A stretch of DNA of 41,307 nt from positions 1-41,307 of the forward strand of contig JAJPJF010000522.1 of assembly GCA_021324415.1 (NCBI GenBank), given 5' to 3'. Positions 1 to 41,307 of this stretch are shown piece after piece. The notes beneath the pieces are model-generated. The model was not told where the DNA came from, did no database searches, and saw only the letters and a program-made list of their open reading frames with translations. Within the stretch, counting starts at the first letter, position 1. The number at the start of each line of letters is the position of its first letter. The DNA comes from Nostocales cyanobacterium Centralia_MAG_434. GTDB taxonomy: Bacteria; Cyanobacteriota; Cyanobacteriia; Cyanobacteriales; Nostocaceae. A program made the translations under genes and the position numbers.

Positions 1-979
1 AGCTAAGGCTGTTGGCAAGTGGGATGATTTCCAAGGATTTTTGGATGAATTGGATTCTCAACAACCAAAATCAACCGAAAACTCAACAACATCCCCACTC
101 CTCACCCCCCATGCGCCCCTCCCTGTAGAAGCCGATACAAGACGTTCGGAAGCTGTTGCAGTGGATATTGAACGTCCAACACCACCATTTTGGGGAACAA
201 AGTTGTTACAGCCTGGTGATATTCCCTTGGAGGAGATATTCTGGTATTTAGATCTACAAGCTTTAATTGCAGGACAATGGCAGTTCCGCAAGCCGAAGGA
301 TCAGTCGAAGGAGGAATATCAGGCTTTCTTGGATGAAAAGGTGTATCCGATTTTGGCTGAGTGGAAGCAGCGGGTGATTGAGGAGAATTTGTTGCAGCCG
401 CAGGTGATTTATGGGTATTTTCCTTGTCAGGCTGAAGGGAATACTTTATATATATATGAAACGAACCGCCAAAGTGCACAGGAAATAGCTCAATTTGAGT
501 TCCCGCGGCAAAGGTCGTTAAGACGCTTGTGTATTGCTGATTTCTTTGCGCCGAAGGAATCAGGGATCATTGATGTATTCCCAATGCAGGCGGTGACTGT
601 TGGACATTTTGCTACTGAGTATGCCCAAAAGCTATTTGCCGATAATCAATACAAGGATTATCTGTATTTCCACGGTTTTGCGGTGCAGGTAGCGGAAGCA
701 CTCTCTGAGTGGACACATGCTCGCATTCGTCGCGAGTTGGGTTTTGCAGCTGAAGAACCAGATAATATCCGGGATATTTTGGCACAGCGCTATCGTGGTT
801 CGCGTTACAGTTTTGGCTATCCGGCTTGTCCCAATATTCAGGATCAGTATAAGTTGCTGGAACTGTTGGAGAGCGATCGCATTAACTTATTCATGGATGA
901 AAGTGAGCAGCTTTATCCAGAACAATCGACAACGGCGATCATTGCTTACCACCCAGTAGCTAAGTACTTTAGCGCTTAA
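1..979 (+). CDS. metH: Methionine synthase, cobalamin-dependent, C-terminal part (5' end outside window)
   Basis: The reading frame is open from the first base of the window, so this is the 3' end of a longer gene; its true start lies upstream. The visible ~325 residues correspond to the AdoMet-binding reactivation domain of B12-dependent methionine synthase, which remethylates oxidised cobalamin during methionine formation from homocysteine. Typical elements are the PPFWGTKLL entry segment, the YGYFPC segment, the [10 protein letters not shown] segment, the [17 protein letters not shown] helix and the [13 protein letters not shown] motif, which contacts AdoMet. A Pro/Thr/Ser-rich linker precedes the domain, where the B12-binding domain would be joined. 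The gene ends with TAA and is followed by a strong hairpin shared with the convergent monooxygenase gene. Identification is by recognised family sequence; confidence is high. Confidence 0.93.
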
Positions 980-991
980 TTTCATTCTTTC

Positions 992-1017
992 CCCTCTCTT
1001 CATCAACGAAGAGAGGG
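992..1017. terminator. Hairpin between convergent genes
   Basis: A perfect 10-bp stem (CCCTCTCTTC / GAAGAGAGGG) with a 6-nt loop lies 12 bases after the metH stop and just before the end of the convergent monooxygenase gene. Neither side has a strong T-run, so it may act as a bidirectional terminator or as an mRNA 3'-end stabiliser. Confidence 0.6.
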
Positions 1018-1025
1018 CGATTCAG

Positions 1026-2186
1026 TTAAGCCACTAAAGAAGGATTATAGCTATATAGCCACTGCTCAAACTCGCGATCGCCTACTAGCGCCTTCTCCAT
1101 CATGCCCCGTAAGTATATTTCACTATCATCTTTGTAGGCGCGCTTTGCCTGTACAGCATTGCGGATTTGGATGATTTGTGTACGAGGTTTCCGACTTTGT
1201 TCGTAACTAGCAAGTGCTGCTGTCAGACTAGGGGTATGGCAAAGGCATTGAGAAAGTTCCCACGCATCTTCAAACGCTGTATTTGCTCCTTGTCCTAATA
1301 GTGGCACCATCGGATGAGCAGCGTCTCCCAAAAGCGTTACCCTGCCTCGACTCCATTCCGATAACGGTGGTCTGTCACAGATTGGCCGTTCGACAATGTC
1401 CTCAGCATTGGTGGCTTCGATGATTGCTTGCACTGGTTCTGCCCAATCTGTAAACTTCTCTTGGACGCAAGACTTAACATCATCCGCACTCTGGTTCATA
1501 GGTTTGTCTGGCGACAAAGCCGCTGCACTCCACATTATGTATCCACCACCCAAATCAAAGAACCCAAAAATTTTGCCATCGGGTGCTGTCATTGACATAA
1601 CTTCGTGAGGATGCAACATTTCGTGGCTGTACTGGAGAACAGCTCGCCAAGATATCCGTCCAGCATAGTCAGGCTTACCGTCACCAATCATCGTTTGTCT
1701 AACTGCCGAGTTTAACCCATCAGCCCCAATCAACAGTTCTGCCTCTACTTTCTTGCTCCCATCAAAGTAGACTTCAACACCTTTGTCATTTTGCTCAAAA
1801 CCGATGCATCTATAATTGAGATGGATATTTTCAGTTGGTAATGCAGCAGCGAGGATCTCTTGCAAACATGACCATCGAATCTGCAACATTGGCTGACCAT
1901 ATTTCTCCATCAAGTTTACCGCTTGCTGTCCAATGATTTCACCAGTACTTTTTTTTAAGGTCAGCATTCGCGTCTGGCTACCTGCCTGTTTTAGTGACTC
2001 GACTATACCAGGAGCAATTGCTTCAAGACTATTTAAGCCGTTCGGTACAATACTCAGACCAGCGCCAACTGCACGTAAAAAACGAGCTTTTTCGTAAACT
2101 TGGGCGTCGATGCCTTTTCTATGAAGTGCGATCGCCACTGCTAAACCGCCTAATCCAGCACCAATAATAGCTACTTTTTTAATCAT
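1026..2186 (-). CDS. FAD-dependent monooxygenase (PHBH / salicylate hydroxylase-like)
   Basis: This 386-residue flavoprotein has the three sequence marks of class A flavin monooxygenases: the dinucleotide-binding GAGLGG at residues 9-14, the GADGLNS (DG) motif at 154-160, and the LLGDAAHPM (GD) motif near 285-293 that binds the FAD ribose. Such enzymes use NAD(P)H and O2 to hydroxylate or epoxidise aromatic or isoprenoid substrates in the cytoplasm. Length is normal for the family and there is no clear membrane segment. The start follows no good Shine-Dalgarno sequence, but the glycine-rich motif begins at the usual distance from this ATG. It is divergent from the VOC-family gene downstream on the other strand. 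The substrate cannot be told from the sequence; zeaxanthin-epoxidase-like and salicylate-hydroxylase-like roles are both possible. Confidence 0.85.
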   Translation of the reverse strand: MIKKVAIIGAGLGGLAVAIALHRKGIDAQVYEKARFLRAVGAGLSIVPNGLNSLEAIAPGIVESLKQAGSQTRMLTLKKSTGEIIGQQAVNLMEKYGQPMLQIRWSCLQEILAAALPTENIHLNYRCIGFEQNDKGVEVYFDGSKKVEAELLIGADGLNSAVRQTMIGDGKPDYAGRISWRAVLQYSHEMLHPHEVMSMTAPDGKIFGFFDLGGGYIMWSAAALSPDKPMNQSADDVKSCVQEKFTDWAEPVQAIIEATNAEDIVERPICDRPPLSEWSRGRVTLLGDAAHPMVPLLGQGANTAFEDAWELSQCLCHTPSLTAALASYEQSRKPRTQIIQIRNAVQAKRAYKDDSEIYLRGMMEKALVGDREFEQWLYSYNPSLVA

Positions 2187-2570
2187 GATTAAAAGATTGA
2201 TGCATAAATAGTCTAACTATCAAGATGAAAGCTAAAAATTAAAATCAAATAAAAAAAACTATTTTTATGTTTTACAAATTCTTTGTTACCAAATCCACAG
2301 ACAGTTATTACCTCTTTTTAAAGGAATCTTTGAAAAATATCATCAACCCCCAGGTAGATGTATTGATAAATATATAGAGATAATGTAAACATTATATTCT
2401 TAATTATAACCTCATTTTTAAATATTGAAAAGCTTATTTTAAGACAAGTTTTTTCATAGGACAGTGTTATTTTGTTACTAGCCATCTTGTGGAATATTAC
2501 TAGTCTTTTACACAAATGTTTGTTTAACACTAGATAAATATTATTCTCAGCCTTACGCAACAGGACATGT
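2187..2570. other. AT-rich divergent intergenic region
   Basis: This 384-bp gap lies between the start of the FAD monooxygenase gene (minus) and the start of the VOC gene (plus), so it must hold both promoters. It is AT-rich. The only reading frame over most of it, on the minus strand, has no ribosome binding site and no recognisable protein. Nothing else stands out apart from the AGGA ribosome binding site just before the VOC gene. Confidence 0.5.
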
Positions 2571-2963
2571 ATGATTGACCATATTGGGATTAACGTTAGT
2601 AACTTTGAACGGAGCAAGAATTTTTATACAGCTGCATTATCTCCACTTGGATACAAATTAGTCAAAGAGTATGATGCTGCAGAAACTGGTTTTAAAAATG
2701 CCGCTGGTTTTGGCGTTGATGAAATAGCTGACTTTTGGATTGTTGATGAGCAAGTCAATAATCCACCAGTTCATGTTGCCTTCACAGCCGATTCCTCGGA
2801 GAAAGTCAAGACTTTCTACGAAGCAGCTCTTAGAATGGGTGGTAAAGATAATGGCATGCCAAGTGTGCGACGTCATTATTATTATCCCAACTACTATGGG
2901 GCATTAGTTTTAGATCCAGATGGTCACAATATTGAAGTCGTATGCTATGACAGTCCTATTTAA
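2571..2963 (+). CDS. VOC (glyoxalase/bleomycin-resistance/dioxygenase) superfamily protein
   Basis: This 130-residue protein has the VOC fold pattern of two beta-alpha-beta-beta-beta modules. The MIDHIGINVSNFERSKNFY opening carries the first metal-ligand His at residue 4. PPVHVAF in the middle carries the second His. LVLDPDGHNIEVVCY at the end carries the C-terminal Glu ligand. These match divalent-metal-dependent lyases, isomerases and dioxygenases of the glyoxalase superfamily. AGGA sits 5 bases before the ATG and supports this start. The gene is divergent from the FAD monooxygenase, so detoxification of a reactive compound is possible but not shown. The exact reaction cannot be assigned. 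Confidence 0.85.
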   Translation: MIDHIGINVSNFERSKNFYTAALSPLGYKLVKEYDAAETGFKNAAGFGVDEIADFWIVDEQVNNPPVHVAFTADSSEKVKTFYEAALRMGGKDNGMPSVRRHYYYPNYYGALVLDPDGHNIEVVCYDSPI

Positions 2964-3404
2964 GTTGTAAAAATTCCAGGCTTCAGAATGGGAGCATCCC
3001 CTAAATGAAATAAGTAGTACGAGGTCTGGCTCGCGTGATATATTTAGCGAGCAAGATGTGAGTGCAAAGCACACACTTCGCGAACGCACTACAAAATAAA
3101 TCTTGCTAAATCAGGATACGCCCTTCAGAAACCCGGTTTCTTGGAAAAATCGGTTTTCTCATTCCTCATGAATGATTTAAAATGGCTATTTTACTAATAA
3201 AAACAATATATTCATAAAACATGTAATATTAATTACAATCTTACAAAATACTGCTTTAAGCTATATCTTAAATACTAAAAAATGTAGAAAAAAATTTTAA
3301 TAAAAAATGCTTGTAATCTGAGAGAATTTCTATATTCCTTCCGTTGAAATTAAATATTAATTCAACTCAATAGGGAAAGAAAATAGTCGCTTTGTGGACG
3401 TTTT
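2964..3404. other. Intergenic region with several hairpins and a palindromic repeat
   Basis: The 441-bp gap before the KimA-like permease gene holds a GCTCGC / GCGAGC stem (3029-3034 with 3047-3052), a GTGC-aaa-GCAC hairpin near 3065-3077, and the 15-bp odd palindrome AGAAACC-C-GGTTTCT at 3127-3141. A related copy of the last one occurs at 9527-9541. The remainder, about 3190-3404, is very AT-rich and should contain the permease promoter and leader. I looked for a c-di-AMP riboswitch of the ydaO type in this leader and could not recognise one. Confidence 0.5.
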
Positions 3405-5246
3405 ATGTCCTTTTACCCTCAAATAAAGCAGTTTTTGCTTGGTCGCACTTTACCAACAAGTGCTCGTCACCACGAGCGTTTGAATAACGCCGTCGCCTTG
3501 ACGGTACTTGCTGCCGATGCGCTCTCCTCAGTGGCTTATGCAACTGAGGAGATTCTCAAAGTTTTAGTGCTCGCAGGCAGTGCAGTTATCGGAGGCTCTA
3601 TTTGGGTTGCTGTAGCGATCACATTGCTGCTGTTGATCATCACTCTTTCCTACCAACAAACAATCCGTGCTTATCCCAATGGTGGGGGAGCCTACATTGT
3701 TGCTCATGACAACTTAGGACTTTATCCTGGTTTGATTGCAGCCGCAGCACTGATGATTGACTATGTCTTGACGGTAACGGTTAGTATTGCCTCTGGCGTA
3801 GATAACCTGACCTCCATTCCCCTACTGCAGCCATTACGACATTTCTCTGTAGAACTGTGCTTGCTGTTTATTAGCTTAATCATGCTGGCAAATCTCAGGG
3901 GTGTCAGAGAATCAGGCAGGATTTTTATGATCCCCACCTATGCATTCATTGTCAGTGTTTTTCTGATGATTGGCGTAGGTTTCTTCAAACAGGTGACTGG
4001 ACACATCGATACAAGTCTTCCGGTTATTCAGCCAACAGAACCACTAAGTGTCTTTCTGATATTGAGAGCATTTTCTCAAGGATGTACAGCATTGACAGGG
4101 GTTGAGGCAATCTCGAACGGTGTTCCAGCCTTTAAGCCTCCAGAATCAAAAAATGCGCGTCTGACGATGGTTTACATGGGTTTGATTCTTGGCATCATGT
4201 TTCTAGGAGTCACTTACTTCGCCAAGATTTACCATATAGTTCCTAACCCAAAAGAAACCGTAATTTCTCAGTTAGCTCACAATATTTTTGGCTATGGCTT
4301 GTTCTACAACTTTGTGCAAGTAGCAACGCTGTTAATTCTATTGTTAGCAGCAAACACAAGTTATGCAGACTTTCCTCGGCTTTCCTCTCTTTTGGCGCGT
4401 GATGGATTTGCACCTCGGCAATTAGCACTGTTAGGTGAGCGTTTAGTTTACTCCAACGGGATTATTTTGCTCAGCTTGTTTAGTGCAGCACTGATCATTG
4501 TCTTCAAAGGTAGTGTTGACAAGTTGATTTCCCTATTTGCTGTGGGTGTGTTTATGTCCTTCGCCCTCTCTCAAGCTGGGATGGTACGCCACTGGTTTAG
4601 AGAGCGTTCACCTGGTTGGCACTCCAGAGCTTTCATGAATGGGTTGGGAAGTATGATTACAGTAATTGTTCTGCTTGTGATTTTGCAAACAAAGTTTCTA
4701 GCAGGAGCATGGGTGGTTGTTGTTGCAATTCCTGTGATCGTGAGCTTATTTTTAGCGATTCATCGTCACTATCGCTATGTAGTAGAACGTCTTAGTCTGC
4801 AGGGAATACCGCCTAGAGATTATCTTCCTAGACCTAACCCAGCAGTAGTGACTCGTCCTGCGGTAGTGATTGTGGGCTACCTACACCGAGGAACAGTAGA
4901 AGCTTTAGACTATGCACGCACAATTGCTGATGAAATTGTTGCAGTTCATGTAGACATCGGCAATACAGATCGTGAAAAACTCCAAAAACAATGGCGACAA
5001 CTAGAGCCTGACATTCCTTTGAAAATTATTGATTCACCGTATCGCGCTTTGATTGAACCAATTGTCAATTTTGTGTCTCAATTTGAAGAGCATCATCAAG
5101 ATGTGTTTACAACAGTCATTATTCCTGCTTTTGTCCCACGTAATTGGTGGGCCAGTTTTTTGCACAATCAAACAGCACTGTTTTTAAAGACTGCTTTACG
5201 AGCGCAAAAAAGTCGAGTTGTCACTACTGTCAGGTATTACTTGTAA
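3405..5246 (+). CDS. APC/KUP-superfamily permease, KimA (YdaO)-like potassium importer
   Basis: This 613-residue membrane protein closely follows the layout of Bacillus subtilis KimA, a high-affinity K+/H+ symporter. It has a short N-terminal tail, a DALSSVAYATEEIL first helix, the YPNGGGAYIVAHDNLG loop, an AFSQGCTALTGVEAISNGVPAFK segment and about twelve hydrophobic helices up to roughly residue 470. A cytoplasmic C-terminal domain of about 135 residues follows, ending in a HNQTALFLKTAL segment. Length and domain order match the ~607-residue reference protein as I recall it. The Na+/H+ antiporter gene 200 bp downstream on the same strand fits a role in monovalent-cation homeostasis. No good Shine-Dalgarno lies at the usual distance from the ATG. 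Many databases call such proteins simply amino acid permease; potassium uptake is an inference from family resemblance. Confidence 0.8.
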   Translation: MSFYPQIKQFLLGRTLPTSARHHERLNNAVALTVLAADALSSVAYATEEILKVLVLAGSAVIGGSIWVAVAITLLLLIITLSYQQTIRAYPNGGGAYIVAHDNLGLYPGLIAAAALMIDYVLTVTVSIASGVDNLTSIPLLQPLRHFSVELCLLFISLIMLANLRGVRESGRIFMIPTYAFIVSVFLMIGVGFFKQVTGHIDTSLPVIQPTEPLSVFLILRAFSQGCTALTGVEAISNGVPAFKPPESKNARLTMVYMGLILGIMFLGVTYFAKIYHIVPNPKETVISQLAHNIFGYGLFYNFVQVATLLILLLAANTSYADFPRLSSLLARDGFAPRQLALLGERLVYSNGIILLSLFSAALIIVFKGSVDKLISLFAVGVFMSFALSQAGMVRHWFRERSPGWHSRAFMNGLGSMITVIVLLVILQTKFLAGAWVVVVAIPVIVSLFLAIHRHYRYVVERLSLQGIPPRDYLPRPNPAVVTRPAVVIVGYLHRGTVEALDYARTIADEIVAVHVDIGNTDREKLQKQWRQLEPDIPLKIIDSPYRALIEPIVNFVSQFEEHHQDVFTTVIIPAFVPRNWWASFLHNQTALFLKTALRAQKSRVVTTVRYYL

Positions 5247-5281
5247 CAACTTTTTTCTCAAACTAACTGTAGTCACTCGTG

Positions 5282-5420
5282 AACCTGGATTTCTTACCAA
5301 GATTTCACAAGACTGATAAAACCCCGATTGACCTTCAAATAAGGCGTTATCAGTCAGCCAAAAGTGTTTAGTATAGAAGTTGTCAGGAGTGAAATCACAA
5401 AACTTGGTAGAAATCCAGGT
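5282..5420. repeat. 140-bp element bounded by inverted repeats
   Basis: AACCTGGATTTCTTACCAAG (5282-5301) is matched in inverted orientation by 5402-5420, with a single-base gap. Inside lies a second perfect inverted pair, GACTGATAA / TTATCAGTC (about 5311-5319 and 5346-5354). The whole block could fold into a long nested hairpin between the two ion-transporter genes. It resembles a small non-autonomous palindromic element (MITE-like). No clear target-site duplication is visible. Confidence 0.6.
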
Positions 5421-5444
5421 TGACATTCATTCTGGAATACGATC

Positions 5445-6995
5445 ATGGCATTAGAATTTGCGACAAGTGAAGTTATCATTGGAGAACGACTAGAGCAATT
5501 TCTTCTAGCACTCTCCATATCTCTTGGCGTGGCAACACTACCACAAATTTTTAGTTGGTTTCGCCGTATCCCTTACACACTGCTACTAGTCATTGTGGGA
5601 TTAGCGTTAGCATTCTTCAATGTGCGATTGGTGAGTCTTTCCCCTGAATTGATTCTTGTGATTTTCTTACCACCACTGCTGTTTGAAGCTGCTTGGAATT
5701 TGAAATGGTCAGATTTGCAGCGGGATTTGCTACCGATTTGTCTATATGCTGTGGTGGGGGTGGTAGTTTCTATCGCAGGAGTGGCGCTGGGTCTTCATCA
5801 ATTTGCTGGACTAGAACCAAGCGTTGCTCTGTTGATTGGAGCGAGTTTGTCAGCAACCGATCCAGTTTCAGTCATAGCTTTGTTCAGGGAACTAGGAGCA
5901 GGCAAACGCCTAACAACGCTAGTGGAAGGAGAAAGTTTATTTAATGATGGCATGGCTGTTGTTGCTTTTGGGTTATTAGTAACCCTGCCTTTAGGCACTG
6001 CTAAATTAGAACTCCGATCTGCTTTACTAGACTTTCTTCAGATAGTCAGCATTGGTATCGGGATTGGAGGACTATTTGGGTTTGGCATCTCCTATCTGAC
6101 GCAACGGTTCGATTTACCATTAGTAGAACAATCCCTCACCTTAGTTTCTGCATACAGCACTTACCTACTTACGGAAGATTTGGGCGGTTCTGGAGTGATT
6201 GCGGTAGTGACTACAGCTTTGATCTTAGGCAACTTTGGCTCCCGCATCGGCATGAACCCGCGTACACGCATCATTGTTACAGAATTTTGGGAGTTTCTGG
6301 CGTTTTTTGTCAACTCGATTGTTTTTCTATTGATTGGTGACCAAATTCGCTTTGCTGTCCTAGGAGATAACCTGAAAACTGTTGCAGTCGCGATCGCCGC
6401 TCTGATTATGGCACGGGCAGTATCGATTTATGGATTAAGTAGTCTCAGCAACTGGCTCGCTAAATCCGACATTCCTCTATCTGAACAAACTGTGCTGTCA
6501 TGGGGCGGTTTGCGTGGGTCTGTCTCAATTGCCCTTGTTCTGAGTGTACCAGCTATACTCCCACATAGAGAGGAAGTGATTGCGACAGTATTCGGAGTCG
6601 TTTTATTTACACTAATAGTACAAGGTTTGACCATCCAGCCATTGTTAGAAAAACTACAGCTTTTAGGTTCGCAACAGCTCACTCAACAATACATGGAGGC
6701 AATTGCTCGTCAAGTTGCTCTCCAAAGAGCATTGGAATATTTAGAAACAACACAAAAGCGTCCAGAAATTCAGCCCGAGTTTTATCACTACCAGAAGACG
6801 TTGCTTGCCGAAGAAATTGTCCGTTGGCAAGAAAAAATTGACAAGCTCTTACATGAAAACCCTAATTTGCAAGAACTCGCAACTGAACAACTGCGAGGAG
6901 AACTACTGGCAATCGAGGCAGAGACCTACGCTGAGTTTATTCGCGCTGGTAAATTAAATAAAGAACTGTCGCCTTGTCCTGCAAACAATGCATGA
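5445..6995 (+). CDS. CPA1-family Na+(K+)/H+ antiporter
   Basis: This 516-residue protein has about twelve membrane segments in the first ~410 residues and then a hydrophilic, helical C-terminal tail of about 100 residues. CPA1 hallmarks are present: FLPPLLFEAAWN near 74-85, SATDPVSVIALF at 136-147 and EGESLFNDGMAVV at 161-173, with the Asn-Asp pair N167-D168 that forms the ion site. The SWGGLRGSVSIALVLS segment is also typical. Such antiporters exchange Na+ or K+ for H+ across the plasma or thylakoid membrane and protect cyanobacteria against salt and alkaline stress. It follows the KimA-like permease on the same strand, separated by the 140-bp inverted-repeat element. The ATG is preceded only by a weak GGAA. 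Ion preference cannot be deduced. Confidence 0.9.
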   Translation: MALEFATSEVIIGERLEQFLLALSISLGVATLPQIFSWFRRIPYTLLLVIVGLALAFFNVRLVSLSPELILVIFLPPLLFEAAWNLKWSDLQRDLLPICLYAVVGVVVSIAGVALGLHQFAGLEPSVALLIGASLSATDPVSVIALFRELGAGKRLTTLVEGESLFNDGMAVVAFGLLVTLPLGTAKLELRSALLDFLQIVSIGIGIGGLFGFGISYLTQRFDLPLVEQSLTLVSAYSTYLLTEDLGGSGVIAVVTTALILGNFGSRIGMNPRTRIIVTEFWEFLAFFVNSIVFLLIGDQIRFAVLGDNLKTVAVAIAALIMARAVSIYGLSSLSNWLAKSDIPLSEQTVLSWGGLRGSVSIALVLSVPAILPHREEVIATVFGVVLFTLIVQGLTIQPLLEKLQLLGSQQLTQQYMEAIARQVALQRALEYLETTQKRPEIQPEFYHYQKTLLAEEIVRWQEKIDKLLHENPNLQELATEQLRGELLAIEAETYAEFIRAGKLNKELSPCPANNA

Positions 6996-7062
6996 CACAG
7001 CCATTGGGGTAGAAGGTAGCAAACCCGACACATGGGATTGGACTCCCCTCAATAAATATACT

Positions 7063-7111
7063 TGCATGAAGTGACATACTCCCGACGCTCACCCTTCGGG
7101 TAGAGCGCGGG
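7063..7111. repeat. Hairpin block resembling an IS200/IS605-type end or related interspersed repeat
   Basis: CCC-ga-CGCTCACCC-ttc-GGGTaGAGCG-c-GGG (7081-7111) forms a strong imperfect stem-loop, preceded by a GTGACATACT sequence. From memory, such hairpins next to a GTGACATACTCC sequence flank IS200/IS605-family elements in cyanobacteria. No transposase or TnpB frame is present here, so this would be a remnant or a dispersed copy of an end. Confidence 0.4.
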
Positions 7112-7181
7112 GCTGCTGCTGTCGAAGCTCAAAGCTCTATAAGCAAGATAGTTTCAATTGTTGAGCAAAAATACGGCGCTG

Positions 7182-7268
7182 TCTCCCCTGCTCCTGGTGC
7201 CCCTCTGCTTCCTTGTCCTCCCTATCCCCCTTCCCTCGTCCACGCCAGTCACCTCAAATCGGGAAACC
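7182..7268 (-). repeat. Composite repeat copy (TCCCGA..GACTGGCGTGGAC plus purine-rich tail)
   Basis: Read on the minus strand, this block begins GGTTTCCCGA, continues with TTGAGG and GACTGGCGTGGAC, and runs into a G/A-rich tail containing GGAGGACAAGG. The same order of motifs occurs on the plus strand at 26233-26285. It sits just after the stop codon of the TauD-like gene. Confidence 0.65.
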
Positions 7269-7273
7269 TAACA

Positions 7274-8155
7274 TTAGTGCTCGCTCTCCTTGTCTACCAC
7301 TCCTACACGTAGAGCAACACGTTTATACTGGCTAGCATCATAGGGAATACCTGCGTGCATAACTTGCGAGTTGTCCCAAACAACAAGATCGCCCGGATGC
7401 CAAACATGAGCATAAACTGGTGTGCGTTCTAGGACTGTTTCAAACAGTTCCTCCCAAAATTGTTTTGCTAAATCCAATTGCTCTTCCATTCCAACAAGAA
7501 TTGATGTGTCTGAGCCCAGATATAATCCTCTCTTTCCAGAAATCTTGTGGGTTGAAACAATAGGATGCATTTTCATTGGCACATCAGACCCCGGCTTGTA
7601 GCTTCTTGGAGGCAAATGATACATAAACATTTGCTCCAACTGTTGCTGATGCTCAGGATCGAGATTGTTGTAAGCTTCGATCATGTCCAGGAATTCTGTT
7701 GTGTGGGGCTGACCATCGACCCCTTCTGCTGGTATTTCTATTCCATAAAGCATGACCACATACAAAGCATTCATATCTAGACCTTCTGTTGTAGGAAGGA
7801 GGTCCTTGTCATGATGCCATTGCCAAGCAATCTTACCCACTATCTCTTGAGTATTTTCCTGAGGATTTCCTAGAATAGCAACACCGGAACTTTGTAAGTT
7901 TGGATCGATGTTTGGGTCTAGGGGTTTAGATGGATAATTCAAGGTGAACTCACCAAAAGTCTGATTGGCAAATTTCTTCAACTCTGATGCTGTGAGACGT
8001 TGATTTCTGACGACAATCACACCATGTTGCCAAAGAGCTGTTTTGAATTCACTAACTTGTTGATTAGTAAGTTGCATGAGATTGCAACCTTGCAGTACTT
8101 CCATGCCAAGTCTAGAATGTTGCTGTACTGTCTTATATGGCATTTTTAGAATCAT
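7274..8155 (-). CDS. TauD/TfdA-family Fe(II)/2-oxoglutarate-dependent dioxygenase
   Basis: This 293-residue enzyme has the TauD-family facial triad. WHHDKD at 113-118 gives the His114-x-Asp116 pair and QVMHAG gives the distal His267. YKRVALRV follows, with Arg279/Arg283 positioned to hold 2-oxoglutarate. Family members couple decarboxylation of 2-oxoglutarate to oxidation of a small organic substrate in the cytoplasm. Met5 (8143) is an equally plausible start; neither has a good ribosome binding site. It is the last gene of a same-strand series after the KMO-like flavoprotein and the propeller protein, about 230 bp after the latter. A joint pathway is an inference from this grouping. The actual substrate (taurine, an aryloxyacid, or an intermediate in a natural product) is unknown. 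Confidence 0.87.
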   Translation of the reverse strand: MILKMPYKTVQQHSRLGMEVLQGCNLMQLTNQQVSEFKTALWQHGVIVVRNQRLTASELKKFANQTFGEFTLNYPSKPLDPNIDPNLQSSGVAILGNPQENTQEIVGKIAWQWHHDKDLLPTTEGLDMNALYVVMLYGIEIPAEGVDGQPHTTEFLDMIEAYNNLDPEHQQQLEQMFMYHLPPRSYKPGSDVPMKMHPIVSTHKISGKRGLYLGSDTSILVGMEEQLDLAKQFWEELFETVLERTPVYAHVWHPGDLVVWDNSQVMHAGIPYDASQYKRVALRVGVVDKESEH

Positions 8156-8312
8156 AATTTATACAAATTACCTCAAAGGGAAGTTTGTCGTATTTTGCAG
8201 AGAAACTTATCTTCTTGAACCTTTTAAACCACAATTATTAGAGCAACTTATCAGATGGAGCCTATCCTAATCATGTCTGAGGGTATTAGCTAAATCCATC
8301 TGTCATTTGGTG

Positions 8313-8360
8313 GATGCGATCGCCGGATTTCTCACAAATTGGAAATACAGGGATCGCATC
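8313..8360. repeat. Imperfect stem-loop containing a HIP1 site
   Basis: GATGCGATC (8313-8321) and GATCGCATC (8352-8360) are perfect inverted 9-mers. Between them ATTTC and GAAAT also pair. The structure lies in the 233-bp gap between the propeller gene and the TauD-like gene and overlaps a GCGATCGC octamer. It has no T-run, so it is more likely an mRNA processing or stabilising hairpin, or a small palindromic repeat, than a simple terminator. Confidence 0.5.
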
Positions 8361-8388
8361 TCCACCCACATTCAGTACAACCTGCCGT

Positions 8389-9456
8389 CTAATCTTCACC
8401 CCAGCGCTGCCATTGACGAAAATTTGTTCCAGCACTCACAGCTAGACCAATTTGATGCTGTGAAGAGAGTTCATCGTAGCCACCTTCGTTTGCGCCAATG
8501 TAGTACATACGGAAACTGCCATCATCCATAGGTACAACACAAGGGGTGCCTACTGCCCGTGCATCCCACCGTCCAGAACTCTTGGGAGCATGGGAAAAGA
8601 CGGAACCTCCAGCTTGCTCCCCTTTTTCTTTTTGCCAATGAATCCCGTCGTCAGAAACAGCTAGACCAATGGAGTGATAACCACTGGTGTTAACACCTTC
8701 GTAGAACATGACGTACTGTCCATTTATCTTTAGAACATTACGAGTTCCAATGCCTCTCTCATCAAAACTTCCAGATTCACCTGGTTGTAAAATTTGACCG
8801 ACCTTTTCCCAATGCAAACCGTCATTAGAAATAGCTAAACCAACTAAGAATCCTTGGTCAGGATTGAGGGTGTGGTAGAACAATTTCCATGTTCCATCAT
8901 CATCAGCTATAACTTGTGGCCATGCGCAAAAAAGCGCATCAAACTCCCCTGCTTTGCCAATATCGAGAAAAGCTCCCTGATAAGGACCTTCCAAGCGTAC
9001 CCAATTTATGCCATCACGAGAGATGGCACAGCCAGGACGCATATTTAACCCTTTAGCTTTAAAGCTTCCCACATCCACAACCGTATGGTTACCACCGAAA
9101 TACCACATCCAATAAAGACCATCGAGAAAGTATACATTGCTCACACCAACGTGGGCTGAGTCAAACCGATTAGGATCTGGGTGAGGCTCAAAAACAGCAC
9201 CTTGAGTCAATGATCCCCGGACGCGTTGCCAATGAATTCCATCCGCAGAAATTGCTAAACCACAGCGACCAGTGGGCAAATTGATTTGCCGATCAAACGA
9301 AGCATCCCGACCGTAATACCACATCTTCCAAGTTCCATCAGGACAGCACAAAACCTGTGGAGAAGAAACTCGTTCAGAATCCCACCAACCTTCCGATCCA
9401 GGTGTAAGAACTAGTCCAGGTTGCTGGATTGGGGTTTTTGCGTCACTCATAATCAT
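8389..9456 (-). CDS. Five-bladed beta-propeller protein, glycosidase-like (GH32/43/130 type fold)
   Basis: This 355-residue protein carries five spaced copies of a GLAIS-x-DG-hydrophobic-HW motif at about residues 66-78, 142-154, 207-219, 263-275 and 336-351, one per blade of a five-bladed propeller. Between them are repeated W/F-D-x-x segments (WWDSERVSSP, RFDSAHVGVS, EFDALFCAWP, SFDERGIGTR, RWDARAVGTP) that carry the acidic residues found in active sites of GH43/GH130-like enzymes. There is no signal peptide, so it appears cytoplasmic. Such proteins hydrolyse or phosphorolyse glycosides, but some lie in biosynthetic clusters with other roles. Met3 (9450) is an alternative start. It lies between the KMO-like and TauD-like genes on the same strand. 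Specific activity cannot be assigned. Confidence 0.8.
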   Translation of the reverse strand: MIMSDAKTPIQQPGLVLTPGSEGWWDSERVSSPQVLCCPDGTWKMWYYGRDASFDRQINLPTGRCGLAISADGIHWQRVRGSLTQGAVFEPHPDPNRFDSAHVGVSNVYFLDGLYWMWYFGGNHTVVDVGSFKAKGLNMRPGCAISRDGINWVRLEGPYQGAFLDIGKAGEFDALFCAWPQVIADDDGTWKLFYHTLNPDQGFLVGLAISNDGLHWEKVGQILQPGESGSFDERGIGTRNVLKINGQYVMFYEGVNTSGYHSIGLAVSDDGIHWQKEKGEQAGGSVFSHAPKSSGRWDARAVGTPCVVPMDDGSFRMYYIGANEGGYDELSSQHQIGLAVSAGTNFRQWQRWGED

Positions 9457-9472
9457 AGATTTTTACTTCACA

Positions 9473-9486
9473 ATTGCTATAGCAAT
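9473..9486. promoter_or_regulatory. 14-bp perfect palindrome upstream of the propeller gene
   Basis: ATTGCTATAGCAAT is a perfect palindrome located 17-30 bases before the start codon of the minus-strand propeller gene. It could be an operator in the promoter or leader, or a short dispersed palindrome. The half sequence ATTGCTAT recurs at about 9573. Confidence 0.35.
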
Positions 9487-9526
9487 CTTAAATTATTTGT
9501 AAAAAGCGAGAATCCCAATTTCTCTA

Positions 9527-9541
9527 AGAAACCGGGATTCT
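9527..9541. repeat. AGAAACC-type palindromic repeat, second copy
   Basis: AGAAACCGGGATTCT is a diverged copy of the 15-bp palindrome at 3127-3141. It overlaps an outer inverted pair, AGAATCCC / GGGATTCT, which forms a hairpin in the 120-bp gap between the KMO-like gene and the propeller gene. Confidence 0.5.
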
Positions 9542-9576
9542 GAAACTTTTAATTTTTCAAATTCCTACACAGATTG

Positions 9577-10878
9577 CTATGCACTTGCTAATAATTTCGC
9601 ATTTGATTTTTTGACTTTGGATATCCAACCTTTGTATGTGTTTAAAATTTCTGAATAGGGAACTGTCGTCTCAAAAATAAGATCAATCAGTGAAGGTGGG
9701 AAATGCTTGGGAGATAGTTTATGTAGAATTTTAGCAATACTTTCTCTTAAGAAAAACTCAATAAATAAACCAGTAGACGAGGGAAAAGCATAATCCCCCA
9801 GTTCAACTAGCGCAAGACCATCCTGGTTCCGTCGGATAGTAAACTGTTTAAGAGCCTCTGCTAGATTGTCAGAATATTGATCCAATATATTGTCAAATAC
9901 AACGACATCTTCAAGTGCAGCATTGCAACCTTGACCAATAGAAGAAGATACTGCATGAGCAGCATCTCCTATGATTAGGACACTGTCATCTTGGTGATAA
10001 CGGTTACAACGGACTGTTAAAATTCTCGATATCGGTTTATTGAGGAAAGCTTCGGCGTCTTTCTCCGTCATCAATCGACCAATTTCTGGAAAATTATCCT
10101 GAAAAAAAGTAAGCACTTCTTCTACAGTGGAAAGACTAGCTATTTGATTTTTCTCTGGTGGAAAGTTGATTGCACCACTCATGGTTCCATCAACCTGATG
10201 TAACGCTACCATGATTGTTCCGTCATTGAGTCTCCAAGTATGGATATTATCTAGTTTTAAGTGTGTGCCTAATTTATCACTACTATCCAAGTAAATCGAT
10301 TTGTAGTCAATGGGGTAGTATTTCTGTTCACACTCAAAATCCTCTGTAGTGAGAAAATTCTCTCTTACCGCAGAACGTGATCCATCCGCACCAACTAATA
10401 AATCGTAATTAATTGTGAATTCTTCTGCTGTTTCTGTATTTTGCAAATTTATGTTTTTTGTCGTCCAATCAACAGAGGTACATTGACAGTTAAAGTGAAT
10501 ATTGAGACGACTGTTATTGTATTTTTCAGTCAATTTTTGCAGTAGGACAATCGTCAATCTTGTTCGATCAAGTGTGGTGAGAGGGTTCTTTCTTGGCGTC
10601 AACCGTGCCTTGCCATTTTTTTGATGAAAGAGCGTTCCTGTCATTTGCACACTAATGGCTTTGACTGCTTCCTCTAAACCCTCAATTTTTCCCAACGCAC
10701 TCATTCCTCTTACGTTAAGAGAGATAGGAAAAGTTCTAGATGTTGAAAATGACACAATTCTCGGGTCGCTACGGCGTTCATAAATATCGATTTGGTATTG
10801 GTCTCCACGACGCAGCAGGTAGTAAGCAAGCAAAAGTCCGCAGGGTCCAGCACCTACAATAACTACTTTTTTGACCAT
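9577..10878 (-). CDS. Kynurenine 3-monooxygenase-like FAD-dependent monooxygenase
   Basis: This 433-residue class A flavin monooxygenase resembles kynurenine 3-monooxygenase (KMO) over its whole length as I recall that family. GAGPCG at 9-14 binds FAD; PISLNVRGMSAL is at 51-62; VGADGSRSAVRENF around 162-175 is the DG motif; IIGDAAHAVSSSIGQGCNAALED around 302-324 is the GD motif. A hydrophobic helical C-terminus (LFIEFFLRESIAKILHKL) matches the membrane-associated tail of KMO. In the substrate loop the MTGT at 79-82 aligns with the MRAR of eukaryotic KMO, so the carboxylate-binding arginine seems absent. The substrate may therefore not be kynurenine. Tryptophan-pathway genes are not adjacent; instead a propeller gene and a dioxygenase gene follow on the same strand. 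NAD synthesis genes lie 14 kb away, which is not evidence for a link. Confidence 0.82.
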   Translation of the reverse strand: MVKKVVIVGAGPCGLLLAYYLLRRGDQYQIDIYERRSDPRIVSFSTSRTFPISLNVRGMSALGKIEGLEEAVKAISVQMTGTLFHQKNGKARLTPRKNPLTTLDRTRLTIVLLQKLTEKYNNSRLNIHFNCQCTSVDWTTKNINLQNTETAEEFTINYDLLVGADGSRSAVRENFLTTEDFECEQKYYPIDYKSIYLDSSDKLGTHLKLDNIHTWRLNDGTIMVALHQVDGTMSGAINFPPEKNQIASLSTVEEVLTFFQDNFPEIGRLMTEKDAEAFLNKPISRILTVRCNRYHQDDSVLIIGDAAHAVSSSIGQGCNAALEDVVVFDNILDQYSDNLAEALKQFTIRRNQDGLALVELGDYAFPSSTGLFIEFFLRESIAKILHKLSPKHFPPSLIDLIFETTVPYSEILNTYKGWISKVKKSNAKLLASA

Positions 10879-10959
10879 AATTCTAGGACTTACGCATTGA
10901 TTGGAAAATTATAATAATTCATGCGTACTATCAATTTTTAGCTCAACTAACACAATTTT

Positions 10960-11628
10960 TCATGAATCTTGAGAGGGATGTAGTAAAGACAGAAAAGAGT
11001 TGGCAAAGATAGCGGCTTGAGTGCGATCGCGCAAATTTAGCCGACTCAGAATATTTGTAACATGATTTTTTACCGTTCTTTCTGTGATGTAGAGAGACTC
11101 TGCAATCTCTCTATTACTAGCACCAACAGCAATGAGACGTAAAACTTCTTTTTCTCTCGGTGTTAGTTCAGTAAACCCAGGCAAAGGAGTTGGAATCTGT
11201 GGTATTGTAGTATTTGGCACAAGAGGTAAGACTTTCTCAAACAATCCTGGTCCTAGCTGAGTATACCCTTGATAAACTGAGCGAATCGCATTTGCAAGTG
11301 GCTCTATAGGGGTATCTTTCAATAAATAGCCTCTCGCTCCAAATTGCATTGCCTGAGAGACATATTCATCATCGTCAAATGTCGTCAGCACCAATACTTT
11401 CACATCCGGGAACCGTTGACAAATAGCCTGAGTTGCCGCTACACCATCCATGACAGGCATACGGATATCCATCAATACGACATCTGGCTTCAGAGTTTCT
11501 ACTTGAATAATTGCTTTTTCACCATTTTCTGCTTCACCAACAATCTGAAAATCTGGTTTTGACTCCAATAAGCTCTTTATTCCCTGACGAATAATAATCT
11601 GATCGTCTACCAATAACAGATGAATCAT
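10960..11628 (-). CDS. NarL/FixJ-family response regulator
   Basis: This 222-residue regulator starts at the ATG giving [11 protein letters not shown] longer open frame exists upstream, but it would overlap the kinase gene and adds nothing that resembles a receiver domain. The receiver domain has Asp8-Asp9, phospho-acceptor Asp54 in VVLMDIRMP, and Lys104 in YLLKDTP. The C-terminal LuxR-type helix-turn-helix is [11 protein letters not shown]...[19 protein letters not shown]. It begins only 4 bases after the stop of the histidine kinase gene, with an AGG-containing ribosome binding site inside the kinase end, so the two are translationally linked partners. It precedes the KMO-like gene by about 80 bp on the same strand. 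It may control that cluster, but this is inferred from position. Confidence 0.93.
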
Positions 11629-11632
11629 CACC

Positions 11633-12913
11633 TTAACCTCGACAAGGTAATACTGCTGTAATTCGGCAACCAGCTTTTGGTTTACTGACAATATGAAATT
11701 GACCTCCCAGTGCCAGCGTTCTTTCCCGCATTCCCTGAAGTCCAAATCCTGTTGTATTTTGGTTTGGGTTGAAGCCTTGACCATTGTCTTCAATGCTTAA
11801 ATACAGGGTATGAGTGGTTGCTTGTAATTCAATTTTGACTTCATCTGCCATACTATGTTTGGAAATATTTGTCAGAGCCTCCTGGACAATTCTGTAAATT
11901 GTCGTCTTAATATCAACAGATAATGGTTGGTGTAGGTTGACAGTGCAATCTGGAACAATGTTAGTCCGACGCTGAAAATCTTCTAATAGCAGCGTGAGTC
12001 CTGACGTTAACGATTTTCCCTGCATTGGGTCAGAACGCAACGTTGATACAGATTGGCGCACTTCTCGCAAGGCATGACTACCCAGTTGTTTTGCTTCCTC
12101 TAAGAAGATTCGGGCTTTGTCCAGATTCGATTCAACAAATAGCAATGCATTCTCTAGCTGAATACTTTGAGCCGTAAGCAAGTGTCCTAGAGCATCGTGG
12201 ATTTCACGGGCGATTCTGTTACGTTCTTGTAGTGTGGCTTGGTCTTCTATACGTAGCGTGTATTGACGGAGTTGCTGGTGAGCGATCGCCAACTTTTCAC
12301 GACTCTGTCGTTCTGCTAGTAGAGCATTGATTAATAACAATACGAATGCCAACACAAAGCCAAACAGCAACGTCGCATGTAGTAATAAGTGCCACAAAAT
12401 CCCTCTTAACTGCTCTTCCACAATCACTTCTGACATAGGTATTTGTGGCGGTGGGCTTGGTATTGGTATTATTTGCCGAATACATTTAGGGTGTGCTGGA
12501 AACTCTGATGGCAGCGTGGTAGCAAAGGATACAAATGCCAAACTAGCCACGAGTAAGCGTCCAGTTAAATTAAAAATCAAGCAGCTGCGAATGACTAAAA
12601 TCAATAGCAGTGGTGGTGGAAAGCCAACACCTCTACTGATTGTTAGATGTGCCAACAGAATCAGTCCAAATCCCAGTCCTGTATAGAGCACTTTTGAGAA
12701 CAGGTTGTCTTTAGGTAAGCGTAAGCTCATCATGCCAAAGCAAGCAACGATTAAAACGAACAGTATTCTTTGTTGGGGAATAACTGTATGCACAATCAAC
12801 GGGTGTGGATCTTGCATTAACAACTCAGTCACAAAAGTGATTCCCAGGAGAATCCACTCCAGGTAAAGCAGTACACGAAAAGGGTGAGGTTGGAGGTGAA
12901 TCTGACAGGTCAC
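11633..12913 (-). CDS. NarL-type membrane histidine kinase (HisKA_3)
   Basis: This 426-residue sensor begins with GTG. The first ~200 residues are strongly hydrophobic, with about five or six membrane segments and a short Pro-rich loop near 140-160. There is no large extracellular sensor domain, so the signal is likely sensed in or near the membrane. A coiled linker leads to the HisKA_3 dimerisation helix with the phospho-acceptor His239 in [16 protein letters not shown]. The ATPase domain shows the N-box around Asn349 ([14 protein letters not shown]) and the G-box IEDNGQGF at 374-381. It is co-transcribed with the response regulator directly downstream. The signal is unknown. Confidence 0.92.
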
Positions 12914-13703
12914 GGCAAAAAAGTGTCTCAGTGATAGAGAGAATAAGGCAAAAAGTGACGGGCTTGTCTGTTTTCTAGCACATTCTCAATAAGAAACGCC
13001 CAACCTATGCTCTAAACATAGATTGGGGTATGGGGGTACTTTAACTAGACAGTCTCAATATAAAATTCGGAACAGTGAGTGGCATGGGACTTTAGTCACG
13101 ATATTTTCCTGGACTAAAGTACTAAATCAGTTATCAGAATCTATTTAACAGTGAGAATAAACGATTATTCGTTAAGGTCGGGCATGGGGCATAGGCACAA
13201 AACAAGAGATTTAATATCTCAAAACACATAGTTGGCTTTGTTTCCACCGCCTTACTTATCTTTAGAGAGTTTCTGCATCATGAACTACATTTTAATGTAA
13301 TAACTAACTTTGGAAGAAGAGTAAAAATACTAACCAAGGTGTTCAAGTTGTTATGATTCTATCACCAAAATGCAATAGACTTGACTATTAATTTTGTAAA
13401 TAATTTATTCTTACTGCTTCAAAGTCTTTTAGGGTCTATATTTCAAACTATTAGAAATTTTACTTACAGGAAAAAAGTCATGTTTTGATTTAGTACTTTT
13501 TTAATAAAAACTTATTTGAATTTAGTACTTCTTTCCCATGTTGAGCAATATCCTATATTTTTAGGATGATATTGTTTTGAAATTTAAAAATCCAAATTGA
13601 AGTTACAATTAAACTCAATACCTATGAGTACATTGTCAACTTTATGTAGCAGGAATTTGTAAGCTGAGATAACTCAATTCAGTTAAATCTACCTAGGTTT
13701 TAT
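12914..13703. other. Long non-coding divergent region
   Basis: This 790-bp region separates the kinase gene (minus) from the interrupted SDR gene (plus), and I see no credible gene in it. It contains the hairpin ACTTTAGTC / GACTAAAGT (13089-13097 with 13112-13120), a short GGGCATG-GGGCATA heptamer pair near 13184 related to the arrays at 26303 and 40597, and two direct copies of ATTTAGTACTT (13488 and 13520). The last ~350 bp are very AT-rich and probably form the SDR promoter and leader. Confidence 0.55.
13112..13127 (-). repeat. 16-bp repeat, left inverted copy flanking the SDR gene
   Basis: GACTAAAGTACTAAAT here is the exact reverse complement of 14607-14622. Partial direct copies of its ATTTAGTACTT core lie at 13488 and 13520. 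The inverted pair brackets the interrupted SDR gene and its terminator, about 1.5 kb in all. Confidence 0.65.
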
Positions 13704-14510
13704 ATGAATACAACACATAATCAAAGTCAGTGTAAAAAAACTGCTCTAATCACTGGGGCATGTAGTGGAATAGGCTTCCAATTAGCATGTATTTTTGCCT
13801 TTAATGATTACAATCTTGTATTAGTGGATAGACTTGGACCCAAACTCAATGAGATTGCAAATAGATTTCAAAATGAACTTAGCATTTTGGTCAAACCGAT
13901 TGTCAAAGATTTATGCTTGCCAACATCTCCTCACGAAATCTACTCAGAACTGCAACAAGAATCTATACATGTTAATGTCCTAGTCAATAATGCTGGGTTT
14001 GGTGTTTATGGATTATTTAACGAAACAAACTTAGCTTCTGAACTGGAAATGCTACAGCTAAATGTGGTGTGTCTTACCCATTTAACTAAATTATTTCTCA
14101 AGGAGATGGTAAAGCAAGGTGAAGGAAAAATATTAAATGTTGCGTCAACTGCCGCCTTTCAGCCTGGACCGTTGATGGCAGTTTATTTTGCCACTAAAGC
14201 ATATGTTTTATCATTTTCAGAAGCGATCGCCAATGAATTGGAAGGTACAGGTGTGACCGTAACTGTTCTTTGTCCAGGACCAACAGAATCTGCCTTTCAT
14301 GAAAAAACTGGAATGGCAGACTCTACCCTGGTTAAAGGTAAAAAGATGATGGATGCCCAAACAGTGGCCAGAATTGGATTTCGCGGTTGAATAGCCAATC
14401 AAACTGTTGTCATTCCTGGCATGAAAAATAGGATACTCGTTGAACTTGTCCGGTTTACCTCAAGAAAGCAGGTTACAAAAATAGTAAGAAGGATGCAAGA
14501 AACTCGTTAG
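13704..14510 (+). pseudogene. SDR oxidoreductase (DltE/YqjQ-like) interrupted by one in-frame TGA
   Basis: The frame encodes a classical short-chain dehydrogenase: TGACSGIG at 17-24 (NAD(P) binding), NNAG at 95-98, catalytic Ser148, and Tyr161-x3-Lys165. Translation stops at TGA 14388-14390 after 228 residues. The same frame then stays open for 39 codons to TAG 14508-14510, encoding IANQTVVIPGMKNR and then RKQVTKIVRRMQETR. This is the usual C-terminal end of the family (...GL/M-x-NQ-x-VVIPG-x-KN...). A full-length product would be about 268 residues, normal for the group. A terminator hairpin lies 36 bases after the second stop, not after the first. One substitution (a Leu codon changed to TGA) best explains it. 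The truncated protein keeps all catalytic residues and may still work, and readthrough is possible. Its substrate is unknown. Confidence 0.8.
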
Positions 14511-14546
14511 TTCTTCTAATTGCTCGTTTTTACATAAACTTCAGTG

Positions 14547-14575
14547 GCCTTTAGAAAATCTCTAGAGGCTTTTTA
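14547..14575 (+). terminator. Rho-independent terminator after the SDR gene
   Basis: GCCTTTAGA (14547-14555) pairs with TCTAGAGGC (14561-14569), with one G-T wobble, and is followed by a T-rich stretch. It lies just downstream of the distal stop codon at 14510. Confidence 0.75.
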
Positions 14576-14606
14576 TTTACAGCATCACTAACAATATTCG
14601 ACTGAA

Positions 14607-14622
14607 ATTTAGTACTTTAGTC
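14607..14622 (+). repeat. 16-bp repeat, right copy flanking the SDR gene
   Basis: ATTTAGTACTTTAGTC is the exact inverted partner of 13112-13127 and lies just beyond the SDR terminator. Confidence 0.65.
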
Positions 14623-14740
14623 ACAATCTATATCTGACATTTGATTCATGTATTGACTTGTACAAAACTTTATAATGAAAACACCAACCTTAAATAAAAA
14701 TTATTACTTATTGACCAATATCAACTAGGGGCAGGGTGTT

Positions 14741-14911
14741 ATGCATAAACAAAATAATCATGAATTGATGATTAATATAGCCAATCTTCTTTCCCTTTTT
14801 GGCTTAATCTTGGGTGGCTTCATCATCTATCAATTTTTTGTATCTACACCGGGGATAGATACTACAGAGCATTCCTTGGGTCACCAAAAGGTATTCACAA
14901 TTGAGAGTTGA
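14741..14911 (+). CDS. Small membrane protein of unknown function (56 aa)
   Basis: An ATG at 14741 opens a 56-codon frame ending in TGA (14909-14911). AGGG lies 5 bases before the ATG as a reasonable ribosome binding site. The product starts MHKQNNHELMINIANLL and has one hydrophobic segment, roughly residues 11-34 (NIANLLSLFGLILGGFIIYQ), followed by a short polar tail. This fits a single-pass membrane peptide. I recognise no family. The frame ends where the purine-rich repeat begins, so its last few codons may have been affected by that repeat. It stands alone between the SDR terminator and the PEBP lipoprotein gene. Confidence 0.5.
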   Translation: MHKQNNHELMINIANLLSLFGLILGGFIIYQFFVSTPGIDTTEHSLGHQKVFTIES

Positions 14912-15053
14912 TAGGAGACAAGGGAGATAAAAAGGACAAGGGGGACAAGGAGGACAAAGGGGACAAGGGAGATAAAAAGGACAAGGGGGATAAGGAGGAC
15001 AAGGAGGACAAGGGAGATAAAAAGGACAAGGGGGATAAGGAGGACAAGGGGAG
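14911..15053 (+). repeat. Purine-rich GACAAGG/GATAAAAAGG tandem repeat
   Basis: About 140 bp consist of imperfect units such as GACAAGGGGGA, GACAAGGAG and GATAAAAAGGACAAGGG. The unit length is a multiple of three, so all frames stay open; one would encode a Lys/Gly/Asp/Glu repeat. Related GGGGGACAAGGAGGACAAGG tracts occur at 26269-26289 and, inverted, at about 7210-7240. It lies immediately upstream of the PEBP lipoprotein gene. Confidence 0.85.
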
Positions 15054-15078
15054 GATTTGTATCAAGAATTTTGTGAAT

Positions 15079-15681
15079 ATGAATAGACGAGGGTTTTTGG
15101 GTCAAAGCTTCGCCACACTGGGATTTTTGGGATTATCTGTGATTGGTTGTCATACTTCTGGTAGTGGTGATACTGTGGCAAGTTCCGCTAGTAGTGATCA
15201 AGCAAGCCAGAAGGTGAAAACGATGAAACTAGAAAGCAGTGCCTTTGAAGCTAACGGCTTAATTCCTACCAAATACACATGTGACGGTGATGGTATCTCC
15301 CCGCCATTAAGTTGGGATGAGCCTCCATCCACAACCCAGAGTCTTGCACTGATTGTAGATGACCCCGATGCACCTGGAGGGATCTTTGTTCATTGGGTTC
15401 TTTATGAGATTCCTGCTACAGTCCGCCAACTACCAGAAAAAATTGCATCCGTCGCCACTCTACCAAATGGTGGGGTGCAGGGCAAAAATGATTTTGGCAA
15501 GCTTGGTTATGGTGGTCCTTGTCCACCTGGTGGTACCCATCGATACTTTTTCAAAGTCTACGCTTTAGATAAAAAATTAGGTTTAGAACCAGGTGCGACT
15601 AAAGCTCAAGTCGTGACTGCTATGGATGGTCACATTTTGGCAACGGCAGAATTGATTGGACGCTACCAACGTCGCCGTTAA
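15079..15681 (+). CDS. YbhB/YbcL-type PEBP (Raf kinase inhibitor-like) lipoprotein, probable Tat export
   Basis: From this ATG the product is 200 residues. It begins MNRRGFLGQSFATLGFL and reaches the lipobox V-I-G-C24, a twin-arginine-type lipoprotein signal. An earlier in-frame start (14908) would only add a Lys/Asp/Gly peptide from the DNA repeat and hide the signal, so I reject it. The mature part is the phosphatidylethanolamine-binding fold of the bacterial YbhB/YbcL group: FEANGLIPTKYTCDGDGISPPLSW near the start, then LALIVDDPDAPGGIFVHWVLYEIP and the GYGGPCPPGGTHRYFFKVYALD ligand-binding loop. Members bind anionic ligands; the physiological role in bacteria is unclear. No gene downstream on the same strand suggests a partner. 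Confidence 0.88.
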   Translation: MNRRGFLGQSFATLGFLGLSVIGCHTSGSGDTVASSASSDQASQKVKTMKLESSAFEANGLIPTKYTCDGDGISPPLSWDEPPSTTQSLALIVDDPDAPGGIFVHWVLYEIPATVRQLPEKIASVATLPNGGVQGKNDFGKLGYGGPCPPGGTHRYFFKVYALDKKLGLEPGATKAQVVTAMDGHILATAELIGRYQRRR

Positions 15682-15709
15682 ATCACCTATTATTCATTTA
15701 AACTCGATG

Positions 15710-15732
15710 GGATAGTTAACTGTTAACTATCC
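15710..15732. terminator. Hairpin between convergent genes
   Basis: GGATAGTTAA-ctg-TTAACTATCC forms a perfect 10-bp stem in the 63-bp gap between the PEBP gene and the convergent carotenoid oxygenase gene. It lacks a T-run; a bidirectional terminator is likely from its position. Confidence 0.6.
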
Positions 15733-15744
15733 TCATGATGCTGT

Positions 15745-17160
15745 CTAAGCTATGGAAGCTGCCAACTGTTCTTCAGAAACCCACGCAGCATGGAAGCCAT
15801 AGGGTACTCGTTGAGGAATGAGCACCCGTGCTACAGGTTTGCTAGTTACGTCCCGAGCATTCACGACTACTAATTCAGAACACTCCTCGTTAGTATCGTA
15901 AACAAAGGTAATCAGCCAACCCTCATCTTCACCCCCTTCTACAGTGGTACGAGGAACAAATACAGCCTCACCGCCGTAACGTCCCTGACCAAATTCATGA
16001 GTTTCTGACTTGCCAGTGTGATGGTCATACTTGATTAAACCATCAAACAAGGGCATGGTACTCTTAGCCATTCTGGCAAGGTAGCCATATTGGGTTTGGC
16101 GTCCCCAGAAGTTTTCATTTATACGAGGAAATTCCGCAGCCACATCGTCCAGCTTTGTTTCACGTACAGTTCCTGTGCTTAGGTTGAACCGCCATTGATG
16201 CAAGCGAGGGATATCCCCTTCGGGATCACGTTGCGTCTCGTTAAAGACAAGCATATTTGTAGAACTCATACGGCAGGCGAGAAGTACGACTTCGTCTCCT
16301 TCCTCGTAGGCGTTGAGGGTATGGTAAACATAGCAAGCAGGACTTTCAAACCAGCGAATACTGCTGTTGTCTCCATGACGTGGAACAATACCAAAACGAC
16401 TGGGGCGATCGCGCTCAAAGGAAATCGCAGGTTCTCCCCGTTGCATACGCTCGCCGTTGAATGTCATGGGCAAATCCATGAAAATTGTATAATTCTCGGT
16501 GATGGCGAAATCATGCATAATCACTGCCATTGGTATGTCAATTGGTACAGTTTGCAATAGCTCGCCTGTTGGAGAAACGACACTGTACTGTAAGTATGGT
16601 GGTGAGAAAGAGTAGCCAAAGAACATCATTTCTCCAGTCACCAAGTCTACTTTAGGGTGAGCCGTGAAGGGAGACACTAGCTGATGATTGAAGGTATATT
16701 CACCAACAGTCTCTAGGCTGGGAACTTTAATGGCATGAGGTGCACCGCCTTCCCATAGTGCTAATAGTTGACCTGCATGCCAAACTAGGGCAGTATTGGC
16801 AGTGTTTTTACCAGGACCGTAGGGGTTGTCTAGCTGCGGCGGTTCTAAAAATCCTGTCCAAATAGCCTTACCAGCTTGGTTCTCTATTTTCCATCCTCTT
16901 GTTCGCACGTAACGGTTGCAATAGGTGGCAATACCACTATTAATTCTTACTCCATGTAACATCCCATCACCATCAAACCAATGATACTGGCCAATAGGTG
17001 CCCATTGCGGGTTGGAACCATTGCGCACGAACATTCCTGATAGATCGAGAGGTAGTTCACCTATGACTTGTAAAGCATCAGTAGTGATTTCTTGGTGTAC
17101 TGGTGCAAAGTTGCCGTCAAGAAAAGGATTAACTGCTACTGTTGTTTCCATTGTTTCCAT
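15745..17160 (-). CDS. Carotenoid oxygenase (RPE65/CCD family, apocarotenoid-cleaving)
   Basis: This 471-residue protein is a seven-bladed-propeller carotenoid cleavage dioxygenase. The four iron-binding histidines are visible: His168 (SPFTAHPK), His216 (MHDFAITENY), His280 (YVYHTLNAYEE) and His457 (YGFHAAW). WFDGDGMLHGV near 61-71 is the conserved entry motif. Members use Fe(II) and O2 to split carotenoids or apocarotenoids to aldehydes such as retinal; the soluble cyanobacterial enzymes of this length are mostly apocarotenoid 15,15'-oxygenases. Met4 (17151) is an alternative start. The gene is divergent from the AstE/AspA-type hydrolase gene, with a 98-bp shared promoter region. Substrate preference cannot be set from sequence alone. 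Confidence 0.92.
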   Translation of the reverse strand: METMETTVAVNPFLDGNFAPVHQEITTDALQVIGELPLDLSGMFVRNGSNPQWAPIGQYHWFDGDGMLHGVRINSGIATYCNRYVRTRGWKIENQAGKAIWTGFLEPPQLDNPYGPGKNTANTALVWHAGQLLALWEGGAPHAIKVPSLETVGEYTFNHQLVSPFTAHPKVDLVTGEMMFFGYSFSPPYLQYSVVSPTGELLQTVPIDIPMAVIMHDFAITENYTIFMDLPMTFNGERMQRGEPAISFERDRPSRFGIVPRHGDNSSIRWFESPACYVYHTLNAYEEGDEVVLLACRMSSTNMLVFNETQRDPEGDIPRLHQWRFNLSTGTVRETKLDDVAAEFPRINENFWGRQTQYGYLARMAKSTMPLFDGLIKYDHHTGKSETHEFGQGRYGGEAVFVPRTTVEGGEDEGWLITFVYDTNEECSELVVVNARDVTSKPVARVLIPQRVPYGFHAAWVSEEQLAASIA

Positions 17161-17258
17161 TATGTGTGTTTGGAGATGAACTCTGTGGCACTTACATTTT
17201 TATCTTCACGTCCGTCCTTTATGAGATAGCTCTCCCCATTGTAGTAAGTTAAACAGTC

Positions 17259-18386
17259 ATGATTCCTGTTATTTCCACTATTCCTTTGCGTCACATGGCT
17301 TCGGGCGATCGCCTTTCGCTTCAAGTTTACAAATTCGTTGGAGCCTATCCTGGTAAAAAAGTTTACATTCAATCTAATCTACATGGTGCAGAAATTGTTG
17401 GTAATGCAGTGATTCATCAACTCATTGAGTTTTTACTATCGTTAAATGATACGGATTTAACTGGAGAAATTTGGTTGGTTCCTGTCTGTAACCCAATGGG
17501 AGTCAACGAGCGTTCTCACATCTTTTCCTCTGGGAGATACTGTGTTTATGAAGCTAAAGACTGGAATCGCATCTTTTGGGATTATGAAAAAGAAGCTCAT
17601 GATCTATTTGCTTTTGCTAAATCTCAAATAAACTTTGCAACAGAGGTGATAAGAAAGAATTATCTAAATGCAATTCAAGAAAAATTTGCTAAGATTATAA
17701 ATAAGATTGATTCCTCGTCTGGTGCACCATACACTGAACTATTTCGCTATAAATTACATTCTCTTAGTTTAGATGCAGACTACCTGATCGACTTACACAG
17801 TTCTACCCATCAAGGATTAAACTATCTATATTACTTCCGCAATCGAGAAGATAGTGCCAAACACTTCCTTCTTAATTATGGAATCTTACTGGATGTTTAT
17901 GATGGTGATGCTTTTGATGAAGCATTTATCAAACCTTGGTTAGCGCTAGAAAATTGTTTTAAACAACTTGGCAGAGAAATTAAGTTTGACGTGGAAGCAT
18001 GGACGCTCGAACTGGGAACTGGAATGCAAATGATTCCAGATTCAGTGATAAAAGGTGTCCAAGGAATAAAAAATTATTTAGTATATAAGGGTATTTTGCA
18101 GATATGTGACCCGACTGTTGATACAACCGCATTCTTGGAAATGATTTTTAGGGCTAGAAGTAAAGTTGTCAAATACTATGCGCCTTGTGGTGGCATGATT
18201 CAGTCAAGAGTTGAATTGGGTACTTTAGTAGAGGCTGGAGAAAGACTTTATCAAATTCTGAGTTTTAATAAAGAGGGAAAATTGCCTACTGTCATAGATA
18301 TTTTAGCAGAAAAAGATGGATTTGTATACGACATCTCAACTAATCAATCAGTGAATGAAGGCGAGTTCGTTATAGGAATTATGTAA
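17259..18386 (+). CDS. Succinylglutamate desuccinylase/aspartoacylase-family zinc hydrolase
   Basis: This 375-residue member of the AstE/AspA group of M14-like metalloenzymes carries the zinc ligands His42 and Glu45 in SNLHGAE and His180 in DLHSS. A Glu in the TLELGTG segment (Glu251) is placed as the catalytic base. About residues 105-160 form a charged helical insertion (KEAHDLFAFAKSQ...), which makes it somewhat longer than usual. The C-terminal ~80 residues, with YAPCGGMIQSRVELGTLVEAG, form the beta-rich domain common in this family. Such enzymes remove acyl groups from N-acyl amino acids or cleave related amides in the cytoplasm. Codon usage is AT-rich compared with neighbours. The gene is divergent from the carotenoid oxygenase. 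The substrate is unknown. Confidence 0.87.
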   Translation: MIPVISTIPLRHMASGDRLSLQVYKFVGAYPGKKVYIQSNLHGAEIVGNAVIHQLIEFLLSLNDTDLTGEIWLVPVCNPMGVNERSHIFSSGRYCVYEAKDWNRIFWDYEKEAHDLFAFAKSQINFATEVIRKNYLNAIQEKFAKIINKIDSSSGAPYTELFRYKLHSLSLDADYLIDLHSSTHQGLNYLYYFRNREDSAKHFLLNYGILLDVYDGDAFDEAFIKPWLALENCFKQLGREIKFDVEAWTLELGTGMQMIPDSVIKGVQGIKNYLVYKGILQICDPTVDTTAFLEMIFRARSKVVKYYAPCGGMIQSRVELGTLVEAGERLYQILSFNKEGKLPTVIDILAEKDGFVYDISTNQSVNEGEFVIGIM

Positions 18387-18654
18387 GAACTTGATTGATA
18401 GTTTGTGCTTTATAAGTAAGAATCTTCTTCTAACTTGTAGTTACCAACTATCAAGCTGTATTTTATTTAAATGATTTTTATGTCTTTTCCGATACAGTTT
18501 TGTTTCAAATGACAAACTTTATGTATACAGTTTTAACATTCGCTCATAAAGAAATACATTTAGTAGTAACTTAGACTAAAGCAAAGGCAATTTTTGAAAA
18601 AACTAGGGTGATTTACGTTTGTTTGATACTCGAGAAAAAACGAACCAATACCAA

Positions 18655-19641
18655 ATGTCAAATAGGACGATGGAGCCACAAGTGACGGGTATTCAAAATA
18701 ACAGCTTCTTAGTTTCAGAAGAAGTAACAATTCCACAGGCTCCTCCTGGCTTTAAGTCAGGTTTTATCGGCATTATTGGTCGGCCTAATGTCGGTAAATC
18801 TACTTTAATGAATCAAATAGTAGGACAAAAAATTGCCATTACATCGCCAGTAGCTCAAACCACACGCAATCGCTTACGAGGCATTTTAACGACACCAGAA
18901 GCGCAACTCATTTTTGTGGACACCCCAGGAATTCATAAACCTCATCATCAATTGGGAGAGGTACTGGTACAAAATGCCAAATTAGCTATTGAATCCGTGG
19001 ATGTAGTGCTATTTGTAGTGGATGGAACAACTCCCTGTGGAACAGGCGATCGCTATATTGCTGATTTATTGAGTCGTAGCCACACACCAGTTATTTTGGG
19101 GTTGAACAAAACCGACCAACAACCTCCAGAAGCACAATTCTTAGATGATAGCTATGCACAGTTAGCTCAATCACATCAATGGCAAACAGTGAAGTTTTCT
19201 GCCAAGACTAGTTCTGGATTGTTGGAATTGCAACAGTTGTTGATTCAACAGCTAGACATAGGACCCCTATACTATCCACCGAATTTAGTCACAGACCAAC
19301 CAGAACGCTTTATTATGGGCGAGTTGATTCGAGAACAGATTTTGCTGCTAACTCGTGAGGAAGTACCACATTCAGTAGCCATCTCCATCGATCAAGTAGA
19401 AGAAACACCAAATATCACCCGTGTACTTGCTACAATCCATGTAGAACGTGATTCCCAAAAAGGGATTCTGATTGGTAAAGGTGGAACAATGCTCAAAGCA
19501 GTTGGTAGTGCTGCACGCGAGCAAATCCAAAAATTAATCTCAGGCAAAGTCTACCTTGAACTATTCGTCAAAGTGCAACCTAAGTGGCGTCAATCGCGTG
19601 TGAGTTTGGCAGAGTTGGGTTATCGTGTTGAAGAAAGTTAA
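18655..19641 (+). CDS. era: GTPase Era, ribosome assembly factor
   Basis: The protein has the Era G-domain: GRPNVGKS (G1, residues 42-49 from this start), QTTRNR (G2), DTPG (G3) and NKTD (G4). The C-terminal KH domain contains ILIGKGGTMLKAVGSAAREQI. Era binds 16S rRNA and helps mature the small ribosomal subunit. Cyanobacterial Era proteins have a variable N-terminal extension of about 30 residues before APPGFKSGFIGI, which fits the ATG at 18655 (MSNRTMEPQ...). A TTG at 18619 or an ATG at 18670 could also serve; none has a clear ribosome binding site. It is followed at once by a response regulator gene whose start lies 5 bases after the era stop. Confidence 0.95.
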   Translation: MSNRTMEPQVTGIQNNSFLVSEEVTIPQAPPGFKSGFIGIIGRPNVGKSTLMNQIVGQKIAITSPVAQTTRNRLRGILTTPEAQLIFVDTPGIHKPHHQLGEVLVQNAKLAIESVDVVLFVVDGTTPCGTGDRYIADLLSRSHTPVILGLNKTDQQPPEAQFLDDSYAQLAQSHQWQTVKFSAKTSSGLLELQQLLIQQLDIGPLYYPPNLVTDQPERFIMGELIREQILLLTREEVPHSVAISIDQVEETPNITRVLATIHVERDSQKGILIGKGGTMLKAVGSAAREQIQKLISGKVYLELFVKVQPKWRQSRVSLAELGYRVEES

Positions 19642-19645
19642 TGAG

Positions 19646-20320
19646 ATGTCTCAAGATTCGGATTCTTTACATCTGCCAACGGATGCTTCTGTTTTACGTG
19701 TCCTAATTGTAGAAGATGATCCAATGATGCAACTAGGACTGGAACAGTCCTTAATGACTCATTCACAGTTGGAGATTGTAGGACAAGCAGAAGATGGGTA
19801 CTTGGGTGTGCAAGCAGCACTGAAATTAAAACCAGATATAGTGGTGATGGATATTGGATTGCCACGATTAGATGGTATTGCTGCAACACAACAAATTAAG
19901 GCAGCACTGCCAAACACCCATGTGGTTATCTTGACATCTCATAAAACGGATACGGAAATTTTTGCTGCACTATCTAGTGGTGCAGATGCATACTGTATCA
20001 AAGGGGCAAGTATCGAGCGACTATTAAACGCAATTGCTGCTGCAGTTGAAGGTGCAACCTACCTCGATCCCCAAATTGCTAGACGAGTCATTGACAATCT
20101 TAAGCCACCATCGCCTTCGGGAAACCCAGCAAACCTTTCTGGACGAGAGTTGGAAGTATTAAAACTCATGGTAGAAGGTTATAGTAATCCAGAAATTGCC
20201 CAGAAACTCTATCTCAGTCCCAACACTGTAAAAACTCACGTGCGGGGAATTATGAATAAACTCTCCGTTGATGACCGCGTTCAAGCAGCCGTTGTAGCAC
20301 TGCGTTCTGGTCTAGTGTAA
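19646..20320 (+). CDS. NarL/LuxR-family response regulator
   Basis: From the ATG at 19646 the protein has 224 residues. The receiver domain has the acidic pair in LIVEDD, phospho-acceptor Asp69 in VVMDIGLPRLDG, and Lys119 in YCIKG. The output domain is a LuxR-type helix-turn-helix: LSGRELEVLKLMVEGYSNPEIAQKLYLSPNTVKTHV. A GTG at 19625 inside era would add seven residues without gain. It is closely coupled to era, probably as an operon. No histidine kinase lies nearby, so it is an orphan regulator whose targets are unknown. It is a distant paralogue of the regulator at 10960-11628 but differs in linker and receiver sequence. Confidence 0.92.
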   Translation: MSQDSDSLHLPTDASVLRVLIVEDDPMMQLGLEQSLMTHSQLEIVGQAEDGYLGVQAALKLKPDIVVMDIGLPRLDGIAATQQIKAALPNTHVVILTSHKTDTEIFAALSSGADAYCIKGASIERLLNAIAAAVEGATYLDPQIARRVIDNLKPPSPSGNPANLSGRELEVLKLMVEGYSNPEIAQKLYLSPNTVKTHVRGIMNKLSVDDRVQAAVVALRSGLV

Positions 20321-20347
20321 TTCAACCAAAGACTGATGAATAATCAA

Positions 20348-20389
20348 CTCCCAGATTGTCATAATAACCCTGTATGACAAGGGTGGGAG
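20348..20389 (+). promoter_or_regulatory. Nested inverted repeats covering the ribosome binding site of the first tspO gene
   Basis: CTCCCA (20348-20353) pairs with TGGGAG (20384-20389), and inside it GTCATA (20358-20363) pairs with TATGAC (20373-20378). The right outer arm includes the purine-rich GGGTGGGAG that ends one base before the ATG at 20391. In RNA, the stem would cover the likely ribosome binding site. The inner dyad GTCATA-N9-TATGAC could instead be a protein operator. Confidence 0.5.
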
Positions 20390-20390
20390 T

Positions 20391-20864
20391 ATGATTAAAT
20401 CTTGGATGGTGATTGGGGGTATAGCTATCTTGGTCGCATTAGGTGCGAACTTCATTACTCCCAGCGATCGCAAATGGTTCAAGCGGTTACAAAGACCTAG
20501 ATGGTTAACTTTTGAGGCACTTATTCCTCTCATCTGGACTGTCATTTTTGTTTGCGGTGCTTGGTCAGCTTATATTGTTTGGGAAAAGAATCCAGGAACT
20601 ACCAACACTTGGCTTCTCATGGGATTGTACCTGCTTTTAGAAATAGTCACGATTGCCTATACTCCTGTCATGTTCCGGCTTCGTAGTCTGAAAGTTGGTA
20701 CGATTATCGGTGGCATTGGTTTTATTATCAGTCTTATATTAACTCTTACAGTTTTACCTATCTCTGGTTGGGCAGCACTACTGCTTTTACCTTACTTGTT
20801 GTGGAGTCCAATTGGAACTTACACAACTTGGGCAATGATCCGCCTTAATCCTCAAGATGCTTAA
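20391..20864 (+). CDS. TspO/MBR family protein, copy 1
   Basis: This 157-residue integral membrane protein has five predicted helices and the aromatic-rich features of the translocator/tryptophan-rich sensory protein family, including the PRWLTFEALIPLIWTVIF segment. TspO proteins bind porphyrins, bilins and related tetrapyrroles and modulate stress responses in bacteria. Compared with classical TspO, the sequence is from a divergent cyanobacterial subgroup and has an extended C-terminal end (SPIGTYTTWAMIRLNPQDA). It starts at an ATG preceded by a purine-rich site that lies in a hairpin. A second, related gene follows 113 bp later on the same strand, so this is a tandem duplication. Confidence 0.85.
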   Translation: MIKSWMVIGGIAILVALGANFITPSDRKWFKRLQRPRWLTFEALIPLIWTVIFVCGAWSAYIVWEKNPGTTNTWLLMGLYLLLEIVTIAYTPVMFRLRSLKVGTIIGGIGFIISLILTLTVLPISGWAALLLLPYLLWSPIGTYTTWAMIRLNPQDA

Positions 20865-20977
20865 TTTCTACTCCCTTCCCTCTAATATTCAAACCTCTGG
20901 CTGATTTAATCCACACGAGAGAATTGCCAAAATTGCTGTGTAATCCTTGACAAAATACACAAATAATGGTAAGCAAT

Positions 20978-21451
20978 ATGATTCAATCATGGATGGTGAT
21001 TGGGGCTATAGCTTTTTTAGTCGCTGCTGGTAGTTTCTTCATTACACCAGGCGATGTCAAGTGGTTTGCACGGTTAAGCCGTCCTCAATGGCTGGTTTTT
21101 GAGCCTCTGATCCCCTTAATCTGGACTGTTATTTTTATCTGCGGTGCTATTTCCGCTAACATTGTGTGGCAAAAGAATCCAGGCAGCCTAATAACTTGGG
21201 TACTAATGGGTCTCTACCTACTGCTGGAAATTATCACTGTTGCCTATATTCCACTGATGCTAAGATTCCGCAGTTTGAAAACTGGGGAAATTATTGGGTC
21301 GGTTGGTGTGATTATAGGTGTATTACTCACGGTTTTTGTCTTGCCAATTTCAAGGCTGGCGGCGCTGCTACTCATCCCGTATCTGGTTTGGAGCCCGGTT
21401 GGAACATATACAACTGAAGAGTTGATACAACTGAATCCTCAAGATGTCTAG
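20978..21451 (+). CDS. TspO/MBR family protein, copy 2
   Basis: This is a tandem paralogue of the gene directly upstream, with the same length and helix pattern: MIQSWMVIGAIAFLVAAGS against MIKSWMVIGGIAILVALGA, and both end in LNPQD plus one residue. I chose the ATG at 20978 because it lines up with the start of copy 1; an ATG at 20966 would add four residues (MVSN). A TTGACA hexamer near 20948 may belong to its own promoter, and it lacks the ribosome-binding-site hairpin of copy 1. The two copies may therefore be expressed under different conditions. The ligand is unknown; tetrapyrroles are the family norm. Confidence 0.84.
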   Translation: MIQSWMVIGAIAFLVAAGSFFITPGDVKWFARLSRPQWLVFEPLIPLIWTVIFICGAISANIVWQKNPGSLITWVLMGLYLLLEIITVAYIPLMLRFRSLKTGEIIGSVGVIIGVLLTVFVLPISRLAALLLIPYLVWSPVGTYTTEELIQLNPQDV

Positions 21452-21464
21452 ACGCGGAAGTCTA

Positions 21465-22175
21465 TTATTCAAAACGCCCATAGCATGCTACAACTGGGTT
21501 CTCAGGTTTGGCTTGATTATACAGCCAAGCCCACATTTGATCTCCAACAGAGAAATGCCACCACTCTCGGGGATTCCGTCTAAACCCTGCCTTTTCCATC
21601 ACACTACATAGTAGTTGGCGATGACTAAGATATTGCTGTGCATGGGGGTCGGAACGATCAGCAAAATAGTCAGGATGCGATCGCTCCGACAATTCATCAA
21701 TTGCTGAACCCATATTGACTATTTTTCCTGTCTCATCAACCAACGTCACATCCACAGCTGCACCCGTACTATGAGGTGGTGGGGTCTTTTCATCTAGACT
21801 TGGTTCAGCCCAAATTTTGTAAACCTCTTCCCAGAGAGCTTGGCGTTGTGTTTCTGTAATTTCCGACTCAACCAGACCTGCACTCCTTAGAGCGTCGGCA
21901 AAAGCATAATTAACCATAAACTTTTGTACTGCCACAGGACGATAAGCATCAAAAATTTGGATCAGCCAGTTAGGACGCAGCAGTTGGAGATTTGACTGGG
22001 CTTGTATCAAGTTATTAACAACGCTTTGGCGCAGAAAATAAGGGGAGCGTGCTTCTCCATAAGGCGCACCCAGTTTCTGATAAGGATGGGGAGATTCCAC
22101 AGCAAACAGTGTTAAAGGAATTTCCACCAAAGGTTCACCACACTCAACTATTGGCACTTGATAATAAGGTCGCAT
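21465..22175 (-). CDS. D-alanyl-D-alanine dipeptidase, VanX/DdpX family
   Basis: This 236-residue M15D zinc peptidase has the family signatures: Arg79 in FDAYRPV (transition-state stabiliser), zinc ligands His135 and Asp142 in PPPHSTGAAVDVTL, and Glu204/His207 in EWWHF. The usual S-x-H-x-x-G-x-A-x-D motif has Pro in the first position. Such enzymes hydrolyse D-Ala-D-Ala; outside vancomycin-resistant strains they serve in peptidoglycan recycling or turnover. No VanA/VanH-type genes are nearby, so this is a recycling enzyme rather than a resistance determinant. No signal peptide is visible, so it should be cytoplasmic. It converges on tspO copy 2, 13 bp away. Confidence 0.88.
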   Translation of the reverse strand: MRPYYQVPIVECGEPLVEIPLTLFAVESPHPYQKLGAPYGEARSPYFLRQSVVNNLIQAQSNLQLLRPNWLIQIFDAYRPVAVQKFMVNYAFADALRSAGLVESEITETQRQALWEEVYKIWAEPSLDEKTPPPHSTGAAVDVTLVDETGKIVNMGSAIDELSERSHPDYFADRSDPHAQQYLSHRQLLCSVMEKAGFRRNPREWWHFSVGDQMWAWLYNQAKPENPVVACYGRFE

Positions 22176-22206
22176 TCTGAATTTTATAGGTTAAAAAATT
22201 AAGTTA

Positions 22207-22464
22207 TTAGTGCTCTGATCCTGTTCCTCTCCCTCCTTCCTGAATCTCCGGTACTGGATCGTAACCACCGGGATGAAATGGATGACAGCGTAGAATTCGC
22301 CGAATTGCCAACCAACTACCGCGCCAGACACCAAATCGTTCAATGGCTTGGATAGCATACATCGAACAAGTAGGTTGAAAGCGACAAGAGGGAAGAAGCA
22401 GAGGCGAAATAAATATTCTATAGAACTGAATCAACCAAATTAATAATATTTTCAATAGTTTCAT
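22207..22464 (-). CDS. yidD: Membrane protein insertion efficiency factor YidD
   Basis: This 85-residue protein opens with an amphipathic/hydrophobic helix ([21 protein letters not shown]). The diagnostic Cys-rich motif [20 protein letters not shown] and then the [14 protein letters not shown] tail follow. YidD assists YidC in inserting inner-membrane proteins. In many bacteria it sits beside rnpA and yidC, but here it stands alone, upstream of the dipeptidase gene on the same strand and divergent from the phytol kinase gene. Length is typical. Confidence 0.93.
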
Positions 22465-22565
22465 TAACGCTCTCCTGATTTTTTATGCGGAAGTTTTGTG
22501 CTGCTCGTCCTATTTGATAGAGTGGTAATACAGGACCAAATTCTCCAAATAACACAGTTAGTTCT

Positions 22566-23261
22566 TTGCTTAGTTTATTTCCCGGTTTAGAATCGCTACC
22601 CCTTTTATGGGTGCAGATTGCTAGTGTTGTCACTTGGCTATCGCTCATCCTCTCGATAGCATGGGCGGTGAATTTCTTTGCCAAAGATGATCCAGAAATT
22701 GTGCGAAAGATAGTTCATATTGGTACAGGAAATGTGATCCTGCTTGCTTGGTGGTTAAATATTCCTGCAAGTGTAGGTATTACAGCTTCGATTTTAGCGA
22801 GTGCCGTGACCTTGTTGTCTTACCGATTTCCCATTCTCCCTGCTATTAATAGCGTAGGACGCAAAAGTTTCGGAACATTCTTTTATTCTGTTAGTATTGG
22901 TATTTTAATTGCTTGGTTCTGGTACTTACAACAGCCTCAGTATGCAGCATTGGGAATTTTAGTTATGGCTTGGGGAGATGGACTTGCTGCACTAATAGGA
23001 CAACGCTTTGGTAAACACAAGTATAAAATCTTTGGAAAGCAAAAAAGCTGGGAAGGTTCTCTAGCTATGGCCTTAGCTAGCTATTTTGTCAGTAGTTTTA
23101 TTTTATATAGTGTGCAAGGGAACATTTGGCAAACGTGGGTAGTATCATTAGTCGTTGCCTTGATTGCTACTGCCCTAGAGACTTTTTCCTTTGTAGGTAT
23201 TGATAATCTCACTGTTCCATTAGGCAGTGCAGTCGTTGCTTTTTTCTTAAATCAATTCTAA
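22566..23261 (+). CDS. Phytol/dolichol kinase-family membrane protein (VTE5-like)
   Basis: This polytopic membrane protein of up to 231 residues belongs to the CTP-dependent phytol/polyprenol kinase family. Motifs seen are EIVRKIVHIGTGN near the N-terminus, the MAWGDGLAALIGQRFGKHKYKIFGKQKSWEGSLAM segment that binds the nucleotide, and ALETFSFVGIDNLTVPLGSA near the end. In cyanobacteria the VTE5-type enzyme phosphorylates phytol released from chlorophyll, for tocopherol and phylloquinone synthesis. The frame is open upstream to 22521 without ATG or GTG, so the best start is the TTG at 22566, with a GTG at 22611 as alternative. It is divergent from yidD and converges on the His/Tyr-rich gene with a hairpin between. 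Confidence 0.86.
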   Translation: MLSLFPGLESLPLLWVQIASVVTWLSLILSIAWAVNFFAKDDPEIVRKIVHIGTGNVILLAWWLNIPASVGITASILASAVTLLSYRFPILPAINSVGRKSFGTFFYSVSIGILIAWFWYLQQPQYAALGILVMAWGDGLAALIGQRFGKHKYKIFGKQKSWEGSLAMALASYFVSSFILYSVQGNIWQTWVVSLVVALIATALETFSFVGIDNLTVPLGSAVVAFFLNQF

Positions 23262-23270
23262 AACCGCACC

Positions 23271-23300
23271 AACCCCGGCTTTGCAAAAGTTACCGGGGTT
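23271..23300. terminator. Stem-loop between convergent genes
   Basis: AACCCCGG (23271-23278) pairs perfectly with CCGGGGTT (23293-23300) just after the phytol kinase stop codon, followed by ATTGCTTCT. It is a probable terminator of the kinase gene and could also serve the convergent His/Tyr-rich gene. Confidence 0.6.
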
Positions 23301-23374
23301 ATTGCTTCTGATGAATAATTTAGGATTGCTGTGTTATCGACAACAAGAGTTTTCGCTGAACGGAATGGGCTTGC

Positions 23375-23824
23375 CTACCAATTGTTGTAGTAATGGCGAT
23401 GGTAGTGATGTCTGGGATAGTAGTAGTGATAGTAGTAATGGTAGTAGTAATGGTAGTAATACCGAGGATGGTAATAATGTCGGTAATGAACATACTCAGG
23501 ATAGTAATGCCTGTAGTGATAATAGCTATGATCCCGACACGGTCTGTGATAATACCAATGAGCAATAAGATAGGGGTGCTCATTGGTTGTAGGAGCTAGT
23601 TGTCTAAAATCTGCTTTTTGAGTTCCCTGAATTGACGAATGTTCTTTAACTAGAAACGGTGAGACATCAACGGCTCTTTGATCTACCTGTGTCTGTTGTG
23701 TTGGTTCTCTGAGTTCTTCTGGCTTCGGCAAAACCTCCACTTTATTTTTGATAGCTGCAGATGCAATATTAAATCCAAGGTAACTCGGCAATAATAAAGC
23801 ACTAACAAAGACTTTCCAAAACAT
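23375..23824 (-). CDS. Secreted His/Tyr-rich repeat protein of unknown function
   Basis: A strong AGGAG lies 9 bases before the ATG, and the 149-residue product opens with a signal peptide (MFWKVFVSALLLPSYLGFNIASA). Residues 24-88 form a polar middle region. Residues 89-149 are a low-complexity tail in which I count 15 His and 26 Tyr among 61 residues, including YYYHYYYHYYYHYYYP. The tail is encoded by near-repeats of TAT/TAC/CAT/CAC codons, so it probably grew by slippage. A His-rich exported tail suggests binding of Zn, Cu or Ni; Tyr clusters can also cross-link oxidatively or hold surfaces together. The complementary strand also has open frames rich in Ser/Asp/Asn codons, but these lack a ribosome binding site. 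I recognise no family. Confidence 0.7.
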   Translation of the reverse strand: MFWKVFVSALLLPSYLGFNIASAAIKNKVEVLPKPEELREPTQQTQVDQRAVDVSPFLVKEHSSIQGTQKADFRQLAPTTNEHPYLIAHWYYHRPCRDHSYYHYRHYYPEYVHYRHYYHPRYYYHYYYHYYYHYYYPRHHYHRHYYNNW

Positions 23825-24159
23825 TTTGTCACGCTCCTAATTTCTTGTCTCCTAGCAGAACAAGGAAATTTCTACTATGAGGTTCTGGTTGAATTAGGAT
23901 TTACGCAGGGAAACAAACCATCAAAACTGATTTGTACTTAGATGAAGACAATACTTATAAAAAATACATACCATTAGGAGCATAGTGAAGAGAGTTCGTG
24001 GCGATCGCTAACTTGCTGTTGAGAGAAAATTTAGCATTTGTTAAGCTCATCTGAAAGAAAAACATAAAAATCGGTGGATCTAGGGCTTTCTACTCCACCG
24101 ATTCAAATTTTAGATTGACTCATTTTACAGAAAAACAGTATAGGTGCAATATGAGAGAA
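23825..24159. other. Intergenic region with a terminator for the 55-aa gene
   Basis: This 335-bp gap carries the promoter of the His/Tyr-rich gene at its left end. It also holds a TAGGATTTACGCA sequence near 23897, a relative of the TAGGACTTACGCA repeat near 10885, and a HIP1 octamer near 24001. At its right end is the terminator listed separately. No credible protein frame was seen. Confidence 0.5.
24069..24103 (-). terminator. Rho-independent terminator of the 55-aa gene
   Basis: AATCGGTGGA (24069-24078) and TCCACCGATT (24094-24103) form a perfect 10-bp stem. On the minus strand the stem is followed by TTTTTATGTTTTT, the expected U-tract, 57 bases after the stop codon of the small gene at 24160-24327. 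Confidence 0.8.
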
Positions 24160-24327
24160 CTACCACATCTCTGCTGCACCTTTTTTGTAAGGCTCACCTG
24201 TAAAGGGCTGTACACCAATCGTGGGGTAAGCATCATCAGTTGGACCAAAAATCCGCATTGCAGCTTCAGAAATATATTGGATCATTCCGGCTAGCATGTT
24301 AGAAATAGCCATCATATCAAACTCCAT
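24160..24327 (-). CDS. Small conserved-looking protein, 55 aa, function unknown
   Basis: An ATG at 24325-24327 opens a 55-residue frame. The product starts MEFDMMAISNMLAGMIQYI, continues with SEAAMRIFGPTDDAYPTIG, and ends VQPFTGEPYKKGAAEMW. The first half is an amphipathic, Met-rich helix; the second half is a Pro/Gly-rich, folded-looking segment (FGPTDDAYP, QPFTGEPY) with little low complexity. A perfect terminator follows the stop codon and a purine-rich AAAGAGAA precedes the start, both supporting a real short transcript. I do not recognise a family. Its size and make-up would fit a small subunit or regulator of a larger complex, for example in photosynthetic membranes, but this is only a guess. 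Confidence 0.65.
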   Translation of the reverse strand: MEFDMMAISNMLAGMIQYISEAAMRIFGPTDDAYPTIGVQPFTGEPYKKGAAEMW

Positions 24328-24758
24328 TTCTCTTTATTTCTAGTTGCTTGATTTTGTGATATGTATCTACTTTAATTCTGATATTCCTGGCTAACTCTCA
24401 CTTGCAATATATTTATACTCTCCGCAATACTTATTGATAAGTGTTTGCAATACTTTTACTTGGAAAATGCTCAGCTTCTGTTTGTGATTATGATTGTAAA
24501 CTAATATGCTTGTCACTTACAGAATAAATCGTGGTGTCAATGGCCTGCAGTCCGCTCGTCTTTTTGTGCGCCTTGTTTAACCCAGCATTATTATAAATAA
24601 CAACTATTTAAAAATATTAAATATTTGATGAATCTTCTATTAATATCTTTGGAATCATCATACTTAAAAGCATTTTTTGAAATACTTCTGTTAGAAGTTG
24701 ACATTATTTTTGGTAAAAACTACCATAATAGTAAGTAATCTTGTAGGGGCGCTCTGTC
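24328..24758. other. Divergent promoter region between the 55-aa gene and pncB
   Basis: This 431-bp AT-rich region contains no protein frame that I can support. The left part should drive the small minus-strand gene; a TATAAAT sequence lies on the minus strand near 24412. The right end has the pncB promoter with the palindrome described separately. Confidence 0.5.
24698..24729 (+). promoter_or_regulatory. Putative pncB promoter with embedded palindrome (candidate NrtR operator)
   Basis: TTGACA (24698-24703) is followed 17 bases later by TACCAT, or 20 bases later by CATAAT, as possible -10 boxes. Between and overlapping these is the perfect palindrome TGGTA-AAAAC-TACCA (24711-24725). An operator placed between the -35 and -10 boxes would suit repression. 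The NrtR-type regulator gene in the same cluster makes it the natural candidate ligand. NrtR sites are palindromic, but I cannot check the cyanobacterial consensus here. Confidence 0.5.
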
Positions 24759-26162
24759 ATGACAACATTCCCTAGCTTGGATTTTGGAGATATAAGTAGT
24801 CCGCATTGGACTAATGGCCCAAAAAACCAAGAACTCACACTCTCGGCTGTTGATTACAGCCTACTGACAGACCTTTATGAGCTCACAATGGCAGCTTGTT
24901 ATGTGAGTGAAGGAGTAGAGAAACAAAAGGCAAGCTTCGAGTTATTTATCAGACATCTGCCAGAGGGATTTGGCTACATCATTGCCATGGGGTTGGCGCA
25001 AGCATTGGAATACTTAGAAAAATTCCGTTTTAGTCAATCTCAAATAGCAGCGTTACAAGCAACGGGAATTTTTGCAAATGCGAGTGATCGCTTTTGGTCT
25101 GTACTAACCGAGGGTGGTTTTACAGGTGATGTTTGGGCAGTTCCAGAGGGAACAGCAGTGTTTGCGTCTGAACCACTATTGCGAGTGGAAGCACAGCTTT
25201 GGCAAGCGCAACTGGTAGAAACTTATCTCCTTAATACTCTCAATTACCAAAGTTTGATTGCGACAAGGGCTGCTCGTATACGTGACGTGGCTGGAGAGCA
25301 AGCATCCTTGCTGGAATTTGGGACACGACGAGCATTCAGTCCCCAAGCATCTTTGTGGGCAGCACGGGCAGCTTTGGCCGCAGGTTTAGATGCTACATCA
25401 AATGTGTTAGCTGCATTACAACTAGGCGAAAAACCTAGTGGTACGATGGCGCATGCTCTGGTAATGGCTTTGTCAGCGATGGAAGGAAGTGAGGATCAAG
25501 CTTTTACAGCATTTCATCGCTGTTTTCCAGGTGCGTCTTTGTTGATTGATACTTACGATACAATTGCCGCCGCTCAACGGTTAGCGGAAAAAGTGAATTC
25601 AGGCGAAATGCATTTAGCTGGGGTCAGGTTAGACTCCGGGGATTTAGTGTCTCTATCAAAACAGGTGCGATCGCTACTTCCTAATGTGTCAATTTTTGCT
25701 AGTGGTGATTTGGATGAGAGAGAAATAGCGAGGCTAAAAGCCGCTGGGGCAGAAATTGATGGTTATGGGTTAGGAACACGCCTAGTTACAGGTTTACCTG
25801 TAAATGGAGTCTATAAGCTAGTGGAGGTTGATGGCATTCCAGTGATGAAACACTCTAGTGGCAAAGTGACTTATCCCGGACGCAAGCAGATTTTTCGCAC
25901 TTTTGCAGGAGGTAAGTTAACAGGAGACTCGTTGGGATTAGTAGGAGAAAGTCCACGTGCAACACAACCTTTATTACAGTTGTTGATGAAAGAGGGTAAA
26001 CGGGTACAACCACCAGAAACATTAGCAGAAATTCGCCGTCGGACCGCTGCATCAGTAGCAAGTTTGCCAACCCAGACGCGGCTTTTAGAGAATCCTGTAC
26101 TAGTGGAAGTGAAGATTTCTGACGAGCTGCAAGAGTTGACAAATAAGACGTGGAGGAGGTGA
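24759..26162 (+). CDS. pncB: Nicotinate phosphoribosyltransferase
   Basis: This 467-residue enzyme converts nicotinate and PRPP to nicotinate mononucleotide, the entry step of the Preiss-Handler NAD salvage route, in the cytoplasm. Recognisable segments are YSLLTDLYELTMAACY near the N-terminus, ASFELFIRHLPEGFGYIIAMGL, LLEFGTRRAFSPQASLWAARAA, SGTMAHALVMAL (with the catalytic-region His), LLIDTYDT and GVRLDSGDLVSLSKQVR with the PRPP-binding acidic residues. Length and motif order are typical of the long bacterial NAPRTase group. It heads a same-strand series with nadD, nrtR and nadE and has a promoter with an embedded palindrome. Confidence 0.95.
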   Translation: MTTFPSLDFGDISSPHWTNGPKNQELTLSAVDYSLLTDLYELTMAACYVSEGVEKQKASFELFIRHLPEGFGYIIAMGLAQALEYLEKFRFSQSQIAALQATGIFANASDRFWSVLTEGGFTGDVWAVPEGTAVFASEPLLRVEAQLWQAQLVETYLLNTLNYQSLIATRAARIRDVAGEQASLLEFGTRRAFSPQASLWAARAALAAGLDATSNVLAALQLGEKPSGTMAHALVMALSAMEGSEDQAFTAFHRCFPGASLLIDTYDTIAAAQRLAEKVNSGEMHLAGVRLDSGDLVSLSKQVRSLLPNVSIFASGDLDEREIARLKAAGAEIDGYGLGTRLVTGLPVNGVYKLVEVDGIPVMKHSSGKVTYPGRKQIFRTFAGGKLTGDSLGLVGESPRATQPLLQLLMKEGKRVQPPETLAEIRRRTAASVASLPTQTRLLENPVLVEVKISDELQELTNKTWRR

Positions 26163-26232
26163 GGGAGCCTGAAAAATGTGGGTTTTTTACAACAACCTCG
26201 CAAACAAGACAAGGGGAGCCAGCGCCGTGGGC

Positions 26233-26285
26233 GGGTCTCCCGACTTGAGGCGACTGGCGTGGACAAGGGGGACAAGGAGGACAAG
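26233..26285 (+). repeat. Composite repeat copy between pncB and nadD
   Basis: GGGTCTCCCGA, TTGAGG, GACTGGCGTGGAC and GGGGGACAAGGAGGACAAGG occur here in the same order as on the minus strand at 7182-7268. A partial relative (CACGCCAGTGAGGGTTTCCC) is near 36331-36350. The element lies in the 244-bp gap between pncB and nadD. Confidence 0.7.
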
Positions 26286-26302
26286 GAGAAAACTCTATAA
26301 TT

Positions 26303-26358
26303 ATGCCCGATGCCCGATGCCCGATGCCCGATGCCCGATGCCCGATGCCCGATGCCCC
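26303..26358 (+). repeat. Heptanucleotide tandem array, eight ATGCCCN units
   Basis: Seven exact ATGCCCG units are followed by one ATGCCCC unit, 56 bp in all, and then by CCATTCCTAACTCCTAACTC. The inverse form (GGGCATG units next to GAGTTAGGAAT) occurs at 40588-40620, and a two-unit version is near 13184. Such short tandemly repeated heptamers are well known in heterocystous cyanobacteria. Confidence 0.9.
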
Positions 26359-26406
26359 ATTTTCCATTCCTAACTCCTAACTCTTAATTCACACACCCCT
26401 ATCATC

Positions 26407-27003
26407 ATGAGAATTGCTTTATTTGGTACAAGTGCTGATCCACCCACTGCTGGACATCAAGCAATTATCCGCTGGTTGTCTGAGCATTATGATTGGGTGG
26501 CTGTGTGGGCGGCGAATAATCCATTTAAGTCGCATCAAACACCTTTAGAACATCGAGTGACAATGCTGCGCCTATTATTTACGGAAATAGATTCGCCACG
26601 GCACAATATTGAGTTGGCTCAGGAATTAAGTGCAATGAGGACGCTGGAAACAGTGGAGAAAGCAAAGGTGCACTGGAAAGAAGCTGATTTCACTGTGGTG
26701 ATTGGTTCTGATTTAGTAACTCAGCTACCACAGTGGTATCGCTTTAAAGATTTGTTGCAGCAGGTGCAATTGCTGGTGGTACAACGACCGGGATATGCAA
26801 TAGATGAGTTTAGCTTGGAGGAGATTCGTACGTTGGGAGGACGAATTGAAATCGCTGGCTTTACTGGTCCAGAAGTTTCTTCCACAGCGTATCGTAAAAA
26901 TGGAGATCCTGATGCTTTAACGCCTCCTGTAATTGCTTATATTCATAGAGAGCATTTGTACAAATGCCAGGACGCAACCCAAAAAAAATTTCAGCTTTGC
27001 TAA
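26407..27003 (+). CDS. nadD: Nicotinate-nucleotide adenylyltransferase
   Basis: This 198-residue nucleotidyltransferase transfers AMP from ATP to nicotinate mononucleotide, the second step of the salvage route and shared with de novo NAD synthesis. Its GTSADPPTAGHQ at 7-18 corresponds to the G-x-F-D-P-x-H-x-GH nucleotide-binding motif in an altered form. WAANNPFKSHQTPLEHRVTMLRL matches the NaMN-binding region. FTVVIGSDLVTQLPQWYRF and EVSSTAYRKNGD (variant of ISST-x-IR) complete the family pattern. It starts at an ATG with no clear ribosome binding site, 49 bp after the heptamer array. Its last 40 bases overlap the start of nrtR in another frame, so the two are likely translated in a coupled way. 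Confidence 0.92.
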   Translation: MRIALFGTSADPPTAGHQAIIRWLSEHYDWVAVWAANNPFKSHQTPLEHRVTMLRLLFTEIDSPRHNIELAQELSAMRTLETVEKAKVHWKEADFTVVIGSDLVTQLPQWYRFKDLLQQVQLLVVQRPGYAIDEFSLEEIRTLGGRIEIAGFTGPEVSSTAYRKNGDPDALTPPVIAYIHREHLYKCQDATQKKFQLC

Positions 27004-27710
27004 ATCAACAACCTTTAGCTGATTTCAAGGTTGGTGTTGATAATGTCATCTTTTCGGTAGATACCGCACAAAATCGGCTGCTAGTTTTATTAGTTATGCG
27101 ACAGCAGGAACCATTTTTAAATTGTTGGAGCCTGCCAGGAACTTTGGTGCGTGAAGGGGAATCCCTGGAGGATGCGGCATATCGCATCTTAGCAGAGAAG
27201 ATTCGCGTCAAAAATCTGTATTTGGAGCAATTGTATACTTTCGGTGGACCATCGCGTGATCCCAGGGAATGCGCTGCTAGTTATGGTATGCGTTATCTCT
27301 CAGTAAGTTACTTTGCTCTTGTACGATTTGAGGAAGCAGAATTAATTGCTGATAAAGTCACTGGAATAGCTTGGTATCCGGTCAAGCAAGTACCAAAATT
27401 AGCTTTTGATCATAGTGAAATTCTTACATATGGACATCGGCGGCTCAGAAACAAGTTGGAGTATAGCCCAGTGGCTTTTGACGTATTACCGGACATGTTT
27501 ACTTTAAATGATGTATATCAACTGTATACTACAGTTCTAGGAGAAAGTTTTTCTGATTATTCTAATTTTCGGGCGCGTCTATTAAAGTTGGGTTTTCTGT
27601 GCGATACCGGAATTAAGGTGTCTAGGGGTGCAGGTCGTCCAGCTAGTTTATATAAATTTGATGCAGAGGCTTTTGGTTTGTTGAAGGATAAACCTTTGGT
27701 CTTTATTTAA
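26964..27710 (+). CDS. nrtR: NrtR-type transcriptional regulator (Nudix-like domain plus winged helix)
   Basis: This 248-residue protein has an N-terminal Nudix-like domain (about 20-150) and a C-terminal winged-helix domain (about 160-245) with FTLNDVYQLYTTVLGESFSDYSNFRARLLKLGFL. The Nudix box is degenerate: where catalytic enzymes have R-E-U-x-E-E-x-G-U, this protein has R74-I-L-A-E-K-I-R-V, so two of the three catalytic glutamates are replaced. This is the pattern of NrtR regulators, which bind ADP-ribose or related NAD metabolites instead of hydrolysing them, and which repress NAD synthesis and salvage genes. It overlaps nadD by 40 bp and precedes nadE by about 120 bp. Self-regulation through the palindrome upstream of pncB is an inference. 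Confidence 0.87.
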   Translation: MPGRNPKKISALLNQQPLADFKVGVDNVIFSVDTAQNRLLVLLVMRQQEPFLNCWSLPGTLVREGESLEDAAYRILAEKIRVKNLYLEQLYTFGGPSRDPRECAASYGMRYLSVSYFALVRFEEAELIADKVTGIAWYPVKQVPKLAFDHSEILTYGHRRLRNKLEYSPVAFDVLPDMFTLNDVYQLYTTVLGESFSDYSNFRARLLKLGFLCDTGIKVSRGAGRPASLYKFDAEAFGLLKDKPLVFI

Positions 27711-27834
27711 CCTGAAAGTTGAAGACACACACATGTTAAAAGCCAAGTGTCTTTAGCCAAAAATTCCAAGACAAAAAAATTAACTACCCCATCTGTACTG
27801 TGAGGTCAGGTAAAGGTCACCCACGGAGGTTTTG

Positions 27835-29622
27835 ATGAAAATTGCGATCGCTCAACTGAATCCAACAATAGGTGATTTGCCAAAAAACGCTCAAAATATT
27901 TTAGCAGCAGCAAATCGTGCAGTGGCAAAAGGTGCCAGGTTATTGTTAACACCAGAACTGTCTTTGTGTGGTTATCCACCACGGGATTTATTATTAAACC
28001 CCGGTTTTGTTCAGGCTATGAATATAGCATTGCGAAAATTAGCAGAAGATTTGCCACCAGGGATAGCTGTTTTGGTTGGAACAGTTGAAGAAAATCTAAA
28101 AGCACATGTTACTGGCGGTAAAAGTTTATTTAATAGCATTGCGTTATTAGAGCGAGGCAATGTGCAGCGATTTTTTCATAAGCGACTTTTGCCTACTTAT
28201 GATGTATTTGATGAAAATCGCTACTTTGAAGCTGGTTTGCAAGCTAATTATTTCACGCTAGACAATCTCAATATTGGCGTTACTATTTGTGAAGATTTAT
28301 GGAATGACGAGGAATTTTGGGGTAAACGTAGTTACACAAACAATCCCATTGCCGACTTGGCAATTTTGGGTGTAGATGTGACTGTCAACTTGTCAGCGTC
28401 ACCTTACAGTTTTGGCAAACAACAGTTTCGAGAAGCAATGCTAAAGCATAGCGCAGTACGTTTTCACCAACCGATTTTGTATGCTAATCAAGTTGGGGGA
28501 AATGATGATTTGATTTTTGATGGCAGTAGTTTTGCTCTAAATCGTAAAGGTGAGGTTGTCTGTCGCCTGCAGGCTTTCGAAACAGATTTGCAGATAGTTG
28601 AATTTAATGAAATTCGGCAGGATGTACAGATAGGAACTGTTGCACCCCTATTCTCGTGTGAGGATGAGGAGATTTGGCATGCGTTGGTTTTAGGATTGCG
28701 CGACTATACACGTAAGTGTCGCTTTTCTAAAGTTGTACTAGGTTTAAGTGGTGGTGTAGATTCTTCGTTAGTGGCAGCGATCGCGACTGCAGCATTAGGT
28801 ATAGAAAATGTCCTCGGTGTCCTAATGCCTTCCCCTTATAGTTCTGAGCATTCTGTTAGCGACGCGCTAGCATTAGCAAAAAATCTCGGTATCAAAACAG
28901 TGACCTTGCCCATAGGGGAGTTAATGCAAGGCTATGACAAAACTTTAGCAGAGTTGTTTCAACAAACAGAGTCTGGACTGGCGGAGGAGAACATTCAATC
29001 CCGAATCAGGGGAAATTTATTGATGGCTATATCTAACAAATTCGGTCATTTGTTGTTGTCTACTGGCAATAAGTCAGAATTAGCTGTTGGTTACTGCACT
29101 CTCTACGGTGATATGAATGGTGGATTGTCAGTCATTGCTGACGTTCCTAAAACCCGTGTTTATTCTCTATGCAATTGGTTAAATCATCACTCTTCTCGGT
29201 CAGGAATCAAACCTCAATCTACTCCTAAGGAGATCATCCCGCAAAACGTGATCACTAAAGCCCCCAGTGCTGAACTCAAACCAGGTCAAGTTGACCAAGA
29301 CTCGCTACCGTCTTACGACATTTTAGACGATATCTTACAACGTCTTATTAACGACCATCAATCAGCAGCACAGATTGTTGCAGCTGGTCACGATCTAGTA
29401 GTGGTCAATCAAGTCATTCAGATGGTAGCACGCGCAGAATTCAAACGGAGACAAGCACCTCCGGGATTAAAGATCACTGATCGTGCCTTTGGTACTGGTT
29501 GGCGAATGCCCATCGCGAGTAACTGGACTACTACCAATACTACTTCTCAGGCTAAAAATCTTCCAACCCCTAGTTTGGTCAGAACAGAAAACAAGATGTC
29601 CCCTGACTTACTTAGCCCTTAA
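27835..29622 (+). CDS. nadE: Glutamine-dependent NAD+ synthetase
   Basis: This ~595-residue enzyme has two domains. The N-terminal nitrilase-like glutaminase carries the Glu41 (LTPELSLCGYPPRD), Lys115 (FHKRLLPTYDVFDE) and Cys151 (VTICEDLW) triad. The C-terminal ATP-pyrophosphatase synthetase carries the P-loop SGGVDSS at 304-310, followed by LLSTGNKSELAVGYCTLYGDMNGG and the ELKPGQVDQDSLPSYDILD segment. It turns deamido-NAD into NAD+ using glutamine ammonia. GGAGG lies 5 bases before the ATG at 27835, which I prefer to the TTG three bases earlier. After the usual FGTGWRMPI end, about 35 extra residues follow. Its 3' end overlaps the convergent sugar-permease gene by 11 bp. Confidence 0.95.
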   Translation: MKIAIAQLNPTIGDLPKNAQNILAAANRAVAKGARLLLTPELSLCGYPPRDLLLNPGFVQAMNIALRKLAEDLPPGIAVLVGTVEENLKAHVTGGKSLFNSIALLERGNVQRFFHKRLLPTYDVFDENRYFEAGLQANYFTLDNLNIGVTICEDLWNDEEFWGKRSYTNNPIADLAILGVDVTVNLSASPYSFGKQQFREAMLKHSAVRFHQPILYANQVGGNDDLIFDGSSFALNRKGEVVCRLQAFETDLQIVEFNEIRQDVQIGTVAPLFSCEDEEIWHALVLGLRDYTRKCRFSKVVLGLSGGVDSSLVAAIATAALGIENVLGVLMPSPYSSEHSVSDALALAKNLGIKTVTLPIGELMQGYDKTLAELFQQTESGLAEENIQSRIRGNLLMAISNKFGHLLLSTGNKSELAVGYCTLYGDMNGGLSVIADVPKTRVYSLCNWLNHHSSRSGIKPQSTPKEIIPQNVITKAPSAELKPGQVDQDSLPSYDILDDILQRLINDHQSAAQIVAAGHDLVVVNQVIQMVARAEFKRRQAPPGLKITDRAFGTGWRMPIASNWTTTNTTSQAKNLPTPSLVRTENKMSPDLLSP

Positions 29623-30442
29623 CGCCACTACTAGTTTCCGTAGGGACAATGTAGCGTTGTAAAAACAGGAATAAGATCAATACTGGAGCTATAGATATAA
29701 CTGAGCCAGCTGCAACGAGTCGCCAGTCTAAGGAAAAAGTTCCTGCAAGCTTCGCTACTCCCAAAGGAAGGGTGTATAAGTTTTCATCTTGAATCACAAT
29801 TAAAGGCCAGAGAAAGTCACTCCAAGAACCGATAAACTCAAAAATTGCCAGAGTTACTAGTGCTGGGCGAACGGATGGTAGCATGATGTACCACCACAAA
29901 CCTAATTCTGAACAACCATCCATGCGTGCTGCTTCTTCCATCTCCTTAGGAACACTGATAAAAGCTTGTCGTAACAAAAAAATGCCAAAAGCAGAGGCTA
30001 AGCTGGGAAGAATTATTCCTAAATAAGAATTTCTTAAACCTAGTTGAACTGTCAAAATATACAGCGGAATCATCACAATTTGGAAGGGAATCATAATCGT
30101 GGCGACAATCGCTATAAAAATCCAGTCTCTTCCTGGAAAGGATAGTCTTGCCAATGGGTAAGCAGCTAAAGCGCAAAAGATTAAGTTTAAACTGACAGTT
30201 AGTACTGCTATTAGCGTACTGTTGAACAAATACTGTCCAAAAGGTAAGGCGTGCCAAACAGAGAAAAAGTTGGCGAAGGTGGGTTGACTTGGTAATAACT
30301 GTGGCGGTGAATGAAAAATATTTTCTGTTGGTGATTTTAACGCTGTGCTAACCAGCCAAAATAGGGGGAACAGCGTCATAATTGCGATCGCGCTTAAGAG
30401 TCCGTATATCCACAATCGATTTTGGATTTTGATATGAGTCAT
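29612..30442 (-). CDS. ABC sugar transporter permease, MalG type
   Basis: This ~276-residue inner-membrane permease of carbohydrate ABC importers has six predicted helices. The EAA loop near residues 180-200 (EEAARMDGCSELGLWWYIMLPSVRPAL) contacts the ATPase. The DFLWPLIVIQDENLYTLPLG segment is typical of MalG-type subunits. I chose the ATG at 30442 (MTHIKIQNRL) because the 15 bases before it add only MWLMP; 30457 is also possible. A partner permease (MalF type), a binding protein or an ATPase gene would be expected, but none is visible in the window, so it is an orphan that probably works with subunits encoded elsewhere. It converges on nadE with an 11-bp overlap. Confidence 0.88.
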   Translation of the reverse strand: MTHIKIQNRLWIYGLLSAIAIMTLFPLFWLVSTALKSPTENIFHSPPQLLPSQPTFANFFSVWHALPFGQYLFNSTLIAVLTVSLNLIFCALAAYPLARLSFPGRDWIFIAIVATIMIPFQIVMIPLYILTVQLGLRNSYLGIILPSLASAFGIFLLRQAFISVPKEMEEAARMDGCSELGLWWYIMLPSVRPALVTLAIFEFIGSWSDFLWPLIVIQDENLYTLPLGVAKLAGTFSLDWRLVAAGSVISIAPVLILFLFLQRYIVPTETSSGVKG

Positions 30443-30531
30443 TGGCATAAGCCACATTCAAAGATTGAGTGCAAATTACAATGTATTTACCACAGGCAAT
30501 ATTACACAGCAATATACAGATAATGTAAATT

Positions 30532-31131
30532 TTACTTACCTATCACCTTCAGCCCTGTTTCTGTACAGATTTCTTGTAACTGTTGATCCCATGGTTCAAT
30601 GGGTAGTGTTTGCAAATAGGCAAATTCAAATACAATTCCTATAGTAGGCTTTTGGGACCACTCAGGGGAACTTAGCAAGCGATCATAATATCCTCCACCG
30701 TAACCTAAGCGATATCCTTGAGAATCGCAAGCAACACAAGGGACGAGAATTAAGTCTACCTCTTGTGGTCCTATGGTTGGGGCTTTAGGATGAGGTTCTT
30801 TGATACCATAAGGACCGATTTGGATACTATCGTTCGGTGTCCAGATATGCCAACAAAGAGAGTCATCGACACAGCGAGGATAACCCCATATTTTTGAGGG
30901 GTTTGCATTTGGCTTAATCTTGGTAAAAATATCTGTTAGTAGGGGGCTTAAATCAGGTTCTTGACGAAAGCTAAAATAAGCGAGTATTGTTTTTGCCTCC
31001 TGAAACAAGGTAGAGGTGACAAGCTGTGAGCAGATATGTGCGCTCTTTTCCCTCCACTCTAGTGTTGTCATTGATTGACGTATTTTCAGGAGCGATCGGC
31101 GTAGTGTTGTTTTTGTGATATGTTGCACCAT
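30532..31131 (-). CDS. 5-formyltetrahydrofolate cyclo-ligase
   Basis: From the ATG giving MVQHITKTTLRRSLLKIRQSM the protein has 199 residues, normal for the family. An upstream in-frame extension of 48 residues is hydrophobic and overlaps a terminator, so I reject it. Family motifs are the N-terminal K-x-x-LRR-x-L that binds the nucleotide, FSFRQEPDLSPLL, and DLILVPCVACDSQGYRLGYGGGYYDRLL, with the Gly-rich ATP-binding loop. The enzyme converts 5-formyl-THF to 5,10-methenyl-THF using ATP. It lies 90 bp upstream of the sugar permease on the same strand, with no obvious functional link. Confidence 0.93.
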   Translation of the reverse strand: MVQHITKTTLRRSLLKIRQSMTTLEWREKSAHICSQLVTSTLFQEAKTILAYFSFRQEPDLSPLLTDIFTKIKPNANPSKIWGYPRCVDDSLCWHIWTPNDSIQIGPYGIKEPHPKAPTIGPQEVDLILVPCVACDSQGYRLGYGGGYYDRLLSSPEWSQKPTIGIVFEFAYLQTLPIEPWDQQLQEICTETGLKVIGK

Positions 31132-31218
31132 TCTTAATGACTGTAGCGTGCGAATTTCCCATAATATATTTATAAATAAAGAATTAAAAAGAACGGAACT
31201 TAGCATCATCATCAGCAT

Positions 31219-31252
31219 AAAAAAAAAGCCCTCGGCTAAGAACCGAAGGCTT
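31219..31252 (-). terminator. Rho-independent terminator of the GDP-fucose genes
   Basis: AAGCC-c-TCGG (31226-31235) pairs with CCGA-a-GGCTT (31243-31252). On the minus strand it is followed by nine T residues. It lies about 110 bases after the fcl stop codon and ends the exopolysaccharide transcript before the folate gene. Confidence 0.85.
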
Positions 31253-31364
31253 AAATCTAGAGAATACACTCTCATCTTTAGTAGAATCCTCCAATAGTTA
31301 TTATGGAAGGCAATTATGAGGTTTTTATGAGGAAAAAGCCATTTCTGAGGGAATTTGAATGATT

Positions 31365-32348
31365 TTAAGCAGCGTTTTTACGCCACCACTCTATTGTGTT
31401 CTTTAACCCTTGCTTGAAGTCCACTTGAGCGGTAAAACCAAAGGCATGCTTAGCACGTTCAATATCCAAGCAACGCCGAGGTTGACCATTAGGCTTGTCA
31501 GTTTCCCAAACAATTTCGCCCTCAAACTCCATCAATTCACAAATCAGATGAATTAAGTCGTGGATAGAAATTTCATGACCCGTGCCTAAATTTACGGGTT
31601 CAGGGTCATTGTAGTATTGAGTGCCCATGACAATACCTCGTGCTGCATCTTCGGAATACAAAAACTCACGAGTAGGACTACCATCACCCCAAACATGAAT
31701 TTTTTTGTCTCCCTTGATCTGACAAGAGTGAACCTTACGAATTAAGGCGGGAATGACGTGGGAGCTTTTAGGATCAAAATTATCTTCCGGTCCGTACAAG
31801 TTTACTGGAAGCAAGTATATGCCATTAAAGCCGTATTGTTGGCGATATGCTTGCAATTGAACGAGAAGAGCTTTTTTAGCAATTCCGTAAGGGGCATTGG
31901 TTTCTTCAGGATAACCATTCCACAGGTCATCCTCTTTGAAGGGGACGGGGGTAAATTTGGGATAGGCGCAAATAGTTCCCACACAAACGAATTTCTCCAC
32001 TCCAGCTTCGTGGGCTGCATGAATCAACTGAGTGCCCATCATTAAGTTGTCATAGAATAACTCGGCAGGTTTGTCACGATTTAGACCAATACCACCGACA
32101 TGAGCTGCTAGATGAATGATAATATCTTGTTGATCAACTGCACGTTTGCAATTTTCGAGGACACGTAAATCACAGTCGCGCGATCGCGTAACTGTGATTT
32201 TCTCGCGTTCTGCCCCAGCCTTAGACAGCTGATCGATTACCTGACGCCCCAGAAAACCGGAGCCACCAGTGACGAGAATTCTTTTGTTGTTCAGTTCTAA
32301 GGCGTTCATCTGTTTCTGCTCCATATTTACTAGAACATCATTTGACAT
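31365..32348 (-). CDS. fcl: GDP-L-fucose synthase
   Basis: This 327-residue extended SDR has GGSGFLG at 28-34 (NADP binding), [14 protein letters not shown], and the catalytic Tyr154-x3-Lys158 in [37 protein letters not shown] is diagnostic of GDP-4-keto-6-deoxymannose epimerase/reductase. It makes GDP-L-fucose from the product of the gmd enzyme encoded directly upstream on the same strand. Met9 and Met14 are alternative starts; the latter trims the variable N-terminal tail. A strong terminator follows. GDP-fucose serves exopolysaccharide or heterocyst envelope polysaccharides in cyanobacteria. Confidence 0.94.
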
Positions 32349-32507
32349 CGGTAAACATTTCCTGCTTCAACCAAGGCAGTCGGCTGCTACTTGTCCACAG
32401 GCGTTAAGTTCGGGGCGAGCCGACCCTACTACACTTATCATCTGGTGCATTTGCTACACAATGTTCAATGAATCAGGTACTAGGAGATTACTCCACGTTA
32501 CTCTTAC

Positions 32508-33587
32508 TTAGAAGTGGAGTATGCCCAATTCTTGCCGAATCATGGCATTATCCTTGATCACCTTTGCTACCTTTCCATTTGGCGAAGTCAACCCCAATGC
32601 TTGCAGGTCTGCTTCTACCATCAAGGCTACCAATTGTTCAAAGCTTACCGACGGCTTCCAACCCAACTTCTGCCGAGCTTTTGTTGAATCACCGATTAAC
32701 AAATCTACCTCTGCTGGACGAAGATAGCGTTCATCGAACTCAACATAATCTTGCCAATTGAGATTTACATAATTAAATGCTAGATTTAAGAATTCCTGCA
32801 CTGAGTGAGTTTCACCAGTTGCAATCACGTAATCATCTGCTGTAGGTTGCTGTAGCATCAGCCACATTGCCTTAACATAATCCTTGGCATAGCCCCAATC
32901 CCTCTTAGAATCTAGGTTACCCATGTAAAGCTTTTTTTGCTTACCTGCAACAATACGAGCAACTGCCATTGTGATTTTGCGCGTTACAAAGGTTTCCCCG
33001 CGTCGTGGTGATTCATGATTAAAAAGTATACCATTACAAACAAACATCCCGTAAGATTCCCGGTAATTCACACTTTGCCAATGAGCATAAACTTTGGCGC
33101 AGGCATAGGGACTACGGGGATAAAATGGTGTTGTCTCCTTTTGTGGTACCTCTTGTACCAAACCGAACATTTCTGAAGAACCTGCCTGATAGAAGCGTAC
33201 CTGAATACCAGTACGCCGTTGGTAGTCACGAATTGCTTCCAACAAACGCAGAGTTCCCATGCCCACTGCATCGACTGTGTATTCTGGAGAATCAAAACTG
33301 ACCCTGACATGGGATTGAGCACCCAAATTATAAATTTCTGTTGGTTGAACTTCTTCTAAAATGCGACGCAGCGTGGTACCGTCTGTCAAGTCACCGTAGT
33401 GAAGAAACAACCGTACTCCTTCTTTATGAGGATCTTCGTAGATGTGATCAATGCGGTCTGTGTTAAAGGTAGAAGTCCGACGAATAATACCATGAACTTC
33501 ATAACCTTGCTCAAGCAAAAACTCACTAAGATAAGAACCATCTTGACCGGTTATACCAGTAATTAGCGCTCGCTTTTTTTGCGTCAT
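32508..33587 (-). CDS. gmd: GDP-mannose 4,6-dehydratase
   Basis: From the ATG giving [20 protein letters not shown] the protein has 359 residues; an earlier start would add 13 residues that do not match the family. GITGQDG at 11-17 binds [33 protein letters not shown] contains the catalytic Glu and the Tyr-x3-Lys pair. [17 protein letters not shown] and [22 protein letters not shown] are diagnostic of the GMD family. It converts GDP-mannose to GDP-4-keto-6-deoxymannose, the substrate of the fcl product. The two genes are 159 bp apart on one strand. Confidence 0.95.
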
Positions 33588-34200
33588 GCTCAATAAACCC
33601 TTGTCGTTTATGATCAAAATATACACAGGTTATCTGGTACAACGTAGCAGGTAATCCTTCAACTGCCTAGTGGGAAGCTTACAGATACGACTTGTAGCTT
33701 AATTAAATTACCCTACTTAGGCTAATCTCACACTTAGATCAGACTTATTTATCCTTAGAAGTTAGTATGACAGTCGTTCTATCGCTATCATGCCTGACTT
33801 GGATAAGGGTTAGATTTCCCGCCACTTTTTCCTAAAACACTAAACACTATAGTATAGTTCGGATATTACTGATTTATTATCGCTCTATTTTTTACAACAC
33901 AAGGGTAAGATTTAAATTTTATTAATCTTGAAGCAAGTTGCTTTACACAGTCACGAGTCAGAAGTCGGAGAACTATTGACTATTGGGTGGCAGTTGCTCC
34001 CTTATGGGAAGCCGCCCTCCGGGCGTCTACAACGGGCGAAACCCCCTTCTGGTTTGGTTTGCCAGTCGCTTGCGGAGGGAAACTCCAAAGTTCGGTTCAT
34101 CGTTCGTGCTGCCATCGGAGGAAACCTCTGCAAGAGACTTCTCTCCTCCCACAGCGCTAGACTTACCGCAACGCATTACCTCCTATTGACTCATGGCTAT
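33588..34200. other. Repeat-rich intergenic region
   Basis: This 613-bp gap lies between the gmd start and the sugar transferase stop. Its left half is ordinary AT-rich DNA that should hold the gmd promoter. Its right half (about 33950-34200) is GC-richer and full of short inverted segments, such as the GCCC-tcc-GGGC hairpin near 34015 and repeated GGAGG-AAAC-CTC motifs near 34075-34155. A 107-codon plus-strand frame runs through it, but its product looks random and I do not call it a gene. It resembles degenerate dispersed repeats of cyanobacteria. Confidence 0.5.
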
Positions 34201-34932
34201 TCAGTAAGCACCGTTGCTTTTTGGTATAATAATTACACCAATCGTTTTTAAAACGATCCACAAATCAAGCCAAAGAGTCCTAAATTTAACGTAATACAGG
34301 TCTATTTGGACTCGCCGGGGGTAGGGGATGTCATTGCGTCCCGAGACTTGCCATAGCCCTGTAATTCCAGGCCGGATGGTTAAAATTTGATCAATGTAAC
34401 AACCGTACTTTGGCAGTTCTTCTGCGACTAGAGGTCGAGGCCCGACGACACTCATGTCTCCTTTTAAAACGTTCCAAAACTGGGGAAATTCATCCAGGCT
34501 AGTAATTCGCAAAAATCGACCAATCGTTGTAATCCGTGGGTCTTTTTTTAGCTTGAAATTAGCCTCGAATTCTTGCCGCAGATGAGGTGACGTTTCCATC
34601 ATTTGCATTAGCATCTCGTCGGCATTGCTGACCATTGTTCTGAACTTAATACAATTAAAAGGTTTGTAATTTTTACCGACCCGTTCCTGGATATAAAAAA
34701 TCGGACCTTCAGAGCTTAGAGCAATCAGCAAGCCCAAAATTAAATAGACCGGAGAAAACAAGATCAGTACCAACAGCGAAAACAAAATGTCGAAAAGTCG
34801 CTTGGCAAACTCTCCGTTTAAACCCTGCAAAGACAAACCTTGGAGTTTCACTCTAGGTGTCTTTTTTTGTTGACCACGTTTTAAGAAAGTACGCGATCGC
34901 TTGCCGGAGAGGAGTGAACTCTGGGCAGTCAT
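34201..34932 (-). CDS. Exopolysaccharide priming sugar transferase (WcaJ/RfbP family)
   Basis: This ~243-residue bacterial sugar transferase initiates polysaccharide chains by moving a hexose-1-phosphate from a nucleotide sugar to undecaprenyl phosphate at the inner membrane. A basic N-terminal tail precedes one membrane helix (RLFDILFSLLVLILFSPVYL). The catalytic domain shows GPIFYIQERVGKNYKPFNCIKFRTM, ITSLDEFPQFWNVLKGDMSVVGPRP and RPGITGLWQVSGRN. AAGGAG lies best spaced for the second of two adjacent ATG codons (34932); the first (34935) is only one base from it. Length matches the short PglC/WcaJ-C form without the extra N-terminal helices. It lies between a glycosyltransferase gene and the GDP-fucose genes on the same strand. 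Confidence 0.93.
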   Translation of the reverse strand: MTAQSSLLSGKRSRTFLKRGQQKKTPRVKLQGLSLQGLNGEFAKRLFDILFSLLVLILFSPVYLILGLLIALSSEGPIFYIQERVGKNYKPFNCIKFRTMVSNADEMLMQMMETSPHLRQEFEANFKLKKDPRITTIGRFLRITSLDEFPQFWNVLKGDMSVVGPRPLVAEELPKYGCYIDQILTIRPGITGLWQVSGRNDIPYPRRVQIDLYYVKFRTLWLDLWIVLKTIGVIIIPKSNGAY

Positions 34933-35036
34933 CATACTCCTTAACAATCCACACCACACATAGTCCCAATCTTAAAGCCTTTCGGAGGTGCATCTGGGGG
35001 CAATTTTCCAAAAGCCCGCAAAACATGCACGTAAAA

Positions 35037-36191
35037 CTAGACCATCAATGGTGAGATGGTCTTTTTTTGGTTACAAGTATCTAAAAACTCTAGATAGCGT
35101 TGTACAAAGATTTGTGCACTAAACTTAGAGGCATGGGAGCGTATATATTCGGGATCGAACTTTCCCTGATACGCCTCAAAAGTTTCTACTGCTTCTACCA
35201 ATGCTGTTTTAGTCTGTTCCTTGAATAGTAAACCTGTACCTGTAAATGCGCTTGAGTCGCGAACGTCTCGCACAGTTTCTGAAGCACCGCCTGCACCATA
35301 GGCAATAACTGGAGTACCACAAGCCTGCGCCTCTACTACGGCAATGCCAAAATCTTCACGCGCGGCATAAACAAACCCTTTGGCATTTGCCATATACTTT
35401 TTTACGATATCATCGGGTTGCCGACCCATAATTTTTATATTAGACTGTGCTATTTTGCGAATTTTCTTCATATCTGGTCCTGTACCAATTACTACTAAAG
35501 GCCGCTGCAGTTCATTAAATGCCCTGACTATTAAAGATACTTGCTTGTAACTTACTAACCGGGATACGGTCAAGTAGAAGTCTTCTTTCTCAGACAAAAA
35601 TGGAAGATCTTCGATATGAACTGGTGGGTAAATGACAGTTGCTTCTCGTCGATAGCAGCGCCAAATCCTACGAGATGTATACTGCGAATTGGCAATAAAA
35701 TAATCAACTCGATTTGCTGTCAGTACATCCCACTGGCGTAAACGATGCAGTAAATACCGCGTCATCCATCCAACTACACCTTTTCCTAACTGACTTTGCT
35801 GCAAATAATCAAAAGTCAGTTCCCAGGTATAACGCATGGGACTGTGACAGTAACAAATATGTAACTGATCAGGAGTTGTAATGACTCCTTTGGCAACGGC
35901 ATGAGATGAAGACAGAATCACATCATACCGTCGTAAATCTAGTTGTTCAATTGCTATTGGTAACAATGGTAGGTAATTTTGTATACCATTGGAAGCAAAA
36001 GGTAAGTACTGCAGAAACGTCGTGCCAATCTGACGCTTATACAAGTAACTGTTAGGATTGATGGATTCAAAGTCAATGAGGGCATACAAGTCGGCATCAA
36101 TGTGATTCAGTATTTCCCGAACAACGAGTTCCGAACCGCCGATGGCCTTGGGTGTAAACCACTCATGCACTAGAGCATATTTCAAGGGCAC
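35037..36191 (-). CDS. Glycosyltransferase family 4 (mannosyltransferase-like)
   Basis: This 384-residue GT-B enzyme begins MPLKYALVHEWFTPKAIGGSE, with the acceptor-side Gly-Gly-Ser-Glu loop. CYCHSPMRYTWEL is typical of WbaZ/mannosyltransferase-type GT4 proteins. The donor-binding domain shows FYLTVSRLVSYKQ, LVVIGTGPD and the E-x7-E motif in REDFGIAVVEAQACGTPVIAYGAGG. It likely adds mannose or a related sugar from a GDP or UDP donor during exopolysaccharide assembly. It is the first gene of the minus-strand polysaccharide block, about 100 bp before the priming transferase. Donor and linkage cannot be told. Confidence 0.9.
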   Translation of the reverse strand: MPLKYALVHEWFTPKAIGGSELVVREILNHIDADLYALIDFESINPNSYLYKRQIGTTFLQYLPFASNGIQNYLPLLPIAIEQLDLRRYDVILSSSHAVAKGVITTPDQLHICYCHSPMRYTWELTFDYLQQSQLGKGVVGWMTRYLLHRLRQWDVLTANRVDYFIANSQYTSRRIWRCYRREATVIYPPVHIEDLPFLSEKEDFYLTVSRLVSYKQVSLIVRAFNELQRPLVVIGTGPDMKKIRKIAQSNIKIMGRQPDDIVKKYMANAKGFVYAAREDFGIAVVEAQACGTPVIAYGAGGASETVRDVRDSSAFTGTGLLFKEQTKTALVEAVETFEAYQGKFDPEYIRSHASKFSAQIFVQRYLEFLDTCNQKKTISPLMV

Positions 36192-36692
36192 AGCTAACGT
36201 TGATGAATAGATGAGAACACTTACAAAATGAGAATGGGAAGTCGCAAGGCATGAACTTTAGATTGCAGTAATCCTAAGAAGCCCATGCTGTAGGAGGAGA
36301 GCCACTGCTTGACTAGGGTTCTTCGGCACCCACGCCAGTGAGGGTTTCCCGACCTAGGCGAGGAGCGGTATAAGGCTCCCCAGCTTGTAAACATCCTTCG
36401 AGCAGAGTGCCCGTTGGGTCACAAGTGGCGTACAACTGGCATTACTGAGTCAAATGAAGCACTCATAACTCAGTACTGTTCGGTAAGATGCGCCTGTTGA
36501 AGTCGTCTAGGTAACTGCATCATGGTAAGTGCGCTCCGTAAACCAAGAATCCTACGTGCCTCTAAATGTGGAAGTGTTAATAATATATAGAAACACCCCA
36601 TACATGTAGACGTATTTACTGGAGACCTGGTTCCAGAGGTATACCACAACCTGATAACCTCAAGATCAAATACAGAAAAAAACTGGTAATTT
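36192..36692. other. Divergent intergenic region with repeat remnants
   Basis: This 501-bp gap separates the glycosyltransferase gene from the CSP41-like gene. The segment 36325-36365 has CACGCCAGTGAGGGTTTCCCGAC, related to the composite repeats at 7182 and 26233. An AGAAGCCCATGCTGTAGG sequence near 36276 resembles, from memory, sequence found at ends of IS200/IS605-type elements. No transposase is present. No protein frame looked real. Confidence 0.45.
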
Positions 36693-37628
36693 ATGCGAAT
36701 TTTAATTATGGGTGGTACCCGATTCATTGGTATTTATCTAACTCAACTGTTAGTGGCACAAGGACATGAAGTCGTACTGTTCAATCGTGGTAATCGTCCT
36801 TCTCCATTACCAGGAGTAGGACAAATTACAGGTGATCGTACTGATACTAACCAGCTAAAAGAAAAATTATCAAAAGAAAATTTTGATGCCATTTTTGACA
36901 ATAATGGACGGGAACTTACTGATACTCAACCACTGGCAGAAATTTTTCAAGACCGTATTCAACATTTTGTGTACATGAGCTCCGCTGGAGTGTATCTTAA
37001 ATCTGATCAAATGCCTCATATAGAAGGAGATGCAGTTGATCCAAAAAGTCGTCATTTGGGCAAGTATGAAACAGAAGCATACCTGATGCAAGTGGGATTA
37101 CCTTTTACATCAATTCGTCCTACTTACATCTATGGCCCCCGGAACTACAATGATTTAGAATCCTGGTTTTTTGACAGAATTGTACGTGATCGCCCAATCC
37201 CAATTCCTGGCAATGGGTTGCACATGACTCAGCTTGGTCATGTGAAAGACTTAGCAAGAGCAATGACCAAGGTTTTGGGTAATTCTCTAGCCCTGAAGCA
37301 AATTTATAACGTGTCAGGCGATCGCTTTGTGACATTCGATGGTCTAGCCCGTGCCTGTGCTGTAGCGGCTGGCAAGTCACCCGAGGCTGTGAAGATTGTC
37401 CACTACAACCCCAAAGACTTTGATTTTGGTAAGCGTAAGGCTTTTCCCCTACGAGTGCAGCACTTTTTCACCTCTGTCAATCAGGCAATCAATGACTTAG
37501 GCTGGCAACCCGAGTATGACCTCATTTCTGGACTCAAAGATTCATTTGAGAATGATTATCTAGGATCAGGACGGGATAAGGCTGATGTGGATTTTTCTGT
37601 AGATGAGGAAATTTTGCGAGCAATATAA
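36693..37628 (+). CDS. CSP41b-like atypical SDR (NAD-dependent epimerase family; RNA-binding type)
   Basis: This 311-residue atypical SDR has an N-terminal GGTRFIG (7-13) instead of the canonical glycine motif. It matches, as I recall it, the plant chloroplast stem-loop-binding protein CSP41b through long stretches: SSAGVYLKSD, DAVDPKSRHLGKYETEAYL, SIRPTYIYGPRNYN, TQLGHVKDLARAM, YNVSGDRFVTFDGLARAC, and HYNPKDFDFGKRKAFP...QHFF. Plant CSP41 proteins bind and stabilise plastid mRNAs and rRNA; cyanobacterial homologues are usually annotated only as epimerases. The canonical Tyr-x3-Lys is not obvious, so enzymatic activity is doubtful. The upstream region has no good ribosome binding site. It is not obviously part of the polysaccharide block, being divergent from it. 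Confidence 0.87.
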   Translation: MRILIMGGTRFIGIYLTQLLVAQGHEVVLFNRGNRPSPLPGVGQITGDRTDTNQLKEKLSKENFDAIFDNNGRELTDTQPLAEIFQDRIQHFVYMSSAGVYLKSDQMPHIEGDAVDPKSRHLGKYETEAYLMQVGLPFTSIRPTYIYGPRNYNDLESWFFDRIVRDRPIPIPGNGLHMTQLGHVKDLARAMTKVLGNSLALKQIYNVSGDRFVTFDGLARACAVAAGKSPEAVKIVHYNPKDFDFGKRKAFPLRVQHFFTSVNQAINDLGWQPEYDLISGLKDSFENDYLGSGRDKADVDFSVDEEILRAI

Positions 37629-37842
37629 CAAGGTTCTCAATCAGAGCATCTCAATTCTTAAAAAATATTATGTAGTTGGGAGTTTCTTGCTCCATTGGTA
37701 CAAAGCAGGCTTTCAAGCCCTCACTACAATTTCAATATTTGGGATGCTTCCGTCCCCAACTGACAAGAGAACATGATGCATAACGTTACAAACCTGTCGC
37801 GTAGAATAATAATAGAGCTAGGTTGGGGCAAAAATTGAGTTT

Positions 37843-38133
37843 ATGCAGCGTGATCAAGTCATTGATATCCTCACAAAGCATCGAGCACAATTGAGAAGTT
37901 TCGGGGTTCAATCCTTGGCTTTATTTGGTTCTGTGGCACGAGATGAAGCACGCGCGGATAGTGATGTTGATATTTTAGTTGATTTGGAGCCCCCATTAAC
38001 CTTTGATCGATACATGAATGTAAAATTGTATTTAGAAGATCATCTTGGAACCAAGGTAGATGTGGTGATGAGTAAGTCTCTTCATCCTCAGATTCGTCTC
38101 GCTGTAGAACAAGAGATGATCTATGTCGCGTAA
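37843..38133 (+). CDS. mntA: MntA-type nucleotidyltransferase antitoxin
   Basis: This 96-residue minimal nucleotidyltransferase has the catalytic GS-x10-D-x-D motif (Gly29-Ser30 ... Asp41-x-Asp43) within FGSVARDEARADSDVDILV. In HepT/MntA toxin-antitoxin modules MntA attaches AMP to the toxin HepT and inactivates it. It overlaps the next gene by 11 bp, the usual order and coupling for this module. Only a GAG precedes the ATG as a weak ribosome binding site. Confidence 0.92.
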   Translation: MQRDQVIDILTKHRAQLRSFGVQSLALFGSVARDEARADSDVDILVDLEPPLTFDRYMNVKLYLEDHLGTKVDVVMSKSLHPQIRLAVEQEMIYVA

Positions 38134-38461
38134 TGTTCAGCTTTATCTGCAGGATATTTTGACTAGCTGCGACAAAGTATTACGCTATACCCAGGGCATG
38201 AATTTTGATGAGTTTGTCTCCGATGGGCGTACATTTGATGCAGTAATTCTGAATCTTTTAATTATTGGAGAAGCTATCAAAAATATTCCCCAAGATGTGC
38301 GTGATCTCAATCAGCAAATCGAATGGAGGAAAATAGCGGGTTTACGAGATATCCTAGCCCATGCTTATTTTCAGGTTGAAAATGAGATTATCTGGGATGT
38401 TGTGCAAAGTAAGGTACAGCCTTTACAGGAACAAATACAAAAATTGTTGAATGAGCAGTAA
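38123..38461 (+). CDS. hepT: HepT-type RNase toxin (DUF86)
   Basis: This 112-residue all-helical protein of the HEPN superfamily has the RNase motif R-x4-H-x-Y seen as Arg75-DILA-His80-Ala-Tyr82. The Tyr is the residue modified by MntA in characterised systems. GEAIKNIPQDVRDLNQQIEWRKIAGLRD is typical of the family. It starts inside the 3' end of the antitoxin gene. It would cleave RNA when released from inhibition. No mobile element or prophage gene is adjacent. Confidence 0.92.
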   Translation: MSRNVQLYLQDILTSCDKVLRYTQGMNFDEFVSDGRTFDAVILNLLIIGEAIKNIPQDVRDLNQQIEWRKIAGLRDILAHAYFQVENEIIWDVVQSKVQPLQEQIQKLLNEQ

Positions 38462-38508
38462 TGCCTTTAAATGGTAGGGCAACACATGAGAGTCACAAAA
38501 TTAAGATG

Positions 38509-39039
38509 CTAGCCGTTGATTTGCTTGGCACTAAAACTTTCTTGTGGCAAGAGATAAATAATCCCAGAAATTAGTGTCAAAGCAACACTAATCCAAAATG
38601 CAATTACAGACGATAACTGCCACTGTTGCGGTAAAGGAGCAATCAGAAGTGCGATCGCTATAATTTGACTTACGGTTTTGAGTTTACCCCAAATATTAGC
38701 ACCTGTAATTTTAGTTTGACTAACACGCCAACCTGCGATCGCCAATTCTCTAGTTAAAATCAGAAAAACTCCCCAAGCAGGAACTTGTCTCAATTCAATT
38801 AAAGCAAGCAATGGTGCAAGCACCAGTAATTTATCCACCAAAGGATCAAGAAACTTACCCAAATCACTCACTTGATTTAGTTTGCGAGCTAAATAACCAT
38901 CTAACCAATCAGTAAGTGCGGCGATAAGAAAAATTGCCAAGCACACCCACCGAGCTTGAGGTGTGGGATTATATAAACCATAAAGCAAAAATGGTAATGC
39001 AAGAAGGCGAGAGAAAGTAATCCAATTAGGTAGAGTCAT
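38509..39039 (-). CDS. pgsA: CDP-diacylglycerol-glycerol-3-phosphate 3-phosphatidyltransferase
   Basis: This 176-residue membrane enzyme has the CDP-alcohol phosphotransferase signature D-G-x2-A-R-x8-G-x3-D-x3-D, here Asp47-Gly48, Ala51-Arg52, Gly61, Asp65 and Asp69, with a further Asp44 in front. It opens MTLPNWITFSRLLALPFLL, as PgsA proteins do. It makes phosphatidylglycerolphosphate, the precursor of phosphatidylglycerol, the only phospholipid of thylakoids. It is divergent from aspA and ends 48 bp from the hepT stop on the opposite strand. Confidence 0.93.
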   Translation of the reverse strand: MTLPNWITFSRLLALPFLLYGLYNPTPQARWVCLAIFLIAALTDWLDGYLARKLNQVSDLGKFLDPLVDKLLVLAPLLALIELRQVPAWGVFLILTRELAIAGWRVSQTKITGANIWGKLKTVSQIIAIALLIAPLPQQWQLSSVIAFWISVALTLISGIIYLLPQESFSAKQING

Positions 39040-39150
39040 AGTATTGATCAGAATAAACGGCCATTTGCCCGTACAGTTGTTAGTTGTTACTCCCTAATCT
39101 TCCCCTCAACGTGGGATGATTTGTGTTCTCTTGATTTCTCAAACAATACC

Positions 39151-40572
39151 ATGACCCAATCAATAGATTCCCAAGTACGAATAGAACGCGATTCAATGGG
39201 CGATCGCCAAATTCCCAGTAGTGCTTACTATGGCATTCAAACACTGCGAGCAATAGAAAATTTTCCCATCAGTGGTATTAAGCCCTTACCTACTTATATC
39301 GATGCCTGTGTATTCATTAAAAAAGCCACAGCGATTGTGAACGGTGAATTGGGCTGCATTCCCAAAGAAATTAGTGAGGCAATTGTGCAAGCAGCAGATG
39401 AAGTGCTTGCCTTTAAATTCCGTGATCAGTTTGTAGTAGATGTTTATCAAGCTGGCGCAGGTACTTCCCATCACATGAATGTTAACGAAGTGTTAGCAAA
39501 TCGCGCTTTAGAAATTCTCGGCTCGGAAAAAGGCAATTACAAATATGTTAGCCCGAATGATCACGTTAACTATGGGCAATCTACGAATGATGTCATTCCC
39601 ACAGCAATTCGTATTGGTGGTTTATTAGCATTATCAAAGACACTACACCCAGCACTTGAGAACGCAATAGCAGCATTAGAAGACAAAGCTGACGAATTTC
39701 AAGAAATTGTCAGATCTGGCAGAACTCACATGCAAGATGCTGTACCAGTGCGCCTTGGAGAGAATTTTCGTGCTTGGGCACACATTCTCAGAGACCATCA
39801 AAATCGTATATATACCGCCTCAGGAGATTTGATGGTGCTAGGTTTGGGAGGCAGTGCTGCAGGTACAGGATTGAATACTCATCCCCAATATCGTGCTAAG
39901 GTTGTGGCCATTCTCTCAGAGTTGATTAACTGCCCTCTAGAACCCGCGCCCCATTTAATGGCAGCAATGCAAAGTATGGCACCATTTGTCAGTGTTTCTA
40001 GTGCTTTGCGCAACCTAGCTCAGGATCTCGTGAAAATATCCCATGACTTACGCCTGATGGATTCAGGACCAAAAACTGGTCTGAAAGAAATTCAACTACC
40101 TCCTGTACAACCAGGTTCTTCCATCATGCCCGGGAAATATAACCCAGTCATGGCAGAGATGACATCAATGGTGTGTTTTCAGGTCATGGGTTACGATAGT
40201 GCGATCGCACTAGCAGCACAAGCAGGACAGTTGGAGCTTAATGTCATGATGCCTCTGATTGCCTATAACTTAATTCATAGTATTGAGATCCTTGGCAACA
40301 CTGTTATGGTACTTACCGAACGCTGCATCAAGGGAATTGTTGCTAACCAACAACGCTGTCTAGCATACGCTGAAGGAAGCTTAGCTTTGGTAACAGCATT
40401 AAATCCTCATATTGGTTATCTAAATGCTGCTGCCGTGGCCAAAGAATCATTAGAAACGGGGCAATCTCTGCGGCAGATTGTACTAGAACGAGGGCTGATG
40501 AGTGAAGCAGAATTAGCTCAAGTCTTGAACCTGGAGCAAATGAGCGCTATTACACCGTTGATGGAAGGGTAA
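39151..40572 (+). CDS. aspA: Aspartate ammonia-lyase (aspartase/fumarase superfamily)
   Basis: The protein has 473 residues from the ATG giving MTQSIDSQVRIERDSMGDRQIP; a TTG ten codons upstream is less likely. Superfamily motifs are YYGIQTLRAIENFPISG, GAGTSHHMNVNEVLANRA, HVNYGQSTNDVIPTAIRI, SGRTHMQDAVPVRLG, and the signature loop GSSIMPGKYNPVMAEM near residue 325. The end (GQSLRQIVLERGLMSEAELAQVL) is closer to aspartase than to class II fumarase. It splits aspartate to fumarate and ammonia, linking nitrogen and central carbon metabolism. The signature has Gly-Lys-Tyr where E. coli aspartase has Ala-Lys-Val, so substrate preference should be treated as probable, not certain. Confidence 0.88.
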   Translation: MTQSIDSQVRIERDSMGDRQIPSSAYYGIQTLRAIENFPISGIKPLPTYIDACVFIKKATAIVNGELGCIPKEISEAIVQAADEVLAFKFRDQFVVDVYQAGAGTSHHMNVNEVLANRALEILGSEKGNYKYVSPNDHVNYGQSTNDVIPTAIRIGGLLALSKTLHPALENAIAALEDKADEFQEIVRSGRTHMQDAVPVRLGENFRAWAHILRDHQNRIYTASGDLMVLGLGGSAAGTGLNTHPQYRAKVVAILSELINCPLEPAPHLMAAMQSMAPFVSVSSALRNLAQDLVKISHDLRLMDSGPKTGLKEIQLPPVQPGSSIMPGKYNPVMAEMTSMVCFQVMGYDSAIALAAQAGQLELNVMMPLIAYNLIHSIEILGNTVMVLTERCIKGIVANQQRCLAYAEGSLALVTALNPHIGYLNAAAVAKESLETGQSLRQIVLERGLMSEAELAQVLNLEQMSAITPLMEG

Positions 40573-40587
40573 GGGGGTAGGAGATAA

Positions 40588-40620
40588 GAGTTAGGAATAG
40601 GGCATGGGGCATGGGGCATA
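40588..40620 (-). repeat. GGGCATG heptamer repeats with GAGTTAGGAAT flank
   Basis: GAGTTAGGAATA is followed by three GGGCATG/A units. This is the inverted form of the ATTCCTAACTC plus ATGCCCN composite at 26303-26380. The next bases include CTGCTCCTGGTGC, also found at 7189-7201, so several dispersed repeat modules are joined here. The remaining ~160 bp up to the DUF362 gene are AT-rich and should hold its promoter. Confidence 0.75.
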
Positions 40621-40780
40621 ATAGTATAGAGTATTTCCCTCTGCTCCTGGTGCTCCTTTATCTGTGTGGTTGCCAAATATATCAGATTTATAGTGAATAG
40701 GTATTAGGGGTTATAATTTTTATACATAGCTGTGCACTTATACTCTTCGGTTTTGGTCAGTAATTCCTAACTTTTGAAAA

Positions 40781-41307
40781 ATGAACTTGACATCATCTGT
40801 CAGCTTAATTCGTGCGAATTCCTATGCACGGGAAGTACTCAGGAACTCCTTAGAGATGTTACTCGAACCTTTTGGGGGGATGGGGGCGTTTGTTAAATCT
40901 GGAAGCCGCGTTTTACTCAAACCCAACTTATTGACAGGAGCACGTCCTGGGAAAGAGTGTACCACCCGCCCAGAACTTGTTTTTGTGGTTGCCCAGATGG
41001 TCATCGAAGCTGGTGGTCAGCCATTTCTGGGAGATAGTCCTGCTTTTGGTAGTGCCAAGGGAGTGGCTGTGGCGAATGGTTATTTACCTATTTTAGAAGA
41101 ACTGAATATTCCCATCATCGATTTTCATGGTCAGCGTTACCAAACTGTAAGTGAAGAATTTAACCACCTGCGACTCTCCAAAGAGGCAATGGAAGCTGAT
41201 GTGGTGATTAACTTACCCAAAATAAAATCGCATTCTCAGCTCGTGTTGACCATGGGAGTCAAAAATTTATTTGGTTGTGTTCCTGGCAAGATGAAAGCCT
41301 GGTGGCA
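40781..41307 (+). CDS. DUF362 domain protein (3' end outside window)
   Basis: An ATG at 40781 opens a frame that stays open to the end of the window. The visible ~175 residues match the DUF362 domain: SRVLLKPNLLTGARPGKECTTRPELV, VIEAGGQPFLGDSPAFGS, and ADVVINLPKIKSHSQLVLTMGVKNLFGCVPG. DUF362 proteins often continue with ferredoxin-like Fe-S motifs, which cannot be seen here. The biochemical role of the domain is not established. The start is preceded by AACTTTTGAAAA without a clear ribosome binding site. Confidence 0.9.
   Translation, partial: MNLTSSVSLIRANSYAREVLRNSLEMLLEPFGGMGAFVKSGSRVLLKPNLLTGARPGKECTTRPELVFVVAQMVIEAGGQPFLGDSPAFGSAKGVAVANGYLPILEELNIPIIDFHGQRYQTVSEEFNHLRLSKEAMEADVVINLPKIKSHSQLVLTMGVKNLFGCVPGKMKAWW

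Follow-up and report, generated by a model that had tools for sequence, protein, structure and literature searches.

Does a row of five minus-strand genes, read from a single cyanobacterial genome, represent one oxidative pathway with its own signal system? We address this question for the window, meaning the whole 41,307-nucleotide stretch of Nostocales cyanobacterium Centralia_MAG_434 DNA that was analyzed, whose source genome comprises 8.4 Mb and is the sole representative of its genus among the genomes compared. The first-pass annotation had grouped a histidine kinase and response regulator, a KMO-like flavoprotein, a five-bladed propeller (PROP) and a TauD-like dioxygenase. In that grouping the KMO-PROP and PROP-TauD neighbors stand, whereas inclusion of the kinase/regulator pair is not supported, and a second flavin monooxygenase, FMO2, had been overlooked. 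We consider it reasonably probable that the window carries a local form of a PROP-centered oxidative small-molecule module of Nostocaceae that has not been described; among open-licence papers, no description of this gene set was recognized.

Gene content and spacing of the locus

All five minus-strand genes were confirmed as open reading frames, and domain profile and structure-database searches agreed with the family proposed for each. The HisKA_3 histidine kinase (11633..12913, 426 aa; HisKA_3 and HATPase_c domains) precedes a LuxR-type response regulator (10960..11628; Response_reg and GerE domains). The 4-bp spacing given for this pair holds because the regulator ATG at 11626-11628 sits 4 bp past the kinase stop; the longest regulator ORF begins upstream of that ATG, at 11793. 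The remaining spacings were likewise borne out, with 81 bp between the regulator and the KMO-like class A FAD monooxygenase (9577..10878, 433 aa), 120 bp between the latter and PROP (8389..9456, 355 aa), and 233 bp between PROP and the TauD-like Fe/2-oxoglutarate dioxygenase (7274..8155, 293 aa).

Hairpins had been proposed for the gaps between genes. One is real in the 120-bp KMO-PROP gap, whereas the scan listed none of terminator-like form in the 233-bp PROP-TauD gap. The former has a stem of 15 bp with a T-run behind it and a predicted RNA fold of -34.5 kcal/mol, where shuffled sequences averaged -19.5 (z -4.7). The hairpin lies in a dispersed inverted-repeat element of about 106 bp on the minus strand (9475..9580), within which the KMO stop codon falls. 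With 40 of 159 candidates scored, about 40 further matches were obtained in this genome, a few of them being a single palindromic copy matched again on the opposite strand. A terminator-like hairpin standing between KMO and PROP counts against the module.

The KMO-like protein contains an FAD_binding_3 domain (E 3e-24) and has kynurenine 3-monooxygenases as its top PDB matches. Its GxGxxG and GD motifs, which we take to be those of the class A FAD monooxygenase fold, point to that fold. Outside the interval first annotated lies FMO2 (1026..2186, minus strand), a second class A FAD monooxygenase on the HpxO / 3-hydroxybenzoate 6-hydroxylase side, adjoined by a plus-strand VOC/glyoxalase-superfamily gene (2571..2963; PF00903) that is a possible accessory.

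The five blades ascribed to PROP were recovered as five [WF]D[SAE] sites at residues 25, 98, 172, 231 and 297. Asp 26, 99, 173, 232 and 298 are invariant among 34 aligned members, and the protein carries four S-x-D-G-x-x-W motifs with a degenerate fifth. Pfam places PROP only in part: GH32N is matched at 25.2 bits (gathering cut-off 22.1), but over residues 180-280 only, and GH130 at 19.7 bits falls short of its cut-off of 26. Among 33 PROP members, matches at E up to 0.01 were to GH32N (16/33), GH130 (26/33) and GH43 (2/33), and no full-length Pfam match was found for these 33 or for the window protein. Plasmid records yielded three partial PROP matches near 30% identity, to 'family 43' proteins. 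Structure prediction from three sequences gave a mean pLDDT of 39, which is too poor for a fold search.

Conservation of the PROP neighborhood

Counting the source genome, 29 of 217 Nostocaceae genomes carry PROP, 28 of them at full length, as do 9 of 148 genomes of the order sample, two of these as fragments. The module is patchy in this sense, and while the propeller is constant, the partner enzymes change by lineage. Neighborhoods were compared for 34 PROP genes, namely the 28 full-length Nostocaceae genes and six full-length genes from outside the family; L160 and L162 (duplicate contigs of L010 and L009, with matching lengths of 150502 and 123347) and G111 and G096 (PROP fragments only) were left out. 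Genomes are labeled with a capital G and genera with a small g, such that G312-G315 belong to genus g105.

PROP is the hub of a conserved neighborhood. KMO, FMO2, TauD or a Rieske oxygenase (PaO) lies within 4 kb in 20 of the 28 full-length Nostocaceae genes, own included. Genes within 4 kb of the 34 PROP genes fall into 155 clusters and singletons, of which KMO and FMO2 alone are found in six of the 18 genera, each lying on the PROP strand in at least one genome of all six; the pairing of KMO-like and propeller genes first noted in the window is thus found repeatedly. PaO occurs near PROP in three genera and TauD in two, and no cluster besides KMO and FMO2 exceeds three. The other clusters that reach two genera are, with one exception, flanks that g121 shares with g95 or belong to the ccdA/ccs1 site common to g91 and g104.

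The most frequent order is KMO-FMO2-PROP, present on a single strand in G178, G170, G250, G251, G252, G253 and G356. Spacing can be operon-like, with a KMO-FMO2 gap of 19 bp in g121 and a 4-bp overlap of the FMO2 and PROP ORFs in G356, at a start consistent with homology. The G170 row may be decaying, since its KMO is truncated and its FMO2 and PROP matches hold one stop each. In G254 a KMO-FMO2 pair with a partial FMO2 sits beside PROP in the opposite orientation. Both the G170 and the G254 row count against the module. KMO adjoins PROP with no FMO2 between them in the window and two Brasilonema, FMO2-PROP is found in G241-G244 and G335, and PaO lies near PROP in these two Brasilonema, G099 and G335 (split over two ORFs in the last). 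KMO, PROP and TauD form one row in no second genome among the 34 PROP loci, such that the trio expected in relatives fails as a whole, whereas KMO-PROP and PROP-TauD each recur. Genes flanking the module vary by genus (proA, dxs, ccdA/ccs1, restriction-modification) and the linkage is therefore kept at different chromosomal sites.

Several observations count against the module. Eight of the 28 family PROP genes (G163, G224, G245, G277, G285, G326, G328 and G329) and five of the six full-length genes outside the family have none of these partners within 4 kb. KMO-like genes often occur in genomes that lack PROP, at other sites, for example after priA. KMO matches occur in 22 of the 148 order-sample genomes, of which only the source genome and G118 have a full-length PROP, with KMO on other contigs in G118.

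Some neighbors were set aside. An adenosylhomocysteinase adjoins PROP in G050, with a homologue beside KMO in G091, and was excluded as housekeeping, as was the aldehyde dehydrogenase k14 beside FMO2 in g118, which is proA. The FAD-binding protein adjoining PROP in G005 is of a different type and was excluded from partner counts. Sensor-type genes of a different kind from the window pair lie near PROP in some genomes, including a GAF/HisKA kinase in G163, a GAF protein in g118 and an ETR1-type protein in G335.

Named relatives, judged by KMO, are Brasilonema angustatum at 83% identity, followed at 74% each by Brasilonema sp. CT11, HT-58-2, Scytonema NIES-4073 and Tolypothrix campylonemoides VB511288. 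We built a tree from 38 KMO homologues, leaving out L160, L162, L109, L096 and matches with fewer than 330 aligned residues, hence the truncated G170 copy. In this tree the ten PROP-linked copies require 2 label changes, compared with a shuffled mean of 9.1 and none of 500 shuffles as low, where near-copies favor a low count. Nine PROP-linked copies form one fully supported group and the tenth joins three unlinked copies. The simplest reading of these sequences is that KMO and PROP have long been associated and that the link was lost once.

FMO2 is the most PROP-specific partner, and it lies within 4 kb of PROP in six genera. Homologues of at least 70% identity, a cut-off chosen after the table was seen, occur in 16 other Nostocaceae genomes, all 16 of which carry PROP, compared with 28 of 216 overall (hypergeometric 5e-17 by genome and 4e-7 by genus, related genomes not being independent). 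The two genes lie within 4 kb in 12 of these 16 and on different contigs in G312, G194, G326 and G329. Homologues in the 57-68% range come largely from genomes that lack PROP, with G335 and G163 as exceptions, and plasmid records hold no FMO2 at 60% identity or above. In the window itself, FMO2 sits 6.2 kb from PROP behind opposite-strand transporter genes, which counts against the module. A VOC gene adjoins FMO2 both in the window (opposite strand) and in G312 (same strand; the two are 70% identical), and both also have a Na/H antiporter lying 3 to 4 kb from FMO2. These neighbors point to a shared FMO2 site; in the window, then, FMO2 occupies one site and the KMO-PROP-TauD row the following one.

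The dioxygenase and the two-component pair

The TauD-like protein matches PF02668 (E 1e-32, residues 22-283), and its iron site, H114-x-D116 with H267, is present and invariant in five aligned TauDs. Homologues at E 1e-60 or better occur in 52 of 217 Nostocaceae genomes. Excluding the source genome, TauD is found in 15 of 28 PROP-bearing genomes (the G111 PROP being a fragment) compared with 51 of 216 overall (p 2e-4, without correction for kinship). The propeller-TauD adjacency recurs in a second genus, where TauD follows PROP on the same strand by about 150-190 bp in all four g105 genomes (G312-G315); among the 34 PROP loci it is confined to these and the window. In G314 the TauD ORF of 719 aa runs into an IS605-type transposase and was rejected as a functional fusion. 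The TauDs closest to the window copy, at 84-86%, are those of G268 and G269, neither of which has PROP, which argues against a strict TauD-PROP tie. On the TauD strand of G250-G253, the end of a Rieske PaO gene lies about 0.1 kb ahead of TauD, and a PaO of this type precedes a TauD fragment in G170 and lies near FMO2 in G335 and G177. TauD is best described as a part-time member of the module.

The kinase/regulator pair presents a different picture. Kinase homologues at E 1e-60 are present in 200 of 217 Nostocaceae genomes, and the 11 nearest of those examined are 58-70% identical. All 11 of these loci have the regulator next to the kinase, and the pair's proposed place in the enzyme set is not supported there, with KMO following the regulator at 0 of 11, where 34 to 841 bp of DNA lie beyond the regulator, too short at one. 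Eight of these 11 genomes are without PROP, and in the other three (G329, G326 and G163) PROP is elsewhere. Around the remaining 33 PROP genes, the six ORFs to either side include no kinase or regulator homologue above 38% identity; G245 has a 36% identical regulator near PROP. The pair was rejected as a dedicated regulator since it is conserved elsewhere as a pair without this KMO; it appears to be a bystander, although it may control window genes by position. Reading the neighborhood from a single genome overcalled the kinase pair and missed FMO2.

A proposed pathway, its alternatives and known systems

The first-pass annotation had suggested that oxygenases tailor or break down a small molecule. 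As a reading of gene linkage this is still the best guess, and the same oxygenases beside PROP at several sites point to a shared chemical pathway. The KMO-like protein and FMO2, as two class A flavin hydroxylases, would oxygenate a small, probably aromatic, cytoplasmic molecule, and PROP would act on a portion of that compound, or of its product, that is sugar-like or a cyclic ether. Either the TauD-like Fe/2OG dioxygenase or the Rieske PaO may provide an exchangeable extra step, with an aldehyde dehydrogenase presumably following in one lineage. The genes themselves, their recurrent linkage at separate chromosomal sites and the association of FMO2 with PROP are shown directly; we infer the existence of a single pathway, its step order, its substrate class and its direction, whether making or breaking.

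One alternative retains KMO-FMO2-PROP as real and takes TauD and the two-component pair to be adjacent by chance, which would make the five genes together a coincidence peculiar to this genome. For the whole set we judge this unlikely. For the pair, it appears to be correct and is our own view, given a pair without KMO at all 11 nearest kinase homologues (one too short to tell). For TauD, its presence in 52 of 217 genomes, set against adjacency to PROP at just five of 34 loci (the window and four g105 genomes), favors chance, whereas the close same-strand arrangement in a different genus, the pairing of TauD with a PaO oxygenase, as is also seen for FMO2, and the enrichment of TauD in PROP genomes, uncorrected for kinship, argue for membership. 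It is very unlikely that the PROP-oxygenase recurrence merely reflects a DNA block co-inherited in close relatives. Flanks are indeed shared within g121 and g95, and many genomes per genus are near-copies; however, flanks and partner combinations differ among g91/g104, g112, g118, g121/g95, g128 and g105, and clusters other than KMO and FMO2 reach at most three genera.

A further alternative, which bears on direction and which we hold to be possible but doubtful, is a catabolic route for an aromatic, where PROP removes a sugar first, FMO2 and the KMO-like protein carry out hydroxylation, opening or demethylation falls to a VOC-type or Rieske enzyme, and ALDH oxidizes the product. The best FMO2 model is HpxO, with 3-hydroxybenzoate 6-monooxygenase among the next, but the scores shown are far under curated cut-offs. 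The VOC gene adjoining FMO2 in the window and G312 would suit such a route, whereas a ring-cleavage enzyme of known type was not identified. ALDHs 70-72% identical lie near FMO2 in G335, where the gene adjoins PROP, and in G157 and G248, where it is divergent and two genes from FMO2; nitrilase and NmrA genes adjoin FMO2 in G248 and have homologues in G157. The ALDH and PaO genes near FMO2 also serve as second-order links in favor of the module. Against this, the family PROP search found no PROP in G157 or G248. The module centered on PROP remains our preferred reading.

Comparison with known systems places each enzyme beside characterized relatives. KMO homologues occur in HT-58-2 and Brasilonema, organisms of the tolyporphin cluster. 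The tol genes named in the part of PMC8401325 covered here comprise P450s, FAD-binding tolJ, sugar genes and hem genes. In contrast to the window and its relatives, no KMO, Rieske PaO or propeller appears there by those names, the comparison being by gene name, and a tolyporphin link was rejected on this basis. The KMO-like protein matches the kynurenine 3-monooxygenase chain 6lkd over residues 3-421 (E 1e-48). In PfKMO, according to the portion of PMC6376250 covered, Arg84, Tyr98, Asn369 and Tyr404 bind the kynurenine carboxylate; in the alignment these correspond to T82, a gap, D362 and L397 of the window protein. Since none of these four residues is kept, a genuine KMO activity is improbable for this flavoprotein, and that assignment was rejected. 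The VioC model also matches over residues 3-413, but at 198 bits against a cut-off of 760. The TauD-like protein shares PF02668 and the iron ligands with TauD/TfdA dioxygenases, whereas taurine dioxygenase (54 compared with 313 bits) and ScoE (65 compared with 400) are distant, and all three matched models are below cut-off.

The GH32/43/117/130 superfamily comprises mostly carbohydrate enzymes, including 3,6-anhydro-alpha-L-galactosidases and beta-1,2-mannobiose phosphorylases. With a profile of the 33 PROP members, stretches of 51 to 209 profile positions align to chains of GH117, of GH130 and of glycosidases without a family assignment, the best match being to GH117 chains over blades 4-5 (E 6e-11). 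PROP differs from the superfamily in that its alignments are partial only, and in that G-T-P in the window protein replaces the H-D-P of GH117, which we take to be the active-site stretch. The likeness lies in its five repeats, an Asp at every [WF]D site and the S-x-DG-x-x-W motifs, and we read PROP from its sequence as an orphan member of this superfamily. A bolder reading, in which we place little confidence, is that PROP founds a new enzyme family among five-bladed proteins, acting on an intracellular small-molecule scaffold with perhaps non-hydrolytic chemistry, and that oxygenases of several kinds (flavin-dependent, of two types, Fe/2OG and Rieske) are attached to it by cyanobacteria to obtain lineage-specific products from one core reaction. 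The PROP reaction, once found, would name a new activity in this superfamily and could reveal an unrecognized class of cyanobacterial small molecules.

Palindromic element between the KMO-like and propeller genes

Repeat matching across the genome placed a dispersed palindromic element of ~106 bp at window 9475-9580, between the KMO-like monooxygenase gene and the five-bladed propeller gene (PROP), with about 40 more matches in the genome among the candidates scored. The KMO-like gene takes its stop codon from the ATAGCAATCT end of this element, and the element's core looks like a terminator.

Other genes of the window

The called start of a PEBP-family ORF (window 14908-15681) traverses a GDKGDKEDKGDK-like repeat, and the real start probably lies downstream. 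A carotenoid-oxygenase (RPE65) family protein is encoded close to the propeller-centred module (window 15745-17160). At window 20391-21451, two adjoining ORFs likely form a tandem TspO pair, since they are alike and group in one cluster; the first belongs to the TspO/MBR family.

Oxygenase homologues at other loci

In genomes of the Nostocaceae genus g121, a Rieske oxygenase (PaO) gene is followed after ~0.1 kb by a TauD homologue on the same strand (L202, 5413-7721; L203, 6546-8821), likely as a two-gene operon. At L151 (9501-11660), an IS605 OrfB-type transposase is continuous with the TauD frame, having apparently inserted at its 3' end. Genes for NmrA, nitrilase and aldehyde dehydrogenase surround an FMO2-like monooxygenase gene (66-68%) at L206 and L207, both in genomes without PROP.
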